Assembly (NCBI GenBank): GCA_001897425.1
Contig: MKSW01000036.1
Location: 81,589-145,588, forward strand
DNA length: 64,000 bases
Source: Actinobacteria bacterium 69-20
GTDB lineage: Bacteria > Actinomycetota > Actinomycetes > Mycobacteriales > Nakamurellaceae
Direction of reading: 5' to 3'
The notes beneath the pieces are model-generated. The model ran no database searches. It saw nothing but the letters and a program-made list of their open reading frames with translations, and was not told the DNA's origin. Positions 1 to 64,000 of this stretch are shown one piece after another. The position numbers were made by a program, and so were the translations under genes. Position 1 is the first letter of the stretch; the number at the start of each line of letters is the position of its first letter.

Positions 1-1
1 T

Positions 2-436
2 CTCGCGGCGGAGCCAGCGGCCGACGCGGACACAGCCGACGCTCCCGAAGACGCGGCCAACGACACCGCCCAGGCGGCCGACGATGCCGCCGAGATCGAT
101 GCAGAAGACGAGGTCGATTCAGACAGCGCGGCCGAGCCCGCGGCCGAAACCGCCGGGGATACAGCCGACGGGCCCGAAGACACGGCCGAGGTCCCGCTCG
201 ATGCCCCTACGACCGCAGTCATCACGATGCCGGCCCGAGCCGAGGACACCGTCATACACGACGGGCCGGAGGCCGAACCGGCCCCGCCGTGCGACGAGGC
301 GGGCGCCCACGACCCCGCCCCGCACGACCCGCTCGGGGAGATGAGCACCGGAGAAGCGAATACCGCGACGCCGGGCCCGCACACCGCCGCACCGGGCGAT
401 GACATCGACGCGGCCCGGCTCGCGGACGCCGGCTGA
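2..436 (+). CDS. C-terminal tail of an unidentified acidic protein (partial, possibly PerM/DUF6350 type)
   Basis: An open frame enters from the left edge and stops at a TGA just before purN. The visible 144 residues are low-complexity and rich in Ala, Asp, Glu, Pro and Thr, with no recognisable fold. In mycobacteria the gene directly upstream of purN encodes an integral membrane protein of the PerM/DUF6350 family, and related proteins can carry long disordered acidic tails. That identification rests on position only. The codon usage is strongly GC3-biased like the neighbours, which supports real coding sequence. No start codon is in the window. Confidence 0.5.
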   Translation, partial: LAAEPAADADTADAPEDAANDTAQAADDAAEIDAEDEVDSDSAAEPAAETAGDTADGPEDTAEVPLDAPTTAVITMPARAEDTVIHDGPEAEPAPPCDEAGAHDPAPHDPLGEMSTGEANTATPGPHTAAPGDDIDAARLADAG

Positions 437-589
437 GACTGGTCGGCTGAGACCGGTCGGCACCGCCACCCGCCGAGCCCCGGCGTACGCGGGCGCCGCC
501 GCGCACCTTTACGCTGGACTCGCCTGGGCGTCATCGGATTGCCGGCCGGCGCCGAGAGTCGAATGCGATGTCGGACGGGGAAGAACCTG

Positions 590-1231
590 GTGACCACGGA
601 TGCGCTGCCGCGCCGCGCGAGCGACACACCGTTGCGCGTCGTGGTGCTGATCTCCGGCGGCGGCTCGAACCTCGCCGCCCTGCTGGACGCCCGTGCGCGG
701 CCGGACTACCCCGTCGCGGTCGTGGCGGTCGGCGCGGACCGGACGAGCGCCGGAGGGTTGGAACTCGCTGCGGCGCAGCATATCCCGACGTTCGTGGTGC
801 GGGTCGGCGACTTTCCGGATCGGGCCGGCTGGGACGCGTCGCTCACCGAACATGTCGCGGCTTACGCGCCGGATCTGGTGGTCTCCGCCGGATTCCTCAA
901 GCTGGTCGGCCCGGCCTTCCTGGACCGGTTCACGGGTCGGTTCCTCAACACCCACAACTCGCTGCTGCCCGCGTTCGCGGGCACCCACGGCCCCGCCGAC
1001 GCCCTGGCCTACGGCGTGAAAATCGCGGGTGCCACGCTGTTCGTGGTGGACGCGGGGGTGGACACCGGGCCGATCGTCGCGCAGGTCGCCGTGCCGGTGG
1101 AGTCGGGAGACACGGTGGACACCCTCACCGAGCGGATCAAGGTCGCCGAGCGAGCGCAGCTGGTCGACGCGATCGGCCGGATGGCCCGCGAGGGCTGGAC
1201 GATTTCTGGAAGGACGGTATCGATTCCATGA
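590..1231 (+). CDS. purN: Phosphoribosylglycinamide formyltransferase PurN
   Basis: Transfers a formyl group from 10-formyltetrahydrofolate to GAR, the third step of de novo purine synthesis, in the cytosol. The 213-residue product has the nucleotide loop [11 protein letters not shown] (about residues 22–32), the catalytic Asn/His pair in [15 protein letters not shown] (N120, H122) and the catalytic Asp of the VDTGP motif (about D158). Length is normal for the family. The GTG start at 590 is chosen because a purine-rich GGGGAAG lies upstream and translation from there matches the family N-terminus. The end overlaps purH by four bases (ATGA), so the two genes are probably co-translated. Confidence 0.95.
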
Positions 1232-2844
1232 CAGTGCAGGGGTCACATCTGCAGTCGGCGCCTGCCCCCGAGTCCGGGGAGGGCGGCCGGCGCGCCATTC
1301 GCCGAGCGTTGATCTCGGTCTACGACAAGGCCGGCGTCGTGGAACTGGCGGTCGAACTGGCCGCCGCCGGGGTCGCGCTCGTGTCCACCGGGCGCACCGC
1401 CGCGATGATCGCCGAGGCGGGCGCGGCGGTCACACCCGTCGCGGACATCACCGGATTCCCGGAGATCTTGGACGGTCGGGTCAAGACGCTGCACCCGGCG
1501 ATCCACGGCGGCCTGCTCGCCGACACGCGCAACCCCGCGCACATGAGTTCCATTGCGGCGCATGGCATCGAGCCGTTCGACCTGGTGATCTCCAACCTCT
1601 ACCCGTTCAGCGAGACCGTCGCGTCGGGCGCCTCCGTCGAGGAGTGCGTCGAGCAGATCGACATCGGCGGCCCGTCCATGATCCGCGCCGCCGCGAAGAA
1701 CCACGCCTCCGTCGCGGTGGTGGTCGATTCATCCGGGTATGACGCTGTTCGCGCCGCGCTGCGTGCCGGCGGTTTCACGTTCGCCGAGCGACAGGCGTTG
1801 GCGGCCAAGGCGTTCCAGTACACCGCGGCGTACGACGTCGCGGTGGCGTGCTGGATGGGGACCGAACTGGCCCCGTCGGCGGACGGCTGGCCGGAGTGGA
1901 CGGGCGCGACGTGGGAGCGGTCGGCCGTGCTGCGGTACGGGGAGAACCCTCACCAGCGGGCCGCGCTGTACCGGCACTCGCACGGCGGGCTGGCCACGGC
2001 AGAACAGTTGCACGGCAAGGAGATGAGCTACAACAACTACGTCGACATCGACGCCGCGTACCGGGCCGCCGGTGCGTTCGCCGACCCGGCGGTGGCGATC
2101 ATGAAGCACGCCAATCCGTGCGGGATCGCGATCTCGCCGGGCGGCTCAGACGATGCGATAGCCGACGCCCACGCGCGGGCACTGGCCTGCGACCCGGTGT
2201 CCGCCTTCGGCGGCGTGATCGCGGTGAATCGGCCGGTAACGCTGGCGCTCGCCGAGCAGATCGCCGACGTGTTCACGGAAGTCGTGCTGGCGCCGAGCTT
2301 CGACGAGGACGCGCTCGCCGTGCTGACCCGCAAGAAGAACATCCGCATCCTGAAGATGCCGGCCGACGCGCCCGCGGAGGAGTGGGCCTGGCGGCACATC
2401 TCCGGCGGCGTTCTCGTTCAGACGGTCGACCGGCTCGACGCACCGGGCGACGACCCGGCCTCGTGGACGCTCGCCGCCGGAGACGCGGTGGACGCCTCGA
2501 CACTCGCCGACCTCGCGTTCGCGTGGCGCGCGTGCCGGTCGGTGAAGTCGAACGCCATCCTGCTGGCGCACGGCGCCGCCAGCGTGGGCATCGGGATGGG
2601 CCAGGTGAACAGGGTCGACTCGTGCCGGCTCGCCGTGGAACGGGCGGGGGAGCGCGCCGCAGGATCGGTGGCCGCTTCCGACGCGTTCTTCCCGTTCGCC
2701 GACGGGCCGCAGGTGCTGATCGACGCGGGCGTGCGGGCGATCGTGCAACCCGGCGGGTCGGTGCGGGACGCCGAGACCATCGAGGCGGCCGCCAAGGCCG
2801 GGATCAGCATGTACTTCACCGGGACCCGGCACTTCCTACACTGA
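1228..2844 (+). CDS. purH: Bifunctional AICAR formyltransferase / IMP cyclohydrolase PurH
   Basis: Carries out the last two steps to IMP. The 538-residue product has an N-terminal MGS-like cyclohydrolase domain (about residues 25–165, with [22 protein letters not shown] and ISNLYPF) and a C-terminal AICAR transformylase domain (about 220–538, with [18 protein letters not shown] and KHANPCG). It overlaps purN by four bases. An unusual detail is that codons near residue 170 (GYDAVRAAL) contain a perfect copy of the motif dispersed through this window (1735–1757), so the motif sits in ordinary conserved coding sequence here. Confidence 0.96.
1735..1757 (+). repeat. Dispersed backbone motif, copy 1
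   Basis: A full match to the motif GGGTATGACGCTGTTCGCG followed by CCGC, lying inside purH in frame. It is identical over 23 bases to the reverse-strand copy inside cdd at 22446–22468. Confidence 0.75.
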
Positions 2845-2880
2845 GCACGCCGCGCGCGGGATGCCTCGGCGGGAGGATCC

Positions 2881-3510
2881 ATGGTCGAACTCACCGAAAC
2901 CGCTTATCACGACGAGGATTTCACCGACGTCGACTGGCGCGGCCTGTTGATCGACGGCATCTCGTTCGACGATTGCGACTTCACCGATGCGTCGCTCGCT
3001 GAGTGCCGGACGGTCCGCGCCGCGTTCTCCGGATGCACGTTCACCGGCACCGAACTGTATTCGACCGATCACCGCGGCACCTCGTTCGTCAATTGCACGT
3101 TCGACCGCGCCGCGTGGCACTCCTCGCGGCTGGTCGACTGCCGGCTCACCGGGTCGGTCTTCGTCGACTGCCGGTTCGTGCCCATCGTGATCACGGATTG
3201 CGACCTCACCCTGGTCTCGCTGGGCGGCGCGACATTGGTCGGCACCGACCTCGCCGGACTGCGCCTTCGCGAGGCGAACCTGACCGAGGCCGACCTGTCG
3301 CGATGCGACCTGCGCGGCGCCGATCTCACCGGGGCGCGCGCCACCGGGCTGCGCCTCACCGGGGCGGACCTGCGCGGTGCCCGCATCGACCCGGGCGCCT
3401 GGGTGGCGGCGAACCTCACCGGTGCCCGGGTCGACGTGGACCAGGCGGTGCTGTACGCGGCCGCACACGGCCTCGTGCTGCGCGCCGACGACGATTCCGC
3501 CGAACCCTGA
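2881..3510 (+). CDS. Pentapeptide-repeat protein
   Basis: A 209-residue cytosolic protein made almost entirely of A(D/N)LxX pentapeptides. They are clearest in the C-terminal half (EANLTEADLS, CDLRGADLTGA, GADLRGARI) and preceded by a looser Cys/Phe-type set (DDCDFTDASL, SGCTFTGTEL, VNCTFDRA). Such repeats fold into a right-handed quadrilateral beta-helix. Some relatives (MfpA, Qnr) mimic DNA and protect gyrase, but most have no known role, and nothing here shows which applies. The ATG at 2881 follows GGGAGGATCC, a good ribosome site. It lies 36 bases after purH and may be co-transcribed. Confidence 0.85.
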   Translation: MVELTETAYHDEDFTDVDWRGLLIDGISFDDCDFTDASLAECRTVRAAFSGCTFTGTELYSTDHRGTSFVNCTFDRAAWHSSRLVDCRLTGSVFVDCRFVPIVITDCDLTLVSLGGATLVGTDLAGLRLREANLTEADLSRCDLRGADLTGARATGLRLTGADLRGARIDPGAWVAANLTGARVDVDQAVLYAAAHGLVLRADDDSAEP

Positions 3511-3526
3511 CCGCCGGAATCGGGCG

Positions 3527-3952
3527 TCAACTGTTCGTGTCGAGAGTGTTCATCCCCAGGGCACGCCATGCCGCGAGCAGCGCGGCGTCTCCGCTCGCCG
3601 CGACGAGAGCGTCATCATTGATGGATTCGGCTGCGGCGCAATGTGTCGCGTCGTAGCCGCGCAGGCCGTGAGTGTCGGCGAGTGCCGCGGCGCGGTTCAT
3701 CAACAACTGATCGACCTCGACGATCTGCATCTGCTGCCACTTCTCATCGAGGTATACCGTGGCCGCACGCTGCGAATGCGGTGACAACCGCCCCGATCGG
3801 CGAGCCTGTGCGAGCGCGGCCGCGGCCTCGACGTAGGCGATTCGGCCCGAGACGATCTCATCGGCCTCGTTCCATAACCTCTCGCAGGCCGGCGAGCTTG
3901 GTTCGTCCACCAGCAATGGCACGAGTGCCGATGTGTCCAGGTAGGCGATCAC
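3527..3952 (-). CDS. vapC: PIN-domain toxin of a VapBC pair
   Basis: A 141-residue PIN-fold RNase, the toxin half of a type II toxin–antitoxin pair. The acidic Mg-binding residues can be followed: D6 in MIAYLDTSAL, E42 in YVEAAAAL, D101 in GYDATHCAAA and D122 in SGDAALL. The final TLDTN resembles the usual end of VapC proteins. It overlaps the antitoxin gene by four bases (ATGA), so the pair is translationally coupled. It is convergent with the pentapeptide-repeat gene, with only about 17 bases between the stops. Confidence 0.88.
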   Translation of the reverse strand: MIAYLDTSALVPLLVDEPSSPACERLWNEADEIVSGRIAYVEAAAALAQARRSGRLSPHSQRAATVYLDEKWQQMQIVEVDQLLMNRAAALADTHGLRGYDATHCAAAESINDDALVAASGDAALLAAWRALGMNTLDTNS

Positions 3953-4203
3953 CGGCGCTGCGCGGCGACCAGGTCGCTGACGGTGCCGCGCGCCGTCACC
4001 CGCTGCCCGGCGGGTTGCTTGGGTTGCCGGGCGCGCTCGACCCTGCCCTCGGCGATCAGCCTCTCGAGCGGGCTCGGCACACCGACCGGGATGATGCGGG
4101 CCACCGGCACACCGTGATCGGTCACCGTGAGGGTGTGACCGGCACGGACCTCTCCCAAATGACGGCTCAGGCCGTCCCTAAGCTCACGTATTCCGACATT
4201 CAT
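3949..4203 (-). CDS. vapB: Phd/YefM-type antitoxin of the VapBC pair
   Basis: An antitoxin of about 84 residues that should bind and neutralise the adjacent PIN toxin and repress the operon. The N-terminus (NVGIRELRDGLSRHLGEVRAG, then LTVTDHGVPVARIIPV) is the typical Phd/YefM DNA-binding fold. The C-terminal tail is probably the toxin-binding part. The ATG whose complement is at 4201–4203 is preferred over the longer frame because GGAGGTGG lies a few bases upstream. An autoregulatory operator is expected near 4210–4240 but I could not define it. Confidence 0.85.
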   Translation of the reverse strand: MNVGIRELRDGLSRHLGEVRAGHTLTVTDHGVPVARIIPVGVPSPLERLIAEGRVERARQPKQPAGQRVTARGTVSDLVAAQRR

Positions 4204-4564
4204 CGGTCCACCTCCGATCGCCACAATCATCATATCGATTGTGGCCACCGCGCGCAGACTCGCCCGTTGTCAGAGGGAGGCGCGGAAGCGGGGCGAGGCG
4301 CGCTGGCTGACTGTCCACAAACCGAGGGTGAACGTGTCGTCTCGGGTGGACCGCACCTTGAGCGGCCCCAGTGTCGACGGATCTTGTTCGGGCGCTGCTT
4401 CCGTCGGACACTGCACTCTTCGGGCGCTGCACTTTTCGGGCACTGCATTTTCCGAGCGCAGAATTCGACGTGGAACTGGCCGAGCCTGCGACCAGAGATC
4501 CCCTTCTGTCTCGCCCTCGAAAGATCCGCCTATGACGGCCGCTCGGGCCGCCGACATCACATGC
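4204..4564. other. Intergenic stretch without a convincing gene
   Basis: About 360 bases between vapB and the esterase gene. Short frames exist on both strands, but none has family resemblance or a good start. The stretch contains the vapBC promoter side (near 4210–4260) and the degenerate 16-bp tandem array at 4387–4466. Confidence 0.6.
4387..4466 (+). repeat. Degenerate 16-bp tandem repeat, five units
   Basis: Units begin at 4387, 4403, 4419, 4435 and 4451 with an exact 16-base period. The clearest unit is TTCGGGCGCTGCACTT (4419–4434). The fourth reads TTCGGGCACTGCATTT, and the first, second and fifth are more diverged. It is non-coding as far as can be seen. Confidence 0.65.
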
Positions 4565-5545
4565 CTATTCGGCGGCCAGCAGTGCCTGTTCGGTCAGGAA
4601 ATCGAGCTGCGCATGCCTGTGTGCGCCGTTGCCCTCGTGCCCGTTGAAGGGGTACACCGCGATGTCCTTCGGCCCGGCGTAGCGGTGGTAGGCAGCGAAA
4701 ACCGTTGAGGGCGGCGTGATCTCGTCGCGCAATCCGACCGAGAACAACGCCGGTGCGGATATCCGCGCAGCGTGGTTCGCCACGTCCAGATAGCTGAGTG
4801 TCGCGAATACCTGCGCGGTCTCGTGCGGCCGGACCCGGCAGTACTCGGCGATCTCCGCGTACGGTCGCGCGTCGGTCACCTCCACCGCGCGCCGGATATG
4901 CGCCAGGAACGGCACCTCCGGCAGACAGGCGGCGACGTCGCCGGCCAGGTGCGCCGCCGCGATGGCCAGCCCGCCGCCCTGGCTTCCCCCGGCGGTGACG
5001 ATCGGCCGGTTCAGGGCCGCCGGATGGGCGCGCAGCGCGTCGATGGCGCGGGCCGCGTCGATCATCAGCCGCGTGAAATAGTGCTGCTTCGGACTGGCAA
5101 TGCCCCTGGTGAGGAAGCCGTTGCTGCTCGGCGCCCCGGTGTCACCGGCATCGGCCGTGTCGGCGGCGCGCCATCCGCCGCCCTGGCCGCGGCTGTCCAT
5201 CACGAAGTGCATGGCGCCGACTCCGGGCCAGAAGAGCCAGTCGAGCGGCTCGCCCCGGCCACCGTTGTAACCGACATACTCCACGATCAGCGGAGCATCG
5301 GGCGCGCCGGTCCGCGGAATGGACAGCCAGCCCTTGATCGGCGCGGCGCCGTGCCCCGGGAAGGTGACGTCGTACACGTCGACGGCAACCAAAGGGCTCT
5401 CCACCAGCCGGAACTGCGCCGCGATCGACTCGCCGCTGGCGCGCGCCGCGTGCAGTTCGGTCGCCCAGAACTCGTCGAAATCGTCCGGTTCGGCGATCTC
5501 CGGCCGGTAGTTCCGCAGCTCCTCCAGGGGCAGGTCGACGAACAC
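4565..5545 (-). CDS. Acetylxylan esterase / cephalosporin deacetylase family hydrolase
   Basis: A 326-residue alpha/beta hydrolase of the AXE1 family, which removes acetyl groups from xylo-oligosaccharides or related esters. The catalytic triad is visible: S188 in GGSQGGG, D274 in GLRDEITPP and H303 in NGHEGNG. SRGQGGGW (about 118–125) is a family motif. There is no signal peptide, so it acts in the cytosol on imported substrates. Length is typical. The GTG start gives the usual FVDLPLEELRNY N-terminus. It stands alone between vapBC and gltX, with no sugar genes next to it. Confidence 0.88.
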   Translation of the reverse strand: MFVDLPLEELRNYRPEIAEPDDFDEFWATELHAARASGESIAAQFRLVESPLVAVDVYDVTFPGHGAAPIKGWLSIPRTGAPDAPLIVEYVGYNGGRGEPLDWLFWPGVGAMHFVMDSRGQGGGWRAADTADAGDTGAPSSNGFLTRGIASPKQHYFTRLMIDAARAIDALRAHPAALNRPIVTAGGSQGGGLAIAAAHLAGDVAACLPEVPFLAHIRRAVEVTDARPYAEIAEYCRVRPHETAQVFATLSYLDVANHAARISAPALFSVGLRDEITPPSTVFAAYHRYAGPKDIAVYPFNGHEGNGAHRHAQLDFLTEQALLAAE

Positions 5546-5808
5546 TAGAGCGCCGTTTCTACAACGGACGTGGTCACTTCGACCTCGGTGTCAAGCACCC
5601 TGTCGGCTCCGACATCACGCACAGACACAGTCTTCTCCGCCCATTAGACCGCGCGGCAGTCGGCACTCGACGCGCCCCCACCGCACCCGGATCGACCCGC
5701 CGGCGCGGGCCGAATGCAGCGTAACAAGGGAGTTCGGCGTACACCGTCGGGCGCTCGACGCTCGGGCTCGCCGACCGTCAGGTCGACCCGTGCCGCAGCG
5801 AACCGCGG

Positions 5809-7344
5809 CTACCGCCGGTCGAGAGTGGCGCGGAAGCGGGCGAGGCGGGCCAGGCAGGAGTCCCGGCCCAGGAGTTCCATCGACTCGAAGAGCGGCGGGG
5901 AGATGCGCTTGCCGGTGACGGCCGTGCGGATCGGGCCGAAGGCGATCTTCGGCTTCAAGGCCAGCCCGTCGACCAGCGCGGTGTTCAGCGCCTGATGGAT
6001 CGCGCCGTGCTCCCATTCCGGCACGGATGCGAGCACGGCCACGGCGGCATCCAGGATCTCGGCCGTGTTCGGTGCGAGCTTCGTCGTCGCGTCCTCGTCG
6101 AACGTGAGGTCGGAATCGGCCGTGAACAGGAACGCCATCATGTCCACCGTCTCGGACAGCAGCGAGATGCGTTCTGCCACCAGCGGTGTCGCCGCCCGCA
6201 CCAGCCGGATCTGCTCGGCGGACGGCTCGGCCGGCAACGCCCCGGCCCGCACCTGGAACCCGACGATCCGATCGGCGAGCTCGCCCACTGGCAGCGAACG
6301 GATGTAGTGGCCGTTCAGCCAGTTCAGCTTCTTCAGGTCGAAGATCGGCCCGACGGGCGAGACCTTGTCCCACGAGAAGTTCGATGAGAACTCCGCGAAA
6401 TCGGTGATCTCCCGCTCGGTTCCGTCCGCTTCCACGATCGGCGGGTAGCCGAGCAGCGCCAGGAAGTTGATCAGCGCCTCGGGGAGGTACCCCTCCTCCC
6501 GGAACCACATCAACCGGGCGGCGGGATTCTTCCGCTTGGAGATCTTCGACTTGTTCTCGTTGCGCAGCAGCGGCATGTGCGCGAAGGCCGGCTCCGGGAG
6601 GCCCAGCCAGCGATACAGCAACAGGTGTTTCGGTGTGGACGAGATCCACTCCTCACCGCGCACCACATGCGTGATCCGCATCTCGTGGTCGTCGACCACC
6701 ACCGCCAGGTGATAGGTCGGGAAGCCGTCCGCCTTCAAGATCACCTGATCGTCCGGGCGGGGCGCCGAGATCTCGCCCCGGATCAGATCGGTGAAGGTGG
6801 TCGGAACGTCGTCATCGGCGTCCGGGATCAACATCCGGACGACCGGCGTCTCGCTGAAACCCGGTAGGGCAGAACGCTCCTCCCGCGACTTGCCGTAGCA
6901 GAAGCGGTCGTATCCGGTCGGCAATCGCAGCTTCTGCTGCTTCTCCCGCATCAGCGCCAGCCGCTGCGGCGTGCACCAGCAGTAGTAGGCGTGCCCCTGG
7001 GCGAGAAGCCGCTCCACATAAGGCTTGTACGTGTCCAGGCGCTCCGACTGCCGGTACGGCGCGAACGGGCCGCCCTTGTCGGGGCCCTCATCCCAGTCGA
7101 GACCGAGCCAGCGCAGCGTGTCGAAGATCTGCGCTTCCGACTCGTCGACATAGCGCACCCGGTCAGTGTCCTCGATCCGCAGCACGAACTGCCCGCCCTG
7201 CTGCCGCACGAACGCCAGGTCGAAGAGCGACACATAGGCGGTGCCGACATGCGGATCACCGGTCGGCGACGGGGCGACGCGCAGGCGAACCGGGCCGATC
7301 GGCGCAGCAAGCGAGGCGGTCGGCGAGTATGACGCTGTGTTCAT
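5809..7344 (-). CDS. gltX: Glutamyl-tRNA synthetase
   Basis: Charges tRNA-Glu with glutamate. The 511-residue class I synthetase has the HIGH-type motif [10 protein letters not shown] near residues 26–35, and SKISKRKNP as its KMSKS loop. The start is the ATG whose complement is at 7342–7344. The first 17 residues ([12 protein letters not shown] and onward) precede the conserved core and are partly encoded by a copy of the dispersed motif (7325–7342). It diverges from folD across 70 bases, so the two promoters must lie back to back. Confidence 0.95.
7325..7342 (+). repeat. Dispersed backbone motif, copy 2
   Basis: GAGTATGACGCTGTGTTC overlaps the first codons of gltX (motif on the strand opposite to gltX). 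The right half is diverged from the consensus. Confidence 0.6.
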
Positions 7345-7414
7345 GGTGTGCCCGAGTCTAGGGCAGCGCCCCGGGCCTGCTTCGACCCCGCGGCGGCGTG
7401 GGAGGATCGAACCC

Positions 7415-8284
7415 GTGACGGCAAGGATCCTGGACGGCAGGGCGACGCTGCAGGCGGTCAAAGACGAGTTGAAGGTACGGGTCGCCGCGCTGGCCGAGCG
7501 CGGAGTGGTGCCCGGCCTGGGCACCGTGCTCGTCGGTGACGACCCGGGCAGCCACACCTACGTCAAGCTCAAACACCGGGACTGCGCAGAGATCGGCGTC
7601 GCCTCGCTGCGCCACGACCTGCCCGCCGGCACCTCGCAGGCCGAGGTCGAAGCCGTGGTCGCCGGCCTGAACCGCGATCCGGCCTGCACCGCGTTCCTAG
7701 TGCAACAGCCGACGGGCCTGGACGAGTTCGCGATCCTCTCGGCGGTCGATCCGGCCAAGGACGTCGACGGCCTGCACCCCTACAACCTCGGCTGCCTGGT
7801 GCTCGGGCATCCGGCTCCCGAGCCGTGCACCCCGGCCGGCATCGTCGAACTGCTGCGCCGCTACCGGGTGCCGCTGAACGGCGCGCACGCGGTGATCATC
7901 GGTCGGGGGCTCACCGTCGGCCGCCCACTCGGCCTGATGCTCACCCGGCGCTCCGAGAACGCGACGGTCACCTTGTGCCACACCGGAACTCGCGACCTAC
8001 CCGCGGAGGTGCGACGCGCGGACATCGTCATCGCCGCTGCCGGGCGGCCCGGTCTGGTGACACCCGACATGGTCAAGCCCGGCGCCGCGGTTCTCGACGT
8101 CGGCGTCTCCCGGGTCGACGGGAAGATCGCCGGGGACGTCGATCCGGCCGTCGCCGAAGTCGCCGGGTGGATCGCGCCGAACCCCGGCGGAGTAGGCCCG
8201 ATGACGCGGGCCATGCTGTTGACCAACGTCGTCGCCGCGGCCGAGCGTGCGGCAGGAACAGGCGCTGGTGTCGACCGCGCATGA
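7415..8284 (+). CDS. folD: Methylenetetrahydrofolate dehydrogenase / cyclohydrolase FolD
   Basis: Interconverts 5,10-methylene-, methenyl- and 10-formyl-tetrahydrofolate with NADP, supplying PurN and PurH. The 289-residue product has the YVKLKHRDC lysine motif of the active site (about residues 48–56), VQQPTGLD, the [10 protein letters not shown] loop and the [10 protein letters not shown] signature near the C-terminus. The GTG at 7415 is chosen because GGAGGA lies nine bases upstream. It overlaps the DUF3017 gene, a pairing common in actinobacteria. Confidence 0.95.
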
Positions 8285-8612
8285 CGTCGCCACTGTCGTG
8301 CCCGGGCGCGAACAGGTGTCGCTGAACGGACGCGTCACGATGAGAACCCGTGTGCTGCGCGCGATCCCGATCACGGTGGTCATCGTGACCATTGCGGTGG
8401 GCCTGGTGATCGTCGCCCTCGGCTATTGGCAACAGGGCGGCACGGTGCTGGCGAGTGCCGCTGCGGCCGGTGCGGTTTTCCGGCTGGTCCTGCCCACCCG
8501 AGCGGCGGGTGCGTTGGCGGTCCGCTCGCGGCTGTTCGACGTCACGATGTTCCTCGCCATGGCGGCGCTGCTCGGCGGTATGGCGCTGGTCACGGTCACG
8601 CCCCACGCGTAG
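8247..8612 (+). CDS. DUF3017 small membrane protein
   Basis: A membrane protein of up to 121 residues with three hydrophobic segments (near residues 40–60, 66–80 and 97–114, as in [21 protein letters not shown] and [18 protein letters not shown]). It matches the DUF3017 family, which regularly follows folD in actinobacteria and has no known function. The start is uncertain. GTG at 8247 or 8268 would overlap folD, while ATG at 8340 would leave a 90-residue protein starting just before the first membrane segment. Confidence 0.7.
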
Positions 8613-8684
8613 GAGTACGTCACCGGACCAACTAGGCTCGCGGCTGGGTTGGGCATCTCACGGCGGGAAGGAACCGTTTCAGCG

Positions 8685-9902
8685 ATGGCAAAAATCAAGG
8701 TGACCGGGACCGTTGTCGAACTCGACGGCGACGAGATGACCAGGATCATCTGGCAGTTCATCAAGGACCGGCTGATCCTGCCCTACCTGGACGTGAACCT
8801 CGACTACTACGACCTCGGCATCGAGCACCGGGACGCCACCGACGACCAGGTGACCGTCGACGCGGCGCACGCCATCCAGCGGCACGGGGTCGGCGTGAAA
8901 TGCGCGACGATCACCCCGGACGAGGCGCGCGTCGAGGAGTTCGGTCTGAAGAAGATGTGGAAGTCGCCGAACGGCACGATCCGAAACATCTTGGGCGGCG
9001 TCATCTTCCGCGAGCCGATCGTGATCTCGAACATTCCGCGGCTGGTGCCGGGCTGGACGAAGCCGATCGTGATCGGGCGGCACGCGTTCGGCGATCAGTA
9101 CCGGGCGACCGACGTGAAGATCCCGTCCGGCGGCACCGTGACCCTCACCTGGACCCCGGACGACGGTTCCAAGCCCATGGAGCTCGAGGTCGTGACGATG
9201 CCGGCCGACGGCGGGGTCGTCATGGGCATGTACAACTTCAACAAGTCCATCGCCGATTTTGCGCGGGCCAGCTTCGAATACGGCCTGCAGCGCGGCTACC
9301 CGGTGTACCTGTCGACGAAGAACACGATCCTCAAGGCCTACGACGGCGCGTTCAAGGACATCTTCGCGGAGGTCTTCGAGGCCGAGTACGCCGGGCGGTT
9401 CGCCGCCGCGGGACTGACCTATGAGCACCGGCTGATCGACGACATGGTGGCCTCCGCGCTCAAGTGGGAGGGCGGCTACGTCTGGGCCTGCAAGAACTAC
9501 GACGGCGACGTGCAGTCCGACACGGTCGCGCAGGGCTACGGCTCCCTCGGCCTGATGACGAGCGTGCTGATGACCCCGGACGGCAAGACGGTGGAGGCCG
9601 AGGCGGCGCACGGCACGGTGACCCGGCACTACCGCCAGCACCAAGCGGGCAAGCCCACGTCCACCAACCCGATCGCGTCGATCTACGCCTGGACCGGCGG
9701 CCTCAAGCATCGCGGAAAGCTCGACGGCACACCGGCAGTCACGCACTTCGCGGAGACGCTGGAGAAGGTGATCATCGAAACCGTCGAGTCCGGGAAGATG
9801 ACGAAGGACCTGGCCCTGCTGGTCGGCCCGGAGCAGGCCTGGCTCACCACGGAGGACTTCCTCGGCGCCCTGGACGAGAACCTCAAGGCGAAGCTCGCCT
9901 GA
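8685..9902 (+). CDS. icd: NADP-dependent isocitrate dehydrogenase, eukaryotic-type homodimer
   Basis: Oxidatively decarboxylates isocitrate to 2-oxoglutarate in the TCA cycle, producing NADPH. The 405-residue length and the motifs GDEMTRIIW (about 13–21), [25 protein letters not shown] and [11 protein letters not shown] identify the class shared with eukaryotic IDH1/2. The ATG at 8685 follows AAGGAA. The stop codon abuts the first of three related palindromes (9903–9971), which could act as its transcription terminator. Confidence 0.96.
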
Positions 9903-9971
9903 GGGTGATCATTTGTTGTGTGGCTTTTGTTGCGGATTCCGCAACGTAATCCACACAACTGGTGATCACCC
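9903..9971. repeat. 69-bp palindromic element, copy 1 (left of the DUF559 gene)
   Basis: The outer arms GGGTGATCA (9903–9911) and TGATCACCC (9963–9971) are perfectly complementary. Next come GTTGTGTGG (9915–9923) with CCACACAAC (9951–9959), then GTTGCGGA (9929–9936) with TCCGCAAC (9938–9945) around a central T at 9937. It starts immediately after the icd stop. It belongs to the same family as the copies at 10929–10997 and 12155–12223. It could fold into a long hairpin. Confidence 0.9.
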
Positions 9972-10025
9972 CGCGGATGTGGATAACTCCGACCGGGCCG
10001 CGCCGAGTCATGCATTCTTTCCGAC

Positions 10026-10934
10026 GTGCACAGAATCGACGTCGCTCGCCTGGATGAACTCATGGCGGCTCAGGACGGCCTGATCAGCCGAGCCCAGGCG
10101 ATCCAGGCCGGAATGTCCCGTACCGCAGTATTCCGGCGGGCCGCGTCCGGTGCCTGGCGGGAGGTGCTGCCCGGCGTCTTCCTGTCGGCGCAAGTCCGGC
10201 TGACCACCTCGTCGCGGATCCGGGCGGTTGCGATGTGGGCCGGCGCGAGCGGCACAATCAGCGGTGCGGCCGCAGCGTGGTGGTGGAGTCTGACCGTCGT
10301 CGAACCGCTGGTCGTGGAAGTCACGGTGCCCGCTTCGGTGACCCGACGGGCGCCCGCCCGTGTATGCATCCTCCGGAGAGACCTGGATGAACAGGACCGG
10401 GCCGCGCTCAACGGTGTCGTCGTCACCGGCCTACCGCTGTCGGCCTTGCACGGCGCGGTGGCGATGGGGCCTCCCGCCGGTCCGATGATGCTCGATCGGG
10501 CGCTGCAGCGTCGGGTCTCGTTCAATGAACTGCACGCCGCGTACTGTCGGCAGATCGGGTCGCGGCGCTCGGCCGGCGCACGGCGTCTCATGGCGGCTGC
10601 AGGCGACCGGGCTGCAGCGGAGTCGGAGCGGCGCTTCATCCGCCTGATCAAGAAGGCCGGAATCCATGGCTGGTCAGTCAACGCGCCGATGACGGTGATG
10701 GGCGAGACCTTCTACCCCGACTTCTGTTTCACTCGCGAACGGGTGATCGTCGAGGTCGATGGCTGGGCCTGGCATCATTCGCCACAGCGGTTCCAACGCG
10801 ACCGCAGCCGGCAGAACGCGCTCGTACTGCAGGGCTGGCTTGTACTGCGTTTCACCTGGTTCGACCTGGTCGACCGGCCGGAGTGGGTGCTGGCGCAGGT
10901 GCGCGCCGCGCTCGCGGCTCGCCACACAGGATGA
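10026..10934 (+). CDS. AbiEi-like winged-helix plus DUF559 (Vsr/PD-(D/E)XK fold) nuclease-like protein
   Basis: A 302-residue protein. The N-terminal 55 residues (LDELMAAQDGLISRAQAIQAG, VFRRAASGAWREVLPGVF) resemble the AbiEi-type winged-helix domain of type IV antitoxins. The C-terminal 105 residues form a DUF559 domain related to very-short-patch-repair endonucleases: YPDFCF (D232), VIVEVDG (E243, D245), RFQRDRSRQN (255–264) and LRFTWFDL (274–281). The acidic residues are placed as in active nucleases. No activity is proven for this family. The gene is bounded on both sides by related palindromes, and its TGA stop lies inside the left arm of the second. The start is a GTG at 10026. Unlike an AbiE pair, there is no adjacent AbiEii toxin gene. 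Confidence 0.75.
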   Translation: MHRIDVARLDELMAAQDGLISRAQAIQAGMSRTAVFRRAASGAWREVLPGVFLSAQVRLTTSSRIRAVAMWAGASGTISGAAAAWWWSLTVVEPLVVEVTVPASVTRRAPARVCILRRDLDEQDRAALNGVVVTGLPLSALHGAVAMGPPAGPMMLDRALQRRVSFNELHAAYCRQIGSRRSAGARRLMAAAGDRAAAESERRFIRLIKKAGIHGWSVNAPMTVMGETFYPDFCFTRERVIVEVDGWAWHHSPQRFQRDRSRQNALVLQGWLVLRFTWFDLVDRPEWVLAQVRAALAARHTG

Positions 10935-10997
10935 TCGCCAGTTGTGCGCGATTCGTTCCGGAAAGTGCACCGAATCCCACGCAATAGGTGATCATCC
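10929..10997. repeat. 69-bp palindromic element, copy 2 (right of the DUF559 gene)
   Basis: The left arm GGATGATCGCC (10929–10939) pairs with GGTGATCATCC (10987–10997) at 10 of 11 positions. The inner arms (GTTGTGCGCGATTCG and CGAATCCCACGCAAT) are less exact. The stop codons of both convergent neighbours, the DUF559 gene (10932–10934) and the alcohol dehydrogenase (10992–10994 complement), are formed by its arms. Confidence 0.85.
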
Positions 10998-12134
10998 GGT
11001 GGGGAGGGCGACGGTGATGCCGTCGGAGCCGGGCCGGTCCATGGCGGCCAGTGCGGCTCCGATGCCGTCGAGGCCGATCGTCTTCGCGATCAGGGCTGCC
11101 GGCCGCAGCCGCCCACCCGTCACCATGTCCAGCATCGCCGGATAATCACGGGCCGACATGCCATGGGACCCAAGGATTTCCAGCTCCCAGCCGATCACCC
11201 GGTCCATGGGCACCGGCGGATGGACGTCGCCGCCGTGCAGCAGGCCCACCTGCACATGGCGACCGCGCCGGCGCAGCGAATGCACCGAGGCCGCCGCTGC
11301 CCAGGCGGAGCCGAGCGCGTCGAGCGAGACGTGGCAGCCGCCGGTGAGATCGATGACCGCATCGCCGATCTCGCGCGGCGCCGGAAGATTCGGGTATGAC
11401 GCTCCGTGCGCCGATGGCGCCCCCACCGTGTCGCCGGTCCTGTACGCCGCGGGTCCTGAGCCGGCGAATGTCGCCGCGTTCAGCGTGATCTCGGCGCCGA
11501 GCCCCTTTGCCCGGGTGAGCGGCCCGTCAGCGACGTCCACGGCGACCACCCGCGCCCCGAGCGCGACGGCGATCATGACGGCCGATAGCCCGACCCCGCC
11601 ACAGCCGACGACGCCGACCCACTGCCCGGGTGCGACGCGGCCGTGCGCCGTGATCGCGCGAAAGGCGGTCGCGAAGCGGCAACCGAGAGCCGCCGCCTCG
11701 GCGAACGTCACCGAGTCGGGCAGGTGCACCAGATTCGCGGCCGCCGCCGGCACCGCCACGAATTCGGCGAACGAGCCGGGCAGGTCGAACCCGGGCTGCT
11801 GCTGATTCGGGCACACCTGCGCGTCGCCGGCCCGGCAGAGGTCACACGCCCCGCAGCTACAGACGAAGGGCACCGTGACCCGGTCGCCGACCGCGAACGT
11901 CGTCATACTCGATTCGACCAGATCCGTTGCGAGCTCAGCGATCTCACCGGCGTACTCGTGGCCGCCGATATGCGGTAGCGCGACGGTCTCGTGGCCGCGC
12001 CAGGCGTGCCAGTCAGATCGGCAGATCCCGGTCGCCCGGACCGCGAGCACCGCGCCGCCGGGCGGGCAGACGGGATCGGGCACCTCGGTCACGGAGATCG
12101 GCCCGCCGGTGGCCGAATACATGGCAGCTCGCAC
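10992..12134 (-). CDS. Zinc-dependent alcohol dehydrogenase (MDR family)
   Basis: A medium-chain NAD(P)-dependent dehydrogenase of about 380 residues. It has the catalytic zinc ligands in ATGICRSDWHAW and GGHEYAG, a structural-zinc cysteine cluster CSCGACDLC plus a Cys about eight residues later, and the Rossmann motif GVVGCGGVGLSAV. The substrate is unknown. A roughly 35-residue stretch after LGAEITLNAA (through TGDTVGAPSAHGASYPNLP) looks like an insertion relative to the family, and it contains one copy of the dispersed motif. A second copy encodes SSMTTFAVGD. GTG at 12134 or ATG at 12122 are both possible starts. It diverges from xth with a palindrome between them. Confidence 0.85.
   Translation of the reverse strand: MRAAMYSATGGPISVTEVPDPVCPPGGAVLAVRATGICRSDWHAWRGHETVALPHIGGHEYAGEIAELATDLVESSMTTFAVGDRVTVPFVCSCGACDLCRAGDAQVCPNQQQPGFDLPGSFAEFVAVPAAAANLVHLPDSVTFAEAAALGCRFATAFRAITAHGRVAPGQWVGVVGCGGVGLSAVMIAVALGARVVAVDVADGPLTRAKGLGAEITLNAATFAGSGPAAYRTGDTVGAPSAHGASYPNLPAPREIGDAVIDLTGGCHVSLDALGSAWAAAASVHSLRRRGRHVQVGLLHGGDVHPPVPMDRVIGWELEILGSHGMSARDYPAMLDMVTGGRLRPAALIAKTIGLDGIGAALAAMDRPGSDGITVALPTG
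11392..11413 (+). repeat. Dispersed backbone motif, copy 3
   Basis: GGGTATGACGCT then a diverged CCGTGCGCCG, inside the alcohol dehydrogenase gene on the opposite strand. It encodes part of the apparent insertion GASYPNLP. Confidence 0.55.
11891..11911 (-). repeat. Dispersed backbone motif, copy 4
   Basis: Read on the minus strand it is GAGTATGACGACGTTCGCGG, inside the alcohol dehydrogenase gene in frame as SMTTFAV. Confidence 0.55.
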
Positions 12135-12154
12135 GTGCCCCAGCCTGGCACACT

Positions 12155-12223
12155 GGATGATCGCGAGTTGTGTGGGATATGTTGCGGAATGCGGAACGAA
12201 TCCCGCACAACTCGTGATCATCC
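12155..12223. repeat. 69-bp palindromic element, solo copy 3
   Basis: The left arm GGATGATCGCGAGTTGTG (12155–12172) matches the complement of the right arm CACAACTCGTGATCATCC (12206–12223) except at one position, and pairing continues inward. It belongs to the same family as the two copies bracketing the DUF559 gene but has no gene of its own. It lies in the divergent region between the alcohol dehydrogenase and xth, just before the xth ribosome-binding site. Confidence 0.9.
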
Positions 12224-12237
12224 GGGAAGGGGAGCGC

Positions 12238-13029
12238 GTGCTGCGGATTGCGACGCATAACGTCAACGGGATCAGGGCTGCGGTGCGGCGCGGCTATCGG
12301 GCGTGGGTCGATGCCCGGCAGCCCGATGTGATCTGCCTTCAGGAGGTCCGGGCGCCGCGGGAGGAGGTGCCGGCGGAAGTCGTCGACGGCTATCACATGG
12401 CGTTCGACGCGGGAGACCGGGCCGGGCGCAACGGCGTCGCGGTGCTTACGCGCGAGGAGCCCAGCGCGATCCGGGTCGGGATCGGCTCGGCGGAGTTCGA
12501 CCTGCACGGTCGATACGTCGAAGTGGACCTGCCGGGCATGACGGTGGCCTCGCTCTACCTGCCGAAAGGCGATGTCTACGGCCCGAAGTACGAGGCCAAG
12601 ATGCGGTTCATGGCGGAGTTCGAGGCGTACCTGAAGCGGGCGCGGACCCGTGCCAAGAAGGGTGGCCGAGAGTTGTTGGTGTGCGGGGACTTCAACATCG
12701 CGCACGCCGAGGTGGACATCAAGGCGTGGAAGGCGAACCTCAAGTCGGACGGCTTCTTGCCGGAGGAGCGGGCGTGGCTGTCCGAGATGGTCGGCGCGGC
12801 AAAGTTCGTGGACGTGATCCGCATGCTCTATCCGGATCAGGCCGGTCCGTACTCGTGGTGGTCGTGGCGCGGGAAGGCGTTCGACAACGACGCCGGCTGG
12901 CGCATCGACTATCACCTTGCGTCGGCGGGTCTGGCGGAACGGGCGGTGTCGGGCACGGTGGATCGGGCCGCGTCCTACGCGGAGCGGATCTCCGACCACG
13001 CGCCCGTCACCGTCGATTACGACATCTAA
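12238..13029 (+). CDS. xth: Exodeoxyribonuclease III (AP endonuclease family)
   Basis: A 263-residue Mg-dependent DNA repair enzyme that cleaves at abasic sites. The family motifs are THNVNGIRAA (residues 6–15), VICLQEVR with the metal-binding Glu, CGDFNIAH, YSWWSWRG, GWRIDYHLAS and the final SDHAPVTVDYD. The GTG at 12238 is chosen because AAGGGGA lies just upstream and a longer frame would run through the palindrome. Its 5' leader therefore probably contains the palindrome at 12155–12223. Confidence 0.93.
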   Translation: MLRIATHNVNGIRAAVRRGYRAWVDARQPDVICLQEVRAPREEVPAEVVDGYHMAFDAGDRAGRNGVAVLTREEPSAIRVGIGSAEFDLHGRYVEVDLPGMTVASLYLPKGDVYGPKYEAKMRFMAEFEAYLKRARTRAKKGGRELLVCGDFNIAHAEVDIKAWKANLKSDGFLPEERAWLSEMVGAAKFVDVIRMLYPDQAGPYSWWSWRGKAFDNDAGWRIDYHLASAGLAERAVSGTVDRAASYAERISDHAPVTVDYDI

Positions 13030-13151
13030 CCGGGCGTCGAGCTGGTCCGCGAGCCGGTCCGCGAGCGCGACGATCCCCGTAGAATCGGACGGCGTGAAGC
13101 ACCCCGACGGCGGAACCGGTCCCGCCACGACACATATCGGGTGACGGGCAC

Positions 13152-16760
<3,609 letters not shown>

Positions 16761-16982
16761 CCGCATCCCACCGCCGATGACGTCGTCCGCTCGCTCCGCT
16801 CGATGGCCCTGAACTGACATTTCGTCAGAGATGGATATGAGAACGATTAGATTACGGTGAGCGATCCGGGCTCGCCCAACACCGGTCAATCCCTGTACCG
16901 TGCCTCCGATACCTGCCGCTCGATTGCAGCGGCCGCGCATCGGCATGACGCCGAGCGTGCACATGACAGTTAGGAGAACAAC

Positions 16983-18191
16983 GTGCGTCGAGCCAGAAGC
17001 TTGCGGCTCCTCGTCGGGGTGGCCGTTGCCGGCATGGTGCTGGCTGCCTGCGGGTCCACCTCGTCCGGCAGCGGTACCGAGTCGTCGAGCTCCAGCCCAT
17101 CGCAGAGCAGCAGCAGCCAGTCGTCGTCCGAGCAGAGCTCGTCCGATACCGGAAGCAGCAGCAGCGACACCGGCGCCACCGAGTCGTCCAGCAGCGACGC
17201 CGGACCGCAGATGACGGGCGACAAGACCGCCGTCAAGGTCGGTCTGGCCTACGACCTGGGTGGCCGTGGCGACCAATCGTTCAACGACTCCGCCGCTCGT
17301 GGCCTGGACAAGGCCGTCGGCGAGGGGCTCACCAAGGTCAACGAGTTGACCGCGGTGAACGGTGAGCCCGACTCGGCCAAGGTCGATCGCCTCAACCAGC
17401 TGATCAAGGACGGCGCGAACACCATCGTCGCCGTCGGCTTCGCCTACGCCGGTCCGCTCGGTGACGTCGCCGCCAAGAACCCGAACGTGCACTTCGGCAT
17501 CGTCGACAACGCCGACCTGTGCGACCCGGCCCGGCAGGGCGGCCCCCTGAAGAACGTCGACTGCATGACGTTCGCCGAGGAGCAGGGCTCCTTCCTGGTC
17601 GGTGTCGCGGCCGGATTGAAGTCGAAGTCCGGCAAGGTCGCCTTCATCGGTGGCGTCGACGTGCCCCTGTTGCAGAAGTTCCAGGCCGGCTTCGACGCGG
17701 GCGTCAAGGCGGTCAAGCCCGATGCCCAGATCTCGGACAAGTACATCAGCGAGCCGCCGGACTTCAGCGGGTTCAACGACCCCGCCTCCGGCGAGAAGAT
17801 GGCCAAGGGCATGTACGACTCGGGTGTCGACATCGTCTATGCGGCGGCGGGCGGTTCTGGCGCCGGCGTGTTCAAGGCGGCCAAGGCGGCCGGTGCCGAC
17901 CATTGGGGCATCGGCGTCGACTCGGACCAGTACAACGCGAAGTCCCTGGCCGACGTCAAGGACGTCATCCTCACCTCGATGGTCAAGAACGTGGACATCG
18001 CTGTGTACGACTTCTTCGCGTCGGCTGTCAACGGTGCCGCATTGACCGGACAGCATGTGTACGACCTGAAGGTCGGCGGCGTGGCGTTCGCCACCTCGGG
18101 CGGTTTCATCGACGACATCGCGTCGCAGCTCAACGGTTGGAAGGACAAGATCATCTCCGGCGAGGTCAAGGTTCCGACCACGATCGGCTGA
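16983..18191 (+). CDS. BMP-family nucleoside-binding lipoprotein
   Basis: A 402-residue extracytoplasmic substrate-binding protein of the basic membrane protein (PnrA/BmpA) family, which binds purine and other nucleosides for an ABC importer. It has a lipoprotein signal peptide ending VLAACGS with C23 as the lipidation site, a Ser-rich linker (about 24–75), and then the binding domain (GLAYDLGGRGDQSFNDSAARG, AEEQGSFLVG, FIGGVDVPLLQKF, GGSGAGVF). GTG at 16983 follows TAGGAGAA. It is the first gene of the uptake and salvage operon to 25373, and a hairpin separates it from the ATPase gene. Confidence 0.92.
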   Translation: MRRARSLRLLVGVAVAGMVLAACGSTSSGSGTESSSSSPSQSSSSQSSSEQSSSDTGSSSSDTGATESSSSDAGPQMTGDKTAVKVGLAYDLGGRGDQSFNDSAARGLDKAVGEGLTKVNELTAVNGEPDSAKVDRLNQLIKDGANTIVAVGFAYAGPLGDVAAKNPNVHFGIVDNADLCDPARQGGPLKNVDCMTFAEEQGSFLVGVAAGLKSKSGKVAFIGGVDVPLLQKFQAGFDAGVKAVKPDAQISDKYISEPPDFSGFNDPASGEKMAKGMYDSGVDIVYAAAGGSGAGVFKAAKAAGADHWGIGVDSDQYNAKSLADVKDVILTSMVKNVDIAVYDFFASAVNGAALTGQHVYDLKVGGVAFATSGGFIDDIASQLNGWKDKIISGEVKVPTTIG

Positions 18192-18205
18192 TCACCGAGC
18201 ATTCG

Positions 18206-18239
18206 GTCCGGCCCCGGCGGGCTTCCGTCGGGGCCGGAC
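18206..18239 (+). terminator. Strong hairpin after the BMP lipoprotein gene
   Basis: GTCCGGCCCC (18206–18215) pairs perfectly with GGGGCCGGAC (18230–18239), with some further pairing inside. There is no U-tract. It could be a partial terminator or an mRNA-stabilising hairpin that keeps the binding protein more abundant than the transporter. Confidence 0.6.
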
Positions 18240-18337
18240 GCTACTGATGAACTCATTCGGCCGGGGTCCGGCGCGCCCGTCCCCGTACCGTGGTCAATGC
18301 CGCGCGATCGCCGCGCCGACCTGCGAGAGTAGATCCC

Positions 18338-20026
18338 ATGTCGCAACCTGACTCGCGCGGCGTCGCTTCGGGCGGCACCGCGACCGGCGGTGTCCTGGCG
18401 GCCGACGCCGTGGAGCCGGCCGTTCGTTTGACCGGGATCACCAAGAGATTCCCAGGCGTCATCGCGAATTCGGACATCACGTTCACCGTGCGCCGCGGGA
18501 CGGTGCACGCGCTCGTGGGCGAGAACGGTGCGGGCAAGTCGACCCTGATGAACACCCTCTACGGGATGCACAAACCCGACGAGGGCACCATCGAGGTCGA
18601 CGGCCGGACCGTCGTCTTCGGCTCGCCGGCCGACGCCATCGCGGCCGGCATCGGCATGGTGCACCAGCACTTCATGTTGGCGGACAACCTCACGGTGTGG
18701 GAGAACATCGTGCTCGGCAGTGAGCCGGCCGCGAGGTCAGGCGTGCTGCGGGCGCGCGAGGCGATCGCCACGATATCCGGCATCGCCCATCGCTACGGCT
18801 TGGATGTCGACCCGAGAAGCTTGGTCGAGCATCTCGGTGTCGGCGCGCGGCAGCGGGTCGAGATCCTCAAGGTGCTCTACCGGGGTGCCCGCACCCTCAT
18901 CCTTGACGAGCCGACCGCGGTGCTGGTGCCGCAGGAGGTCGACGAGCTCTTCGACAACCTGCGCGAACTCAAGCGCGAGGGGCTCACGATCATCTTCATC
19001 TCGCACAAGCTCGACGAGGTGCGTGCGATCGCCGACGAGATCACCGTCATCCGACGCGGCACCACGGTCGGCACCGCCGATCCGAAGACCGTGACCAACC
19101 GGCAGCTGGCGGAGATGATGGTGGGCTCGGAACTGCCCGTCCCCGAGACCCGGGAGTCCACCGTGACCGATCGCGTCGTGCTCGCGCTGGACGGCGTCAC
19201 GGCTGTCGACCAGGACGGCCGCGCCGTGCTCACCGACGTGTCGCTCACCATCCACGCGGGGGAGATCCTCGGCATCGCCGGCGTCGAGGGCAACGGTCAG
19301 GCCGAATTGGTCGACGCGATCATGGGCATCCGGCCGGTGACCTCCGGCAGCGTATCGCTCGACGGGGCGGACGTCACCAAGGCATCGACGCTCGCGCGGC
19401 GGGAGGCCGGGGTCGGGTTCATCCCGGAAGATCGTCAACGGCAGGGGCTGATCCTTTCCGGAACGCTGTGGGAGAACCGGATTCTCGGACACCAGACGAG
19501 GCGGCCCGCATCCAATGGATGGCTGCTCACGCGGAGCGATGCGCGAGCCGACACTCGCCGGATCGTCGAACAGTTCGATGTCCGTACGCCGGGCATCGAG
19601 GTCAAGGCGTCGTCGCTCTCCGGTGGCAACCAGCAGAAGCTGATCGTCGGGCGTGAGATGAGCGGGGATCCGAAGCTGCTGATCGCGTCGCATCCGACGC
19701 GCGGGGTGGATGTCGGGGCGCAGGCGGCGATCTGGGAGCAATTGCGTGTCGCCCGTTCGAAAGGTCTGGCAGTCCTGTTGATCTCGGCCGACCTGGAGGA
19801 ATTGATCGGCATGTCCGACACGATCACGGTGATCCTGCGCGGGCGTCTCGTCGGCCATTACGATCCCAACACCGTGACTCCCGAACAACTCGGCTCGGCG
19901 ATGACGGGTGCCGGCGACGGCGGTGGCGACGGCGGTGCCGATGGTGGGGGGCCGCCCGGTCGGGGCCCCGGCGGCGACCCTTCCGGACCGGCCGACCGCC
20001 GCATGCCCGAAGAGGCAGGTGCGTGA
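18338..20026 (+). CDS. Nucleoside ABC transporter, duplicated ATP-binding subunit
   Basis: A 562-residue double ATPase of the RbsA/MglA/NupO type that energises nucleoside import. The first domain has Walker A GENGAGKSTLM (about residues 64–74), a degenerate signature LGVGARQRVEIL and Walker B LILDEPTAVL. The second has the usual degenerate Walker A (GVEGNGQAEL), the signature LSGGNQQKL and IASHPTRGVDVGA. A Gly/Asp-rich tail (GDGGGDGGADGGGPPGRGPGG) follows. The ATG at 18338 was preferred over the longer frame because it gives the conserved VRLTGITKRFPG after a short leader. It overlaps the permease gene by four bases. Confidence 0.93.
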   Translation: MSQPDSRGVASGGTATGGVLAADAVEPAVRLTGITKRFPGVIANSDITFTVRRGTVHALVGENGAGKSTLMNTLYGMHKPDEGTIEVDGRTVVFGSPADAIAAGIGMVHQHFMLADNLTVWENIVLGSEPAARSGVLRAREAIATISGIAHRYGLDVDPRSLVEHLGVGARQRVEILKVLYRGARTLILDEPTAVLVPQEVDELFDNLRELKREGLTIIFISHKLDEVRAIADEITVIRRGTTVGTADPKTVTNRQLAEMMVGSELPVPETRESTVTDRVVLALDGVTAVDQDGRAVLTDVSLTIHAGEILGIAGVEGNGQAELVDAIMGIRPVTSGSVSLDGADVTKASTLARREAGVGFIPEDRQRQGLILSGTLWENRILGHQTRRPASNGWLLTRSDARADTRRIVEQFDVRTPGIEVKASSLSGGNQQKLIVGREMSGDPKLLIASHPTRGVDVGAQAAIWEQLRVARSKGLAVLLISADLEELIGMSDTITVILRGRLVGHYDPNTVTPEQLGSAMTGAGDGGGDGGADGGGPPGRGPGGDPSGPADRRMPEEAGA

Positions 20027-21150
20027 TGGGTGGGTCGAAGGTGCGTCGCATCCTGCTCGGCGCCGCGGCACCGGTCACGGCGCTGATCGGTGCCGCGATC
20101 ATCATCGTGCTGCTGTTGCTCGCGGCGGGGCACAACCCGTTGGCGGCCTTCGAGGCCATGGCCGGCTCGTATTCCGACCCGAGTGTGGTGATGGGGGCGG
20201 TCAATCAGACGACGGTGTTCTACCTCTCGGCCGTAGCGGTCGCGATCGGGTTCAAGATGAACCTGTTCAACATCGGCGTCGACGGCCAGTATCGCCTGGC
20301 CGCGCTGATCGCGGCGGCGTTCGCGGGGATGACGGCCATGGGTTCGCTGCCCAGTGTGCTCCGCATCGCGGCCACGCTCGTCGTCGCCATGGCGGTCGGC
20401 GCGATCTGGTCGGGTATCGCGGGGTGGCTGCGCGTGACGCGAGGCGTCTCCGAGGTCATCTCGACGATCATGCTCAACGCCATCTCCACCGCGTTGATCG
20501 CGTTCCTGCTCACCACCGACCGGTTGGCGATCCAGCAGGGCTACAACGTCATGACCCGGCCGATCACGGCGGGCGGGAAGGTTCCGAACTTCGACGTCGG
20601 CGCGGGTACCCCCCTGTACAGCCTCATCCTGCTCGGCGTTCTGGTCGGCGTCGCGTACTGGTTCCTATTGAACCGCACCGTGTTCGGCTTCTCCATCCGG
20701 GCCACCGGTATGTCGGAGACCGCCGCGATCGCCAGCGGTATCAGCGTGAAGAAGATGGTGTTCTCGACGATGCTGCTCTCCGGCGCCGTCGCGGGGTTGG
20801 TCGGCATGCCGGAGCTTCTCAACGGCAGCGCCGGTAGCTATTCGCTGAACTTCCAGACCGGCATCGGCTTCACCGGCATCGCGATCGCGCTGCTCGGCCG
20901 GAACCATCCGGTGGGCATCGTGTTCGCCGCGGCGTTGTGGTCGTTCCTAGCCTCGTCGTCCAACGCCCTGCAGTCGGTGCAGGTCCCCAAGGAGATGGTG
21001 GCGATCATGCAGGGCATCATCGTGCTGCTGGTCGTCATCGCTTACGAGATCGTCCGGCGCGCGGGTGTGGTGCTCGAACAACGTGAAGTCGCGCGGCAAC
21101 TCGCCGTGGCGGAAGTCGTGGCCGAGACTCCTGCGGGGGTGACGCCATGA
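20023..21150 (+). CDS. Nucleoside ABC transporter permease 1
   Basis: A 375-residue membrane permease of the BPD_transp_2 type (YufP/NupP-like), one half of the nucleoside channel. It has about nine to ten hydrophobic segments and the family motifs FYLSAVAVAIGFKMNLFNIGVDGQY and SEVISTIMLNAIS. GTG at 20023 overlaps the ATPase stop (GTGA), and the end overlaps the second permease by four bases. Confidence 0.92.
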   Translation: MMGGSKVRRILLGAAAPVTALIGAAIIIVLLLLAAGHNPLAAFEAMAGSYSDPSVVMGAVNQTTVFYLSAVAVAIGFKMNLFNIGVDGQYRLAALIAAAFAGMTAMGSLPSVLRIAATLVVAMAVGAIWSGIAGWLRVTRGVSEVISTIMLNAISTALIAFLLTTDRLAIQQGYNVMTRPITAGGKVPNFDVGAGTPLYSLILLGVLVGVAYWFLLNRTVFGFSIRATGMSETAAIASGISVKKMVFSTMLLSGAVAGLVGMPELLNGSAGSYSLNFQTGIGFTGIAIALLGRNHPVGIVFAAALWSFLASSSNALQSVQVPKEMVAIMQGIIVLLVVIAYEIVRRAGVVLEQREVARQLAVAEVVAETPAGVTP

Positions 21151-22406
21151 CGACGCTGGAAGCCCCGCCCGTGCGGAGGCCCGTTGCCGCCGCGCGGCGG
21201 CGGCAGATGCCGGCTGTCGGCTGGCTCGCGATCGTCGCGGTGGGGCTGGCGGTGGTCTCCGCGGTCCGGCTGTTCTCGGGTGCGACGAACCTCACCTCGG
21301 CGGGTGCGGTGGAGGCGGCCATCGCCGCTGCCGTGCCCATCGCCCTCGCCGGGCTGTCCGGCCTATGGTCGGAGCGCGCGGGCGTGGTGAACATCGGCCT
21401 GGAAGGCATGATGATCCTCGGCACGTTCGGCGCGGGGTGGGCCGGCTACCAGTGGGGCCCGTGGGCGGGGGTCTTCTTCGGCGTGGTGTGCGGCGCGCTT
21501 GGGGGCCTCTTGATGGGCATCGCCGCGATCACCTTCGGGGTCGACCACATCATCGCCGGTGTCGCGGTGAACATCATCGCGCCGGGTATCACGCTGTTCC
21601 TTTCGGAGCTGTTGTTCACCAACGCGCCGGGCGGCGGGCAGCGGCAGTCGCCGCCGGTCGCGGACGTCTTCCGGATCACGATCCCCGGGCTGACCACCTG
21701 GCTGGGCACGATCGAAGCGAAGCACTGGTTCTTCGTCTCGGACCTCGCCGGCATCGTCCGCGGAATGACGACGCAGCTCTCCGCGCTCAGCCTGCTGGCG
21801 GCGATCCTCATCGCGGCGAGCGGCTTCGTGCTGTGGCGGACCCGGTTCGGCCTGCGGCTGCGATCCTGCGGCGAGGCTCCGTATGCCGCGGAGTCCCTGG
21901 GTGTGAAGGTGATGCGCTACAAGTACGCGGCGATGACGATCTCCGGCTCGATGGCTGGCCTGGCCGGTTCGTTCCTCGTGATCGGGCTCAAATTTCAGGA
22001 TGGCCAAACGCGAGGGCTGGGCTTCATCGGCCTGGCGTCGATGATCTTCGGTAACTGGCGGCCGGGCGGCCTCGCCATGGGTGCGGCGCTGTTCGGCTAC
22101 ACCGACGGTGTGCGGCTGTACGACTCCGCCAACACCGCACTGCATGCGGTGGTGCTGCTGCTCGCGGTGGCGCTCGTCATCGTGGCCGCCCTGCAGCTGA
22201 AGCAGGGCAATCGGCTGGTGGCGATGTCCGGGCTGATCATCGCGGCCGCGGCCGCATGGTGGTATTTCTCCACCGACCAGGTTCCACGGCAACTCACCAT
22301 CGCCGCCCCCTATGCGATTACGTTGATCGTGATGGGCCTCGCATCGCAAAGACTGCGAATGCCGAAGGCCGACGGCCTGATCTACCGGAAGGGGGGATCG
22401 GCATGA
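21147..22406 (+). CDS. Nucleoside ABC transporter permease 2
   Basis: A 419-residue BPD_transp_2 permease (YufQ/NupQ-like), the partner of the preceding permease. The motif SGLWSERAGVVNIGLEGMM (about residues 71–89) is characteristic. Later motifs are DHIIAGVAVNI and LRSCGEAPYAAESLGV. The C-terminal 70 residues add extra hydrophobic segments. It overlaps both neighbouring genes by four bases. Confidence 0.92.
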   Translation: MTTLEAPPVRRPVAAARRRQMPAVGWLAIVAVGLAVVSAVRLFSGATNLTSAGAVEAAIAAAVPIALAGLSGLWSERAGVVNIGLEGMMILGTFGAGWAGYQWGPWAGVFFGVVCGALGGLLMGIAAITFGVDHIIAGVAVNIIAPGITLFLSELLFTNAPGGGQRQSPPVADVFRITIPGLTTWLGTIEAKHWFFVSDLAGIVRGMTTQLSALSLLAAILIAASGFVLWRTRFGLRLRSCGEAPYAAESLGVKVMRYKYAAMTISGSMAGLAGSFLVIGLKFQDGQTRGLGFIGLASMIFGNWRPGGLAMGAALFGYTDGVRLYDSANTALHAVVLLLAVALVIVAALQLKQGNRLVAMSGLIIAAAAAWWYFSTDQVPRQLTIAAPYAITLIVMGLASQRLRMPKADGLIYRKGGSA

Positions 22407-22885
22407 CGGCATCCTCGGCCGGGCAGGTGCCGGACGCCGCGGCACGCGGCGCGAACAGCGTCATACCCTGGGATGCCTTGCGCGACACGGCGATCGAGGC
22501 CGCACGCAGCGCCTACTGCCCGTACTCGAAGCTCCAGGTGGGCGCCGCGGCGATCGCCGACGACGGCCGGATCATCACCGGATGCAACGTGGAGAACGCC
22601 TCGTACGGGCTCGGCCTGTGCGCGGAGTGCACGCTGGTGGGGCAGCTGCGACTGTCCGGCGGCGGGCGGCTGGTGGCGCTGGCGTGCCGGTCCGGCAGTG
22701 GTGACCTGCTGATGCCGTGCGGCCGGTGCCGGCAGGTGATCTACGAGTTCGGCGGGGCGGACCTGCTCGTCGATACGCCGGAGGGCCCGCGGGACATGAC
22801 CTGGGTGCTCCCCGCCGCATTCGGTCCGGAGCACCTCCCGGCTGCCGGTTCGGGGTCTGGGTCAGCGTCTGGGCCGGCCGCCTGA
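22403..22885 (+). CDS. cdd: Cytidine deaminase
   Basis: Deaminates cytidine and deoxycytidine to uridine forms. The 160-residue protein has the tetrameric-CDA zinc site: C73-A-E75 and P-C106-GR-C109, plus NVENASYGLGLCAE. Two features are unusual. A 20-residue N-terminal lead ([17 protein letters not shown]) is largely encoded by a perfect reverse-strand copy of the dispersed motif, and a Gly/Ser-rich tail ends the protein. It overlaps permease 2 by four bases and lies 63 bases before deoA. Confidence 0.93.
   Translation: MTASSAGQVPDAAARGANSVIPWDALRDTAIEAARSAYCPYSKLQVGAAAIADDGRIITGCNVENASYGLGLCAECTLVGQLRLSGGGRLVALACRSGSGDLLMPCGRCRQVIYEFGGADLLVDTPEGPRDMTWVLPAAFGPEHLPAAGSGSGSASGPAA
22446..22468 (-). 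repeat. Dispersed backbone motif, copy 6
   Basis: Full-length match on the minus strand, identical over 23 bases to copy 1 in purH. It is translated on the plus strand as RGANSVIP near the N-terminus of cytidine deaminase. Confidence 0.8.
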
Positions 22886-22948
22886 CGGCAGCACGCACCA
22901 TACGGCCTCGCGCGGCGCGCGTGGGGCGACAAGGAGATGAGAACAGCA

Positions 22949-24232
22949 ATGGCATTCGCTGCGGTCGACGTGATCAGGGCGAAGCGGGACAAGCGCGAAC
23001 TCACCGCGGAGCAGATTTCGCAGATCATCGCCGGATACACCGCCGGAACCGTCGCCGAGGAGCAGATGTCGGCCCTGTTGATGGCGATCCTGCTGAACGG
23101 CATGTCCGCCGACGAGATCTCGCGGTGGACGAGCGCCATGATCGCGTCCGGCGACCGGATGGATCTGAAGGGTCTGCCCAGGCCCACGGTCGACAAGCAC
23201 TCCACCGGCGGTGTCGGCGACAAGATCTCGCTCCCGCTGGCCCCGTTGGTCGCGGCGTGCGGTGCCGCTGTGCCGCAGTTGTCCGGTCGGGGGCTCGGGC
23301 ACACCGGCGGCACGTTGGACAAGATGGAGTCGATTCCAGGTTGGAGGGCCACGCTGTCGCCGGAGGAGATGCTCGCACAGCTCCGCGACATCGGCGTCGT
23401 GATCTGCGCGGCATCCGACGACCTCGCGCCCGCGGATCGCAAGCTGTACGCGCTACGCGATGTGACCGGAACCGTCGAGTCCATCCCGATGATCGCCGCC
23501 TCCATCATGAGCAAGAAGATCGCTGAGGGCACCGCCTCGCTGGTGCTGGACGTGAAGGTCGGTTCCGGCGCGTTCATGAAGGACGCCACCTCCGCGGCGC
23601 ATCTCGCGCGCACCATGGTGCGGCTCGGCACCGATGCCGGCGTCAGGACGTCGGCGCTGCTCACGGACATGTCCGAACCGCTCGGTCTGGCCGTCGGCAA
23701 CGCGATCGAGGTCGCGGAGGCCGTCGAGGTGCTGGCTGGCGGTGGCCCGGCCGACGTCGTCGAACTGGCGATCGCGCTGGCGCGGGAGATGGTCCACCTG
23801 GCCGGCCTATCGGTGGATCCGGCCGAGGTGCTGGCGTCCGGTGCGGCGATGGATTCGTGGCGGGCGATGGTCGCGGCCCAGGGCGGCGATCCGGACGCCG
23901 CGTTGCCCCGGCCGCAGGAGGTGGAGATCGTCACCGCGCCCGCGGCCGGCGTGATCTCCAAGATGGACGCGCTGGCGGTGGGGATGGCCGCATGGCGGCT
24001 CGGGGCCGGGCGCGCCCGCAAGGAGGATACGGTCCAGGCTGCCGCCGGCGTGCTGTGTCTGGCGAAGCCCGGCGACGAGATCACCCAGGGCGCACCGCTT
24101 TTCGAATTGCACACGGATACTGCGGATCGCATCCCAGCGGCCGCGGCCGAGCTTGCGGCGGCCGTGGAGGTGGTCCCCTCGGGTCGTCCGGTACCGAGGC
24201 GAGCAATTGTGATGAACACGATCCGCGGATGA
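22949..24232 (+). CDS. deoA: Thymidine phosphorylase
   Basis: Phosphorolyses thymidine or deoxyuridine to the base and deoxyribose-1-phosphate. The 427-residue protein shows [19 protein letters not shown] (phosphate loop), [20 protein letters not shown] (family signature) and MSKKIAEG. The ATG at 22949 is preferred to 22937 because AAGGAG (22931–22936) would directly abut the earlier ATG. The stop codon lies within a copy of the dispersed motif (24225–24247). Confidence 0.94.
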
Positions 24233-24247
24233 CGCTGTTCGCGCCGC
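24225..24247 (+). repeat. Dispersed backbone motif, copy 7
   Basis: GCGGATGACGCTGTTCGCG then CCGC. The TGA within it is the stop codon of deoA, so the motif straddles a gene end. Confidence 0.75.
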
Positions 24248-24284
24248 AGGCGCGGTGCGTCCGGCGTTGGATACGGTAGGGATC

Positions 24285-25373
24285 ATGCCCGCGCCGATCA
24301 CCCTTGACACCATCCGGAGCGCACCGAAGGCGCTGTTGCACGACCATCTGGACGGTGGTTTGCGGCCTGCGACGATCATCGACCTCGCGCAGCAGTGCGG
24401 CTATACGCGGCTGCCGACGACCGATGCGGCGGAGCTCGGTCGGTGGTTCGTCGACGCGGCCGATTCCGGATCGCTCGAGCGTTATCTGGAAACGTTCGCG
24501 CACACGCTCGCGGTGATGCAGACCCGCGAAGGCCTGGTGCGCGTCGCGTCCGAATGCGCTCAGGACCTGGCGGCCGACGGCGTGGTCTACGCGGAGGTCC
24601 GGTTCGCTCCGGAACAACACCTCGAGCGCGGGTTGACACTGCGCGAGGTTGTGGGGGCCGTGCTGGACGGATTCGCCGAAGGCTCGCGGCTGGCGGCCGG
24701 CGCGGGCCGCGGCATCCGGGTCCGCGCGCTGCTCACCGCCATGCGGCAGGCGGCGCGGTCCAGGGAGATCGCAGAACTGGTGGTCGCGTTCCGCGACCGG
24801 GAGGTGGCGGGCTTCGACATTGCCGGCGCGGAAGCCGGTTTCCCGCCGAGCCGGCACCTGGACGCCTTCGAGTACCTGCAGCGCGAGAACGAGCATTTCA
24901 CCATCCACGCCGGGGAAGGGTTCGGGCTGCCCTCGATCTGGGAGGCGATCCAGTGGTGCGGGGCCGAGCGTCTCGGCCACGGAGTGCGCATCGTCGACGA
25001 CATCACGGTGGCCGACGACGGCACGGTGACGCTCGGCCGGCTCGCCGGATACATCCGCGACCGCCGCATTCCGCTGGAGATCGCGCCGACGTCGAACGTG
25101 CAGACCGGCGCGGCGGCGTCGATCGCGAAACATCCCATCGGGCTGCTCACGGCACTGAAGTTCCGGGTGACGGTGAACACGGACAACCGGCTGATGTCCG
25201 GGGTATCGATGACGAGTGAGATGGCAGCGCTCGTGGAGGCTTTCGGCTACGACTGGGCACGGCTGCAATGGTTCACGATCAACGCGATGAAGTCCGCGTT
25301 CCTGCCGTTCGACGAACGGCTGGCGATCATCGAGAACATCATCAAGCCGGGATACGCGGCACTCATGGCCTGA
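24285..25373 (+). CDS. add: Adenosine deaminase
   Basis: Converts adenosine and deoxyadenosine to inosine forms. The 362-residue enzyme has the zinc ligands H19 and H21 in LLHDHLDGG, the substrate segment HAGEGFG with its catalytic Glu region, LGHGVRI, and a conserved SNVQTG followed by [12 protein letters not shown] with the zinc-binding Asp. The ATG at 24285 is used. An upstream ATG frame reaches back to 24255 but has no good site. It completes the uptake and salvage set begun at 16983. Confidence 0.94.
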
Positions 25374-25390
25374 CGCTGGTCCGGTCGCGT

Positions 25391-25408
25391 GGCGCGGAGG
25401 ACCGCGCC
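25391..25408. terminator. Hairpin between convergent genes
   Basis: GGCGCGG (25391–25397), a four-base AGGA loop, and CCGCGCC (25402–25408). It lies between the stops of add and the convergent conserved gene and could end transcription from both sides. It has no U-tract. Confidence 0.45.
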
Positions 25409-25412
25409 GGTG

Positions 25413-26651
25413 TTACTTCCAGTCGACCGCGGTGCTGAACGTCTTGACCAGGGCCTGCCACGCCGCGACCTCGTCGTCGAACGGCGGGGACGGGGGCAGC
25501 CGGTCGGGATCGGGTTGCGTCGCGGCCCGCACGAGGTTGCCGAGCGGAGTCGCCGTGGACAGCGCCTCGGACACCTCGTCGTCGCCGCGCACGGCCGCAC
25601 TGTCGGAGAGCAACTCCACCGCCAGGCCCAGCTGCGTCGCATCGACGGCCTGCGGGCCGTCGAGAAGCTGATCCGCCAGGCCGTCCAGGACGTAGGTGTT
25701 CTCCGGGCCGGCGATCACCGAGGCTTCGCCGCCGGCAACCGCCTCCCTGATCGTCGTCCAGGCGTCCAGCCGACTGAGCGCGTTCTCCGCCGTCGCGTCG
25801 GACAGGTACTCCTCGAGCGCGGACGGCGACGGGTACAGCTGGATGCGCCCGCCGACGGACAGGAAGACCGCCGCATCGTCCAGGTAGCAGCGCAGCGTCC
25901 ACCCCGTACGTTCTTCGCAGGTGACCGACACACAGTCGATGCCGACCTCGTCCCAGAACCGGAGATCCGCGTCGCGCTCCGGACCCTCGTCGGAGCCGCC
26001 CGCGTCGGCGCCGGCTCGATCGTCGGTCGTCTCGACGGCGTGCTCCGCTTCGCCGACGGCGTCGATCTCGGCCTGCGCAGCTGCGACCGCGTCGGGATCG
26101 ACGTCCGGGGTGACGACCAGCGCGTCCAGGGCCTCGATCACCTCATCCCATCGCGCGGCGACCACGGACCCGACCTCGTGCCAGAGCTTCTTGCCGGCGC
26201 GGCCGATGAAGGCGGTCGGACCCTGTGCGGCCAGGGCGAAACCGGCCGACTGCGCCAGCACCTCGTCGACGACCGGCAGATCGCACACATCGGCGAGCGA
26301 GTGCAGGATCGCGACGGTGTCGGACAGCTCGGCGAGCGACCATACATCTGGCGGCGCGGAGACCAGTTCGGGCACGCCGACGATGTCGAACCGGTGGTCG
26401 TCGTCGGGTTCGAGTTCGTCGGCCAGGGACCGGCGGGCGACGCCCCACGCGGGATGATCGGTCAGATCATGGTCCGCGTCGGAGCGGATGAACGCCGCCA
26501 GGTGTGCCGCATCCGGTAGCACGTAAAGGTTCTCGCCGTGCCCGAGGAACGCCTCCCACTCCTCGCCGTCCTCGGTCCACCGCGGCGCCCACAACGTGAC
26601 ACCGTCGCCCTGGGTCAGGCTCAGCTGGATCGGGATGATGTCGGCTGGCAC
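25413..26651 (-). CDS. Conserved actinobacterial protein of unknown function (Rv3311-like by context)
   Basis: A 412-residue soluble acidic protein with no catalytic motif that I recognise. It looks like two related halves: each has a segment of the form YVLPDAAHLAAFI or QLYPSPSALEEYL, followed by DAWTTIREAV-like helices. An Asp/Glu/Ala-rich linker (about 195–235) joins them. In mycobacteria a conserved protein of similar size sits beside add, deoA and cdd and is sometimes labelled a primosomal protein. The link here is from position and general look, not from alignment. No signal peptide is seen. Confidence 0.7.
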   Translation of the reverse strand: MPADIIPIQLSLTQGDGVTLWAPRWTEDGEEWEAFLGHGENLYVLPDAAHLAAFIRSDADHDLTDHPAWGVARRSLADELEPDDDHRFDIVGVPELVSAPPDVWSLAELSDTVAILHSLADVCDLPVVDEVLAQSAGFALAAQGPTAFIGRAGKKLWHEVGSVVAARWDEVIEALDALVVTPDVDPDAVAAAQAEIDAVGEAEHAVETTDDRAGADAGGSDEGPERDADLRFWDEVGIDCVSVTCEERTGWTLRCYLDDAAVFLSVGGRIQLYPSPSALEEYLSDATAENALSRLDAWTTIREAVAGGEASVIAGPENTYVLDGLADQLLDGPQAVDATQLGLAVELLSDSAAVRGDDEVSEALSTATPLGNLVRAATQPDPDRLPPSPPFDDEVAAWQALVKTFSTAVDWK

Positions 26652-26803
26652 GGTGGCGTCCTCTCGGGTCTCCGGCCGGGGCCGGTGTGGTGCCGGCCCG
26701 GCCGACGCGCCGGGCCGGTCACGAGCCTAGCGGGGCGGACGGGGCGCGCGCACTGCGGTCGCGCTGCTATCGCGCGGAGATACCGCGGAGATACGCAGCC
26801 GCT

Positions 26804-26827
26804 GCACCCCGGAACATCGTCATACTC
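26804..26827 (-). repeat. Dispersed backbone motif, copy 8
   Basis: On the minus strand it reads GAGTATGACGATGTTCC then GGGGTGC. It overlaps the 3' end of the membrane-protein gene at 26820. Its right half matches copy 12 rather than the GCGCCGC type. Confidence 0.65.
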
Positions 26828-28103
26828 GCTGCTGAAACAGGCGGGTGGCGACGTGCACGAGGACCGCGGTACCGAAGGTCGCGGGGATCCACATCAGCAG
26901 CCCCAATCGCTCGGCCTCCTGCGGGAGCGGATGCGCGGCGACCTGCGCGGCGCCGGCGGCGAACAGCGCCAGCGCCGGCCACAGCAGATCCCGCCGCCAC
27001 CGCACGAGCGCCGCGGCACCGATCAGCGCGCACGCCACCACGGCCCAGGACGCCGACGGTGTCGCGAGCCAGGCCGGCCAGAAGTGGACGTTCGCCGCGG
27101 CGAGCCGCCGCCACGGGTCGGGCACCAGTGGGTCGGCGAAGTGGTTGGTGAACGTGTCCTGCAAGGTGACCGCGGCGCCGGGGAGGCCCAGCACCGGCAT
27201 CGCCAGCATGGTGAGCCCGGTGGCCCCTGCGCAGACGCCCGCAAGGGTGAACATCGCTCTCTGGCGGGCGCGCGCCGCCCAGAGCCCGAGCGCGACGCAC
27301 GCGGCGGCCATCGCCGCCGAGATCAGCAGCAGGCTGGAGAATCGGACGAAGCCGAGCGCGAGCCAGGACGCTGCCGTCACGGCGATGCCGGCGCCGGTCC
27401 GGCCGCGGAGGGCGAGCACCACCCCCGCCACGGCGCCGAGAACGCACAGGTCGCCGAGCCCCTCGCCGAGCCCCTGCAGCGCCCACCAGCCGAGCGGGCT
27501 CACCAGGTAGACGACCTGCCCGGCGCCGGCCGCGAACGCTGACAGGCGGGCGAGGCGAAGCACGGCGTAGGCGACCAGTCCGCCCGCCGCGGCCAGTGCG
27601 AACCCGAGGATCCGCATGCCGTCGATCACGCCCCACGCGGCGACGAACGGCGCGAGGAGAAGCGGGTAGCCCGGTCGGGTGGTGAAGATCGACTGGTATC
27701 GCGGGTCGAGTGTGGTGAGATCGCCTGCGGGGCCGTACTTGTCGAGGCACGCGGTGACGCTCTGCGCTCGCTCGGCGGGAGAGCTGTCGATCGGGACCCA
27801 GGTGTCGGCGCGAAAGGCTTGATCGGCGCGCGACTCGCAGAAGGCGTTGAGGGCCGTCATGTGCGCGTCGCCGGGGCTGGCGCCCAGGATCTTCTCGGCC
27901 TGTTTCGCGTACCGGTAGGAGTCCGGGAACAGGGCCCAACCGGAACCGAGCAGCGGCTGCAGCACCAGGAAGGCCACCGTGACCAGGATCGGCAGTGCCC
28001 ACCAGCGCAGCCGTCGATGCCGCGCGGCGGGTTCATCGTCGGCCGCGAGACCGTCCTTGCGCGTGGCCCCCTCGCCGTCGGGGCCGGCGTCGACGGCCCT
28101 CAC
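26820..28103 (-). CDS. Polytopic membrane protein, possible GT-C-type glycosyltransferase
   Basis: A 427-residue protein with about ten hydrophobic segments. After the first membrane span there is an extracytoplasmic loop with LFPDSYRYAKQAEKIL, an acidic motif in the place where GT-C glycosyltransferases carry catalytic acids. This is suggestive only. The GTG start (complement at 28101–28103) overlaps the fprA stop by four bases, indicating coupling. The much longer open frame upstream is only the shadow of fprA. I cannot name a substrate. Confidence 0.65.
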   Translation of the reverse strand: MRAVDAGPDGEGATRKDGLAADDEPAARHRRLRWWALPILVTVAFLVLQPLLGSGWALFPDSYRYAKQAEKILGASPGDAHMTALNAFCESRADQAFRADTWVPIDSSPAERAQSVTACLDKYGPAGDLTTLDPRYQSIFTTRPGYPLLLAPFVAAWGVIDGMRILGFALAAAGGLVAYAVLRLARLSAFAAGAGQVVYLVSPLGWWALQGLGEGLGDLCVLGAVAGVVLALRGRTGAGIAVTAASWLALGFVRFSSLLLISAAMAAACVALGLWAARARQRAMFTLAGVCAGATGLTMLAMPVLGLPGAAVTLQDTFTNHFADPLVPDPWRRLAAANVHFWPAWLATPSASWAVVACALIGAAALVRWRRDLLWPALALFAAGAAQVAAHPLPQEAERLGLLMWIPATFGTAVLVHVATRLFQQRV

Positions 28104-29539
28104 CCGTCCCGGCGCCCGGTGGTATCCGCCCGGAACGCGTTCGGATCCCCCCTGAACGTGGTCGGGTCCGCTCGGGCAATGGTCGTCATCTCCGTGCGCG
28201 AGATCACCTTGATGCGTTCCCGCGGCAGGCTCGCGCCGGCGGCGGTGGCGGCCCTGCCGAGCGAACGCTCGTGGGCGTCGAGGCGATCCCACCCGGTGAA
28301 GTCGGTGAGTTCGAGGCCCTTCGCGGCCAGATGATCGAGCACGGCCTGCCGGTCCCGTCGCGGGGCACGGCGCAGGCGGGGCGCGTCGGCGAGCAGGTTC
28401 GCGACGGTCTCCGCCGCGTCGGATTTCGTCGAACCGATCAGGCCCACCGGTCCGCGCTTGACCCATCCGGTGGCGTAGAGGCCGGGCACCCGCTGCCCGC
28501 CGTCGAGGACCCGCCCGGCGACATTCGGCAGCACGTTCGAGGTGGCGTCCCAGGGCAGCCCGTCGACCGGTTCGGACCGGTAGCCGACCGCGCGGTACAC
28601 CGCCTGCACCTCCCAGTCGGTGAACTCGCCCGTCCCGTGAGCCGTGCCGTCGCCGCTGAGCTCCTGCCGTTCGGTCCGCAGCCCGGTCACGTGGTCGTCG
28701 CCGAGCACGGCCACCGGGTTCTGCAGGAAATGAATATGGATGCGGCGATGCGGGCCGGGCGTCGGCTCGCGCAGCGCCCACTCGGAGAGCACGTCGACCA
28801 CCATGCGCAGCGACTTCGAGCCCTTGAGCGCCTTCTCCGAGGCCTCGTCGAACTCCATGCCGGCCGGGTCGACCACGGCCTGCACATTGGGCGAGCGATC
28901 GATATCGCGCAGCTCGACCGGCGTGAACTTCGCCTGCGCGGGCCCGCGGCGGGCGAACATGTGCACGTCGGTGACGGCCGACGTCTTGAGCGCCGCATGC
29001 ACGTGCGGCGGGATCTCCGTGTACAGCAGCTCGTCACCGGTGCGCGCGAGTATGCGGGAGACGTCCAGTGCGACGTTGCCCACCCCGATCACCGCGACCG
29101 AGGACGCGCCCGTCAGGTCCCAGGCCTGCTCCCGGTCCGGGTGGGCGTCGTAGAACGACACGAACTCGGCCGCGCCGTGGGATCCAGGCAGGTCCATCCC
29201 GGGCAGCTCGACGTGACGGTCGCGCTCGGCCCCGGTGGCCACGATGATGGCGTCGAAGAACTCGCGCAACTCACCGATGCTGATGTCGACCCCGACGTGG
29301 ACGTTGCCGTGGAACGTGATGCGCGGGTTGGACATCACGTGATGCAGCGAGTTGATGATGCCCTTGATCCGCGGGTGGTCGGGCGCGACGCCGTACCGGA
29401 TCAGCCCGTAGGGGGTCGGCAGCCGGTCGAAGATGTCGACGGTCGCGCCGGGGTCGGACTTACACAGGATGTCCGCGGCGTAGATGCCTGCCGGGCCGGC
29501 GCCGATCACAGCCACCCGCAGCGGCTGGTGTTCGGGCAT
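28100..29539 (-). CDS. fprA: Ferredoxin/adrenodoxin-type NADP+ reductase
   Basis: A 479-residue FAD enzyme that moves electrons between NADPH and ferredoxin, for example to supply cytochromes P450. It has the FAD motif VIGAGPAGIYAADIL near the start, PYGLIRYGVAPDHP, the NADP motif VIGVGNVALDVSRIL, and GLYATGWVKRGPVGLIGSTKSDA. The start at 29539 (MPEHQPLRV) is preferred because AAGGAG lies nine bases upstream; further ATGs exist at 29572 and 29584. Length is near the mycobacterial FprA (about 456), with a slightly longer C-terminus. Confidence 0.92.
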   Translation of the reverse strand: MPEHQPLRVAVIGAGPAGIYAADILCKSDPGATVDIFDRLPTPYGLIRYGVAPDHPRIKGIINSLHHVMSNPRITFHGNVHVGVDISIGELREFFDAIIVATGAERDRHVELPGMDLPGSHGAAEFVSFYDAHPDREQAWDLTGASSVAVIGVGNVALDVSRILARTGDELLYTEIPPHVHAALKTSAVTDVHMFARRGPAQAKFTPVELRDIDRSPNVQAVVDPAGMEFDEASEKALKGSKSLRMVVDVLSEWALREPTPGPHRRIHIHFLQNPVAVLGDDHVTGLRTERQELSGDGTAHGTGEFTDWEVQAVYRAVGYRSEPVDGLPWDATSNVLPNVAGRVLDGGQRVPGLYATGWVKRGPVGLIGSTKSDAAETVANLLADAPRLRRAPRRDRQAVLDHLAAKGLELTDFTGWDRLDAHERSLGRAATAAGASLPRERIKVISRTEMTTIARADPTTFRGDPNAFRADTTGRRDG

Positions 29540-29850
29540 CGCTTTCGGCTCCTTCGGCGCGTCGGTCGGCATCTGTCGGGCCATCTCCTTGCTGATATTG
29601 ATGCTGATATTTCCCCGCCCCTGCGGTGACGTGCGCGGCGTTGGCCGCCGACCGGCGCCGGGTCGACGCGCGGTGCGCCGCGGGAGCGGCAGCCGTTTCA
29701 AGGTTACCGGTCACGTCGGCCGCAAATCTGCGCAGCCAGCGGTTATCGTCGGTGTGGCCAATGGTGACCGCGTGACTGGAGTGACGCCAGACGACTCCGG
29801 ATGACGCGGCTTGAGGAGACCATGGCCCTGCACGACCAGGGGAGAGGTTT

Positions 29851-31188
29851 ATGACGGCACGAGGAAGCGGGGACGTGTCGGCCGCGGACGTCGCACAACG
29901 CGGCAGGCGCGCACCGGATCGAGCTCGCGGACGAGTTGCGGGTATGACGTTGTTCGTGGCCGCGGCCGTCCTGGTCTCCGGATGCTCCGTGCTCGGCCTG
30001 GACACTGCGGGACCCGCCGATCCCACGGTCACCACCTCCGCCGCGTCTGTCGCCCGCCCGGCGACGACGGCGGGCGCGATCACCGTGCCCACCATCCCGA
30101 CCGGAACGACGTCCGCGGCACCCACGGCGACCCCGTGGGAGTCGCTGGTCACCACCTCGGCGCCGCCGACCACCTCTGCGGCTCCGCTCACCGCCCCGAC
30201 CACCACCCGCACGCTCACCTTCACGAGTCTCGCTTCGGTCACCGCGCCCACCGTCTCCGCGCCGACCGCCGTCGCGTCGCCCCCGCCGGACTGCTATACG
30301 AAGGGCACCTGCGGATCGCAGTCCTGGGCTCCGGTCGGCGGAGGCAAGATCGAGATCGTGATCACCCCCGGGCGGGCGTCGGTCGCCGCGGTGCTCACCG
30401 TGCCCGGCCACCCGGCGACGGGGCTCACGATCCCGTGGGTCGACACCCCGGCGGTGACCTGCGCCGGTTCGTACTGCCTGGTGCAGGGCAGCAACTACAA
30501 CCTGTACTTCGGCACAGTGATCAAGGTAGGCGCCGGCACCTTGACCGCGGTGCCCGGAACGCCCTCGTCGATGACCAGGATGCGGCTGCTGGCGAGCGGC
30601 CCGCTGCTCGTCGCGGGCACCTACCGGTTCGACAGCTACGGCGTCTTCCCCTCGGATTCCCCCGTGTCGAGCCGTACCTGGGCAATCTCCGGCGGCCAGC
30701 TCGTCTCCACCGGATGCGGTGTGCCGCACCTGTATGCGAGCCCACCTGCGGCGACCTCGGCGCAGCACGGTCCGTGCTCGGGCACCCCGGTGATCGCCGG
30801 CTACAGCGGATCGTCCGGGAACACGATGGTCCAACTCGGCGGGTTCGTGACGCCGTCCGGCAATATCGCGTGTTCGCTGCTACCCGGTGACGACCTCGTC
30901 TGCACGGCGAAGAAGTACTCCTTCAAGGTGCCGACCTGCACCCAGTCGGAGTCGGAGGTCCCGGTGGCGCTGCGCGGGTTGCGGGTGTCCGTCGTACGGT
31001 CCGGCCGGGTGAGCTACGACGGCTGCCTCGGGTACACGCTGATCGGCAGCCCGCAGACGAAGATCTCCTATCGCCGGCTCGCCGTCGGCCGCGGGTTCGT
31101 GTGCGAGGTGCTCCAGGACGGCGTGAACTGTACGGGGCCGTCCGGTCACGGATTCTCGCTGTCGCATGCGTCGCTGACCACGCACTGA
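29851..31188 (+). CDS. Secreted lipoprotein of unknown function
   Basis: A 445-residue protein with a positively charged N-region, a hydrophobic stretch (MTLFVAAAVLVSGCS) and the lipobox LVSGC with Cys near residue 45. A Thr/Ala/Pro-rich linker follows to about residue 145, then a Cys-containing globular part (CYTKGTCGSQSW, CAGSYC, CSLLPGDDLVC). I recognise no family. The start of the hydrophobic stretch is encoded by a copy of the dispersed motif. Its final 15 or so codons plus stop (GFSLSHASLTTH) recur almost exactly at 42667–42716. Confidence 0.75.
   Translation: MTARGSGDVSAADVAQRGRRAPDRARGRVAGMTLFVAAAVLVSGCSVLGLDTAGPADPTVTTSAASVARPATTAGAITVPTIPTGTTSAAPTATPWESLVTTSAPPTTSAAPLTAPTTTRTLTFTSLASVTAPTVSAPTAVASPPPDCYTKGTCGSQSWAPVGGGKIEIVITPGRASVAAVLTVPGHPATGLTIPWVDTPAVTCAGSYCLVQGSNYNLYFGTVIKVGAGTLTAVPGTPSSMTRMRLLASGPLLVAGTYRFDSYGVFPSDSPVSSRTWAISGGQLVSTGCGVPHLYASPPAATSAQHGPCSGTPVIAGYSGSSGNTMVQLGGFVTPSGNIACSLLPGDDLVCTAKKYSFKVPTCTQSESEVPVALRGLRVSVVRSGRVSYDGCLGYTLIGSPQTKISYRRLAVGRGFVCEVLQDGVNCTGPSGHGFSLSHASLTTH
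29940..29963 (+). repeat. Dispersed backbone motif, copy 9
   Basis: GGGTATGACGTTGTTCGTGG then CCGC, translated as GMTLFVAA at the start of the lipoprotein signal peptide. Confidence 0.65.
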
Positions 31189-31196
31189 GCGCGGCG
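31147..31196 (+). repeat. Direct repeat A (3' end of the lipoprotein gene)
   Basis: These 50 bases, covering the last codons and stop of the lipoprotein gene, match 42667–42716 at 45 of 50 positions in the same orientation. It marks the left edge of the accessory region and looks like an integration boundary. Confidence 0.85.
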
Positions 31197-31245
31197 AATC
31201 TGCTGAACCCTTCGCGTTCTTTCTTGTGGGATCCGCTCCCGGCAC

Positions 31246-31280
31246 GTGACAAACGGAGCGTCTCGGGTCACTAAGTAGGT
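31246..31280 (+). promoter_or_regulatory. Probable ECF-sigma promoter 1 (GTGACAA-N14-GTCAC type)
   Basis: GTGACAA starts at 31246 and GTCACTAAGTAGGT at 31267, exactly 21 bases apart as in the other two copies. The ATG of the inhibitor-like gene follows at once at 31281, so the transcript may be leaderless. Confidence 0.7.
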
Positions 31281-31664
31281 ATGACTGCTATCTCCTCCAT
31301 CGCCCAGCGACTCGTGTACACGTTCCTGGCATCCGCTTTTGTACTCGTGATGCTCGCTGTCTCGGCGCTTTCCGCCCATGCTGCAACGGTGGGACCATTC
31401 ACGTCATCGGCGTGCCCCGCCAATAACATGTGCCTGTGGAGCGGCGCGGCCTTTACGGGCGCGTTCTTCAACACTATGACGTCGACCGATATTCCAACAT
31501 TGTCGGTTGCCAAATCAGTCTGGAACCGCACCGCCAAGGCCGTGAGGGTGTATTCGAGCGCAGGGGGGAGCGGCTCATCGACATGTTTCGCGCCGGGGAC
31601 ACAGGTATCCAGTACGACGCTGACGGCACGATCGGTCGTCGTACTTCCGTCGACCACCTGCTAG
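31281..31664 (+). CDS. Secreted peptidase-inhibitor I36-like protein
   Basis: A 127-residue protein with a clear Sec signal peptide (a basic start, then LVYTFLASAFVLVMLAVSALSAHAA), giving a mature part of about 92 residues. The mature sequence (CPANNMCLWSGAAFTGAFFN, with W and paired Cys, and SVWNRTAKAVRVYS) matches the small I36 inhibitor / beta-gamma-crystallin-like fold found in Streptomyces secreted proteins. Inhibitory activity is inferred. It sits directly after the ECF-type promoter, and its last 82 bases overlap the sigma factor gene in another frame. Confidence 0.72.
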   Translation: MTAISSIAQRLVYTFLASAFVLVMLAVSALSAHAATVGPFTSSACPANNMCLWSGAAFTGAFFNTMTSTDIPTLSVAKSVWNRTAKAVRVYSSAGGSGSSTCFAPGTQVSSTTLTARSVVVLPSTTC

Positions 31665-32191
31665 AAGCTGAAGGCGACGCGGCGCAGTTCACCGAACTGT
31701 ATCGCGCCGCCCGAGCGCCTGTGCGTCGCTATCTGCAGCGCATGATCGGTGTGGAAGACGCGGACGACTTGACCGCGGACGTGTTCGTGACGGTCTGGTC
31801 CCGCTGGTCCGAAGTGCCTGCTGAGTTCGTCAAACGAAGGTCCTGGGTTTTCAAAGTTGCCCACTTCAAGGTGCAGGAGACGATCCGTTCGCGGCGATAC
31901 CGCCGGGGCCTGCTGCTGCAGCTCACGGCGCGCCGGGTCGAGACTTCAATGCCCGGACCGGAGGACGATGTCCTCGCGTTGCAGAGCGCTCGGGAGGCGT
32001 TGATGCTGTTGCCGCCGTCGGAGCGGGACGCGGTCGCGCTCGTGGCGTTCGGCGGGCTGTCGGGCTCCGAGGCGGCAGATGCGCTGGGGTGCTCGGCCTC
32101 CGCCGTGACCAGTCGCGTCAGCCGGGCACGACAGCGGTTGAAAAAGGTGCTGTCCACGGATGAGGAGGTGCACCGTGAGACCCGACAGTGA
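31583..32191 (+). CDS. ECF RNA polymerase sigma factor
   Basis: A 202-residue sigma-70 family regulator with region 2 at about 35–100 (FTELYRAARAPVRRYLQR, DDLTADVFVTVWSRW) and region 4 at about 135–190 (LPPSERDAVALVAFGGLSGSEAADALGCSASAVTSRVSRARQRLKK). It should direct transcription from dedicated promoters. The three GTGACAA/GTCAC sites in this island are the obvious candidates, the first of them upstream of its own operon. The ATG at 31583 lies within the preceding gene, and no later start is plausible. It overlaps the next gene by 17 bases. Confidence 0.9.
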   Translation: MFRAGDTGIQYDADGTIGRRTSVDHLLEAEGDAAQFTELYRAARAPVRRYLQRMIGVEDADDLTADVFVTVWSRWSEVPAEFVKRRSWVFKVAHFKVQETIRSRRYRRGLLLQLTARRVETSMPGPEDDVLALQSAREALMLLPPSERDAVALVAFGGLSGSEAADALGCSASAVTSRVSRARQRLKKVLSTDEEVHRETRQ

Positions 32192-33287
32192 GCGTGAGAT
32201 CGAGGAGATCCGCGGGTTCTTCCTGGAGCACGGCCTGCTTCCTCCCATCCCCGAGCGATATGCGGACGACGAGGAGGAGGCGGAGCGTGTCCGCCAGAGA
32301 GTCCTCGCGCGGGGCAGGACAACATCGCAGACAACATCGCATAGGAGGAAAGCGGCACGTTCCGGCAGCCGGCGCCGGCGCATGATGCTCGCGACGGTTG
32401 CGGCAGTTTTGATTGTGCTTGGTGGCGGCGCGCAGGCAATTGTTCGCAGCGCCCCGGCTTCGGCGGCCGAGGCACCCGCGATGCTGAGGTACAGCGTGGC
32501 CAGTCCCGAGTCCATCGACTCGGCGCCGCCAGCCGCTGCCACGTTGAAGACCGCGGCTCGCGCGACGTTCACGGGACCCCCACCCGTGGGTGTTGGAGAG
32601 GTGCAGTACGTCGCAAAATATGGATGGTCGCCTAACGTGCGGGTGGAAGCGGACAGGTCCTTGAGCGTCGCCATCTATCCCACGCGCACGCAATGGTGGT
32701 TGATGCGGGACGGTGCGGTCCGGGTGGACGAAACTCGCGGCAACCCCCTGGGTCTGGACGGGCACCTGACGGCGGATGCGAAGGACGCGCCCAGCCCGGT
32801 CACGAGCGAGACGAACCCGGCCGGCACCATCGACCCGGACCTCGCGGGACGCTTGTCGACGAACCCAGCGGCGCTCCGCGCGGAACTGCTGGACACTCAG
32901 GCGGGTCTACCCTGCGACCAAGACGCCCGCTGGCAGGCCGAGTGTCTGGTTCGCGCGGTCCAAATGGTCTACGACGAGTACGTTGTCACGCCGAAACTCG
33001 CCTCGGCCATGTGGAGCGTTCTCGCCGGCGAGAGCGCCCTGCGCTCGCTGGGGGCCACGGTGGACCGGCTCGGCAGGCCGGCTCGTACTGTGGCATTGCC
33101 GCCAGAGCCGGGCCAGCCCTCTGAGCAGGTCATCGTGCTGCTGATCTCCGAGAGCACCGGGGCGTATCTCGGCACGGAGATCGTCACGCTTCACGACGCC
33201 GCGCTGGGTATCAGCAAGCCCACCGTGACGGCGTTCAGCGAGCTGTCGGCCGCCCGCTGGGTCAAGGCCTCCGGGAACACCTCCTGA
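32175..33287 (+). CDS. Membrane-anchored CU044_5270-type partner of the ECF sigma factor
   Basis: A 370-residue protein with a charged cytoplasmic N-terminus (about 70 residues, many Arg/Glu), one membrane span (MMLATVAAVLIVLGGGAQAIV, about 70–90) and an extracytoplasmic domain of about 280 residues. Gene order and architecture match actinobacterial CU044_5270-family proteins, which follow ECF sigma genes and may act as sensors or anti-sigma partners. Its role here is inferred from that. GTG at 32175 follows AGGAGG at ideal spacing and overlaps the sigma stop. Confidence 0.75.
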   Translation: MRPDSEREIEEIRGFFLEHGLLPPIPERYADDEEEAERVRQRVLARGRTTSQTTSHRRKAARSGSRRRRMMLATVAAVLIVLGGGAQAIVRSAPASAAEAPAMLRYSVASPESIDSAPPAAATLKTAARATFTGPPPVGVGEVQYVAKYGWSPNVRVEADRSLSVAIYPTRTQWWLMRDGAVRVDETRGNPLGLDGHLTADAKDAPSPVTSETNPAGTIDPDLAGRLSTNPAALRAELLDTQAGLPCDQDARWQAECLVRAVQMVYDEYVVTPKLASAMWSVLAGESALRSLGATVDRLGRPARTVALPPEPGQPSEQVIVLLISESTGAYLGTEIVTLHDAALGISKPTVTAFSELSAARWVKASGNTS

Positions 33288-33408
33288 CCCCATGCGAGAC
33301 GGCTACCCGGAGCGCGATCTCGCGGCGTGATCGGAGGACTTCGGGGAGCGCAGCGGGCTGCGCTCCGACGAAATCCGCCTCCGTGAATACGATTCACGCG
33401 CCGAGAAT

Positions 33409-33443
33409 GTGACAAACAAGTTGTCCCGAGTCACTAAGTTGGT
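33409..33443 (+). promoter_or_regulatory. Probable ECF-sigma promoter 2
   Basis: GTGACAAAC at 33409 and GTCACTAAGTTGGT at 33430, with the same 21-base offset as sites 1 and 3. It lies about 125 bases before the secreted-protein gene at 33568, in an otherwise empty stretch of about 280 bases. Confidence 0.7.
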
Positions 33444-33567
33444 GTACGCACAGAACCGTTCGGACAGCTAGATCGACATGCCGATGACCGAACGTCTTAG
33501 ATGCCGTCGGGAGGTTCGATCGAGCCCACCCGTTGCCAATTCGTCAACGAACCTGGAGGTCTAGGGC

Positions 33568-34188
33568 ATGATAAAACGCTTCGTCATAGCGGCAAGTTGC
33601 GTAACCGTATTGTTCACTTCGTCGGCAGTCGTTGCTAGCGCGCAGTCCGTCGACGCGACTGATGAACCAGCTTCCGAGAGGGCTTATTCCCTTGATGTAC
33701 GGGCGCAAGACGTCGTCGATCACATAGGTCCAATTAACGACATTGGACAACCCGAGTCAACGTCAGGTCTGAGTTCGACTCGAAAGGGCCAGGTACGAGC
33801 CTCTACTTCGGTGACGCCGAACGGCGCGATTGTGACATTTTCACCAGCAGGATGCAAAGGATCAACTGACTATCCCCATAAGACCGACCTAACATATGCC
33901 TCTGTACATGGCAAAACTCAGTGTAACGCGATCGTTGCATACGTGGAAGTTTCTACTGATCTGTATCGTGACCGATGGTATGGGGAAGAATTCTTGAAAA
34001 ATGGATTCAGCAGCCGTGACCATTACACATGGTCCGGCGAAGCAACCCCACACTGGTTGTGCCTTGGTACTGGTGAGTATAGCTATCGTGGATACTCAAC
34101 GCATCGCTCGCTCGAAGGCGCTACCTGGTATTACGCATCGACCTCGAACTGGCAACTTCCCGGTATAAGCCGCTTTATATGTTGGTAA
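33568..34188 (+). CDS. Secreted protein of unknown function
   Basis: A 206-residue protein with a Sec signal peptide (MIKRFVIAASCVTVLFTSSAVVASAQS). The mature part contains four Cys (in SPAGCKGS, KTQCNAI, WLCLGTG and RFICW), many aromatic residues and no family I recognise. GGAGGT lies about nine bases before the ATG. Codon choice is visibly less GC-biased than in the backbone, a sign of transfer. It is the first gene of a tightly coupled trio, and its TAA stop overlaps the next ATG (TAATG). Confidence 0.75.
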   Translation: MIKRFVIAASCVTVLFTSSAVVASAQSVDATDEPASERAYSLDVRAQDVVDHIGPINDIGQPESTSGLSSTRKGQVRASTSVTPNGAIVTFSPAGCKGSTDYPHKTDLTYASVHGKTQCNAIVAYVEVSTDLYRDRWYGEEFLKNGFSSRDHYTWSGEATPHWLCLGTGEYSYRGYSTHRSLEGATWYYASTSNWQLPGISRFICW

Positions 34189-34805
34189 TGCGGCGCCGGC
34201 TTGGGGCAGTAATTGTACTTTCCTGGTTCTTGATGGGCTGCAATTCACTGGCACCGATGCGAGATACGACTGTAACAATGGTCACGCCCGTCGATCGGCC
34301 GGCTTTAGGTAGCCGCCACCCCGTGTTGGTATCTGTCCCTTCCTCGCCCGATCGGCCTCCACGTGTGAGTGTCAACGACAAGGAGGTGGCGCTATTGTCC
34401 TTTTATTGGTACGATGCCACTGAAAGAATCGCGAAAGCAGAGCGCCCAGCCGACGATGATAATGTCGAGGACTTGGAGCCGGTAACCGTCGGCAAGGACC
34501 GCGCCATTACCGTAAGCTTTGACTCGCCCGGACCTCCTCTGCGAATTCGAATTCGGTTCTTTGCTTCAATTGACGCAACGAACCGCCTGCCAGCAGAAGA
34601 ATTTTCTGGTGTGTCCTGCTCTATCGGAGAACCAACATGCGATTGGACGGCGGGCGCTGATGGCATATCGACACGGGTACAAGTCTCGGAACATACTGCG
34701 GTGGTAATCATTAGCGCGTTGTTTGAGAAGGCCGACGTCGCAGAAAGCCAAAAACTTTGCCCTTCAAGTAACTATTTGAGCTTCGGAGTCCGCATAGTAC
34801 CGTGA
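34188..34805 (+). CDS. Putative lipoprotein of unknown function
   Basis: A 205-residue protein with a short signal (RRRLGAVIVLSWFLMGCNS) and a likely lipobox FLMGC, followed by a beta-rich domain without recognised motifs. Two Cys (SCSIGEPTCDW) may form a disulphide. The ATG at 34188 overlaps the preceding TAA. An alternative ATG at 34179 would add three residues. It overlaps the next gene by four bases. AT-richer than the backbone. Confidence 0.7.
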   Translation: MRRRLGAVIVLSWFLMGCNSLAPMRDTTVTMVTPVDRPALGSRHPVLVSVPSSPDRPPRVSVNDKEVALLSFYWYDATERIAKAERPADDDNVEDLEPVTVGKDRAITVSFDSPGPPLRIRIRFFASIDATNRLPAEEFSGVSCSIGEPTCDWTAGADGISTRVQVSEHTAVVIISALFEKADVAESQKLCPSSNYLSFGVRIVP

Positions 34806-35452
34806 TTATGAAATGTGCTATTCCAAGTTTCGGAGCCGACTCGCGCCTTGTTTCGGGCTTCGCTGTGGATGATGATCGGCCGGTATTTCGAATATTCGTC
34901 CCCCTGGAACAATCTGATGGGACCTTCAGGAGTTGGACTGCGTGCACGGAAGCGGTTGGAATCAGGATGCACCCGCTTTTGCGCTGGAGTTCGGTAAGAA
35001 GGAAGGCTATGGCGAGGGGTATTGATGTTGGAACTCCGGCGATGGGTAAGGTGTGCAGATCATTCATTCGAGGATTCTTTGATCTTTTGCCGGAATTCGA
35101 ATGTCTTCCAGGCTGTTTCGCGCTCTGGAGTGATTATGCTGATCCCGAGCCAGACGGAGCACATTTGACAGTTAATAGGATTCCACGATCTTCCTCGAAC
35201 TTCTTGTGCGATGGGTCTTTCTACCTCTATCGTAACTTGCTCGGTTGGGCGATGTCGCGATCTTTCGAGAATAATCTTCGGTTTCCAGTGGCGCTGTGGC
35301 CTGATACCGGTCTATTTACAGTGGCTGCCCCCATCTACACCGACTCGTTATATATTACTTGCGAAGACTCTGTGTACAGTCGTCTTAAATTTGGCGGCCT
35401 GGATATACTCCCGATTGATCGAGCGGCGACGTGTCCGTCTGAGGGTGATTGA
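34802..35452 (+). CDS. Hypothetical protein
   Basis: An open frame of 216 residues beginning at a GTG that overlaps the lipoprotein stop (GTGA). There is no signal peptide or membrane span and no family I recognise. It is rich in Phe, Trp and Cys (for example FIRGFFDLLPEFECLPGCFALWSDYADP). Tight coupling with the two genes upstream supports that it is real. Base composition is like theirs and unlike the backbone. It could work with the secreted protein and lipoprotein as an immunity or partner protein, but that is only a guess. Confidence 0.55.
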   Translation: MIMKCAIPSFGADSRLVSGFAVDDDRPVFRIFVPLEQSDGTFRSWTACTEAVGIRMHPLLRWSSVRRKAMARGIDVGTPAMGKVCRSFIRGFFDLLPEFECLPGCFALWSDYADPEPDGAHLTVNRIPRSSSNFLCDGSFYLYRNLLGWAMSRSFENNLRFPVALWPDTGLFTVAAPIYTDSLYITCEDSVYSRLKFGGLDILPIDRAATCPSEGD

Positions 35453-35606
35453 AGCGTTTCCAGCCCCGCTGACCTCGGTGGGATGACGTAGCGTAATCGG
35501 ATCGTTCGACCTCCTCTAAGAGCGTAGAGCGGCACACTGGTCGACCTTCCCGCCGAGTGAGACGAGCAAGTCTAGCGCTCCGTTGCTCATATCATCCCGC
35601 GGCGAT

Positions 35607-35641
35607 GTGACAATTGCCGCGCCTCGGGTCACTGAATAGGT
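35607..35641 (+). promoter_or_regulatory. Probable ECF-sigma promoter 3
   Basis: GTGACAATT at 35607 and GTCACTGAATAGGT at 35628, again 21 bases apart. It lies about 75 bases before the small secreted peptide gene at 35718. Confidence 0.7.
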
Positions 35642-35717
35642 AGGTCTCAGCTTCGTGGTTGGGACTGCCTAGGACCGGACCAGGGGATCATTCACACGGA
35701 TTCGAAAGGGGTTTCTG

Positions 35718-36053
35718 ATGAAGGTTATGTCATTAGCAAAGCGGTCATTGAAGCTGGCCACGGTGTCGATGTTGGCGGCTGGGGTGACCCTCGTCGCTGC
35801 GCCTATTGCCGCGAATGCGGGCGGGATCTCACCTTCAGCGAACCGATGCTACACGCAGTGGTGGAACACCTCGTGGGCTCAGCGGTGCGACGGGGCGACC
35901 CTTGCCGCTAAGTACACCTCGAACGTGAAGTGCAGTTGGCCAGAGATCCCAAACCGGAGCCTGACCGCCACTCGCTCCGTCGGCAGCACGGACACCTTCT
36001 GGGGCGCCGACTGCATGTACGGGGCCTACGGAGGCACGATCACCGTTGGATGA
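35718..36053 (+). CDS. Small secreted peptide (candidate bacteriocin-like product)
   Basis: A 111-residue precursor with a signal peptide (ending AAPIAANAGG, cleavage near residue 35) and a mature peptide of about 75 residues containing four Cys (NRCYTQWW, QRCDG, VKCSWP, ADCMYG), several Trp, and Gly-rich ends. Size, cysteines and an ABC system directly downstream recall secreted bacteriocins with dedicated immunity or export. The sequence is not lactococcin 972 and I do not recognise a family. AAAGGGG precedes the ATG. It is followed by a strong hairpin. Confidence 0.7.
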   Translation: MKVMSLAKRSLKLATVSMLAAGVTLVAAPIAANAGGISPSANRCYTQWWNTSWAQRCDGATLAAKYTSNVKCSWPEIPNRSLTATRSVGSTDTFWGADCMYGAYGGTITVG

Positions 36054-36058
36054 TTCGA

Positions 36059-36096
36059 GTGAGCACGTCGCCCAGGTGATCGGGCGACGTGCTCAC
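36059..36096 (+). terminator. Terminator-like hairpin after the secreted peptide gene
   Basis: A perfect 15-base stem, GTGAGCACGTCGCCC (36059–36073) with GGGCGACGTGCTCAC (36082–36096), around an eight-base loop, then GCTTGTTCT. It would separate a highly expressed peptide gene from the ABC genes. Confidence 0.8.
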
Positions 36097-36131
36097 GCTT
36101 GTTCTACTTGGGTGATCGGAGCTATGCGGCG

Positions 36132-36881
36132 GTGTTGACGGTACTGAACGTTCAACAGGGGTACGGGGCGAGAGTCGTCATTGGCGACCTTTCGTTTTCC
36201 TTGGCACCGGGAGTTCATGCTCTGCTCGGGCCTAACGGTGCTGGTAAGACCACGCTGTTGCGCACTCTGGCGACGGTCGACCCTCCCATGCGGGGGCAGA
36301 TTCTGATCGACGGTGTTGAACTCACCGGCCGGACCCTGGACGAGGTGAGGCGGCGGATCGGCTATCTGCCGCAGAAGTTCGGCATCGATCCCGCGATGAC
36401 GGTCGCTGAGTTCGTCTACTACGCGGCCTGGGCGCGCGGTGTGCCGAGACCCCTGCGGAGGGCCGCCGTCGGTGAGGCATTGGAGAAGGTCGACCTCCTC
36501 GTTGACCTACGAGCTACCAAAATGAAGCGCCTTTCCGGTGGCATGCGTCAACGCTCCGGTATCGCCTGGGCCATCGTCGGAAATCCGGCGCTGATTCTCC
36601 TTGATGAGCCCACCGTTGGACTCGACCCACTGCAGCGGATCCAGTTCCGCGGAATCATCGCTCAGCAGCGCGACAGCGTGGTCGTGCTCAGCACGCATCT
36701 GACGGACGATGTTGAGGCGGTCGCCGACTCCGTCATTGTGCTCGACGACGGTGCTATGCGGTTCCAGGGTCCGCCGGCGGAACTTGCTGCGGTGGGAACC
36801 GCGGCGAGTCCGGGAGACACACCTCTCGAGCGTGGGTTCACCTCGCTGATCGTCGCCGGCGCGCGGCGGGCGGAAACATGA
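36132..36881 (+). CDS. ABC transporter ATP-binding protein
   Basis: A 249-residue ATPase with Walker A LGPNGAGKTTLL (about residues 32–43), the Q-loop in GYLPQKFG, the signature LSGGMRQRSG, Walker B LILLDEPTVGLDP and the H-loop STHL. It resembles ATPases of drug or bacteriocin export and immunity systems. The GTG at 36132 is preferred over an in-frame TTG at 36099 because GGAG lies upstream and the family N-terminus fits. It overlaps the permease gene by four bases. Confidence 0.88.
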   Translation: MLTVLNVQQGYGARVVIGDLSFSLAPGVHALLGPNGAGKTTLLRTLATVDPPMRGQILIDGVELTGRTLDEVRRRIGYLPQKFGIDPAMTVAEFVYYAAWARGVPRPLRRAAVGEALEKVDLLVDLRATKMKRLSGGMRQRSGIAWAIVGNPALILLDEPTVGLDPLQRIQFRGIIAQQRDSVVVLSTHLTDDVEAVADSVIVLDDGAMRFQGPPAELAAVGTAASPGDTPLERGFTSLIVAGARRAET

Positions 36882-38176
36882 TCGGGGTTGTGCTGCGCCG
36901 GAGCCCGGCTCGGTGGTTTCTCCCGCTCGGCGTTGTCCTCGCACTCGGGGTGCTGATTTTTCGCTCGCGATATTGGATCGGTGTGTGGCCGCAGACCGCC
37001 GCCGCCGCCCAGATCCCTGCGATCCTGCTGAGCGGCCTTGCGGCGGCCGCCGCCGCGTGGTCGGTGACGGCCACCACGCGATTCGGCATGACGGAGCAGA
37101 TGCGAGCCATGGTCGTTCCGGGGTGGAGACGGGAACTTCCGTTCGCTCTCGTCGTCACCGGCTACTTCGCCGGGGTGATCCTGCTGTGCCAGGTGGTGGC
37201 CGCGGTGCCCACCGCGCGGACGTGGCCGCCGGGCTTCGGGCTGGTTCCGGGCTATGTCGTGATGGCACTGGTGGTGATCGTGCTGTCGGTGGCGTTCGGC
37301 CACCTCGTGGGCAAACTGTTGTCCGGGATGTTCGCGGCAGCGGTCGCGGGCCTCGCGTGGCTGCTGATCGCGATGTATCTGGGCCAGATGATCGGCCTCG
37401 GTGTGGTCAGCGGCCCGGTCTGGGACGAAATCGACCTGCCGATCGTGCTGGCGCGGCTGCTGTTCGCCGTCGCGCTGCTTGCCCTAGCGATCGTGATTCC
37501 GCCGCGGTCTCGCGCTCGAGCAGATGGCGGCTGGCGGCGGAAGGGCGCGACGTGGTTCGGTGCCACTGCCCTCGCCGCCACCGTGCTCCTGCTGGGCGTT
37601 ACGGTCGCAGCCGGATCCCCGATCAAAGCGCGACCACCGGTGGCCACTGACGAGTGCGCCGGAGTGACGGTGAAGCTGTGTCTGTGGCCGGAGCACGCAA
37701 AATACCTCCCCCAGATCGAAGCCATGGCCGCACGGCTCGATCAGATGCCGGATTCTCTCGAGGTTCCGGCGCGGATCGACGAATACGGCCTGACCTACCG
37801 GCCGGGCGTCCCCGGCCAGACCGTCTTCACGGACGTTCCCGACCACCCTCCGTACTTCGCTCTCGTGGAGGGAAGCATGTGGTCGGTCGCCGTGTCGATA
37901 GCCGACATCATCGGGAGGAAGAACATTCACCCCTGCACCGCACCAGGCACGTCCAAGAGCGACGACGAATACCTGCGGGCAGTCGAGTTCGTCGCGTGGG
38001 TCGAGGCGTACCTAGTGGGCGGGACAGGCGGCCCCGACTACCACACGAGTGCGGGCGCAGACAGGCAAGCCGCCGCCGCACGCGGAGTCGCGCGGGCGCA
38101 CCACGGCACCGCGGAGGAGCAGTTCGCCTGGGCTCTCAAAACGAAGAATGCCTTCAACGATGCTCCGTGTCAGTGA
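36878..38176 (+). CDS. ABC transporter membrane subunit with a large extracytoplasmic domain
   Basis: A 432-residue protein. The first half has about six hydrophobic segments (PLGVVLALGVLIF, IPAILLSGLAAAAAAW, ALVVTGYFAGVILLCQVV and more). A further span near 225–245 is followed by an exported domain of about 180 residues with a Cys pair (DECAGVTVKLCLWPEH). Similar membrane proteins accompany ABC ATPases beside small secreted peptides in actinobacteria. The exported domain could recognise the peptide, but that is inference. It overlaps both neighbours. Confidence 0.75.
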   Translation: MIGVVLRRSPARWFLPLGVVLALGVLIFRSRYWIGVWPQTAAAAQIPAILLSGLAAAAAAWSVTATTRFGMTEQMRAMVVPGWRRELPFALVVTGYFAGVILLCQVVAAVPTARTWPPGFGLVPGYVVMALVVIVLSVAFGHLVGKLLSGMFAAAVAGLAWLLIAMYLGQMIGLGVVSGPVWDEIDLPIVLARLLFAVALLALAIVIPPRSRARADGGWRRKGATWFGATALAATVLLLGVTVAAGSPIKARPPVATDECAGVTVKLCLWPEHAKYLPQIEAMAARLDQMPDSLEVPARIDEYGLTYRPGVPGQTVFTDVPDHPPYFALVEGSMWSVAVSIADIIGRKNIHPCTAPGTSKSDDEYLRAVEFVAWVEAYLVGGTGGPDYHTSAGADRQAAAARGVARAHHGTAEEQFAWALKTKNAFNDAPCQ

Positions 38177-38825
38177 CGAGCCTTCGCCGCTGCGCCTTTT
38201 CATCAGATCGCGACGGGTTCCCGCGGGGCTCATCCTCACCGGAATACTGTGCCTTCTCGTCCCGCTCATCGGGCACACCGTGCTGCCGATGCCTACGTCG
38301 GGGACCGAAAGCGGCACGGTGGCGGTTCCGGCGTGGCGCCTTGTCGCCGTCGCGATCGCCTTCGTCCCCGCGATATGTTGCCAGAGCCCGTTCGGAGAGG
38401 GCGAGGCCGCCTGTGGGCACCATTGGCGCCGGCTGCGGACTCTGGTCCTCGCGGTATACTCGACGGGCAGCGCGGTTCTTCTGACCGTGATCTGCTGGAT
38501 AGCATTCGGCGATGCCATCGCGGTCGCCGTTCTGCGCGGGTTCATCGGCTGGTGGGGTTTCTCGGCGCTGACCGGCCGACTGCTGGGCTGGCGGCTGGCG
38601 TGGGCAGGCCCGCTCGCAGCGCTTCCCTTGTTGATCTTCTGGGGCTTCAGCCTGGAAGGACCACGCTGGTGGGAATTCACCGCCCGACCCGCCGGTGACG
38701 GACCCGCGTGGGCAGTCGCGATCGCTCTGCTCGCCGTCGGTGTGCTCGCATACGAAGCGGATCCATGGCGCCGACAACAGCTTCGAGCCGTGCTCCGCGC
38801 TGTGGGGCGTACTACCCATCAGTAA
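38160..38825 (+). CDS. Second membrane protein of the peptide ABC system
   Basis: A 221-residue protein with about six hydrophobic segments (VPAGLILTGILCLLVPLIGHTV, LVAVAIAFVPAICC, LVLAVYSTGSAVLLTVICWIAF and others). No catalytic motif. The ATG at 38160 overlaps the preceding gene by 17 bases, so it is probably the second permease or an accessory subunit of the same transporter. Starts further upstream in this frame lie deep inside the previous gene and are not favoured. Confidence 0.68.
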   Translation: MLRVSDEPSPLRLFIRSRRVPAGLILTGILCLLVPLIGHTVLPMPTSGTESGTVAVPAWRLVAVAIAFVPAICCQSPFGEGEAACGHHWRRLRTLVLAVYSTGSAVLLTVICWIAFGDAIAVAVLRGFIGWWGFSALTGRLLGWRLAWAGPLAALPLLIFWGFSLEGPRWWEFTARPAGDGPAWAVAIALLAVGVLAYEADPWRRQQLRAVLRAVGRTTHQ

Positions 38826-38984
38826 CCAGCATCACAAGTTTCTGGTTCGCCGACAACGCCGCCCACGTGGAACGCGCCAACGCGAGCGCCGTCACTGCGG
38901 CGGCACTGTTGCGTATTTATCAACGATGGTAACCTCGTATCCCATCGACAGCGTAGTCTGTAAACTATCGAAATTCGTCGACGT

Positions 38985-39536
38985 TTAGCTATCGCACTTA
39001 ATCGTTGCCGGAGCGCATAGGCTAAATGATCCACTTATGGTCTCCGAATACTTCTGTCCTTCATATTCGTAAGAAAAAACTATGTGAGACCAATCAGAGC
39101 GCCCGTCTTTGTGTGCGATTATCTTAAACAGAATATTAACAAGACCAGAATCGGCGGTTAAAGTAAAGTCTTCAAGCTTCACTTCATGCCCGTGAAGTTC
39201 TGATAATACTGTCTCCCAATCGGCGACCGCAATGGCAGGTAGGTCCCAGCGAACCGATTCGACCGCGTAAACTTCAACTACAGATCCGCGTGTAGTTCCG
39301 TCGGGTACAAGGGTTGCCGCCAGATTTGTAACTGGCGCATTACTGGCACTCCTGATTGTAGCCAGCCCGAACCCGACCGCCGTTCCCGAATCGACGGAGA
39401 TGTCACTATGAAAGTCACTGGTGCTTACAATCTCTACCGGCCCTACTGCGGCGGCCGAAGCCGAGCACGCTACGACGACGGTTATGAATACGGCCAAGCA
39501 GGCAATGTGGTAGCCTGAGTGTTTCTTCCTACACAT
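38985..39536 (-). CDS. Secreted protein of unknown function
   Basis: A 183-residue protein with a signal peptide (HIACLAVFITVVVACSASAAA, possibly a lipoprotein at the Cys of VVACS). The mature part is beta-rich (FTLTADSGLVNILFKI, HIVFSYEYEGQKYSETISG) with a Cys pair near the end. No family recognised. It overlaps the upstream gene by eight bases, so the two form an operon. AT-richer than the backbone. Confidence 0.7.
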   Translation of the reverse strand: MCRKKHSGYHIACLAVFITVVVACSASAAAVGPVEIVSTSDFHSDISVDSGTAVGFGLATIRSASNAPVTNLAATLVPDGTTRGSVVEVYAVESVRWDLPAIAVADWETVLSELHGHEVKLEDFTLTADSGLVNILFKIIAHKDGRSDWSHIVFSYEYEGQKYSETISGSFSLCAPATIKCDS

Positions 39537-40779
39537 TCTGCACGTAAACTATGCCTGGGCTACCACTAAGAGGTCCGTACTGGCCACAAATATAGACACC
39601 ATTCCCCGCGGTTCCCCACCAGTCCTGTCTCACTCTGGTGCTGAACCCGGACTTCGCCCCGAGTGTGATGTACGGGGTCGTTACAGCTACCGAGATCTTT
39701 GTTTGAGCAGTTGAGGATATCCAGGTGTGACCGTTATTAGGCAAAATCGTTTTGTAACTTGATCGAGGCGCAGTCAAGCAAGATTGGGCGCCAGAGCCAG
39801 CACCAGTGCTTGTTGTTATACCCCCACCCTGCCACTTGACCGCAGTTACCTTCTCATCGCCGACTCTGTATCCGATGTCTTTACATGTCGTTCCGTTGGG
39901 TGCACCAAAATAATCACTAAAATGCCCTTTGATGTAGCTGAAGCTTCCATTGAAATATCCATTGAAGGCTCCATAAACGGTTGTGTCTGATCCAGAAGTA
40001 GCCGCAGTGCCAATATGAACCGATCCGTTCACGCCCCAGCTAGTATTGAAGTTGCGGAGCCCGACATCTATATCCGAGTCCGCGGTAGCGCCGTAAGATA
40101 CTTGGATCTTGGAATGCGTGTCACTGTGCCCGTTTACGATTGCCGTATACTTGTTAAATGTAGAGTCTGTTATGAACTGACAACCGAGAGCAAGCGCCGC
40201 AGGCGTAGGCCCCGCCGTGGGAATAGCACTCAACTTATTCGAGCTGCTTGCATCCGAGAAACCGTTTATAAGAGAATCGCTCAGGTCATACTTTAGGCGA
40301 ACGTCGAGATTTGGTTTTTGATAATCGTTTAAATCTCCCATAGTTAGGCCTGATGCTGGATCCCAGGAAAAATCGATAGTCCTGGAATCGCCATTTGGCA
40401 TGACAACTCCCGCGGTTAGATTGATCCGACCATCATTTGTCCCACTTGCGCGAGATAACGCCTGGGAACGAGGGATGTGCAAGGTAAATACACCGCTGTC
40501 GTCGGTTTTCGTTGCTGCGAGAGCAGTGACGTTAAGAACATCCCCATCCTTTGCGTTCTCCAAGCCCGGGATCCATGAGACCATCACTGTCGCCCCAGCG
40601 GGCGATATTCGCGCGGAGGTGGCTGACTCGATCACCACCCTGCCACTTACCGTATCCTCCCCGGACGTTGCGACACTGCCGTTCGAACCTGCCGGGGGCG
40701 AACCACCCGCGAGGACAGCGCCAGTTGCGAGCAGTGTCGTGATCATCGAGAACTTCGTTGCTGCGAGCATTGCAACCAC
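39529..40779 (-). CDS. Large secreted protein of unknown function
   Basis: A 416-residue protein with an N-terminal hydrophobic signal (FSMITTLLATGAVLAGGSPPAG), a carboxypeptidase-regulatory-like beta domain (about 40–130: VSGRVVIESATSARISPAGATVMV, GVFTLHIPRS) and a Gly/Ser/Thr/Asn-rich C-terminal half with several Cys (GCQFITDS, TTCKDIG, QSCLTAP, YICGQYG). It looks like an exported structural or binding protein. The start is 22 bases from the IS end at 40801, so its promoter may lie in the insertion sequence. Confidence 0.7.
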   Translation of the reverse strand: MVAMLAATKFSMITTLLATGAVLAGGSPPAGSNGSVATSGEDTVSGRVVIESATSARISPAGATVMVSWIPGLENAKDGDVLNVTALAATKTDDSGVFTLHIPRSQALSRASGTNDGRINLTAGVVMPNGDSRTIDFSWDPASGLTMGDLNDYQKPNLDVRLKYDLSDSLINGFSDASSSNKLSAIPTAGPTPAALALGCQFITDSTFNKYTAIVNGHSDTHSKIQVSYGATADSDIDVGLRNFNTSWGVNGSVHIGTAATSGSDTTVYGAFNGYFNGSFSYIKGHFSDYFGAPNGTTCKDIGYRVGDEKVTAVKWQGGGITTSTGAGSGAQSCLTAPRSSYKTILPNNGHTWISSTAQTKISVAVTTPYITLGAKSGFSTRVRQDWWGTAGNGVYICGQYGPLSGSPGIVYVQNV

Positions 40780-40800
40780 CTCACTACAGTCGACGATTAT

Positions 40801-41790
40801 GGCCTGTTACGAAAGTGATTGGTGTGACTTCGGCGTACCTGTGGACGGGGGTAAGGTCCCGCAGCGCTCAGGCGGTGTCAAATCATCGAGCCACTGCGTT
40901 AAACCTCGTGCCCACGGCATCGACCTTGTGTCGTCATGACCTTTCCGACGCACGGTGAGCGGTGTTGGAAGCGTCGCTGCCCGCGGCGTCGCAGCGAGGG
41001 TGACCGTGTCGGTAGCCGCTGCGCCCTTTGGTCGACGGGGTGCGTTACTGGGCGTGGGCCGGCTGCCCCTGGCTGGATATTCCGGAGCGGTACGGGCGGT
41101 GGTGTCGGGTCTATGCCCTGTTCGCCTGCTGGCAGGTGATCGGAGGTGTGGGAGTGGATCGAGTCGGCGCTGCTGGCTGCGACTGAGGCCTGAGGCATGC
41201 TGTCCTGGCAGGTGTCGGTTGACTTGACCACCGGCCGCGCGCGTGTCCGCGTCGCCGGGGCTCGGCGTGACAGCGCCGAATGCATTGCCGGCGAGCCCGA
41301 TGAGCACGCGCTGGCCCAGCCCTTGGGTCGCTGGTCGACCAAGACCTACGCTGTAGTCGATCAGCACCACGGAGTTCTCTCGTTCATCGTCGCCACGGGC
41401 CAGCGCGTCGACGCCTCCGAGATGATTACCGTCCCGGACGGCATCCGGGTTACTCGGTCTCGCCCCGGCCGCTCGGAGCGGGTTCTGACCGACAATGCGT
41501 GCTCGAGCCGGGCGAACCGGTCCTGGCTGCGCGCCCACCACGTCCGCGCGATCATCCCCGTTCCGGCCGGCCCGACCTGTGACCGTCAGCGACGTGGCGC
41601 CCGCGGTGGTTGACCACCCGCCTTCGGCGCCGAACGCTACAAAGACCGACACGCCGTCGAGCGCGGAATCGACATCCTCGAACACCAGCGTGGATTCGCC
41701 ACTCGCTACGACAAACTCGCCGTCCGCTACGCCGCCACCACCCGAATCGCGATCATCGACCACTGGCACCGACGACTTTCGTAACGGGCC
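40801..41790 (+). mobile_element. Decayed IS5-type insertion sequence with terminal inverted repeats
   Basis: The left end GGCCTGTTACGAAAGT (40801–40816) matches the complement of the right end ACTTTCGTAACGGGCC (41775–41790) at 15 of 16 positions, with weaker pairing further in. The interior carries a frameshifted IS5-family transposase. No clear target duplication is visible at the edges. Confidence 0.85.
40913..41782 (+). pseudogene. IS5-family DDE transposase remnant
   Basis: Pieces of one transposase can be followed across at least three frames: DLSDARWAVLEASLP (from about 40935), LVDGVRYWAWAGCPWLDIPERYGRW (from 41029), ALLAATEA, TKTYAVVDQHHGVLSF and RVLTDNACSSRANRSWLRAHH (to 41600), then FGAERYKDRHAVERGID and GFATRYDKLAVRYAATTRIAI to the stop near 41782. 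There are at least two frameshifts and early stops, and the catalytic Asp–Asp–Glu residues fall in different frames. It is inactive. Confidence 0.85.
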
Positions 41791-42183
41791 TTGGTCCTCG
41801 TGCTTTCGCTTCTGGTGGTACTCGGCGCACGCACCGGGCTCTGATTGGATGACCACACGTGTTCAGTGGCTGGAGCCTGGCAGTTTGTCACGTTCATGGG
41901 AGAAAATGTCTCGCGGCGTCCGGCCACGTGCCGCATGCGCCATGGGCATCGCGACGTGCGCCTAGCAATGAGCTGCCCCGCTTTGGTGAGCGCAATCACG
42001 GCGCCGACGGCGGCGCTCGTATGCGGAGAGCGGGTCGCGGGCAGACTCGCGTGACCGCCGAGGCCAGAATCGCCTCAGCACGGAGGCTCCGGGTGGCGCT
42101 GACGGCAACAGCGAGGCGCCATGAACGGCGTGTCGCGCCAATTTCGCGACGGGCGGGGGCGCATCCCGGGCGCTCCAAGGACC
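41791..42183. other. Intergenic stretch without a recognised gene
   Basis: About 390 bases between the IS end and direct repeat B'. Several short Arg-rich frames exist on both strands, but none has a start, composition or family match that supports a gene. Confidence 0.5.
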
Positions 42184-42221
42184 TCAGTAGCTGGTGCCGC
42201 CGGCGAGGGAGACGGCGCCGG
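42184..42221 (+). repeat. Direct repeat B' (copy of an aldehyde dehydrogenase 3' end)
   Basis: These 38 bases match 52081–52118 at 35 positions in the same orientation. On the minus strand they would encode the end GAVSLAGG(T/S)SY plus stop of the aldehyde dehydrogenase whose intact gene begins at 53154. Confidence 0.8.
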
Positions 42222-42266
42222 CGGCGTCCCGAACCGACGCGTTGCACAGCTCACGGTGGATGAAGG

Positions 42267-42688
42267 TCAGGGCGCGAGCGCGGTGATCGGGACCACGTTC
42301 ACTCCGTCAGGCCGTTGGCCGGCGCCGCCGGTGGCCTTCACGATCATCAGGGCCGCCGGATGGCCCTACTTCCCGGTGTCGACGCGCTGCGCGAAATTCT
42401 TGAGCCCGATCGTCGCTTGGTCGACATCTCGCTGGCTCATCTTGATTTCGACCGCTACCCAGCGTCCGCCAGGGAGTGTGATGACGGCGTCGACCTCGTT
42501 GCCGTTCTCGTCACGCCAGGTGTCGGCATGGCCCCGAGCGCCTGGGCATAGATCTGGAGATCACGAACGACGAGTGCCTCGAAGTGATAACCAGCGGCTT
42601 CGAGGTCGTTCAGGAGGTCCTCGCTGGACACCCCGAGCGCGGCGATACCGTTCGACGGGTACTTGACACGGGTTCTCGCTGTCGCAGG
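42267..42688 (-). pseudogene. C-terminal fragment of a DUF4143 (AAA ATPase-associated) protein
   Basis: Minus-strand segments read VKYPSNGIAALGVSSEDLLNDLEA, GYHFEALVVRDLQIYAQALGA, then in another frame WRDENGNEVDAVITLPGGRWVAVEIKMSQRD and FAQRVDTGK, and finally ATGGAGQRPDGVNVVPITALAP before a stop. This is the DUF4143 domain of the widespread AAA+/DUF4143 ATPases, including its nuclease-like (E/D)VDAV…VEIK core. At least one frameshift and the loss of the ATPase part make it non-functional. Confidence 0.8.
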
Positions 42689-42716
42689 CGTCGCTGACCA
42701 CGCATTGACCCCGGCG
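42667..42716 (+). repeat. Direct repeat A' (copy of the lipoprotein 3' end)
   Basis: Matches 31147–31196 at 45 of 50 positions. It would encode GFSLSQASLTTH plus stop, but no gene body precedes it, only the DUF4143 fragment. Confidence 0.85.
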
Positions 42717-42997
42717 GTTCCGGGTATCGCTTTCTGTCCACTCCCTGCCTTCTGGCGGCGACCCTGCGTGCCTTCTCGGCGACGTTCCGGGTGAACGCGG
42801 TGTCGGTGTTGATCCACTGCGCTGCGGCAGTTCGCATTGCTCCTCGGGTGTTTCGTGTCGACCTGCACGACCGGTCACATCACCGTCATGGACGTCGTAT
42901 CGGCCCGGTTGAAGTGATGAACAACTACTTAGAAAAAGTACTTGTGCAAACAGTTGGAATATGTCATCGTCATCACCACACTCACCGAGGGAGAATG

Positions 42998-44230
42998 ATG
43001 CGCACCGCAGCCGACATCCGCCGGGCCAACGCCTTCGACGTGATCCGCTCGCTGCACGCAGCAGGAATCACGGGACGTCGCCAGCTCGCCGAGCGCACGG
43101 GCCTGAGTTTCCAGACCGTCGCCACGATCTGTGGTGAGCTGCTGAAGACGGGACTGGTCAGCGAGGTGTCCCGCACGAAGGCAGCGACGGGCCGCCCCAC
43201 CGCGCAACTGGCGCTGAACCCCGAGCACGGTCGCCTCCTCGGGATCGACCTCGCCGAGACCTATGTGCACGTGGAGACGCGCACGTCGGCGCTCGAACTC
43301 ATTTCGTCGACGGAACTCGAGATCGACCTGCACCGCCACAGCCCCCGTCAGATCGTCGCCCGGGTGCGTGAGGCGATCGAAGCGGAGGCTGCCGCGGATG
43401 ACCCTCGCCCGTTTCTCGGCGTCGGCGTATCCGCTCCCGGTCAAGTCGATCGAGCCGGCGGGGTGTCGGTGTTCGCGCCGAACTGGAACTGGCGCAACAT
43501 TCCGCTGCTCGAGATGCTGCAGGGTGCGATCGATGCGCCGCTGCATCTCGACAACCCGCTGAAGGCACTGGTTCTCGCAGAGCTATGGGCACACCCGGAG
43601 CTCGGCTCACAGGACTTCGTCGTCGTGAACCTCGGCACCGGTGTGGGCATCGGCGTCGCGCTGGAGGGCCGCCTGCTTCGCGGATGCACTAACAGCGCCG
43701 GCGAATGGGGCCACACGGTGGTCGTCGCCGGGGGGCGCCAGTGCCGCTGCGGATCCCAGGGCTGCATCGAGACGTACGTGGGGGCGCAAGGGATCCTCCA
43801 GACGCTTCGCGAGGTCGCTCCGGAAAGCACGTTGTTGCGCGGCGACGACCAGGCCGCGACCGTCCACGCGCTCCGGGACGCATGCGCGGCCGGCGATGCG
43901 GTTGCCGTCGAGGCGCTCGAACGCACGGCTTACTACCTGGGCATCGGACTCGCCGGCATCGTCAACATGCTGAACCCCGAGGTCGTCATCCTCAGCAGCT
44001 GGGTGGCACGAGACCTCGGCGAGCAACTGCTCGAACGTGCACGGCCGCACATGGTCGCCCATGCGTTGACCACCCCGCTGCTGGCAGCGTCGTTCCGCGT
44101 CGACACGTCGCCAGACGACTCCGTGAGCATGGGTGCCGCGGCATTCGCGCTCGAGGGATACCTGCACTCGCTCTCGAATGCCACTGCGGACGACAGCTTC
44201 CCCGCGCTGCGCACCGGCACCTCCCTCTGA
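42998..44230 (+). CDS. ROK-family transcriptional regulator of the beta-galactoside cluster
   Basis: A 410-residue regulator with an N-terminal winged helix (RRANAFDVIRSLHAAGITGRRQLAERTGLSFQTVATICGELLKTGLV, about 8–55) and a ROK sugar-kinase-like domain. That domain has the zinc motif GEWGHTVV…CRCGSQGCIETYVG. It should sense a sugar and repress the transporter and galactosidase genes that follow. The ATG at 42998 has GAGGGAGA upstream. A second ATG at 42995 is equally possible. Confidence 0.9.
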   Translation: MRTAADIRRANAFDVIRSLHAAGITGRRQLAERTGLSFQTVATICGELLKTGLVSEVSRTKAATGRPTAQLALNPEHGRLLGIDLAETYVHVETRTSALELISSTELEIDLHRHSPRQIVARVREAIEAEAAADDPRPFLGVGVSAPGQVDRAGGVSVFAPNWNWRNIPLLEMLQGAIDAPLHLDNPLKALVLAELWAHPELGSQDFVVVNLGTGVGIGVALEGRLLRGCTNSAGEWGHTVVVAGGRQCRCGSQGCIETYVGAQGILQTLREVAPESTLLRGDDQAATVHALRDACAAGDAVAVEALERTAYYLGIGLAGIVNMLNPEVVILSSWVARDLGEQLLERARPHMVAHALTTPLLAASFRVDTSPDDSVSMGAAAFALEGYLHSLSNATADDSFPALRTGTSL

Positions 44231-44294
44231 CCCGTCCCATCCGCACCATCAAACGCACGCCGCACGGCGCGCCCTCCGAAAGGATTACATCGCA

Positions 44295-45656
44295 GTGAAA
44301 GGCAAAAAGTCTCTATTCGCACTTGGTGTCGCCGGCGCGATGATCGGCACGCTGGCGCTCGCGAGCTGTTCGCCCGGCACCTCGGCCGGCTCATCGCCCG
44401 GCACGTCGGCCGGAACCTCGGCCGACTCGTCGAGCGGCACCTCCGCCGGAACCTCGGGCGGCACGAACGAGCACGTCGACCTCACGATGACCATCTGGGG
44501 GAGCGACGTCGACAAGAAGGTCTACACCGAGCGTCTCGCGCTGGCGCAGAAGGCCCTACCGAACATCACCGTCAAGCTGGTGCAGATCTCGGACAACTAC
44601 GACACCAAGCTGCAGACGATGATCGCCGGCGGCCAGTCGCCCGACGTCATCATGACGGCCGAAGCAGTCAACGTGCTCTCCAGCAAGGGTCAGCTCGAGG
44701 ACCTCGGGCCCGCCCTGCAGAAGCGCAGCATCGACCCTGTCGCGACGTTCGGCGCGGGATCGGTGAAGACCTACTCCACGGGTGGCCACCTCTGGGGTGT
44801 CCCAGACCGGGCCGGCGCCATGGTCCTGTACTACAACAAAGACCTCTTCGACAAGGCAGGGGTGGCGTACCCGGACGGCTCCTGGGACTGGCAGCAGTTC
44901 CGCGACGCCGCCAAGAAGCTCACCGTCTCTGCGAACGGCAAGACCACGACCTGGGGCTATGCCGCCGGCGACTGGTGGCCCTGGTACATGACGTGGATGT
45001 ATCAGAACGGCGGCAGGGTCCTCGACGACAACGGGAAACCGGTCGTCAACTCGCCGGAGAATGTCGCGGCCCTCACGTTCTATAACGACATGGTTCTCAA
45101 GGACCACTCGGCGCCGTCGCCTCAGAATTACGCAGATGCGGGACTGAAAAACGGCCAGCCGGATCCGCTGTTCGCCCAGGGCAAGCTTGCGATGGAAACC
45201 ACCGGTTTCTGGAACATCGCCTCCCTGAGCGATGCCACGTTCAAGTGGGGCGTGGCGCCGCTCTGGCACGGCAAGGACAAGGCGGTCCCCGCGTTCGGCA
45301 GCGCACTGGCGGTCTCGTCGCAGAGCAAGCACAAGGAGGCCGCGGAGGACCTTGTCGCCTTCCTCACCTCCGACGAGGGCGAGACGCCGATCGCGACGAG
45401 CGGTCTGGACATCCCATCGAACATCAAGCTTCTGAAGTCGGACACCTTCCTGAAGGCGCCATGGAACAAGGGCGGGATCGATCTGGGCGCATTCACCGAT
45501 TCCGCCGAGTCGATCTACAGCCCACCGCTGGTGCCCGAATGGAACCAGATCCAGAAGGCCTTCACCGACGGCTTGGACGCCACGTGGAAGGGTCAGGCCA
45601 GCGTTGCCGATGGGCTGTCCAAGGTGCAGAGCACATTGGAGGGCATCTTCAAGTGA
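44295..45656 (+). CDS. ABC transporter sugar-binding lipoprotein
   Basis: A 453-residue family 1 extracellular solute-binding protein. It has a lipobox LALASC near residue 25, a low-complexity linker of Gly-Thr-Ser-Ala repeats (about 26–55), and then the binding domain (DLTMTIWGSDVDKKVYTERL, AGGQSPDVIMTAEAVN, GVPDRAGAMVLYYNKDLF, AQGKLAMETTGFWN). It delivers an oligosaccharide, probably a galactoside, to the following permeases. GTG at 44295 follows AAAGGATT. A longer frame upstream overlaps the regulator gene and is not used. Confidence 0.92.
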   Translation: MKGKKSLFALGVAGAMIGTLALASCSPGTSAGSSPGTSAGTSADSSSGTSAGTSGGTNEHVDLTMTIWGSDVDKKVYTERLALAQKALPNITVKLVQISDNYDTKLQTMIAGGQSPDVIMTAEAVNVLSSKGQLEDLGPALQKRSIDPVATFGAGSVKTYSTGGHLWGVPDRAGAMVLYYNKDLFDKAGVAYPDGSWDWQQFRDAAKKLTVSANGKTTTWGYAAGDWWPWYMTWMYQNGGRVLDDNGKPVVNSPENVAALTFYNDMVLKDHSAPSPQNYADAGLKNGQPDPLFAQGKLAMETTGFWNIASLSDATFKWGVAPLWHGKDKAVPAFGSALAVSSQSKHKEAAEDLVAFLTSDEGETPIATSGLDIPSNIKLLKSDTFLKAPWNKGGIDLGAFTDSAESIYSPPLVPEWNQIQKAFTDGLDATWKGQASVADGLSKVQSTLEGIFK

Positions 45657-45738
45657 CCGATGCCGCCGTGCGCATCGCCGACGACGGCGATAGTCGCCCG
45701 AATCGGCTGAGGCACCTCGATAGGAGCTGAGCTCAACG

Positions 45739-46755
45739 ATGACGACAACCGCCCGGCCGGGGGAGAACTTCGTCCCCCGGCCGGGAGGACCGGCCGGCCC
45801 TCCCACAGCATCGCTCGAGCCCCACCGCCGGATGGGGGCCATCATGCGACCCGCCCTCCGACGGAAGCGGACGCGAGAGGCGTTGACGTTCTACGCCTTC
45901 ATCTCGCCGTGGCTTCTCGGATTCATCGTGTTCACCGCGATTCCGATGATCGCCTCGCTGGTGCTGGCCTTCACGAACTGGGACTCGTTCCAACCGCCTG
46001 TCTTCATCGGCTTCGCCAACTTCGTGAAGATGTTCACCGACGATCCGCTGTTCTGGCAGGCGCTCGCGCACACGTTGTACTTCACCGTCGTGTCCGTGCC
46101 GCTGTCGCTGCTGATCGCACTCGGCCTTGCGCAATTGCTGAGCCGGCCGATGCGGGGTGCGCGCTTCTTCCGCACAATCGTCTACATTCCCGCCCTGGTT
46201 CCGCTCGTGGCGGGCGCCATGATCTTCAAATGGCTCTTCGCCCCGGATAGCGGACCGGTGAACGGATTCCTTGCGCTGTTCGGGATCAAGGGGCCGGCGT
46301 GGTTACTCGATCCCAATTGGGTTATTCCGGGGATTATCCTCCTGTCGCTCTGGCAGGTCGGGGCCGGCACCATTCTCCTCATCGCCGCTCTCCAGGGCGT
46401 CCCTCCGGAACTGTATGAAGCGGCCCGTATCGACGGGGCCAGCCGCTTCCAGCAGTTCTGGCGGCTCTCCGTCCCTCTCGTCACCCCCATCCTGTTCTTC
46501 AATCTGATCACCGGCATGATCAGCGCGTTCCAGGTCTTTTCGCAGGTGTACGTCCTCACCGACGGGACGTCCGGGCCGGACAATGCCAGCCTCATGATGG
46601 TGCCCTATGTGTACGACAGCGCATTTCGCAACTACAACATGGGTTACGCATCTGCGCTCGCGTGGGTCCTGTTCCTCATCATCATGGCGCTGTCGGCGAT
46701 CGTCCTGCGGTCGTCACGCGCATGGGTGTTCTACGAGACGGAGGTGCGGCAGTGA
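45739..46755 (+). CDS. Sugar ABC transporter permease (MalF type)
   Basis: A 338-residue permease with six membrane segments and the EAA loop ELYEAARIDGASRFQQFWRLSVPLVTP, which contacts the ATPase. A Pro/Gly/Arg-rich leader of about 45 residues precedes the first span (FYAFISPWLLGFIVFTAIPMI). No ATPase gene is present in the cluster, so it probably uses a shared MsiK-type ATPase encoded elsewhere, as is usual in actinobacteria. It overlaps the next gene by four bases. Confidence 0.92.
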   Translation: MTTTARPGENFVPRPGGPAGPPTASLEPHRRMGAIMRPALRRKRTREALTFYAFISPWLLGFIVFTAIPMIASLVLAFTNWDSFQPPVFIGFANFVKMFTDDPLFWQALAHTLYFTVVSVPLSLLIALGLAQLLSRPMRGARFFRTIVYIPALVPLVAGAMIFKWLFAPDSGPVNGFLALFGIKGPAWLLDPNWVIPGIILLSLWQVGAGTILLIAALQGVPPELYEAARIDGASRFQQFWRLSVPLVTPILFFNLITGMISAFQVFSQVYVLTDGTSGPDNASLMMVPYVYDSAFRNYNMGYASALAWVLFLIIMALSAIVLRSSRAWVFYETEVRQ

Positions 46756-47612
46756 GCGCGACCACCACCGACCCTGTTCGCAGTAAGGCGACCCGATACG
46801 CGATCTTGACGGTCGTTTCCGCCATCCTGATAGCACCGCTGGTGTTCATGGTCTCTATCGCATTATCGAGCGACCGGACGTCGAAGCAGATGTCCTTTTC
46901 GTTCTTCCCGACCGAGTTTCACCTCGGCAACTTCGTGCGCGCCTTCACGTCCGACCTGCCTATGGGGCAGTTCCTCATCAACAGCATTCTCATCGTTGTG
47001 TTCTCGTGCATCGGAATGGTTTTCTCCAGCGCCGTGGTCGGTTACGGGTTCGCCCGCATCCGCGCCCCGTTCAAGGGCTTCCTCTTCATGGTCTTGCTGT
47101 CGACGATGATGATCCCCGCGGAGGTGCTGCTCATTCCGCAGTTCATCATCTTCCGCAATCTTGGCTGGATCGACACCTTGCTGCCGATCATCGTGCCCAA
47201 CTTCTTCGCGAATGCGTACAACGTATTTCTCGTCCGGCAGTTCCTGACTCGTATCCCGAGCGAACTCGACGATGCGGCCATGCTCGACGGCCTCGGCCAC
47301 TGGGGCATCTTCCGGCGCATCGCCATGCCGCTGATGATGCCGGTACTCGCGGCGATCACCATCTTCACGTTCACATTCAACTGGGGTTACTTCTTCGGCC
47401 CGCTCATCTACATCAACACGGAGTCGAAGATGCCCTTGGCGCTCGGCATACAAATCCTGTCGGCGACCAGTTCGGGCGCGCAGACGCCACCGTGGAACAT
47501 GGTGATGGTGGGCGCGCTCATCCTCATCGTCCCGATGGTGGCCGTCTATCACTTCGGACAGAAGTACCTCTACGAAACCGGACTCGTGAGCGGAAGTGTG
47601 GGGCTCAAGTGA
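46752..47612 (+). CDS. Sugar ABC transporter permease (MalG type)
   Basis: A 286-residue permease with six hydrophobic segments and the EAA loop IPSELDDAAMLDGLGHWGIFRRIAMPLMMP. The GTG at 46752 overlaps the TGA of the previous gene, and the next gene's GTG overlaps its own stop, so the whole set is translationally coupled. It is the partner of the MalF-type permease. Confidence 0.92.
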   Translation: MSATTTDPVRSKATRYAILTVVSAILIAPLVFMVSIALSSDRTSKQMSFSFFPTEFHLGNFVRAFTSDLPMGQFLINSILIVVFSCIGMVFSSAVVGYGFARIRAPFKGFLFMVLLSTMMIPAEVLLIPQFIIFRNLGWIDTLLPIIVPNFFANAYNVFLVRQFLTRIPSELDDAAMLDGLGHWGIFRRIAMPLMMPVLAAITIFTFTFNWGYFFGPLIYINTESKMPLALGIQILSATSSGAQTPPWNMVMVGALILIVPMVAVYHFGQKYLYETGLVSGSVGLK

Positions 47613-50221
47613 ACCTTGCCCCCTCGACCGTCGAGCTTCGCGGCGGCCTTCTCCTGATCGACGGCACACCGCGCATCGTGCTCGCCGCATCCGTCTTCCC
47701 GTTCCGCATCGACCGCGGCTCGTGGGCATCGCGCATCGCCCAGGTCAGGGGCCTCGGCTACGACGCGGTCGACCTATACGTGCCATGGAACGCACACGAG
47801 CAGCGCGCCGGGGACTTTGATTTCAACGGCGACCGGGACATCGCCCACTTCCTGGATCTGTGCGCGGATGCCGGGCTGCTGGTCGTCGCCCGGCCGGGGC
47901 CGTACATCTGCTCCGAGTGGGACGGCGGCGGGCTGCCCGCGCGGCTCGCGCTCGTCCCGGGACTGCGGGTGCGCCAGAACGAACCGCGGTACCTCGCCGA
48001 GGTCGAGCGCTGGTTCGACGCGATTCTGCCGATCCTTGCGCCCCGTCAGAGCACCGCCGGCGGACCGGTGGCGCTCGTCCAGCTGGAGAACGAGCTCGAC
48101 TTCTTCGACTGTGACGATCCCGCCGGATACCTCGAGTTCCTCCGCGACGCGGCACGAGGCCACGGAATCACCGTTCCGCTGATCGCGTGCGCTGGGCAGG
48201 GCGACCTGGCTCGCGCGAGCGGCGGAGTCGACGGTGTCGCGCCCGCACCGAATCTCTATCCCGACGACGACTCCGTCGACATCGAAGCCCACGCGGCGTA
48301 TTACGAGCGAGCCGCACGGGATGCCGGGCTCCCTCTGTTGGTGCCCGAGACGAACCGCAGGCATCGAACGTTGAAGCGCCTCGTGGTCGCCGGAGCGCGA
48401 CTGCTCGGCCCCTACCTACAGACGTCGGGCTGGAACCCCGGCGGCGGTACCGCAGTGAACAACTGGGGCGACCCACTGGCGTTCCTCACCCACGACTACG
48501 ACTTCGGCGGCGCCATCGCGGCGGACGGGACCGAGCGCCCGGAGGCCGCGGAGGCTCGCCGCCTGGCGGCGACGATCGCGGCTCTCGGCGCGCGCCTCGC
48601 GGCGGGAACTCCGCGTGGAGATGCGCGTGATGTCGATGCGGACCTGACGGTGGCGCCGCAGGCGATCTCGCTCGACGGGGGCGGCGAACTGATCGCCGTC
48701 ACGCAACTGGCACCGATGGACGCCGTCGTCCGCGTGCGCGCCGGTATGCGCCAGGTGGACGCACGGATCCCCGCAGGCGCATGCCTGCTGCTCCCGCGTG
48801 AGGTGCCGATCGCCGATGCGGCAGTCCTTCTGCTGAGCACCGGCGAGCTCGTCCGGTTGGAGACGGCGGACGGCGCGATGATCCTCGGCGTCACCGCGGA
48901 GCGGTCGTCGCGGCTACTTATCGAGGCGGATGCCCTCGGCACGGAGATCGATGGAGACGCCGCCGCGCTGATCGAGGACGGGATCGTGGAGATCGCCGGA
49001 ACGGATGCCGTGGTCAGCGTCCGACTCGCCACCCGGACGCTGACCGTTGTCCTCTCGACGTGGGCACGGCCGAAGACGCCGGAGCCGGTGTCGGTCGCCC
49101 TGGTCGACGTCGTCGCGACCGAGCCGCTGGACGAACCTGCCGCCTGGCGCGATGTGCAAGCCGCGGGCCCGGCCGGACCGCTCGAGTCCTGGGGCGACGG
49201 TCGCGGAGCCGCCCGTTACCGCAGCCGGGTGTCGGTCCCGGAGGGCGCCCTCGGTCTGATCGTTGAGGGTGGTGCGGACGTCATCTCGGTCCGGCGGGGC
49301 AAGACCGGCTGGTTCGCGCCCGGCGGAGCCGATGTCTTCGTCCCTGTCGACGCCGGCGATCCGATCGACATCAGGACGCTCACCTGGGGCCACTCGAACT
49401 TCGATGACCCGCGTCTGCCGGCTCTGCGACTCGGCTCGACGCGCGGCATCCGTGGGGCATCCGTCGTCACGAGGATCGTGCCCTTCAGCGAAGGCTGGAT
49501 CGTCGCAGAGTCGGACGGCTCCGCCGTGGGGTCCCATCCCGCGCCGCGCGGTTGGCTCGGCGGGTGGATGACGGCGGTCTCACCGCAACGGATCCGCTAC
49601 GAGCGTGTGGTCGCGGCGCACGAGTTGGGGTATGCCGCGCTGCGGGTGCGCGGCGGCGGATGCCGCATCGATGTGGACATTGACGGCGACCGGCGCGGCG
49701 TCCTCACCCCGCTCATCGGGATCGTCACACTCGGCAACCTAGACGCCGGTGCGGTGGTCTCCCTCACCGTCCACCGGACCTGGGGCGAACCCGTCGGCGA
49801 TCTGGAACTTCTGCTGGGCGCGGCGATCGCGGATTGGCGCATCAGCGTGCAGGGACATGACGAACTGGTCGCAGCCGCTCAGGCACCCCATCCGCGCGAA
49901 ACCATCGCCCTCCCGGTTCCCGTTCCGGCCGGGACCGCACGGTGGGTCGATGTGCCGATCCCGGAGGGCGAGGCGGACCTCACCATCGAGCTAGCCGGCA
50001 CCGGTTTCCTCGCGACGGCAGTCATGGGCGACCTCGTGCTCGGACGGGTCTGGAGCGAGGGGCCGGACGGTGTTTCCCTACGCGGCGGCCGGAGCGACAT
50101 CCTCGTCGTGCCGCCGCGACTTCGACGCGATGTACTGCGCCTGCTCGTCCAAGCGACGACCACGGACGCCGCGATGCTCGAGAAGCTTGTCCTATGGTCG
50201 GGCGGCGGTGAAAGGCCCTGA
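47609..50221 (+). CDS. Glycoside hydrolase family 35-like beta-galactosidase, long form
   Basis: An 870-residue enzyme without a signal peptide, so cytosolic. The N-terminal TIM barrel has DLYVPWNAHE (55–64), RPGPYICSEWDGGGLP (95–110) and QLENELDFFD with the likely acid/base E162. PLLVPETNR probably supplies the nucleophile Glu. The acid/base loop reads NELD rather than the usual NEYG, and the nucleophile region differs from typical GH35, so the substrate may differ. About 550 residues of beta-rich domains follow. It overlaps both neighbours. Confidence 0.82.
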   Translation: MNLAPSTVELRGGLLLIDGTPRIVLAASVFPFRIDRGSWASRIAQVRGLGYDAVDLYVPWNAHEQRAGDFDFNGDRDIAHFLDLCADAGLLVVARPGPYICSEWDGGGLPARLALVPGLRVRQNEPRYLAEVERWFDAILPILAPRQSTAGGPVALVQLENELDFFDCDDPAGYLEFLRDAARGHGITVPLIACAGQGDLARASGGVDGVAPAPNLYPDDDSVDIEAHAAYYERAARDAGLPLLVPETNRRHRTLKRLVVAGARLLGPYLQTSGWNPGGGTAVNNWGDPLAFLTHDYDFGGAIAADGTERPEAAEARRLAATIAALGARLAAGTPRGDARDVDADLTVAPQAISLDGGGELIAVTQLAPMDAVVRVRAGMRQVDARIPAGACLLLPREVPIADAAVLLLSTGELVRLETADGAMILGVTAERSSRLLIEADALGTEIDGDAAALIEDGIVEIAGTDAVVSVRLATRTLTVVLSTWARPKTPEPVSVALVDVVATEPLDEPAAWRDVQAAGPAGPLESWGDGRGAARYRSRVSVPEGALGLIVEGGADVISVRRGKTGWFAPGGADVFVPVDAGDPIDIRTLTWGHSNFDDPRLPALRLGSTRGIRGASVVTRIVPFSEGWIVAESDGSAVGSHPAPRGWLGGWMTAVSPQRIRYERVVAAHELGYAALRVRGGGCRIDVDIDGDRRGVLTPLIGIVTLGNLDAGAVVSLTVHRTWGEPVGDLELLLGAAIADWRISVQGHDELVAAAQAPHPRETIALPVPVPAGTARWVDVPIPEGEADLTIELAGTGFLATAVMGDLVLGRVWSEGPDGVSLRGGRSDILVVPPRLRRDVLRLLVQATTTDAAMLEKLVLWSGGGERP

Positions 50222-51975
50222 TGAGGTCGTTCGAGATCGGCCCTGAGGACTTCCTTCTCGACGGGAAACCGCACCGTGTGCTCTCCGGCGCAGTGCACTA
50301 TTTCCGGGTGCACCCCGACCAGTGGGCGCATCGCATCGCCATGGCAAGGGCGATGGGGCTGAACACCATCGAGACCTATGTCGCGTGGAATGCCCACGCG
50401 CCCGACCCCTGCGACTTCCGCCTGGACGGCGGGCTCGACCTCGGCCGGTTCCTCGACCTCATCGCCGAGGCGGGGATGCATGCGATCGTGCGCCCCGGTC
50501 CATACATCTGCGCGGAATGGAACAACGGCGGACTCCCGGCCTGGCTGTTCCGCAATGGGTCTCGAATGCGCAGCACGGATCCCGAATACCTGGCTGCCGT
50601 CGACGGATACCTCGAACGGCTCGCGCCCGTGCTAGCACCCCGGCAGATCGACCGCGGAGGGCCGATCATCCTGATGCAACTGGAGAACGAGTACGGCGCC
50701 TACGGCAGCGACACCCGCTACCTCGAGCACCTCGCCGAGACCTACCGACGGCTGGGATTCACCGTCCCTTTCGTGACTGTCGACCAGCCCACCGACGAGA
50801 TGCTCACAGCGGGCAGCCTCCCCGGGGTTCATCTCACCGGATCGTTCGGCGGAAATGTGAGTGCCCGCCTCGCGACGCTCCGCAGACATCAGCCGACGGG
50901 CCCGCTCATGTGCATGGAGTTCTGGATCGGATGGTTCGATCACTGGGGCGAGCACCACCACACCACGTCGGCCCCCGACACGGCGAAAAACCTCGAGGAC
51001 ATCCTCGACGCGGGCGCGTCAGTGAACATCTACATGTTCCACGGCGGAACCAACTTCGGCGCCATGAGTGGGGCGAACGACAAAGGCATCTACCGTGCGA
51101 TCACGACGTCGTACGACTATGACGCTCCGCTGGACGAGGCCGGGCGACCCACGGAGAAGTTCTTCGCCTTCCGTGACGTGCTCGCGCGTCGATTCGGCGC
51201 GCCCCCGCCCTTGCCCGCCGAACCCGACCGGTTCGTCGCTTTCGAGGTGCCGTTCGACCGGTTCAGTGCTCTGCCGTCATGGACGACGGACGTCCCCGAG
51301 GTCGACGGAACCCCGGCACCGATCGCATGCACTGCATCGCAGCCGCTGCTGCGATATCGCACCACTCTGCCGCAGCGCGACCGTGCCGCTGTTCTCACCG
51401 TCGCCGAGGTGCGCGATCTGGCCACGGTGATCGTCGACGAGACCCCCGTCGGCACACTCGCACGCGACCACCACGACACCCGGATCGTGGTGCCCGAGGG
51501 AGGCGAGGGGGTACTCGAGATCCTCGTGGAGGACCTCGGGGGTGTCGACTACGGCCCGCGCATCGGCGAGCCCAAGGGACTGATCGGCCCGATCACGCTG
51601 GACGGGTACGAGATCACCACGTGGGCGCTGGATCTCCATCGGATCGATGCCGCCGCTGTCTCGGAGCTTGTGGCATCGGGCGTCTCTTCGACACCGGTCG
51701 GGGCGGGCCCGGCGCTGTCCATCGCGCACTTCGACCTTCCGAACGGGGCCGTCTGCGACCTCGCGCTGAGCACTCAAGGGTGGGGTCGCGGACAGGCATG
51801 GATCAACGGCTTCGCCCTGGGGCGTTTCTGGTCGCGCGGTCCGCAGCGGACGCTGTACATCCCGGCACCCGCGCTGCAGAGCGAGGGCAACGAACTCATC
51901 GTGCTCGACATGACCGGGCCGCTGGCGACGGCTGCGTTTGTCGACGATCTCGACCTCGGCCCCACCGAGGCATGA
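50221..51975 (+). CDS. Beta-galactosidase, glycoside hydrolase family 35
   Basis: A 584-residue cytosolic enzyme that removes terminal beta-galactose. Canonical GH35 motifs are present: SGAVHYFRVHPDQWAHR (about 21–37), TYVAWNAHAP, VRPGPYICAEWNNGGLPAWL, QLENEYGAYG with the acid/base Glu, CMEFWIGWFDHWGE with the nucleophile Glu, and FHGGTNFG. A C-terminal jelly-roll ends in WINGFALGRFWSRGPQ. The ATG at 50221 shares a base with the preceding stop. The two GH35 enzymes may act on different linkages. Confidence 0.93.
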   Translation: MRSFEIGPEDFLLDGKPHRVLSGAVHYFRVHPDQWAHRIAMARAMGLNTIETYVAWNAHAPDPCDFRLDGGLDLGRFLDLIAEAGMHAIVRPGPYICAEWNNGGLPAWLFRNGSRMRSTDPEYLAAVDGYLERLAPVLAPRQIDRGGPIILMQLENEYGAYGSDTRYLEHLAETYRRLGFTVPFVTVDQPTDEMLTAGSLPGVHLTGSFGGNVSARLATLRRHQPTGPLMCMEFWIGWFDHWGEHHHTTSAPDTAKNLEDILDAGASVNIYMFHGGTNFGAMSGANDKGIYRAITTSYDYDAPLDEAGRPTEKFFAFRDVLARRFGAPPPLPAEPDRFVAFEVPFDRFSALPSWTTDVPEVDGTPAPIACTASQPLLRYRTTLPQRDRAAVLTVAEVRDLATVIVDETPVGTLARDHHDTRIVVPEGGEGVLEILVEDLGGVDYGPRIGEPKGLIGPITLDGYEITTWALDLHRIDAAAVSELVASGVSSTPVGAGPALSIAHFDLPNGAVCDLALSTQGWGRGQAWINGFALGRFWSRGPQRTLYIPAPALQSEGNELIVLDMTGPLATAAFVDDLDLGPTEA

Positions 51976-52080
51976 CGGCAAGCGGCACTGGCCATAGGGT
52001 CCGCGACACGCGATCCCGCGAAGCCATGCGTGCCACCAACAGCCCGTCGGTGCGCACGCTGGCGCACACCGACCGGCTCG

Positions 52081-52118
52081 TCAGTAGCCGCTGCCGCCGG
52101 CGAGGGAGACGGCTCCGG
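52081..52118 (+). repeat. Direct repeat B (3' end of the intact aldehyde dehydrogenase gene)
   Basis: Covers the stop codon and last codons of the minus-strand aldehyde dehydrogenase and matches 42184–42221 at 35 of 38 positions. It marks the right edge of the accessory region. Confidence 0.8.
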
Positions 52119-53154
52119 TGGGGTGCCAGACGGTTTTGGTTTCCAGGAAGGCACGCAGCCGTGCGGTGCCGGGTTGACGCGTGAAGTCGGGTGTGCGGTG
52201 TGGGGTGTAGACGCGTTTGACGGTGCCGGCGGCGTCGCGGGCGAGCGCGGTGCGTAGCTCGCCGTCGACTCCGGTGAGGTCGAGGGCGTTGATGTCGGCG
52301 TGGGTGGCCAGGTGGGTGCCGAGTTCGGCGGCGGATCCGGTGAGGATGTTCACGATCCCGCCGGGCAGGTCGGAGGTGGCCAGCACCTCGGCCAGGGTGA
52401 CGGCGGGCAGCGGCCGCGTCTCAGAGGTGACGACGACCGCGGCGTTGCCGGAGGTGATGATCGGGGCGATCACCGATACCAGGCCGAGCAGCGAATCGTC
52501 CTGCGGGGCGAACGCGGCGACCACGCCGGTCGGCTCCGGGGTGGAGAACGAGAAGAACGGCCCCGCAACGGGATTCGACGAGCCGAACACCTGCGCGATC
52601 TTGTCGGTCCAGCCGGCGTAGTGCACCAGCCGGTCGATCGACGCGTCCACCGCAGCCGCCGCCGTCTTCGCCGGGTAGCCCTCGGCCGTCACCAGCAATT
52701 CGACGAACTGTGCCCGCCGGCCCTGCAGCATCTCGGCGATCCGGTAGATCACCTGCCCCCGGTTGTAGGCGGTCGCCGCGGCCCAGCCGCCGAACGCCTT
52801 CCGTGCGGCGACCACCGCGTCGCGGGCGTCCTTGCGGGAGGCCTGCGCCGCGTTCGCCAGGAACTCGCCCTTCGGCCCGCGTACGGGGTAGGTGCGCCCG
52901 GACTCGGACCGCGGGAACTTCCCCCCGATGTACAGCTTGTAGGTCTTCAGCACCGGAACAGCGGGTATGACGCCGTTCGCGCCGCCGCCGGCGTCGGAAG
53001 ACACCGCCCGGGCGGCCGCGCGCCGCGACGATGTCCGGACGGCAGTAACCGCCTCGGCAGTCTTCTTCACTGACGTCGCCTTGGTGGGTGCCGCCGCCGG
53101 CGTTGCCGTGGCCGCGTCCTTCGCGGTGGCGGTGCTGGTGCGTCGCTGCGCCAT
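52081..53154 (-). CDS. Short aldehyde dehydrogenase-family protein lacking the catalytic half
   Basis: A 357-residue protein. The first 70 or so residues are Ala/Thr/Lys-rich and include GGGANGVIPAVP, encoded by a dispersed-motif copy. The rest follows the N-terminal cofactor-binding half of aldehyde dehydrogenases (YIGGKFPRSESGRTYPV, AARKAFGGWAAATAYNRGQVIYRIAEML, GVVAAFAPQDDSLLGLVSVIAPI). The catalytic-domain Glu and Cys motifs are missing. It pairs with the full-length enzyme next to it in a constant order with deoC, and may be a structural partner. It overlaps the next gene at one base. Confidence 0.82.
   Translation of the reverse strand: MAQRRTSTATAKDAATATPAAAPTKATSVKKTAEAVTAVRTSSRRAAARAVSSDAGGGANGVIPAVPVLKTYKLYIGGKFPRSESGRTYPVRGPKGEFLANAAQASRKDARDAVVAARKAFGGWAAATAYNRGQVIYRIAEMLQGRRAQFVELLVTAEGYPAKTAAAAVDASIDRLVHYAGWTDKIAQVFGSSNPVAGPFFSFSTPEPTGVVAAFAPQDDSLLGLVSVIAPIITSGNAAVVVTSETRPLPAVTLAEVLATSDLPGGIVNILTGSAAELGTHLATHADINALDLTGVDGELRTALARDAAGTVKRVYTPHRTPDFTRQPGTARLRAFLETKTVWHPTGAVSLAGGSGY
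52963..52985 (+). repeat. Dispersed backbone motif, copy 10
   Basis: GGGTATGACGCCGTTCGCG then CCGC, one base from the consensus. It lies in the N-terminal region of the short aldehyde dehydrogenase gene, which runs on the other strand. Confidence 0.75.
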
Positions 53155-54686
53155 CAGGCAGCCCCTTCATCGGCGGTGTCGCTATCGGTGTCGAGATACG
53201 CGGCGAGGCCGGACGGCCCGCCCTCCCGGCCGAAACCGGATTCCTTGTAACCGCCGAACGCGGCGGTCGGATCGAACCGGTTGAACGTGTTCGCCCACAC
53301 CACCCCGGCGCGCAGCGCACCGGCCATGCCCAGGATGCGGGAGCCCTTCTCCGTCCAGATCCCGGCGGACAGCCCGTACGGGGTGTTGTTCGCCTTAGCG
53401 AGAGCCTCGTCCGGGGTGCGGAACGTGAGCACCGACAAAACCGGCCCGAAGATCTCCTCCCGGGCGATCCGCATCGACTGCGACACATCCGTGAACACGG
53501 TCGGCGGGAAGAAAAACCCCTTGTCCGGCACCGGGCACGGCGACGTCCAACGATGCGCCCCTTCTGCGTCGCCGGCCGCGGACAGCTCGGTGATCTTGGA
53601 GAGCTGCTCCGCCGAGTTGATCGCCCCGATATCGGTGTTCTTGTCCATCGGGTCACCCAGCCGCAACGTGGCGATGCGGTCGCGCAGCTTGGATATCACC
53701 TCGTCCTCGACGGATTCCTGCACCAACAGGCGCGACCCGGCGCAGCACACGTGCCCCTGGTTGAAGAAGATCCCGTTGACGATCCCCTCCACCGCCTGGT
53801 CGATCGGGGCATCGTCGAACACGATGTTCGCCGCCTTGCCGCCGAGCTCCAGCGTCACCTTCTTGCCGGTGCCGGCCAACGACTGCTGGATCTTCTTGCC
53901 CACCGCGGTCGAGCCGGTGAACGCCACCTTGTCGATGCCCGGGTGGTTCACCAGATAGGAGCCGATATCCCCGGCCCCGGTGACGATGTTCACCACACCG
54001 TCCGGCAGGCCGGCATCTTGCATGATCTCCGCGAGCACCAGGATCGACAGCGGCGTCGACTCGGCCGGTTTGATCACCACCGTGTTCCCCGCGGCGAGCG
54101 CCGGGGCGATCTTCCAGGCCGCCATCAACAGCGGGAAGTTCCACGGGATCACCTGCCCCGCCACCCCCAGGGCCTTGGGGTGCGGCCCGAACCCGGCGTG
54201 CTCAAGTTTGTCCGCCCACCCGGCGTGATAGAAGAAATGCGCCGCCGCGGTGGGAATGTCCGCGTCCCGGGACTCCTTGATCGGTTTGCCGTTATCCAGC
54301 GTTTCCACGACCGCGAGTTCCCGGGCCCGCTCCGCGATGCCGCGCGCGATCCGGAACAGGTACTTGCCCCGATCAAGCCCGGACATCTTCGACCAGACGG
54401 TGTCGTAGGCGCGGCGCGCCGCGCGAACAGCGTCATCCACGTCATCCGCAGATGCCCACGAGACCTGCGCCAGCTCGCTCTCGGTAGCCGGGTTGATCGT
54501 GGCTTGATCGCCGCCGCGGCCGTCGACGAAACGCCCACCCACGAACATCCGGTACCGCGGCTTGATCCGGCCGATCAAAGCGGACTCCGGCGCCGGCGCG
54601 TACTCCCACGGCGTCACCGAACCCGGCGTCACCGAACTGCCCTGCGTCGCGCCGCGCCGCGCGAGAGCCCTTGTGCTGTCTGCCAT
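53154..54686 (-). CDS. Aldehyde dehydrogenase (NAD-dependent)
   Basis: A 510-residue full-length enzyme with the motifs GQVIPWNFPLLMAAWKIAPALAAGN, FTGSTAVGK (cofactor), TLELGGKAANIV (general-base Glu), FFNQGHVCCAGSRLLV (catalytic Cys) and EEIFGPVLSVL. Position between deoC and the short paralogue suggests it oxidises acetaldehyde from deoxyribose-5-phosphate cleavage. That assignment is from context. A copy of the dispersed motif (54418–54440) lies within its N-terminal third. Confidence 0.92.
   Translation of the reverse strand: MADSTRALARRGATQGSSVTPGSVTPWEYAPAPESALIGRIKPRYRMFVGGRFVDGRGGDQATINPATESELAQVSWASADDVDDAVRAARRAYDTVWSKMSGLDRGKYLFRIARGIAERARELAVVETLDNGKPIKESRDADIPTAAAHFFYHAGWADKLEHAGFGPHPKALGVAGQVIPWNFPLLMAAWKIAPALAAGNTVVIKPAESTPLSILVLAEIMQDAGLPDGVVNIVTGAGDIGSYLVNHPGIDKVAFTGSTAVGKKIQQSLAGTGKKVTLELGGKAANIVFDDAPIDQAVEGIVNGIFFNQGHVCCAGSRLLVQESVEDEVISKLRDRIATLRLGDPMDKNTDIGAINSAEQLSKITELSAAGDAEGAHRWTSPCPVPDKGFFFPPTVFTDVSQSMRIAREEIFGPVLSVLTFRTPDEALAKANNTPYGLSAGIWTEKGSRILGMAGALRAGVVWANTFNRFDPTAAFGGYKESGFGREGGPSGLAAYLDTDSDTADEGAA
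54418..54440 (-). repeat. Dispersed backbone motif, copy 11
   Basis: On the minus strand it is GTGGATGACGCTGTTCGCG followed by CGGC. It is read in frame as VDDAVRAA within the aldehyde dehydrogenase. Confidence 0.7.
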
Positions 54687-55721
54687 CTACGCCACCGTCA
54701 CATAATCCGGGCCCCAATAATGGCCCGATAGTTGTTTACGCCGCTGCATGATCAGATCATTCAGCAACGAGGACGCACCGAACCGGAAATAGAACGGATC
54801 CAGCCACTCCGCGCCGGCCACCTCGTGCACCGCCACCAGGAACCGGATCGCGTCCTTCGCCGTCCGGATCCCACCGGCCGGCTTCACCGCCACCTGCCGG
54901 CCGGTGGCCGCCCGCCAATCCCGGACCGCCTGCAACATCACATGAATCACCGGCAGTGTCGCCGCCGGCGACACCTTCCCGGTCGAGGTTTTGATGAAAT
55001 CCGCCCCCGCCAACATCGCCAGCCACGAGGCGCGCCGCACGTTGTCGTACGTCGCCAACTCACCCGTCTCCAAGATCACCTTCAACCGGGTCTGCCCGCA
55101 CTCGGCCTTGATCGCCGCGATCTCGTCGAACACCCGGCCGTACTCGCCGGCCAAAAACGTGCCGCGGTCGATCACCATGTCCACCTCGGTCGCCCCCGAC
55201 TCGATCGCCAGCCGCGTATCGGCCAGTTTGATCGACAGCGACGACCGCCCCGACGGGAACGCGGTGGCCACCGACGCGATACCGATCCCGGTGCCCGCCA
55301 ACTCGGCCGCGGCGATGGACACCCGATCCGGATACACGCACACCGCCGCCACCTGCGGCGTCGACGGATCATCCGGATCCGGCCGGCGCGCCTTCGCGCA
55401 CAACGACTTCACCTTGCCCGGCGTGTCCGCCCCCTCCAACGTCGTCAGATCCACCATCGAGATCGCCAGATCCAACGCCGCCAGCTTCGAACCCTTCTTG
55501 ATCGACCGCGTCGCCAGCGCCGCCGCCCGCGACTCCACCCCCACCGGATCCACCCCCGGCAAACCATGCAAGAACCGGCGCAGCGCCGACTCATCCGCCG
55601 TCACCCCCGCCAGATGCGGCGGCAACACCGGACGCGGCGGAACCGCAACGGAAGCGGCCGAGGTGGCCGGCGGACGTGTGGAAGTGGCGTCGCCCAGCGC
55701 GACAGGAGCGGGAGAACCCAT
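54687..55721 (-). CDS. deoC: Deoxyribose-phosphate aldolase
   Basis: Cleaves 2-deoxyribose-5-phosphate to glyceraldehyde-3-phosphate and acetaldehyde, completing deoxynucleoside catabolism. The 344-residue TIM-barrel protein shows VAAVCVYPDRV, EVDMVIDRG, LKVILETGEL, the Schiff-base lysine in ADFIKTSTGK and VKPAGGIRTA. The long (about 340 residue) form with an extended N-terminus is common in actinobacteria. The start at 55721 (MGSPAPVALG) is preferred. The frame extends to 55940 but only through a copy of the dispersed motif and non-family sequence. Confidence 0.93.
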   Translation of the reverse strand: MGSPAPVALGDATSTRPPATSAASVAVPPRPVLPPHLAGVTADESALRRFLHGLPGVDPVGVESRAAALATRSIKKGSKLAALDLAISMVDLTTLEGADTPGKVKSLCAKARRPDPDDPSTPQVAAVCVYPDRVSIAAAELAGTGIGIASVATAFPSGRSSLSIKLADTRLAIESGATEVDMVIDRGTFLAGEYGRVFDEIAAIKAECGQTRLKVILETGELATYDNVRRASWLAMLAGADFIKTSTGKVSPAATLPVIHVMLQAVRDWRAATGRQVAVKPAGGIRTAKDAIRFLVAVHEVAGAEWLDPFYFRFGASSLLNDLIMQRRKQLSGHYWGPDYVTVA

Positions 55722-55830
55722 ACCTCGATCGTACAAAGCCGCGACGCGGCAGATGTGGTGCAACTGTGCGCACCAGCAGGGCATGGCGATGGCGCCGATT
55801 GCCGAATCGGGCCCGGCCCGGTGGGCGAGA

Positions 55831-55853
55831 TCACCCCGGAACAGCGTCATGGG
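55831..55853 (-). repeat. Dispersed backbone motif, copy 12
   Basis: On the minus strand it is CCCATGACGCTGTTCCGGGG then TGA. It is intergenic, between deoC and the divergent acetyltransferase gene. The right half matches copy 8. Confidence 0.6.
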
Positions 55854-55984
55854 CGGTCGCGCACTTCGACCCGTATGGGCGTCGCGCGGTATTCTGGCCC
55901 TCGCGTGCCGCCTCGCCCTCATCGCGTCGGCCCAGGTCAACCGCTGTTAAAGCCAAGCGCTGCCCCAGAAGTGAAGGAACGCCC

Positions 55985-56575
55985 ATGCCCCGTGTGCAAC
56001 CGAGTGCCGACGTCGCGGATTCCGCGCAGCTGGGGGAGGGCACCTCGGTCTGGCACCTGGCGCAGGTGCGGGAGGGCGCGGTGCTGGGCGAGAACTGCAT
56101 CGTGGGCCGCGGCGCCTATGTCGGCACGGGCGTGCGGATGGGCGACAACTGCAAGCTGCAGAACTACGCGCTGGTCTACGAGCCGGCCGTGCTGGAGGAC
56201 GGCGTCTTCATCGGCCCCGCCGTGGTGTTGACGAACGACCACTACCCGCGCTCCATCACACCGGACGGCACTCTCAAGCGCGGCGACGACTGGGAGGCCG
56301 TCGGGGTGACCATCAAGACCGGCGCGTCGATCGGCGCCCGGTCGGTGTGCGTGGCCCCGGTGACGATCGGTGCCTGGGCGCTGGTGGCCGCGGGCTCCGT
56401 CGTCACCAAGGACGTGCCCGACTTCGCTTTGGTGGCAGGCGTTCCCGCGCGCCGCATCCGCTGGGTCGGCCGCGCCGGCGTGCCGCTCACCGACCGCGGC
56501 GACGGCACCTTCGAGTGCCCGGAGACGGGCGAGACCTACACCGAGCGCGACGGCGTCCTCACCAGGGACGCGTAG
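55985..56575 (+). CDS. Left-handed beta-helix acetyltransferase (WbpD/WlbB-like)
   Basis: A 196-residue hexapeptide-repeat enzyme. Repeats run from about 20 to 155 (GEGTSVWHLAQVREGAVLGENCIVGRGAYV, TIKTGASIGARSVCVAPVTIG, VAAGSVVTKDVPDFALVAGVPARRI). The segment LTNDHYPRSITPDG matches sugar N-acetyltransferases that act on UDP-3-amino-uronates. A short C-terminal cap (FECPETGETY) follows. With the next three genes and the epimerase it fits the fourth step to UDP-2,3-diacetamido-2,3-dideoxy-glucuronate. AAGGAAC precedes the ATG. Confidence 0.88.
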   Translation: MPRVQPSADVADSAQLGEGTSVWHLAQVREGAVLGENCIVGRGAYVGTGVRMGDNCKLQNYALVYEPAVLEDGVFIGPAVVLTNDHYPRSITPDGTLKRGDDWEAVGVTIKTGASIGARSVCVAPVTIGAWALVAAGSVVTKDVPDFALVAGVPARRIRWVGRAGVPLTDRGDGTFECPETGETYTERDGVLTRDA

Positions 56576-56646
56576 CGCCGCCGAGCACGCTCGGCACAGC
56601 GATTCCGAACAATACGGATCTACAGGGTTAAGGAGACATCCGACAC

Positions 56647-57735
56647 ATGGACATGTTCATCCCACCGGCCAAGCCGCTGATCGGCGACGAAGAGGTCGCC
56701 GCAGTGGAGCACGTGCTGCGCAGCGGAATGATGGCGCAAGGCCCCGAGGTGGCGGCGTTCGAGAAGGAGTTCGCGGAGCACTTCCGGCTGGGTCGGGCGT
56801 GTGTGGCGGTCAATTCAGGCACCTCCGGCCTGCATCTCGGCCTGCTCTCCGCGGGCGTCAAGGCCGGTGACGAGGTGATCGTGCCGTCCTTCACCTTCGC
56901 GGCGACGGCCAACTCGGTCGCGCTCACCGGGGCTACTCCGGTGTTCGCGGATATCGAACCCGACTACTTCTGCCTGGATCCGGCTGCGGTGGAAGCGGCC
57001 ATCACGGAGCGCACCGTGGGCATCATGCCCGTCCACCTCTATGGGCATCCAGCGAATATGACGGCGCTCGCGGCTCTCGCCGACAAGCACGGTCTGAAGC
57101 TCTTTGAGGATGCGGCGCAGGCTCATGGTGCCTCGCTGAACGGCACGCCCGTCGGCGCCTTCGGCACGTTCGGCATGTTCTCGCTGTACCCGACGAAGAA
57201 CATGACGTCCGGCGAGGGCGGCATGGTTTCGGTCGCCGATCCGGAGGTCGAGCGACTGGTGCGGTTGTACCGCAACCAGGGCATGCAGCGGCAGTACGAG
57301 AACGAGGTCGTGGGCTTCAACAACCGGATGACGGACATCCACGCGGCGATCGGCCGGGTGCAGCTCACCAAGGTCGACGTCTGGACCGCCAAGCGGCAGG
57401 CCAACGCCGCATTCCTGTCGGCGAATCTGACGAATGTGGTCACGCCGCCGGTGGCACCCGGGGCCGTGCACGTCTACCACCAGTACACGGTGCGCATCGC
57501 CGAGGACCGCGACGGCGTCGCGAAGGCGCTGCGCGAGGAGTACCAGGTGGGCTCCGGCATGTTCTATCCCGTGCCGAACCATCGGCTCGCCCCGTTCGCC
57601 ACCGGGCAGGACCTCCCCGAGACGGAACTCGCGGCGCAGCAGTGCTTGTCGCTGCCGGTGCACCCGTCGCTCTCGGACGGGGATTTGGAGCGGATCGTGA
57701 CGGCGGTCAACGCGCTCACCTCCGCGGGCGCGTGA
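56647..57735 (+). CDS. DegT/DnrJ/EryC1/StrS aminotransferase (WbpE/WlbC-like)
   Basis: A 362-residue PLP enzyme that transfers an amino group to a 3-keto nucleotide sugar. The PLP lysine is K184 in SLYPTKNMTSGEGG, and D155 in FEDAAQAHGA binds the pyridine nitrogen. NSGTSGLHLGL is the cofactor phosphate region. The segment YPVPNHRL and the overall pattern match WbpE-type enzymes. AAGGAGA lies before the ATG. It is followed two bases later by the oxidoreductase gene. Confidence 0.92.
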   Translation: MDMFIPPAKPLIGDEEVAAVEHVLRSGMMAQGPEVAAFEKEFAEHFRLGRACVAVNSGTSGLHLGLLSAGVKAGDEVIVPSFTFAATANSVALTGATPVFADIEPDYFCLDPAAVEAAITERTVGIMPVHLYGHPANMTALAALADKHGLKLFEDAAQAHGASLNGTPVGAFGTFGMFSLYPTKNMTSGEGGMVSVADPEVERLVRLYRNQGMQRQYENEVVGFNNRMTDIHAAIGRVQLTKVDVWTAKRQANAAFLSANLTNVVTPPVAPGAVHVYHQYTVRIAEDRDGVAKALREEYQVGSGMFYPVPNHRLAPFATGQDLPETELAAQQCLSLPVHPSLSDGDLERIVTAVNALTSAGA

Positions 57736-57737
57736 CC

Positions 57738-58736
57738 ATGGCGAATCTGCGAGCGGGCCTGATCGGCCTGGGCATGATGGGTCGGCACCACGCCCGGGTT
57801 CTCTCCGGGCTGGACGGCGTCGACCTGGTGGCGGTCGCGGACCCGGCCGGCGATCCGCACCATGTCGCCGGGGACCGGCAGGTGCTCGGCGGGGTGCAGG
57901 ACATCATCGACGCGCGGGTCGACTACTGCATGGTCGCCGTGCCGACCGCGTACCACGAGGAGGTTGGGCTCGCGCTGGCCGAGGCGGGGATCCACACCCT
58001 GATCGAGAAGCCGCTCGCGCGGGACGTGGCCTCCGCACAGCGCCTCGCCGACGCGTTCACCGCGGCGGGCCTGGTCGGCGGCGTGGGGCACATCGAGCGC
58101 TACAACCCCGCGCTGCAGTCGGCGCGCGCCCGGATCGACAACGACGACCTCGGCGAGGTCTTCCAGATCGCGACCCGCCGCCAGGGGCCGTTCCCGAACC
58201 GCATCTCCGACGTCGGTGTGATCTTCGATCTCGCTTCGCATGACATCGACCTCACGGCGTGGGTGGTGCGGCAGCGCTTCGCGAAGGTGTCCGCGTTCAC
58301 CGCCAAGCGGTCGGGTCGGCCGTACGAGGACCTGGTCGCCATGAGCGGGGAGCTCGAGGGCGGCACCGTCACCGACCACCTGGTCAACTGGCTCTCGCCG
58401 CTCAAGGAGCGGGTCACCACGATCACCGGGGAACGCGGCGCCTTCGTTGCCAATACGCTCACCGCCGAGCTGACGTTCTACGCCAACGGCGCGAACCTCA
58501 ACACCTGGGACAACCTCGCCCAGTTCCGTGGGGTGACCGAGGGTGACGTGATCCGGTACGGCATCGATAAGCCGGAGCCACTGCGGATCGAGCACCAGAA
58601 CTTCCGAGACGCCGTCCTCGGCAAGGACACCGACATCGTCACGATGCAGCAGGGCCTGGACACCGTGATCGTGGCCGAGGCGGCCGTGCGGTCCGCAGCC
58701 TCCGGCACCACCATCAGCCTCTTGGAGAATGCATGA
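57738..58736 (+). CDS. Gfo/Idh/MocA oxidoreductase (WbpB/WlbA-like)
   Basis: A 332-residue NAD-dependent dehydrogenase. It has the Rossmann motif GLIGLGMMGRHHARV (residues 6–20), the EKPLARD motif and GHIERYNPA, followed by DLASHDIDLTAW with the family's catalytic-site His. It is expected to oxidise C3 of a UDP-N-acetyl-glucosaminuronate ahead of the aminotransferase. The ATG at 57738 is two bases after the previous stop. It overlaps the next gene by four bases (ATGA). Confidence 0.9.
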   Translation: MANLRAGLIGLGMMGRHHARVLSGLDGVDLVAVADPAGDPHHVAGDRQVLGGVQDIIDARVDYCMVAVPTAYHEEVGLALAEAGIHTLIEKPLARDVASAQRLADAFTAAGLVGGVGHIERYNPALQSARARIDNDDLGEVFQIATRRQGPFPNRISDVGVIFDLASHDIDLTAWVVRQRFAKVSAFTAKRSGRPYEDLVAMSGELEGGTVTDHLVNWLSPLKERVTTITGERGAFVANTLTAELTFYANGANLNTWDNLAQFRGVTEGDVIRYGIDKPEPLRIEHQNFRDAVLGKDTDIVTMQQGLDTVIVAEAAVRSAASGTTISLLENA

Positions 58737-60028
58737 ACATCACCGTCGTCGGCCTGGGCAAGATCGGCCTACCGCTCGCCGTGCAGTACGCATCGAGTGG
58801 GCATCGGGTGCGCGGGGCGGATGTCAACGCCGACACGGTCGCGACGATCAACTCCGGCCACGAGCCGTTCCCGGGTGAGGCGTATCTCGCCGAGAAGCTC
58901 GCGACGGTCGTGTCGTCCGGCCTGCTCACCGCGACAACGGATACGGCGCAGGCGGTCTCGGAGTCCGATGCGGTCGTGGTGGTCGTGCCGCTCTTCGTGG
59001 ACGATCACGACCAGCCCGACTTCGGCTGGATGGACGCGGCGACGGCCGACGTGGCCCGGGGGCTCAAGGCAGGGACGCTGGTCTCCTACGAGACCACGTT
59101 GCCGGTGGGCACCACCCGGAACCGGTTCAAGCCCATGTTGGAGACCGGGTCAGGGCTGGCCGAGGGGCGCGACTTCCACCTGATCTTCTCCCCGGAGCGG
59201 GTGCTCACCGGCCGGGTCTTCGCGGACCTGCGCAAGTACCCGAAGCTAGTCGGCGGGCTGTCGCCCGAGGGGGCCGTGCGCGGCGTCGCCTTCTACCAGC
59301 AGGTGCTGCAGTTCGACGAACGGCCGGATCTGCCGCGCGGCAACGGCGTGTGGGATCTCGGTTCCGCCGAGGCCTCGGAACTGGCGAAACTCGCCGAGAC
59401 CACCTACCGGGACGTCAATATCGGCCTCGCGAACCAGTTCGCTACCTTCGCCGCGGAGCACGGCATCGACGTCTACCAGGTGATCGAGGCGTCCAACTCG
59501 CAGCCGTATTCGCACATTCACCGGCCGGGCATCGCCGTCGGTGGGCACTGCATCCCGGTGTACCCGCGGCTCTACCTGTTCAACGACCCCGCCGCGACGG
59601 TGGTGCGGGCCGCCCGGGCCGCGAACGCCGCCATGCCGTCCTATGCGGTGGGCCTGGCCGCCGGCGCCTACGGCGATCTCGCCGGCGCCCGCGTGGCCGT
59701 GCTCGGCGCGGCCTATCGCGGCGGCGTCAAGGAGACGGCGTTCTCCGGCGTGTTCGCCACCGTCGACGCGCTGCGGGCCGCGGGCGCGACGGTGCTGGTG
59801 CACGACCCGATGTACACCGATGAGGAGATCGCGCACTTCGGTTGGGCGCCTTACCATCTCGGCGATGCCGCGGACGTGGCGATCCTGCAGGCCGACCACG
59901 ACGAGTATCGATCGCTGGCGGCGGCCGATCTGCCGGGCGTCTCCGTGATCGTGGACGGGCGCGCGATCCTGGATGCGGACGCGTTCCCCGGCGTGGACGT
60001 CCGCGTCATCGGCCGGGCGGTTCGGTAG
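58733..60028 (+). CDS. Nucleotide-sugar 6-dehydrogenase (WbpA-like)
   Basis: A 431-residue enzyme that oxidises C6 of a UDP-N-acetylhexosamine to the uronate in two NAD steps. It has the N-terminal VVGLGKIGLPLA (residues 5–16), ETTLPVGTT, ELAKLAETTYRDVNIGLANQ with the catalytic Lys, and the catalytic Cys C273 in GGHCIPVYP. The C-terminal domain (VLGAAYRGGVKETAFS, VHDPMY) is typical. As WbpA it would supply the first intermediate of the local pathway. It is convergent with the epimerase gene. Confidence 0.9.
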   Translation: MNITVVGLGKIGLPLAVQYASSGHRVRGADVNADTVATINSGHEPFPGEAYLAEKLATVVSSGLLTATTDTAQAVSESDAVVVVVPLFVDDHDQPDFGWMDAATADVARGLKAGTLVSYETTLPVGTTRNRFKPMLETGSGLAEGRDFHLIFSPERVLTGRVFADLRKYPKLVGGLSPEGAVRGVAFYQQVLQFDERPDLPRGNGVWDLGSAEASELAKLAETTYRDVNIGLANQFATFAAEHGIDVYQVIEASNSQPYSHIHRPGIAVGGHCIPVYPRLYLFNDPAATVVRAARAANAAMPSYAVGLAAGAYGDLAGARVAVLGAAYRGGVKETAFSGVFATVDALRAAGATVLVHDPMYTDEEIAHFGWAPYHLGDAADVAILQADHDEYRSLAAADLPGVSVIVDGRAILDADAFPGVDVRVIGRAVR

Positions 60029-60144
60029 GCACTGTTTCGGAAGGCGTTTTGGTAAGCAGGGCTTCGGCGTCCTGATACACGCCGCGGTACCGCTGTGCTG
60101 CCGAATTTTGCGGCGCCACCGGATTCGCGTGCGGTCGGGAAACC

Positions 60145-60167
60145 GAGTATGACGATGTTCGCGCCGG
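60145..60167 (+). repeat. Dispersed backbone motif, copy 13
   Basis: GAGTATGACGATGTTCGCG then CCGG, intergenic between the convergent dehydrogenase and epimerase genes. Confidence 0.7.
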
Positions 60168-60173
60168 CGCGGT

Positions 60174-61241
60174 TTACCTCCCGGCGCTGAGCAGTGCGTC
60201 CAGGGCGCGCTCGGCGGCGTCGCCCGTGCCGTACGGGTGGGTGCGCGCGGCCGCGGGCACCGGCCGGAGCGCGATCCGCGGCAGGTCCGCCAGCTCCGGG
60301 TCCAACACGTTCCATCCGTCGACAAGTGTTTCGGGCCATTCGGTCTCGGTGCGCACGGTGGTGCACGGCACGCCGAGCAGGTAGGCCTCCTTCTGCAGGC
60401 CGCCGGAGTCCGTAACGACGCCGGCCGACCGGGAGACGGCGGCGATCATGTCCGGGTAGGGCAGTGGCTCGGTGGTGCGGATCGCGCCGCGCGCAAGTTC
60501 CAGGCCGAAGCCCTCTGCCCGGGCGACGAGCCGCGGATGCGCCGCGAGCACGACCGGAATCGGCAGCGCCGCAAGGTGATCGAGGATCGTTGCCAGGCGC
60601 GGCTTCTCGTCGGTGTTGTCCGCGCGGTGGATGGTGGCTAGCAGGTAGGGCTCGGCCGCGTCGACGCCCGCGGGGAGCGGGGCTGGCCGCCCGTCGAGGG
60701 CCGCCACGGTGCGCAGGCACACATCCGTCATCACGTCGCCGACCAGGACGGAACGCTCCGCTAGGCCTTCGTCGGCGAGGTGTCGCATCGCCACCGCGGT
60801 AGGTGCCAGCAGTAGGTCGGCCGCATGGTCGGTGAGCACCCTGTTGTGTTCCTCGGGCATGCGGCGGTTGAAACTGCGCAGGCCGGCTTCGAGGTGGGCC
60901 ACCGGCAGGTGCATCTTGACCGCGGCCAACGCGCCGGCCAGCGTCGAATTGGTGTCCCCGTAGACCAGCGTCCAGTCCGGCCGCTCCCGCTCCAGCACCT
61001 CCTCGATCGCGGTGAGCATGGCTCCGGTCTGCGCGCCGTGCGATCCGGAGCCGATGCCGAGATCCACGTCGGCGTTGGGGATGTCGAGCATCTCGAAGAA
61101 CACGTCGGACATCGTCCGGTCGTAGTGCTGCCCGGTGTGCACGATCACGTGCTCGATGTCCGCGTGCCGGGCGCAGGCGTGCGCGATCGGCGCCAGCTTC
61201 ACGAACTGCGGGCGGGCGCCGACGATGGAGACGATCTTCAT
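60174..61241 (-). CDS. Non-hydrolysing UDP-HexNAc 2-epimerase (WecB/WbpI-like)
   Basis: A 355-residue GT-B-fold epimerase with GARPQFVKLAPI (8–19), HTGQHYDRTMSD, VYGDTNSTLAG, HLEAGLRSFNRRMPEEHNR and TDSGGLQKEA. It could make UDP-ManNAc from UDP-GlcNAc (WecB) or the mannuronate epimer of the diacetamido sugar (WbpI). The neighbouring WbpA/B/D/E-like genes favour the second, but motifs alone cannot decide. It overlaps the next gene of the minus-strand operon by four bases. Confidence 0.9.
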   Translation of the reverse strand: MKIVSIVGARPQFVKLAPIAHACARHADIEHVIVHTGQHYDRTMSDVFFEMLDIPNADVDLGIGSGSHGAQTGAMLTAIEEVLERERPDWTLVYGDTNSTLAGALAAVKMHLPVAHLEAGLRSFNRRMPEEHNRVLTDHAADLLLAPTAVAMRHLADEGLAERSVLVGDVMTDVCLRTVAALDGRPAPLPAGVDAAEPYLLATIHRADNTDEKPRLATILDHLAALPIPVVLAAHPRLVARAEGFGLELARGAIRTTEPLPYPDMIAAVSRSAGVVTDSGGLQKEAYLLGVPCTTVRTETEWPETLVDGWNVLDPELADLPRIALRPVPAAARTHPYGTGDAAERALDALLSAGR

Positions 61242-62542
61242 GGGGCGTCGGGTGACGCCGGGACCACGTCACCGGAGTCCGCGCTCCGGTCGGACCGTCG
61301 CCGCCTTGCCTCGAGGACCATCGGCGCAACTGCGGGGGCGATCATCCACGCGGTGATCGCGATGGACGGGATCGAGTAGAGGTTCGTCGTCATCGCGTCG
61401 ACCATGAACGCGGCCAGCCCGAGGGTCGGGCCCAGGATGCGGGGATCACGCGACCGGAGGAAGCGCAGGCTGAGCGCGATGGCGAGCGCGAGCGCCAACG
61501 CCGCGAAGACACCGGATTCGGCGCCGAGGTACAGCAGCGAGTTGTGCGGTGTCGCGTCGGCAACCCCGAACGGCGTGTTCTTGTACAGGTAGAAATACTT
61601 CATGTACTGGTCGGGGCCGACCCCGAACCACGGGTGGTCGACGAACATCCGCCACCCCGCGTTCCAGAGCGCCAGCCGATCGTTGTCGAAGTTGAACATG
61701 CGGGCGCGTAGCGGGGTTGCGAAGAAGACCGCCGCACAGACCGCGACGATCGGCACCCAGACGCGTGGTCGCGCCGCCGCCAGCAGCAAGATCACCACGG
61801 CGGCCCCGGCGAGGGCGATGGGGGTCCGTGACAACGTGAAGACGAGCGCGACCAGAATCAGGACGGCGCTGGCCCACCACCCCCAGCGGGCACGCCCACG
61901 TGCCGCCATGGCGAGCCCGACCGCCATGGGGAGGGTCATGGCGAAGAAGCCGCCGATGAACGTCGAGGCCATCGCCGTGGTGCCGGTGATCCGGCCCCAG
62001 ACGAACATGCCGCCGATCACGCCCTCGGTGTATGAGATTCCGATCAGCCCGCCGGGCCCGTACCACCGCAGCGCGTAGGAGACCAGCCCGAAGGCGGCCT
62101 CGAACACCGAGACCGCGACCAGGGCGCGGATCATGCGCCGGCCGTCCGACGGGCTGCGGATCAGCAGGTAGGCCAGCGCCACCACCACGGCGTTCAGCAA
62201 CCACCGAACCGGCCCGGAGGCGAGCGAGTGAACCGACCCGGCAAGCAGGGCCGCGATGAGCGTGAACGGCACGACGAGCGCCAGCGCGAACGCCTCCGGC
62301 GCCCGCCGGACGGTGAGGTCGCGCCACCGGCCGCTTCGTAACACCGCGATCAGGCCCACGGCCGCAGCGGCCAGCGTGCTGAGATCGCTGTAGTCGAGGA
62401 AGGTTCCGGCCACCGCGACGTGGGGGGTAGCCGGGGCGATGGCGACCAACGCGGTGAACGCGACGGTCGCGCGCGAGGTCGGGGCCGCGTCCGCCGTATG
62501 ACGGGCGCGGGGAGCGGGTGCGGTGCTGCCGACGTCGGTCAT
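61238..62542 (-). CDS. O-antigen ligase/polymerase-like membrane protein
   Basis: A 434-residue protein with about eleven hydrophobic segments and a long periplasmic loop in the C-terminal half (FNFDNDRLALWNAGWRMFVDHPWFGVGPDQYMKYFYL, with PHNSLLYLGAESG). The WxxGWRMFxDHPxxGVG and PHNxLL pattern is the Wzy_C/WaaL signature, so it probably polymerises or ligates a surface glycan. The ATG at 62542 is used; the longer frame upstream is a shadow of the next gene. It overlaps both neighbours. Confidence 0.87.
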   Translation of the reverse strand: MTDVGSTAPAPRARHTADAAPTSRATVAFTALVAIAPATPHVAVAGTFLDYSDLSTLAAAAVGLIAVLRSGRWRDLTVRRAPEAFALALVVPFTLIAALLAGSVHSLASGPVRWLLNAVVVALAYLLIRSPSDGRRMIRALVAVSVFEAAFGLVSYALRWYGPGGLIGISYTEGVIGGMFVWGRITGTTAMASTFIGGFFAMTLPMAVGLAMAARGRARWGWWASAVLILVALVFTLSRTPIALAGAAVVILLLAAARPRVWVPIVAVCAAVFFATPLRARMFNFDNDRLALWNAGWRMFVDHPWFGVGPDQYMKYFYLYKNTPFGVADATPHNSLLYLGAESGVFAALALALAIALSLRFLRSRDPRILGPTLGLAAFMVDAMTTNLYSIPSIAITAWMIAPAVAPMVLEARRRRSDRSADSGDVVPASPDAP

Positions 62543-63597
62543 CGCGCTCCTCCCGGGCGGTGTCCCCGGCGTCCGGTCAGGGCGGTCCGATCGATCGCGC
62601 GCAGCACCTGGCCCAGCACGTCGTTCGGGAACGCCGGGAACTCCGGGCGCTCCCGCCGGGTGAAGACCAGCCCGGAGACGTCCGATGCCGAGGTCAGCCG
62701 GCGGAGTCGGCCGTCGGCGATCAGCGCCCGGTCCACGGAGCCCAGGCGCCCGCTGAACATCGACCACACCGGTGTGCCCAGGGCAACCGCCTCACGATTC
62801 ATCGTCCCGCCCGCCGAGATCAACGCGTCCGACCACCACACCAGCGCCGGTCCGTCGACGGTGTGCTCCAGCACGTGGACGTTCGGGGCCTCGCAGAGTT
62901 CCTTGACCTGGGGCACATGCGACGGATGCCGGGGGAGTACGAACGTCAGCACGTCGGTCTGCTGCTGTAGGTGTTTGATCAGCGTCGGCCAGAGCGGATT
63001 CTCCTGTCGGTGGTACATCGCCCCGACGGCCGGCGGCCGCAGGGTGACGACCGGCCCCTGCCGATCGGCGATACCAAGGTCGGCGCGCTCCGCCTCGCTC
63101 GGCCGGAAACCGGTGAGGTAGACCTCCTCCTTGAGCCCGTGATATCGCCAGGTCTTGCCACGTCCCCCGTGCGAGTTCACCAGATCGCGTGAGAACGCCT
63201 CGGGGAGGAGCAGTCTCGTGGCCAGCCGGAAGAGCAGGTGGGTGCCCGGGTGGTATTCGTAGTCGACCATCGTCAGCTGCGGTATTCCGAGCAGGCGGGC
63301 GGTGATCGGTTGGTCGTAGGAGCCGTGCGCCACCGCGACGTCCGGTGAGAATTGCCGGATGACGGGGAGGAGTTCCCTGACCCGCGCGCCGAGCGAACCG
63401 ACCTTGCCGGCGAGCGATTGCCGTGCGCCGGACCCGATCGCCAGCGGTGCGTCGAACAACTTCTCGGCCAATTCGACGGTGTACGCGAAGTGGCGTGCGG
63501 TGACGAGAACCTCGTCACCGCGGGCGGCGATCGCCCGCGCGATCGGTGCGAAGAACAGTGCGTGGGGAGAATTGGTCAGATCCACCCAGACTCGCAC
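62539..63597 (-). CDS. DUF354 protein, GT-B glycosyltransferase-like
   Basis: A 352-residue protein of the DUF354 family, related in fold to UDP-GlcNAc 2-epimerases and GT-B glycosyltransferases. MRVWVDLTNSPHALFFAPIARAI is the family N-terminus. VAHGSYDQPITARLLGIPQLTMVDYEY and ISAGGTMNREAVALGTPVWSMFSGRLGSVDR follow. The exact reaction is unknown. Position within a polysaccharide locus suggests glycan assembly. It diverges from the flippase gene. Confidence 0.85.
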   Translation of the reverse strand: MRVWVDLTNSPHALFFAPIARAIAARGDEVLVTARHFAYTVELAEKLFDAPLAIGSGARQSLAGKVGSLGARVRELLPVIRQFSPDVAVAHGSYDQPITARLLGIPQLTMVDYEYHPGTHLLFRLATRLLLPEAFSRDLVNSHGGRGKTWRYHGLKEEVYLTGFRPSEAERADLGIADRQGPVVTLRPPAVGAMYHRQENPLWPTLIKHLQQQTDVLTFVLPRHPSHVPQVKELCEAPNVHVLEHTVDGPALVWWSDALISAGGTMNREAVALGTPVWSMFSGRLGSVDRALIADGRLRRLTSASDVSGLVFTRRERPEFPAFPNDVLGQVLRAIDRTALTGRRGHRPGGAR

Positions 63598-63732
63598 ACG
63601 AACCCCTTCGATGTGACCGACCGATCGCGCTCGCGGGCCGTGCCGTTAGAGTAAAAACGCAAGGCTCCCCTAAGCAGTGCCCGCACACAGAGATGGTACT
63701 CACGGCGCGTCTCCGACGCGGGAAGGCAGCGC

Positions 63733-64000
63733 GTGGTCCGCGAGCGGCTGATCTACAAGACGGTATTGTCCCTGGTCACGATCGCCGCTTCTGGGGCGAT
63801 CCGCCTCGCGTTCTCCCTGCTCGTCGGACATGTCTTCGGCCCGCCCACGCTCGGCCACGCGAACGTCATCATCTCCGGCGCCGTCTTCGCGACGCTGCTC
63901 TGCTCGCCCGGAATGGGGCAATCGGTGGCGCGGCAGATGGCGACGCGGGGCCTGACGATCGATTCGCCGCAGGGCAGGACGATCCTGGCGCGCGCCACCG
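63733..64000 (+). CDS. Polysaccharide flippase-like membrane protein (N-terminal part)
   Basis: A GTG-started frame (VVRERLIYKTVLSLVTIAAS…) runs off the right edge with 89 codons visible and no stop. Two hydrophobic segments (LVTIAASGAIRLAFSLLVGHVFG; ANVIISGAVFATLLCSPGMG) and the arrangement resemble the start of Wzx/MATE-type lipid-linked oligosaccharide flippases. This would complete the export part of the locus. The identification is tentative because most of the gene lies outside. Confidence 0.6.
   Translation, partial: MVRERLIYKTVLSLVTIAASGAIRLAFSLLVGHVFGPPTLGHANVIISGAVFATLLCSPGMGQSVARQMATRGLTIDSPQGRTILARAT

Follow-up and report, generated by a model that had tools for sequence, protein, structure and literature searches.

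A secreted four-cysteine peptide with a dedicated ABC system: a candidate new bacteriocin locus in an actinobacterium

Actinobacteria have few unmodified bacteriocins that are secreted by the Sec pathway, and such peptides are easily overlooked. In BceAB and LanFEG, an ATPase and its membrane partners protect against envelope-active peptides; BceB has a large extracellular domain, and LanEG are two membrane subunits. Tendamistat (PF01356) of Streptomyces is a small secreted four-cysteine beta-sandwich, as is predicted for the peptide described below, but the two share no profile similarity, and we know of no ABC partner of tendamistat. Closest in organization is lactococcin 972, which itself contains no cysteine. 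The gene of this secreted beta-sandwich peptide precedes a gene pair for an ABC transporter with a putative immunity role (PMC4055356, PMC11796350). The immunity role of these ABC genes is presumed (PMC11796350, PMC4055356), and strains that carry the B and C genes of lactococcin 972/streptococcin B without the A gene are known (PMC11796350).

Here we analyzed a stretch of 64,000 nt, referred to as the window, from Actinobacteria bacterium 69-20 (GCA_001897425.1, contig MKSW01000036.1, positions 81,589 to 145,588). One of its loci resembles the lactococcin 972/streptococcin B operons in that a small secreted peptide, here modeled as a beta-sandwich, is encoded without a modification gene or dedicated exporter and is followed by putative immunity ABC genes. 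As in lactococcin 972, a Sec signal is predicted and ABC genes lie directly 3' of the peptide gene; here they are three, co-inherited with it, and belong to another subfamily. Whereas lactococcin 972 combines PF09683 with two ABC genes, the window locus has the ATPase first, then a permease with a DUF7224-like domain, and then a second membrane protein; its peptide family has four invariant cysteines and no sequence relation to lactococcin 972. In contrast to BceAB/LanFEG, the permease has six transmembrane (TM) segments followed by a C-terminal domain, the second membrane protein is small, and no two-component system was seen. None of the Streptomycetaceae Lcn972-type loci had a member of the window permease subfamily within ~5 kb. 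By analogy, the window locus would work like a lactococcin 972 system but is not a member of its family. We consider it probable, though well short of certain, that the locus encodes a Sec-exported bacteriocin with ABC immunity, organized like lactococcin 972, unrelated to it in sequence and embedded in a private ECF regulon.

The peptide, its fold and its ABC partners

The initial annotation had described a 111-residue precursor with a signal peptide and a Cys/Trp-rich mature part, and such a gene is found on the plus strand at 35718..36053, with AAAGGGG, a good ribosome-binding site, just 5' of its ATG. The predicted signal covers residues 1 to 35, which leaves a mature part of ~76 aa with four Cys and five Trp; hydropathy, used instead of a dedicated predictor, shows a basic N terminus, one hydrophobic segment (residues 10 to 38) and an ANA motif at the end. 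The genes of the peptide, the ATPase, the permease and the second membrane protein all lie on the plus strand at confirmed coordinates, and since all four are conserved across phylogenetically distant genomes, they are more than chance open reading frames (ORFs). The 86-nt gap between peptide and ATPase genes folds with -38.6 kcal/mol and contains, as initially noted, a strong hairpin (36059..36096, plus strand) with a 15-bp stem, 11 GC pairs and a weak U-tract, which is likely a partial terminator. Similar hairpins occur in L021, L022, L028, L029, L058 and L061, and none was seen at the short-gap loci L056, L057, L059 and L063; Rfam detected no RNA family in the 31- to 42-kb region.

Neither the peptide nor its 20 homologs had a credible match in Pfam, NCBIfam or PDB chains, where only signal-peptide-driven or chance matches were obtained. 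A match to a known structural or enzyme-inhibitor family would have contradicted the initial annotation, in which the peptide family was not recognized; by sequence, there is none. The four cysteines are invariant in the 21 aligned sequences, which share only 20 to 33% identity with the window peptide over the full precursor. AlphaFold2, run with eight sequences, modeled the mature peptide as a five-strand beta-sandwich (pLDDT 90.9), for which Foldseek returned no significant relative (best E 0.5) and VIA no structure with a Z score of at least 5. The VIA comparison placed lactococcin 972 (2lgn) at Z 4.2 (62/66 residues, rmsd 2.8), tied with unrelated beta-sandwiches, and tendamistat (1hoe, Z 3.7) likewise stood among unrelated sandwiches with tied scores. 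Both families were rejected by profile comparison: the lactococcin 972 family (PF09683) matched 0/21 members and, represented by five Streptomycetaceae Lcn972 peptides, reached an hhalign probability of 2.2% over 12 columns, and the tendamistat family (PF01356) gave no profile match and an hhalign probability of 0.1%. Because of the missing sequence-family match, the tied fold scores and the lack of a profile relation to lactococcin 972 or tendamistat, we call this four-cysteine peptide family undescribed; its fold is of a common type that does not prove ancestry. Profile comparison with the four-cysteine peptides of L091 and L094 revealed no clear relation to the window family, and the window peptide had no match in phage records. 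Three marginal relatives without ABC genes were noted (L110, L111 and L112), two of which (L110:4793-5188 and L111:5051-5419) represent another four-cysteine secreted Streptomycetaceae family that has no ABC neighbors and shares marginal similarity with the window family.

Downstream of the hairpin follow, in overlapping frames on the plus strand and as initially reported, an ATPase, a membrane subunit with a large exported domain and a second membrane protein. The ATPase (36132..36881; PF00005, E 3.8e-31) is 49 to 61% identical to the ATPases at related loci. Its ORF opens with TTG 36099, which adjoins the hairpin; GTG 36132 is the likelier start and keeps the Walker A and signature motifs. 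The permease (36878..38176; 432 aa) consists of six hydrophobic/TM segments and a C-terminal exported domain of ~180 residues, and has conserved cysteines at positions 260, 268, 353 and 431 (Cys260, Cys268, Cys353, Cys431). The gene of the second membrane protein (38160..38825; 221 aa, ATG start, about five hydrophobic segments) overlaps the permease end and is kept beside the permease in related loci; the protein matched no Pfam or NCBIfam family.

By profile score, the exported domain belongs to DUF7224 (PF23866, cutoff 27 bits) in the relatives L019 (27.3 bits) and L065 (31.4 bits), but the window protein itself, homologous to the L019 permease from end to end, stays under the cutoff with 14.3 bits. 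A model of the domain (pLDDT 77) gave a best Foldseek E of 0.97 and no VIA hit with Z of at least 5, and no solved relative was found. DUF7224 is a domain without a described function, on which a literature search returned nothing; other DUF7224 carriers lack the four-cysteine peptide.

Co-occurrence, loss and divergence across genomes

Related loci were collected by a permease scan of genome contigs and then from Streptomycetaceae, a plasmid collection and the window's own order. The first scan yielded five loci in Actinomadura, Actinoplanes, Salinispora and Streptomyces, four of them with the peptide directly before the ATPase, and with two peptide copies in Salinispora and three in Streptomyces. 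Altogether, 19 loci with a close permease, including the window, were obtained from the window's order, Micromonosporaceae, Actinomadura, Streptomycetaceae and two plasmids. All 19 share one gene order. An intact four-cysteine peptide stands beside the ATPase in 15 of them; the remaining four have open ABC genes but no peptide, a truncated one or one interrupted by a stop. When 249 Streptomycetaceae genomes were searched with both profiles, 10 contained a close full-length permease, nine of these with an intact peptide; all confident peptide matches, including two remnants, lay at permease loci, and no clear family peptide was seen away from ABC genes. A Fisher test of this pairing (249 genomes, 17 genera) gave p ~1e-15, a value that is uncorrected for relatedness and overstates the evidence because the genomes are related. 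From these counts and the position of all confident peptides at permease loci, the peptide-ABC association is therefore strong within the close-permease subfamily. Together with the failed family matches, this pairing supports the initial view of a candidate new bacteriocin or signaling locus with a dedicated ABC system.

The initial annotation would have been contradicted by ABC genes that occur independently of the peptide. In the close subfamily, this happens only where the peptide is lost or broken, but distant cousins without it do exist: these (permease profile 34 to 77 bits) keep the ATPase, permease and membrane protein and lack a window-type peptide, and several from Streptomycetaceae lie directly after an ECF sigma gene. 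Since these cousins do without the peptide and often stand beside an ECF sigma gene, this type of ABC system is not intrinsically a bacteriocin immunity device. An ECF sigma gene 5' of the ATPase, permease and membrane protein was seen in the distant cousins L069, L073, L076-L078 and L080, a recurring actinobacterial pairing that we could match to no description. At L065:3190-3609, a different, two-cysteine secreted protein precedes the ATPase of a DUF7224 ABC cousin by 19 nt, which suggests that DUF7224-type ABC systems are not tied to a single peptide family.

The four damaged loci are of different kinds, with the peptide missing in L019 and L054, its N-terminal half lost in L055 and an in-frame TAG in L072, and all four retain open ABC genes. 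At L066, where a deletion has joined the ATPase to the permease, the peptide is frameshifted as well; among the loci examined, ruined ABC genes were never accompanied by an intact peptide. Such an asymmetry is the trace expected of a toxin with its immunity, but it does not decide alone, since much the same would be expected if the ABC system were a resistance pump and the peptide a helper that it can do without.

Divergence is faster in the peptides than in their ABC partners, with mean identities across loci of 30% (peptide), 39% (permease) and 60% (ATPase); in the closest pair (L029/L061) the permeases are 93% and the peptides 63% identical. Distances of peptides and permeases nevertheless correlate along the same tree (Mantel r 0.83). 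Five of the 15 loci with an intact peptide hold extra peptide copies (L021, L022, L028, L056 and L058), and the distribution of the cassette is patchy. On a Kitasatospora plasmid (L028:2115-10828), peptides flank the ABC genes on both sides, and one transposase gene and one hypothetical protein (same protein accessions) recur at either end of the region.

A shared upstream site and the ECF neighborhood

Direct comparison of upstream regions revealed a shared promoter-like/operator site, GTGACAA-N10-YCGRGTCACT, in three copies on the plus strand: at 31246..31272, 8 bp before the ATG at 31281; at 33409..33435, before the genes at 33568-35452; and at 35607..35633 (GTGACAATTGCCGCGCCTCGGGTCACT), 84 bp before the peptide ATG. 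These are exactly the three matches in the 4.48-Mb genome, all of them in the window and each before a secreted-protein gene; 16 congeners contained no exact match, and a backward control also gave none. This supports the promoter initially proposed before the peptide gene, and we infer that the shared site may be read by the ECF sigma factor. The site also holds a GTGAC...GTCAC inverted repeat and may accordingly be bound by a dimeric regulator, in place of the ECF factor or in addition to it.

The first gene after the first shared site encodes a secreted peptidase-inhibitor I36-type peptide (31281..31664, plus strand; PF03995, E 2.8e-13) and overlaps the 5' part of the ECF sigma ORF in a different frame. 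The true start of the ECF sigma factor (31580..32191, plus strand; Sigma70_r2 and r4_2) must be downstream of the ORF start at 31430; 31580 is the first ATG, and region 2 starts at ORF residue 90. The next plus-strand gene (32160..33287) encodes a CU044_5270-family protein (NF038083, E 1.5e-27, 97.2 bits at a cutoff of 100) with one strong TM segment (residues 73 to 101), a candidate anti-sigma factor; a literature search for CU044_5270 together with an ECF sigma factor gave nothing. Among the 16 congeners, the CU044_5270-type gene is absent, and the window peptide is absent at a credible score. As these genomes lack the shared site, the CU044_5270-type gene and the window peptide, the locus was probably gained recently as a unit with its own switch.

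Three overlapping plus-strand genes at 33568..35452, for a secreted protein with several Cys, a lipoprotein-like protein and a 216-aa protein, belong to no known family and are probable co-regulated neighbors, possibly another antagonism or adhesion module. This stretch has ~52 to 54% GC, compared with ~70% to its left. Two more secreted proteins with no assigned family are encoded on the minus strand at 38985-40779, in a second low-GC stretch (~50%).

Competing readings of the locus

Under the bacteriocin reading, the Sec signal would take the peptide out through the general secretion machinery, and the peptide would fold into a small disulfide-bonded beta-sandwich that, once released, may attack the envelope of rival actinobacteria. 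The ABC system encoded by the three genes that follow would protect the producer: its DUF7224-like exported permease domain, which on this reading is the natural candidate recognizer, may bind the peptide or the peptide-bound target, which would then be removed by ATP hydrolysis. The hairpin would keep the peptide in excess over the ABC proteins, and the cassette would be switched on in this genome by the private ECF sigma regulon that also holds the I36-type secreted peptide. Co-occurrence, loss asymmetry, faster peptide divergence, extra copies, the Sec signal, mobility and the shared logic with lactococcin 972 all argue for this reading. Against it stand the lack of sequence relation to any known bacteriocin, a fold likeness to lactococcin 972 that is tied with unrelated sandwiches, the distant ABC cousins without the peptide and the three marginal peptides without ABC genes. 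Control by an ECF factor is also unusual for a bacteriocin.

The most serious competitor, which we nonetheless consider unlikely, is an ECF-controlled envelope-stress module. Its ABC system would defend the cell against external peptide antibiotics or damage to the envelope, with the peptide as a helper or signal, i.e., a binder, a decoy or a ligand sensed through the exported domain. This reading would account for the nearby ECF sigma and anti-sigma-like genes, for three shared sites before three secreted-protein genes and for the distant Streptomycetaceae cousins that directly adjoin ECF sigma genes, and ABC genes kept without a peptide are also expected of a resistance pump. However, most peptide-bearing relatives have no similar sigma gene nearby, tandem and fast-diverging peptides suit a weapon better than a helper, and such frequent loss of a helper from loci that retain the pump would be unexpected. 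Far less probable is that the ABC system exports or matures the peptide. Adjacency, co-inheritance and the correlated peptide and permease distances are compatible with such a role, but the peptide carries its own Sec-type signal and would not need the ABC system for export; moreover, its leader is Sec-like without a double glycine, the ABC proteins contain no peptidase C39 domain or other peptidase domain, and at four loci the ABC genes persist although no intact peptide is present. Hence, among the functions initially considered, self-immunity fits best, ABC export is unlikely because of the Sec-type signal, and signaling through the ECF factor may still apply. That the peptide is secreted to inhibit an enzyme, as tendamistat or protease inhibitors do, seems, if anything, slightly more improbable still: the similar size, two Cys pairs, a Trp-containing stretch between Cys1 and Cys2, the beta-sandwich model with its tendamistat likeness and the I36 inhibitor-type gene under the same motif are offset by the absent profile relation, and an inhibitor would not need a dedicated ABC partner.

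Returning to the bacteriocin reading, it is tempting to speculate, with somewhat less than even confidence, that the locus represents a new actinobacterial class of disulfide-bonded beta-sandwich bacteriocins with a kind of ABC immunity system of its own, whose DUF7224-type domain would recognize the peptide or its target, and that it has been drawn here into a private ECF regulon that triggers several secreted proteins at once. The pairing offers a testable function for the uncharacterized DUF7224 domain, and the single-genome ECF regulon is a directly testable case of sigma-controlled antagonism. In addition, the conserved peptide-ABC pairing provides a simple rule for finding such peptides, which current annotation can miss: one plasmid copy was recorded only as a "hypothetical protein," and another, the family peptide at L029:4640-4987 on the Streptomyces globisporus plasmid CP109147, was not called as a gene in its record.
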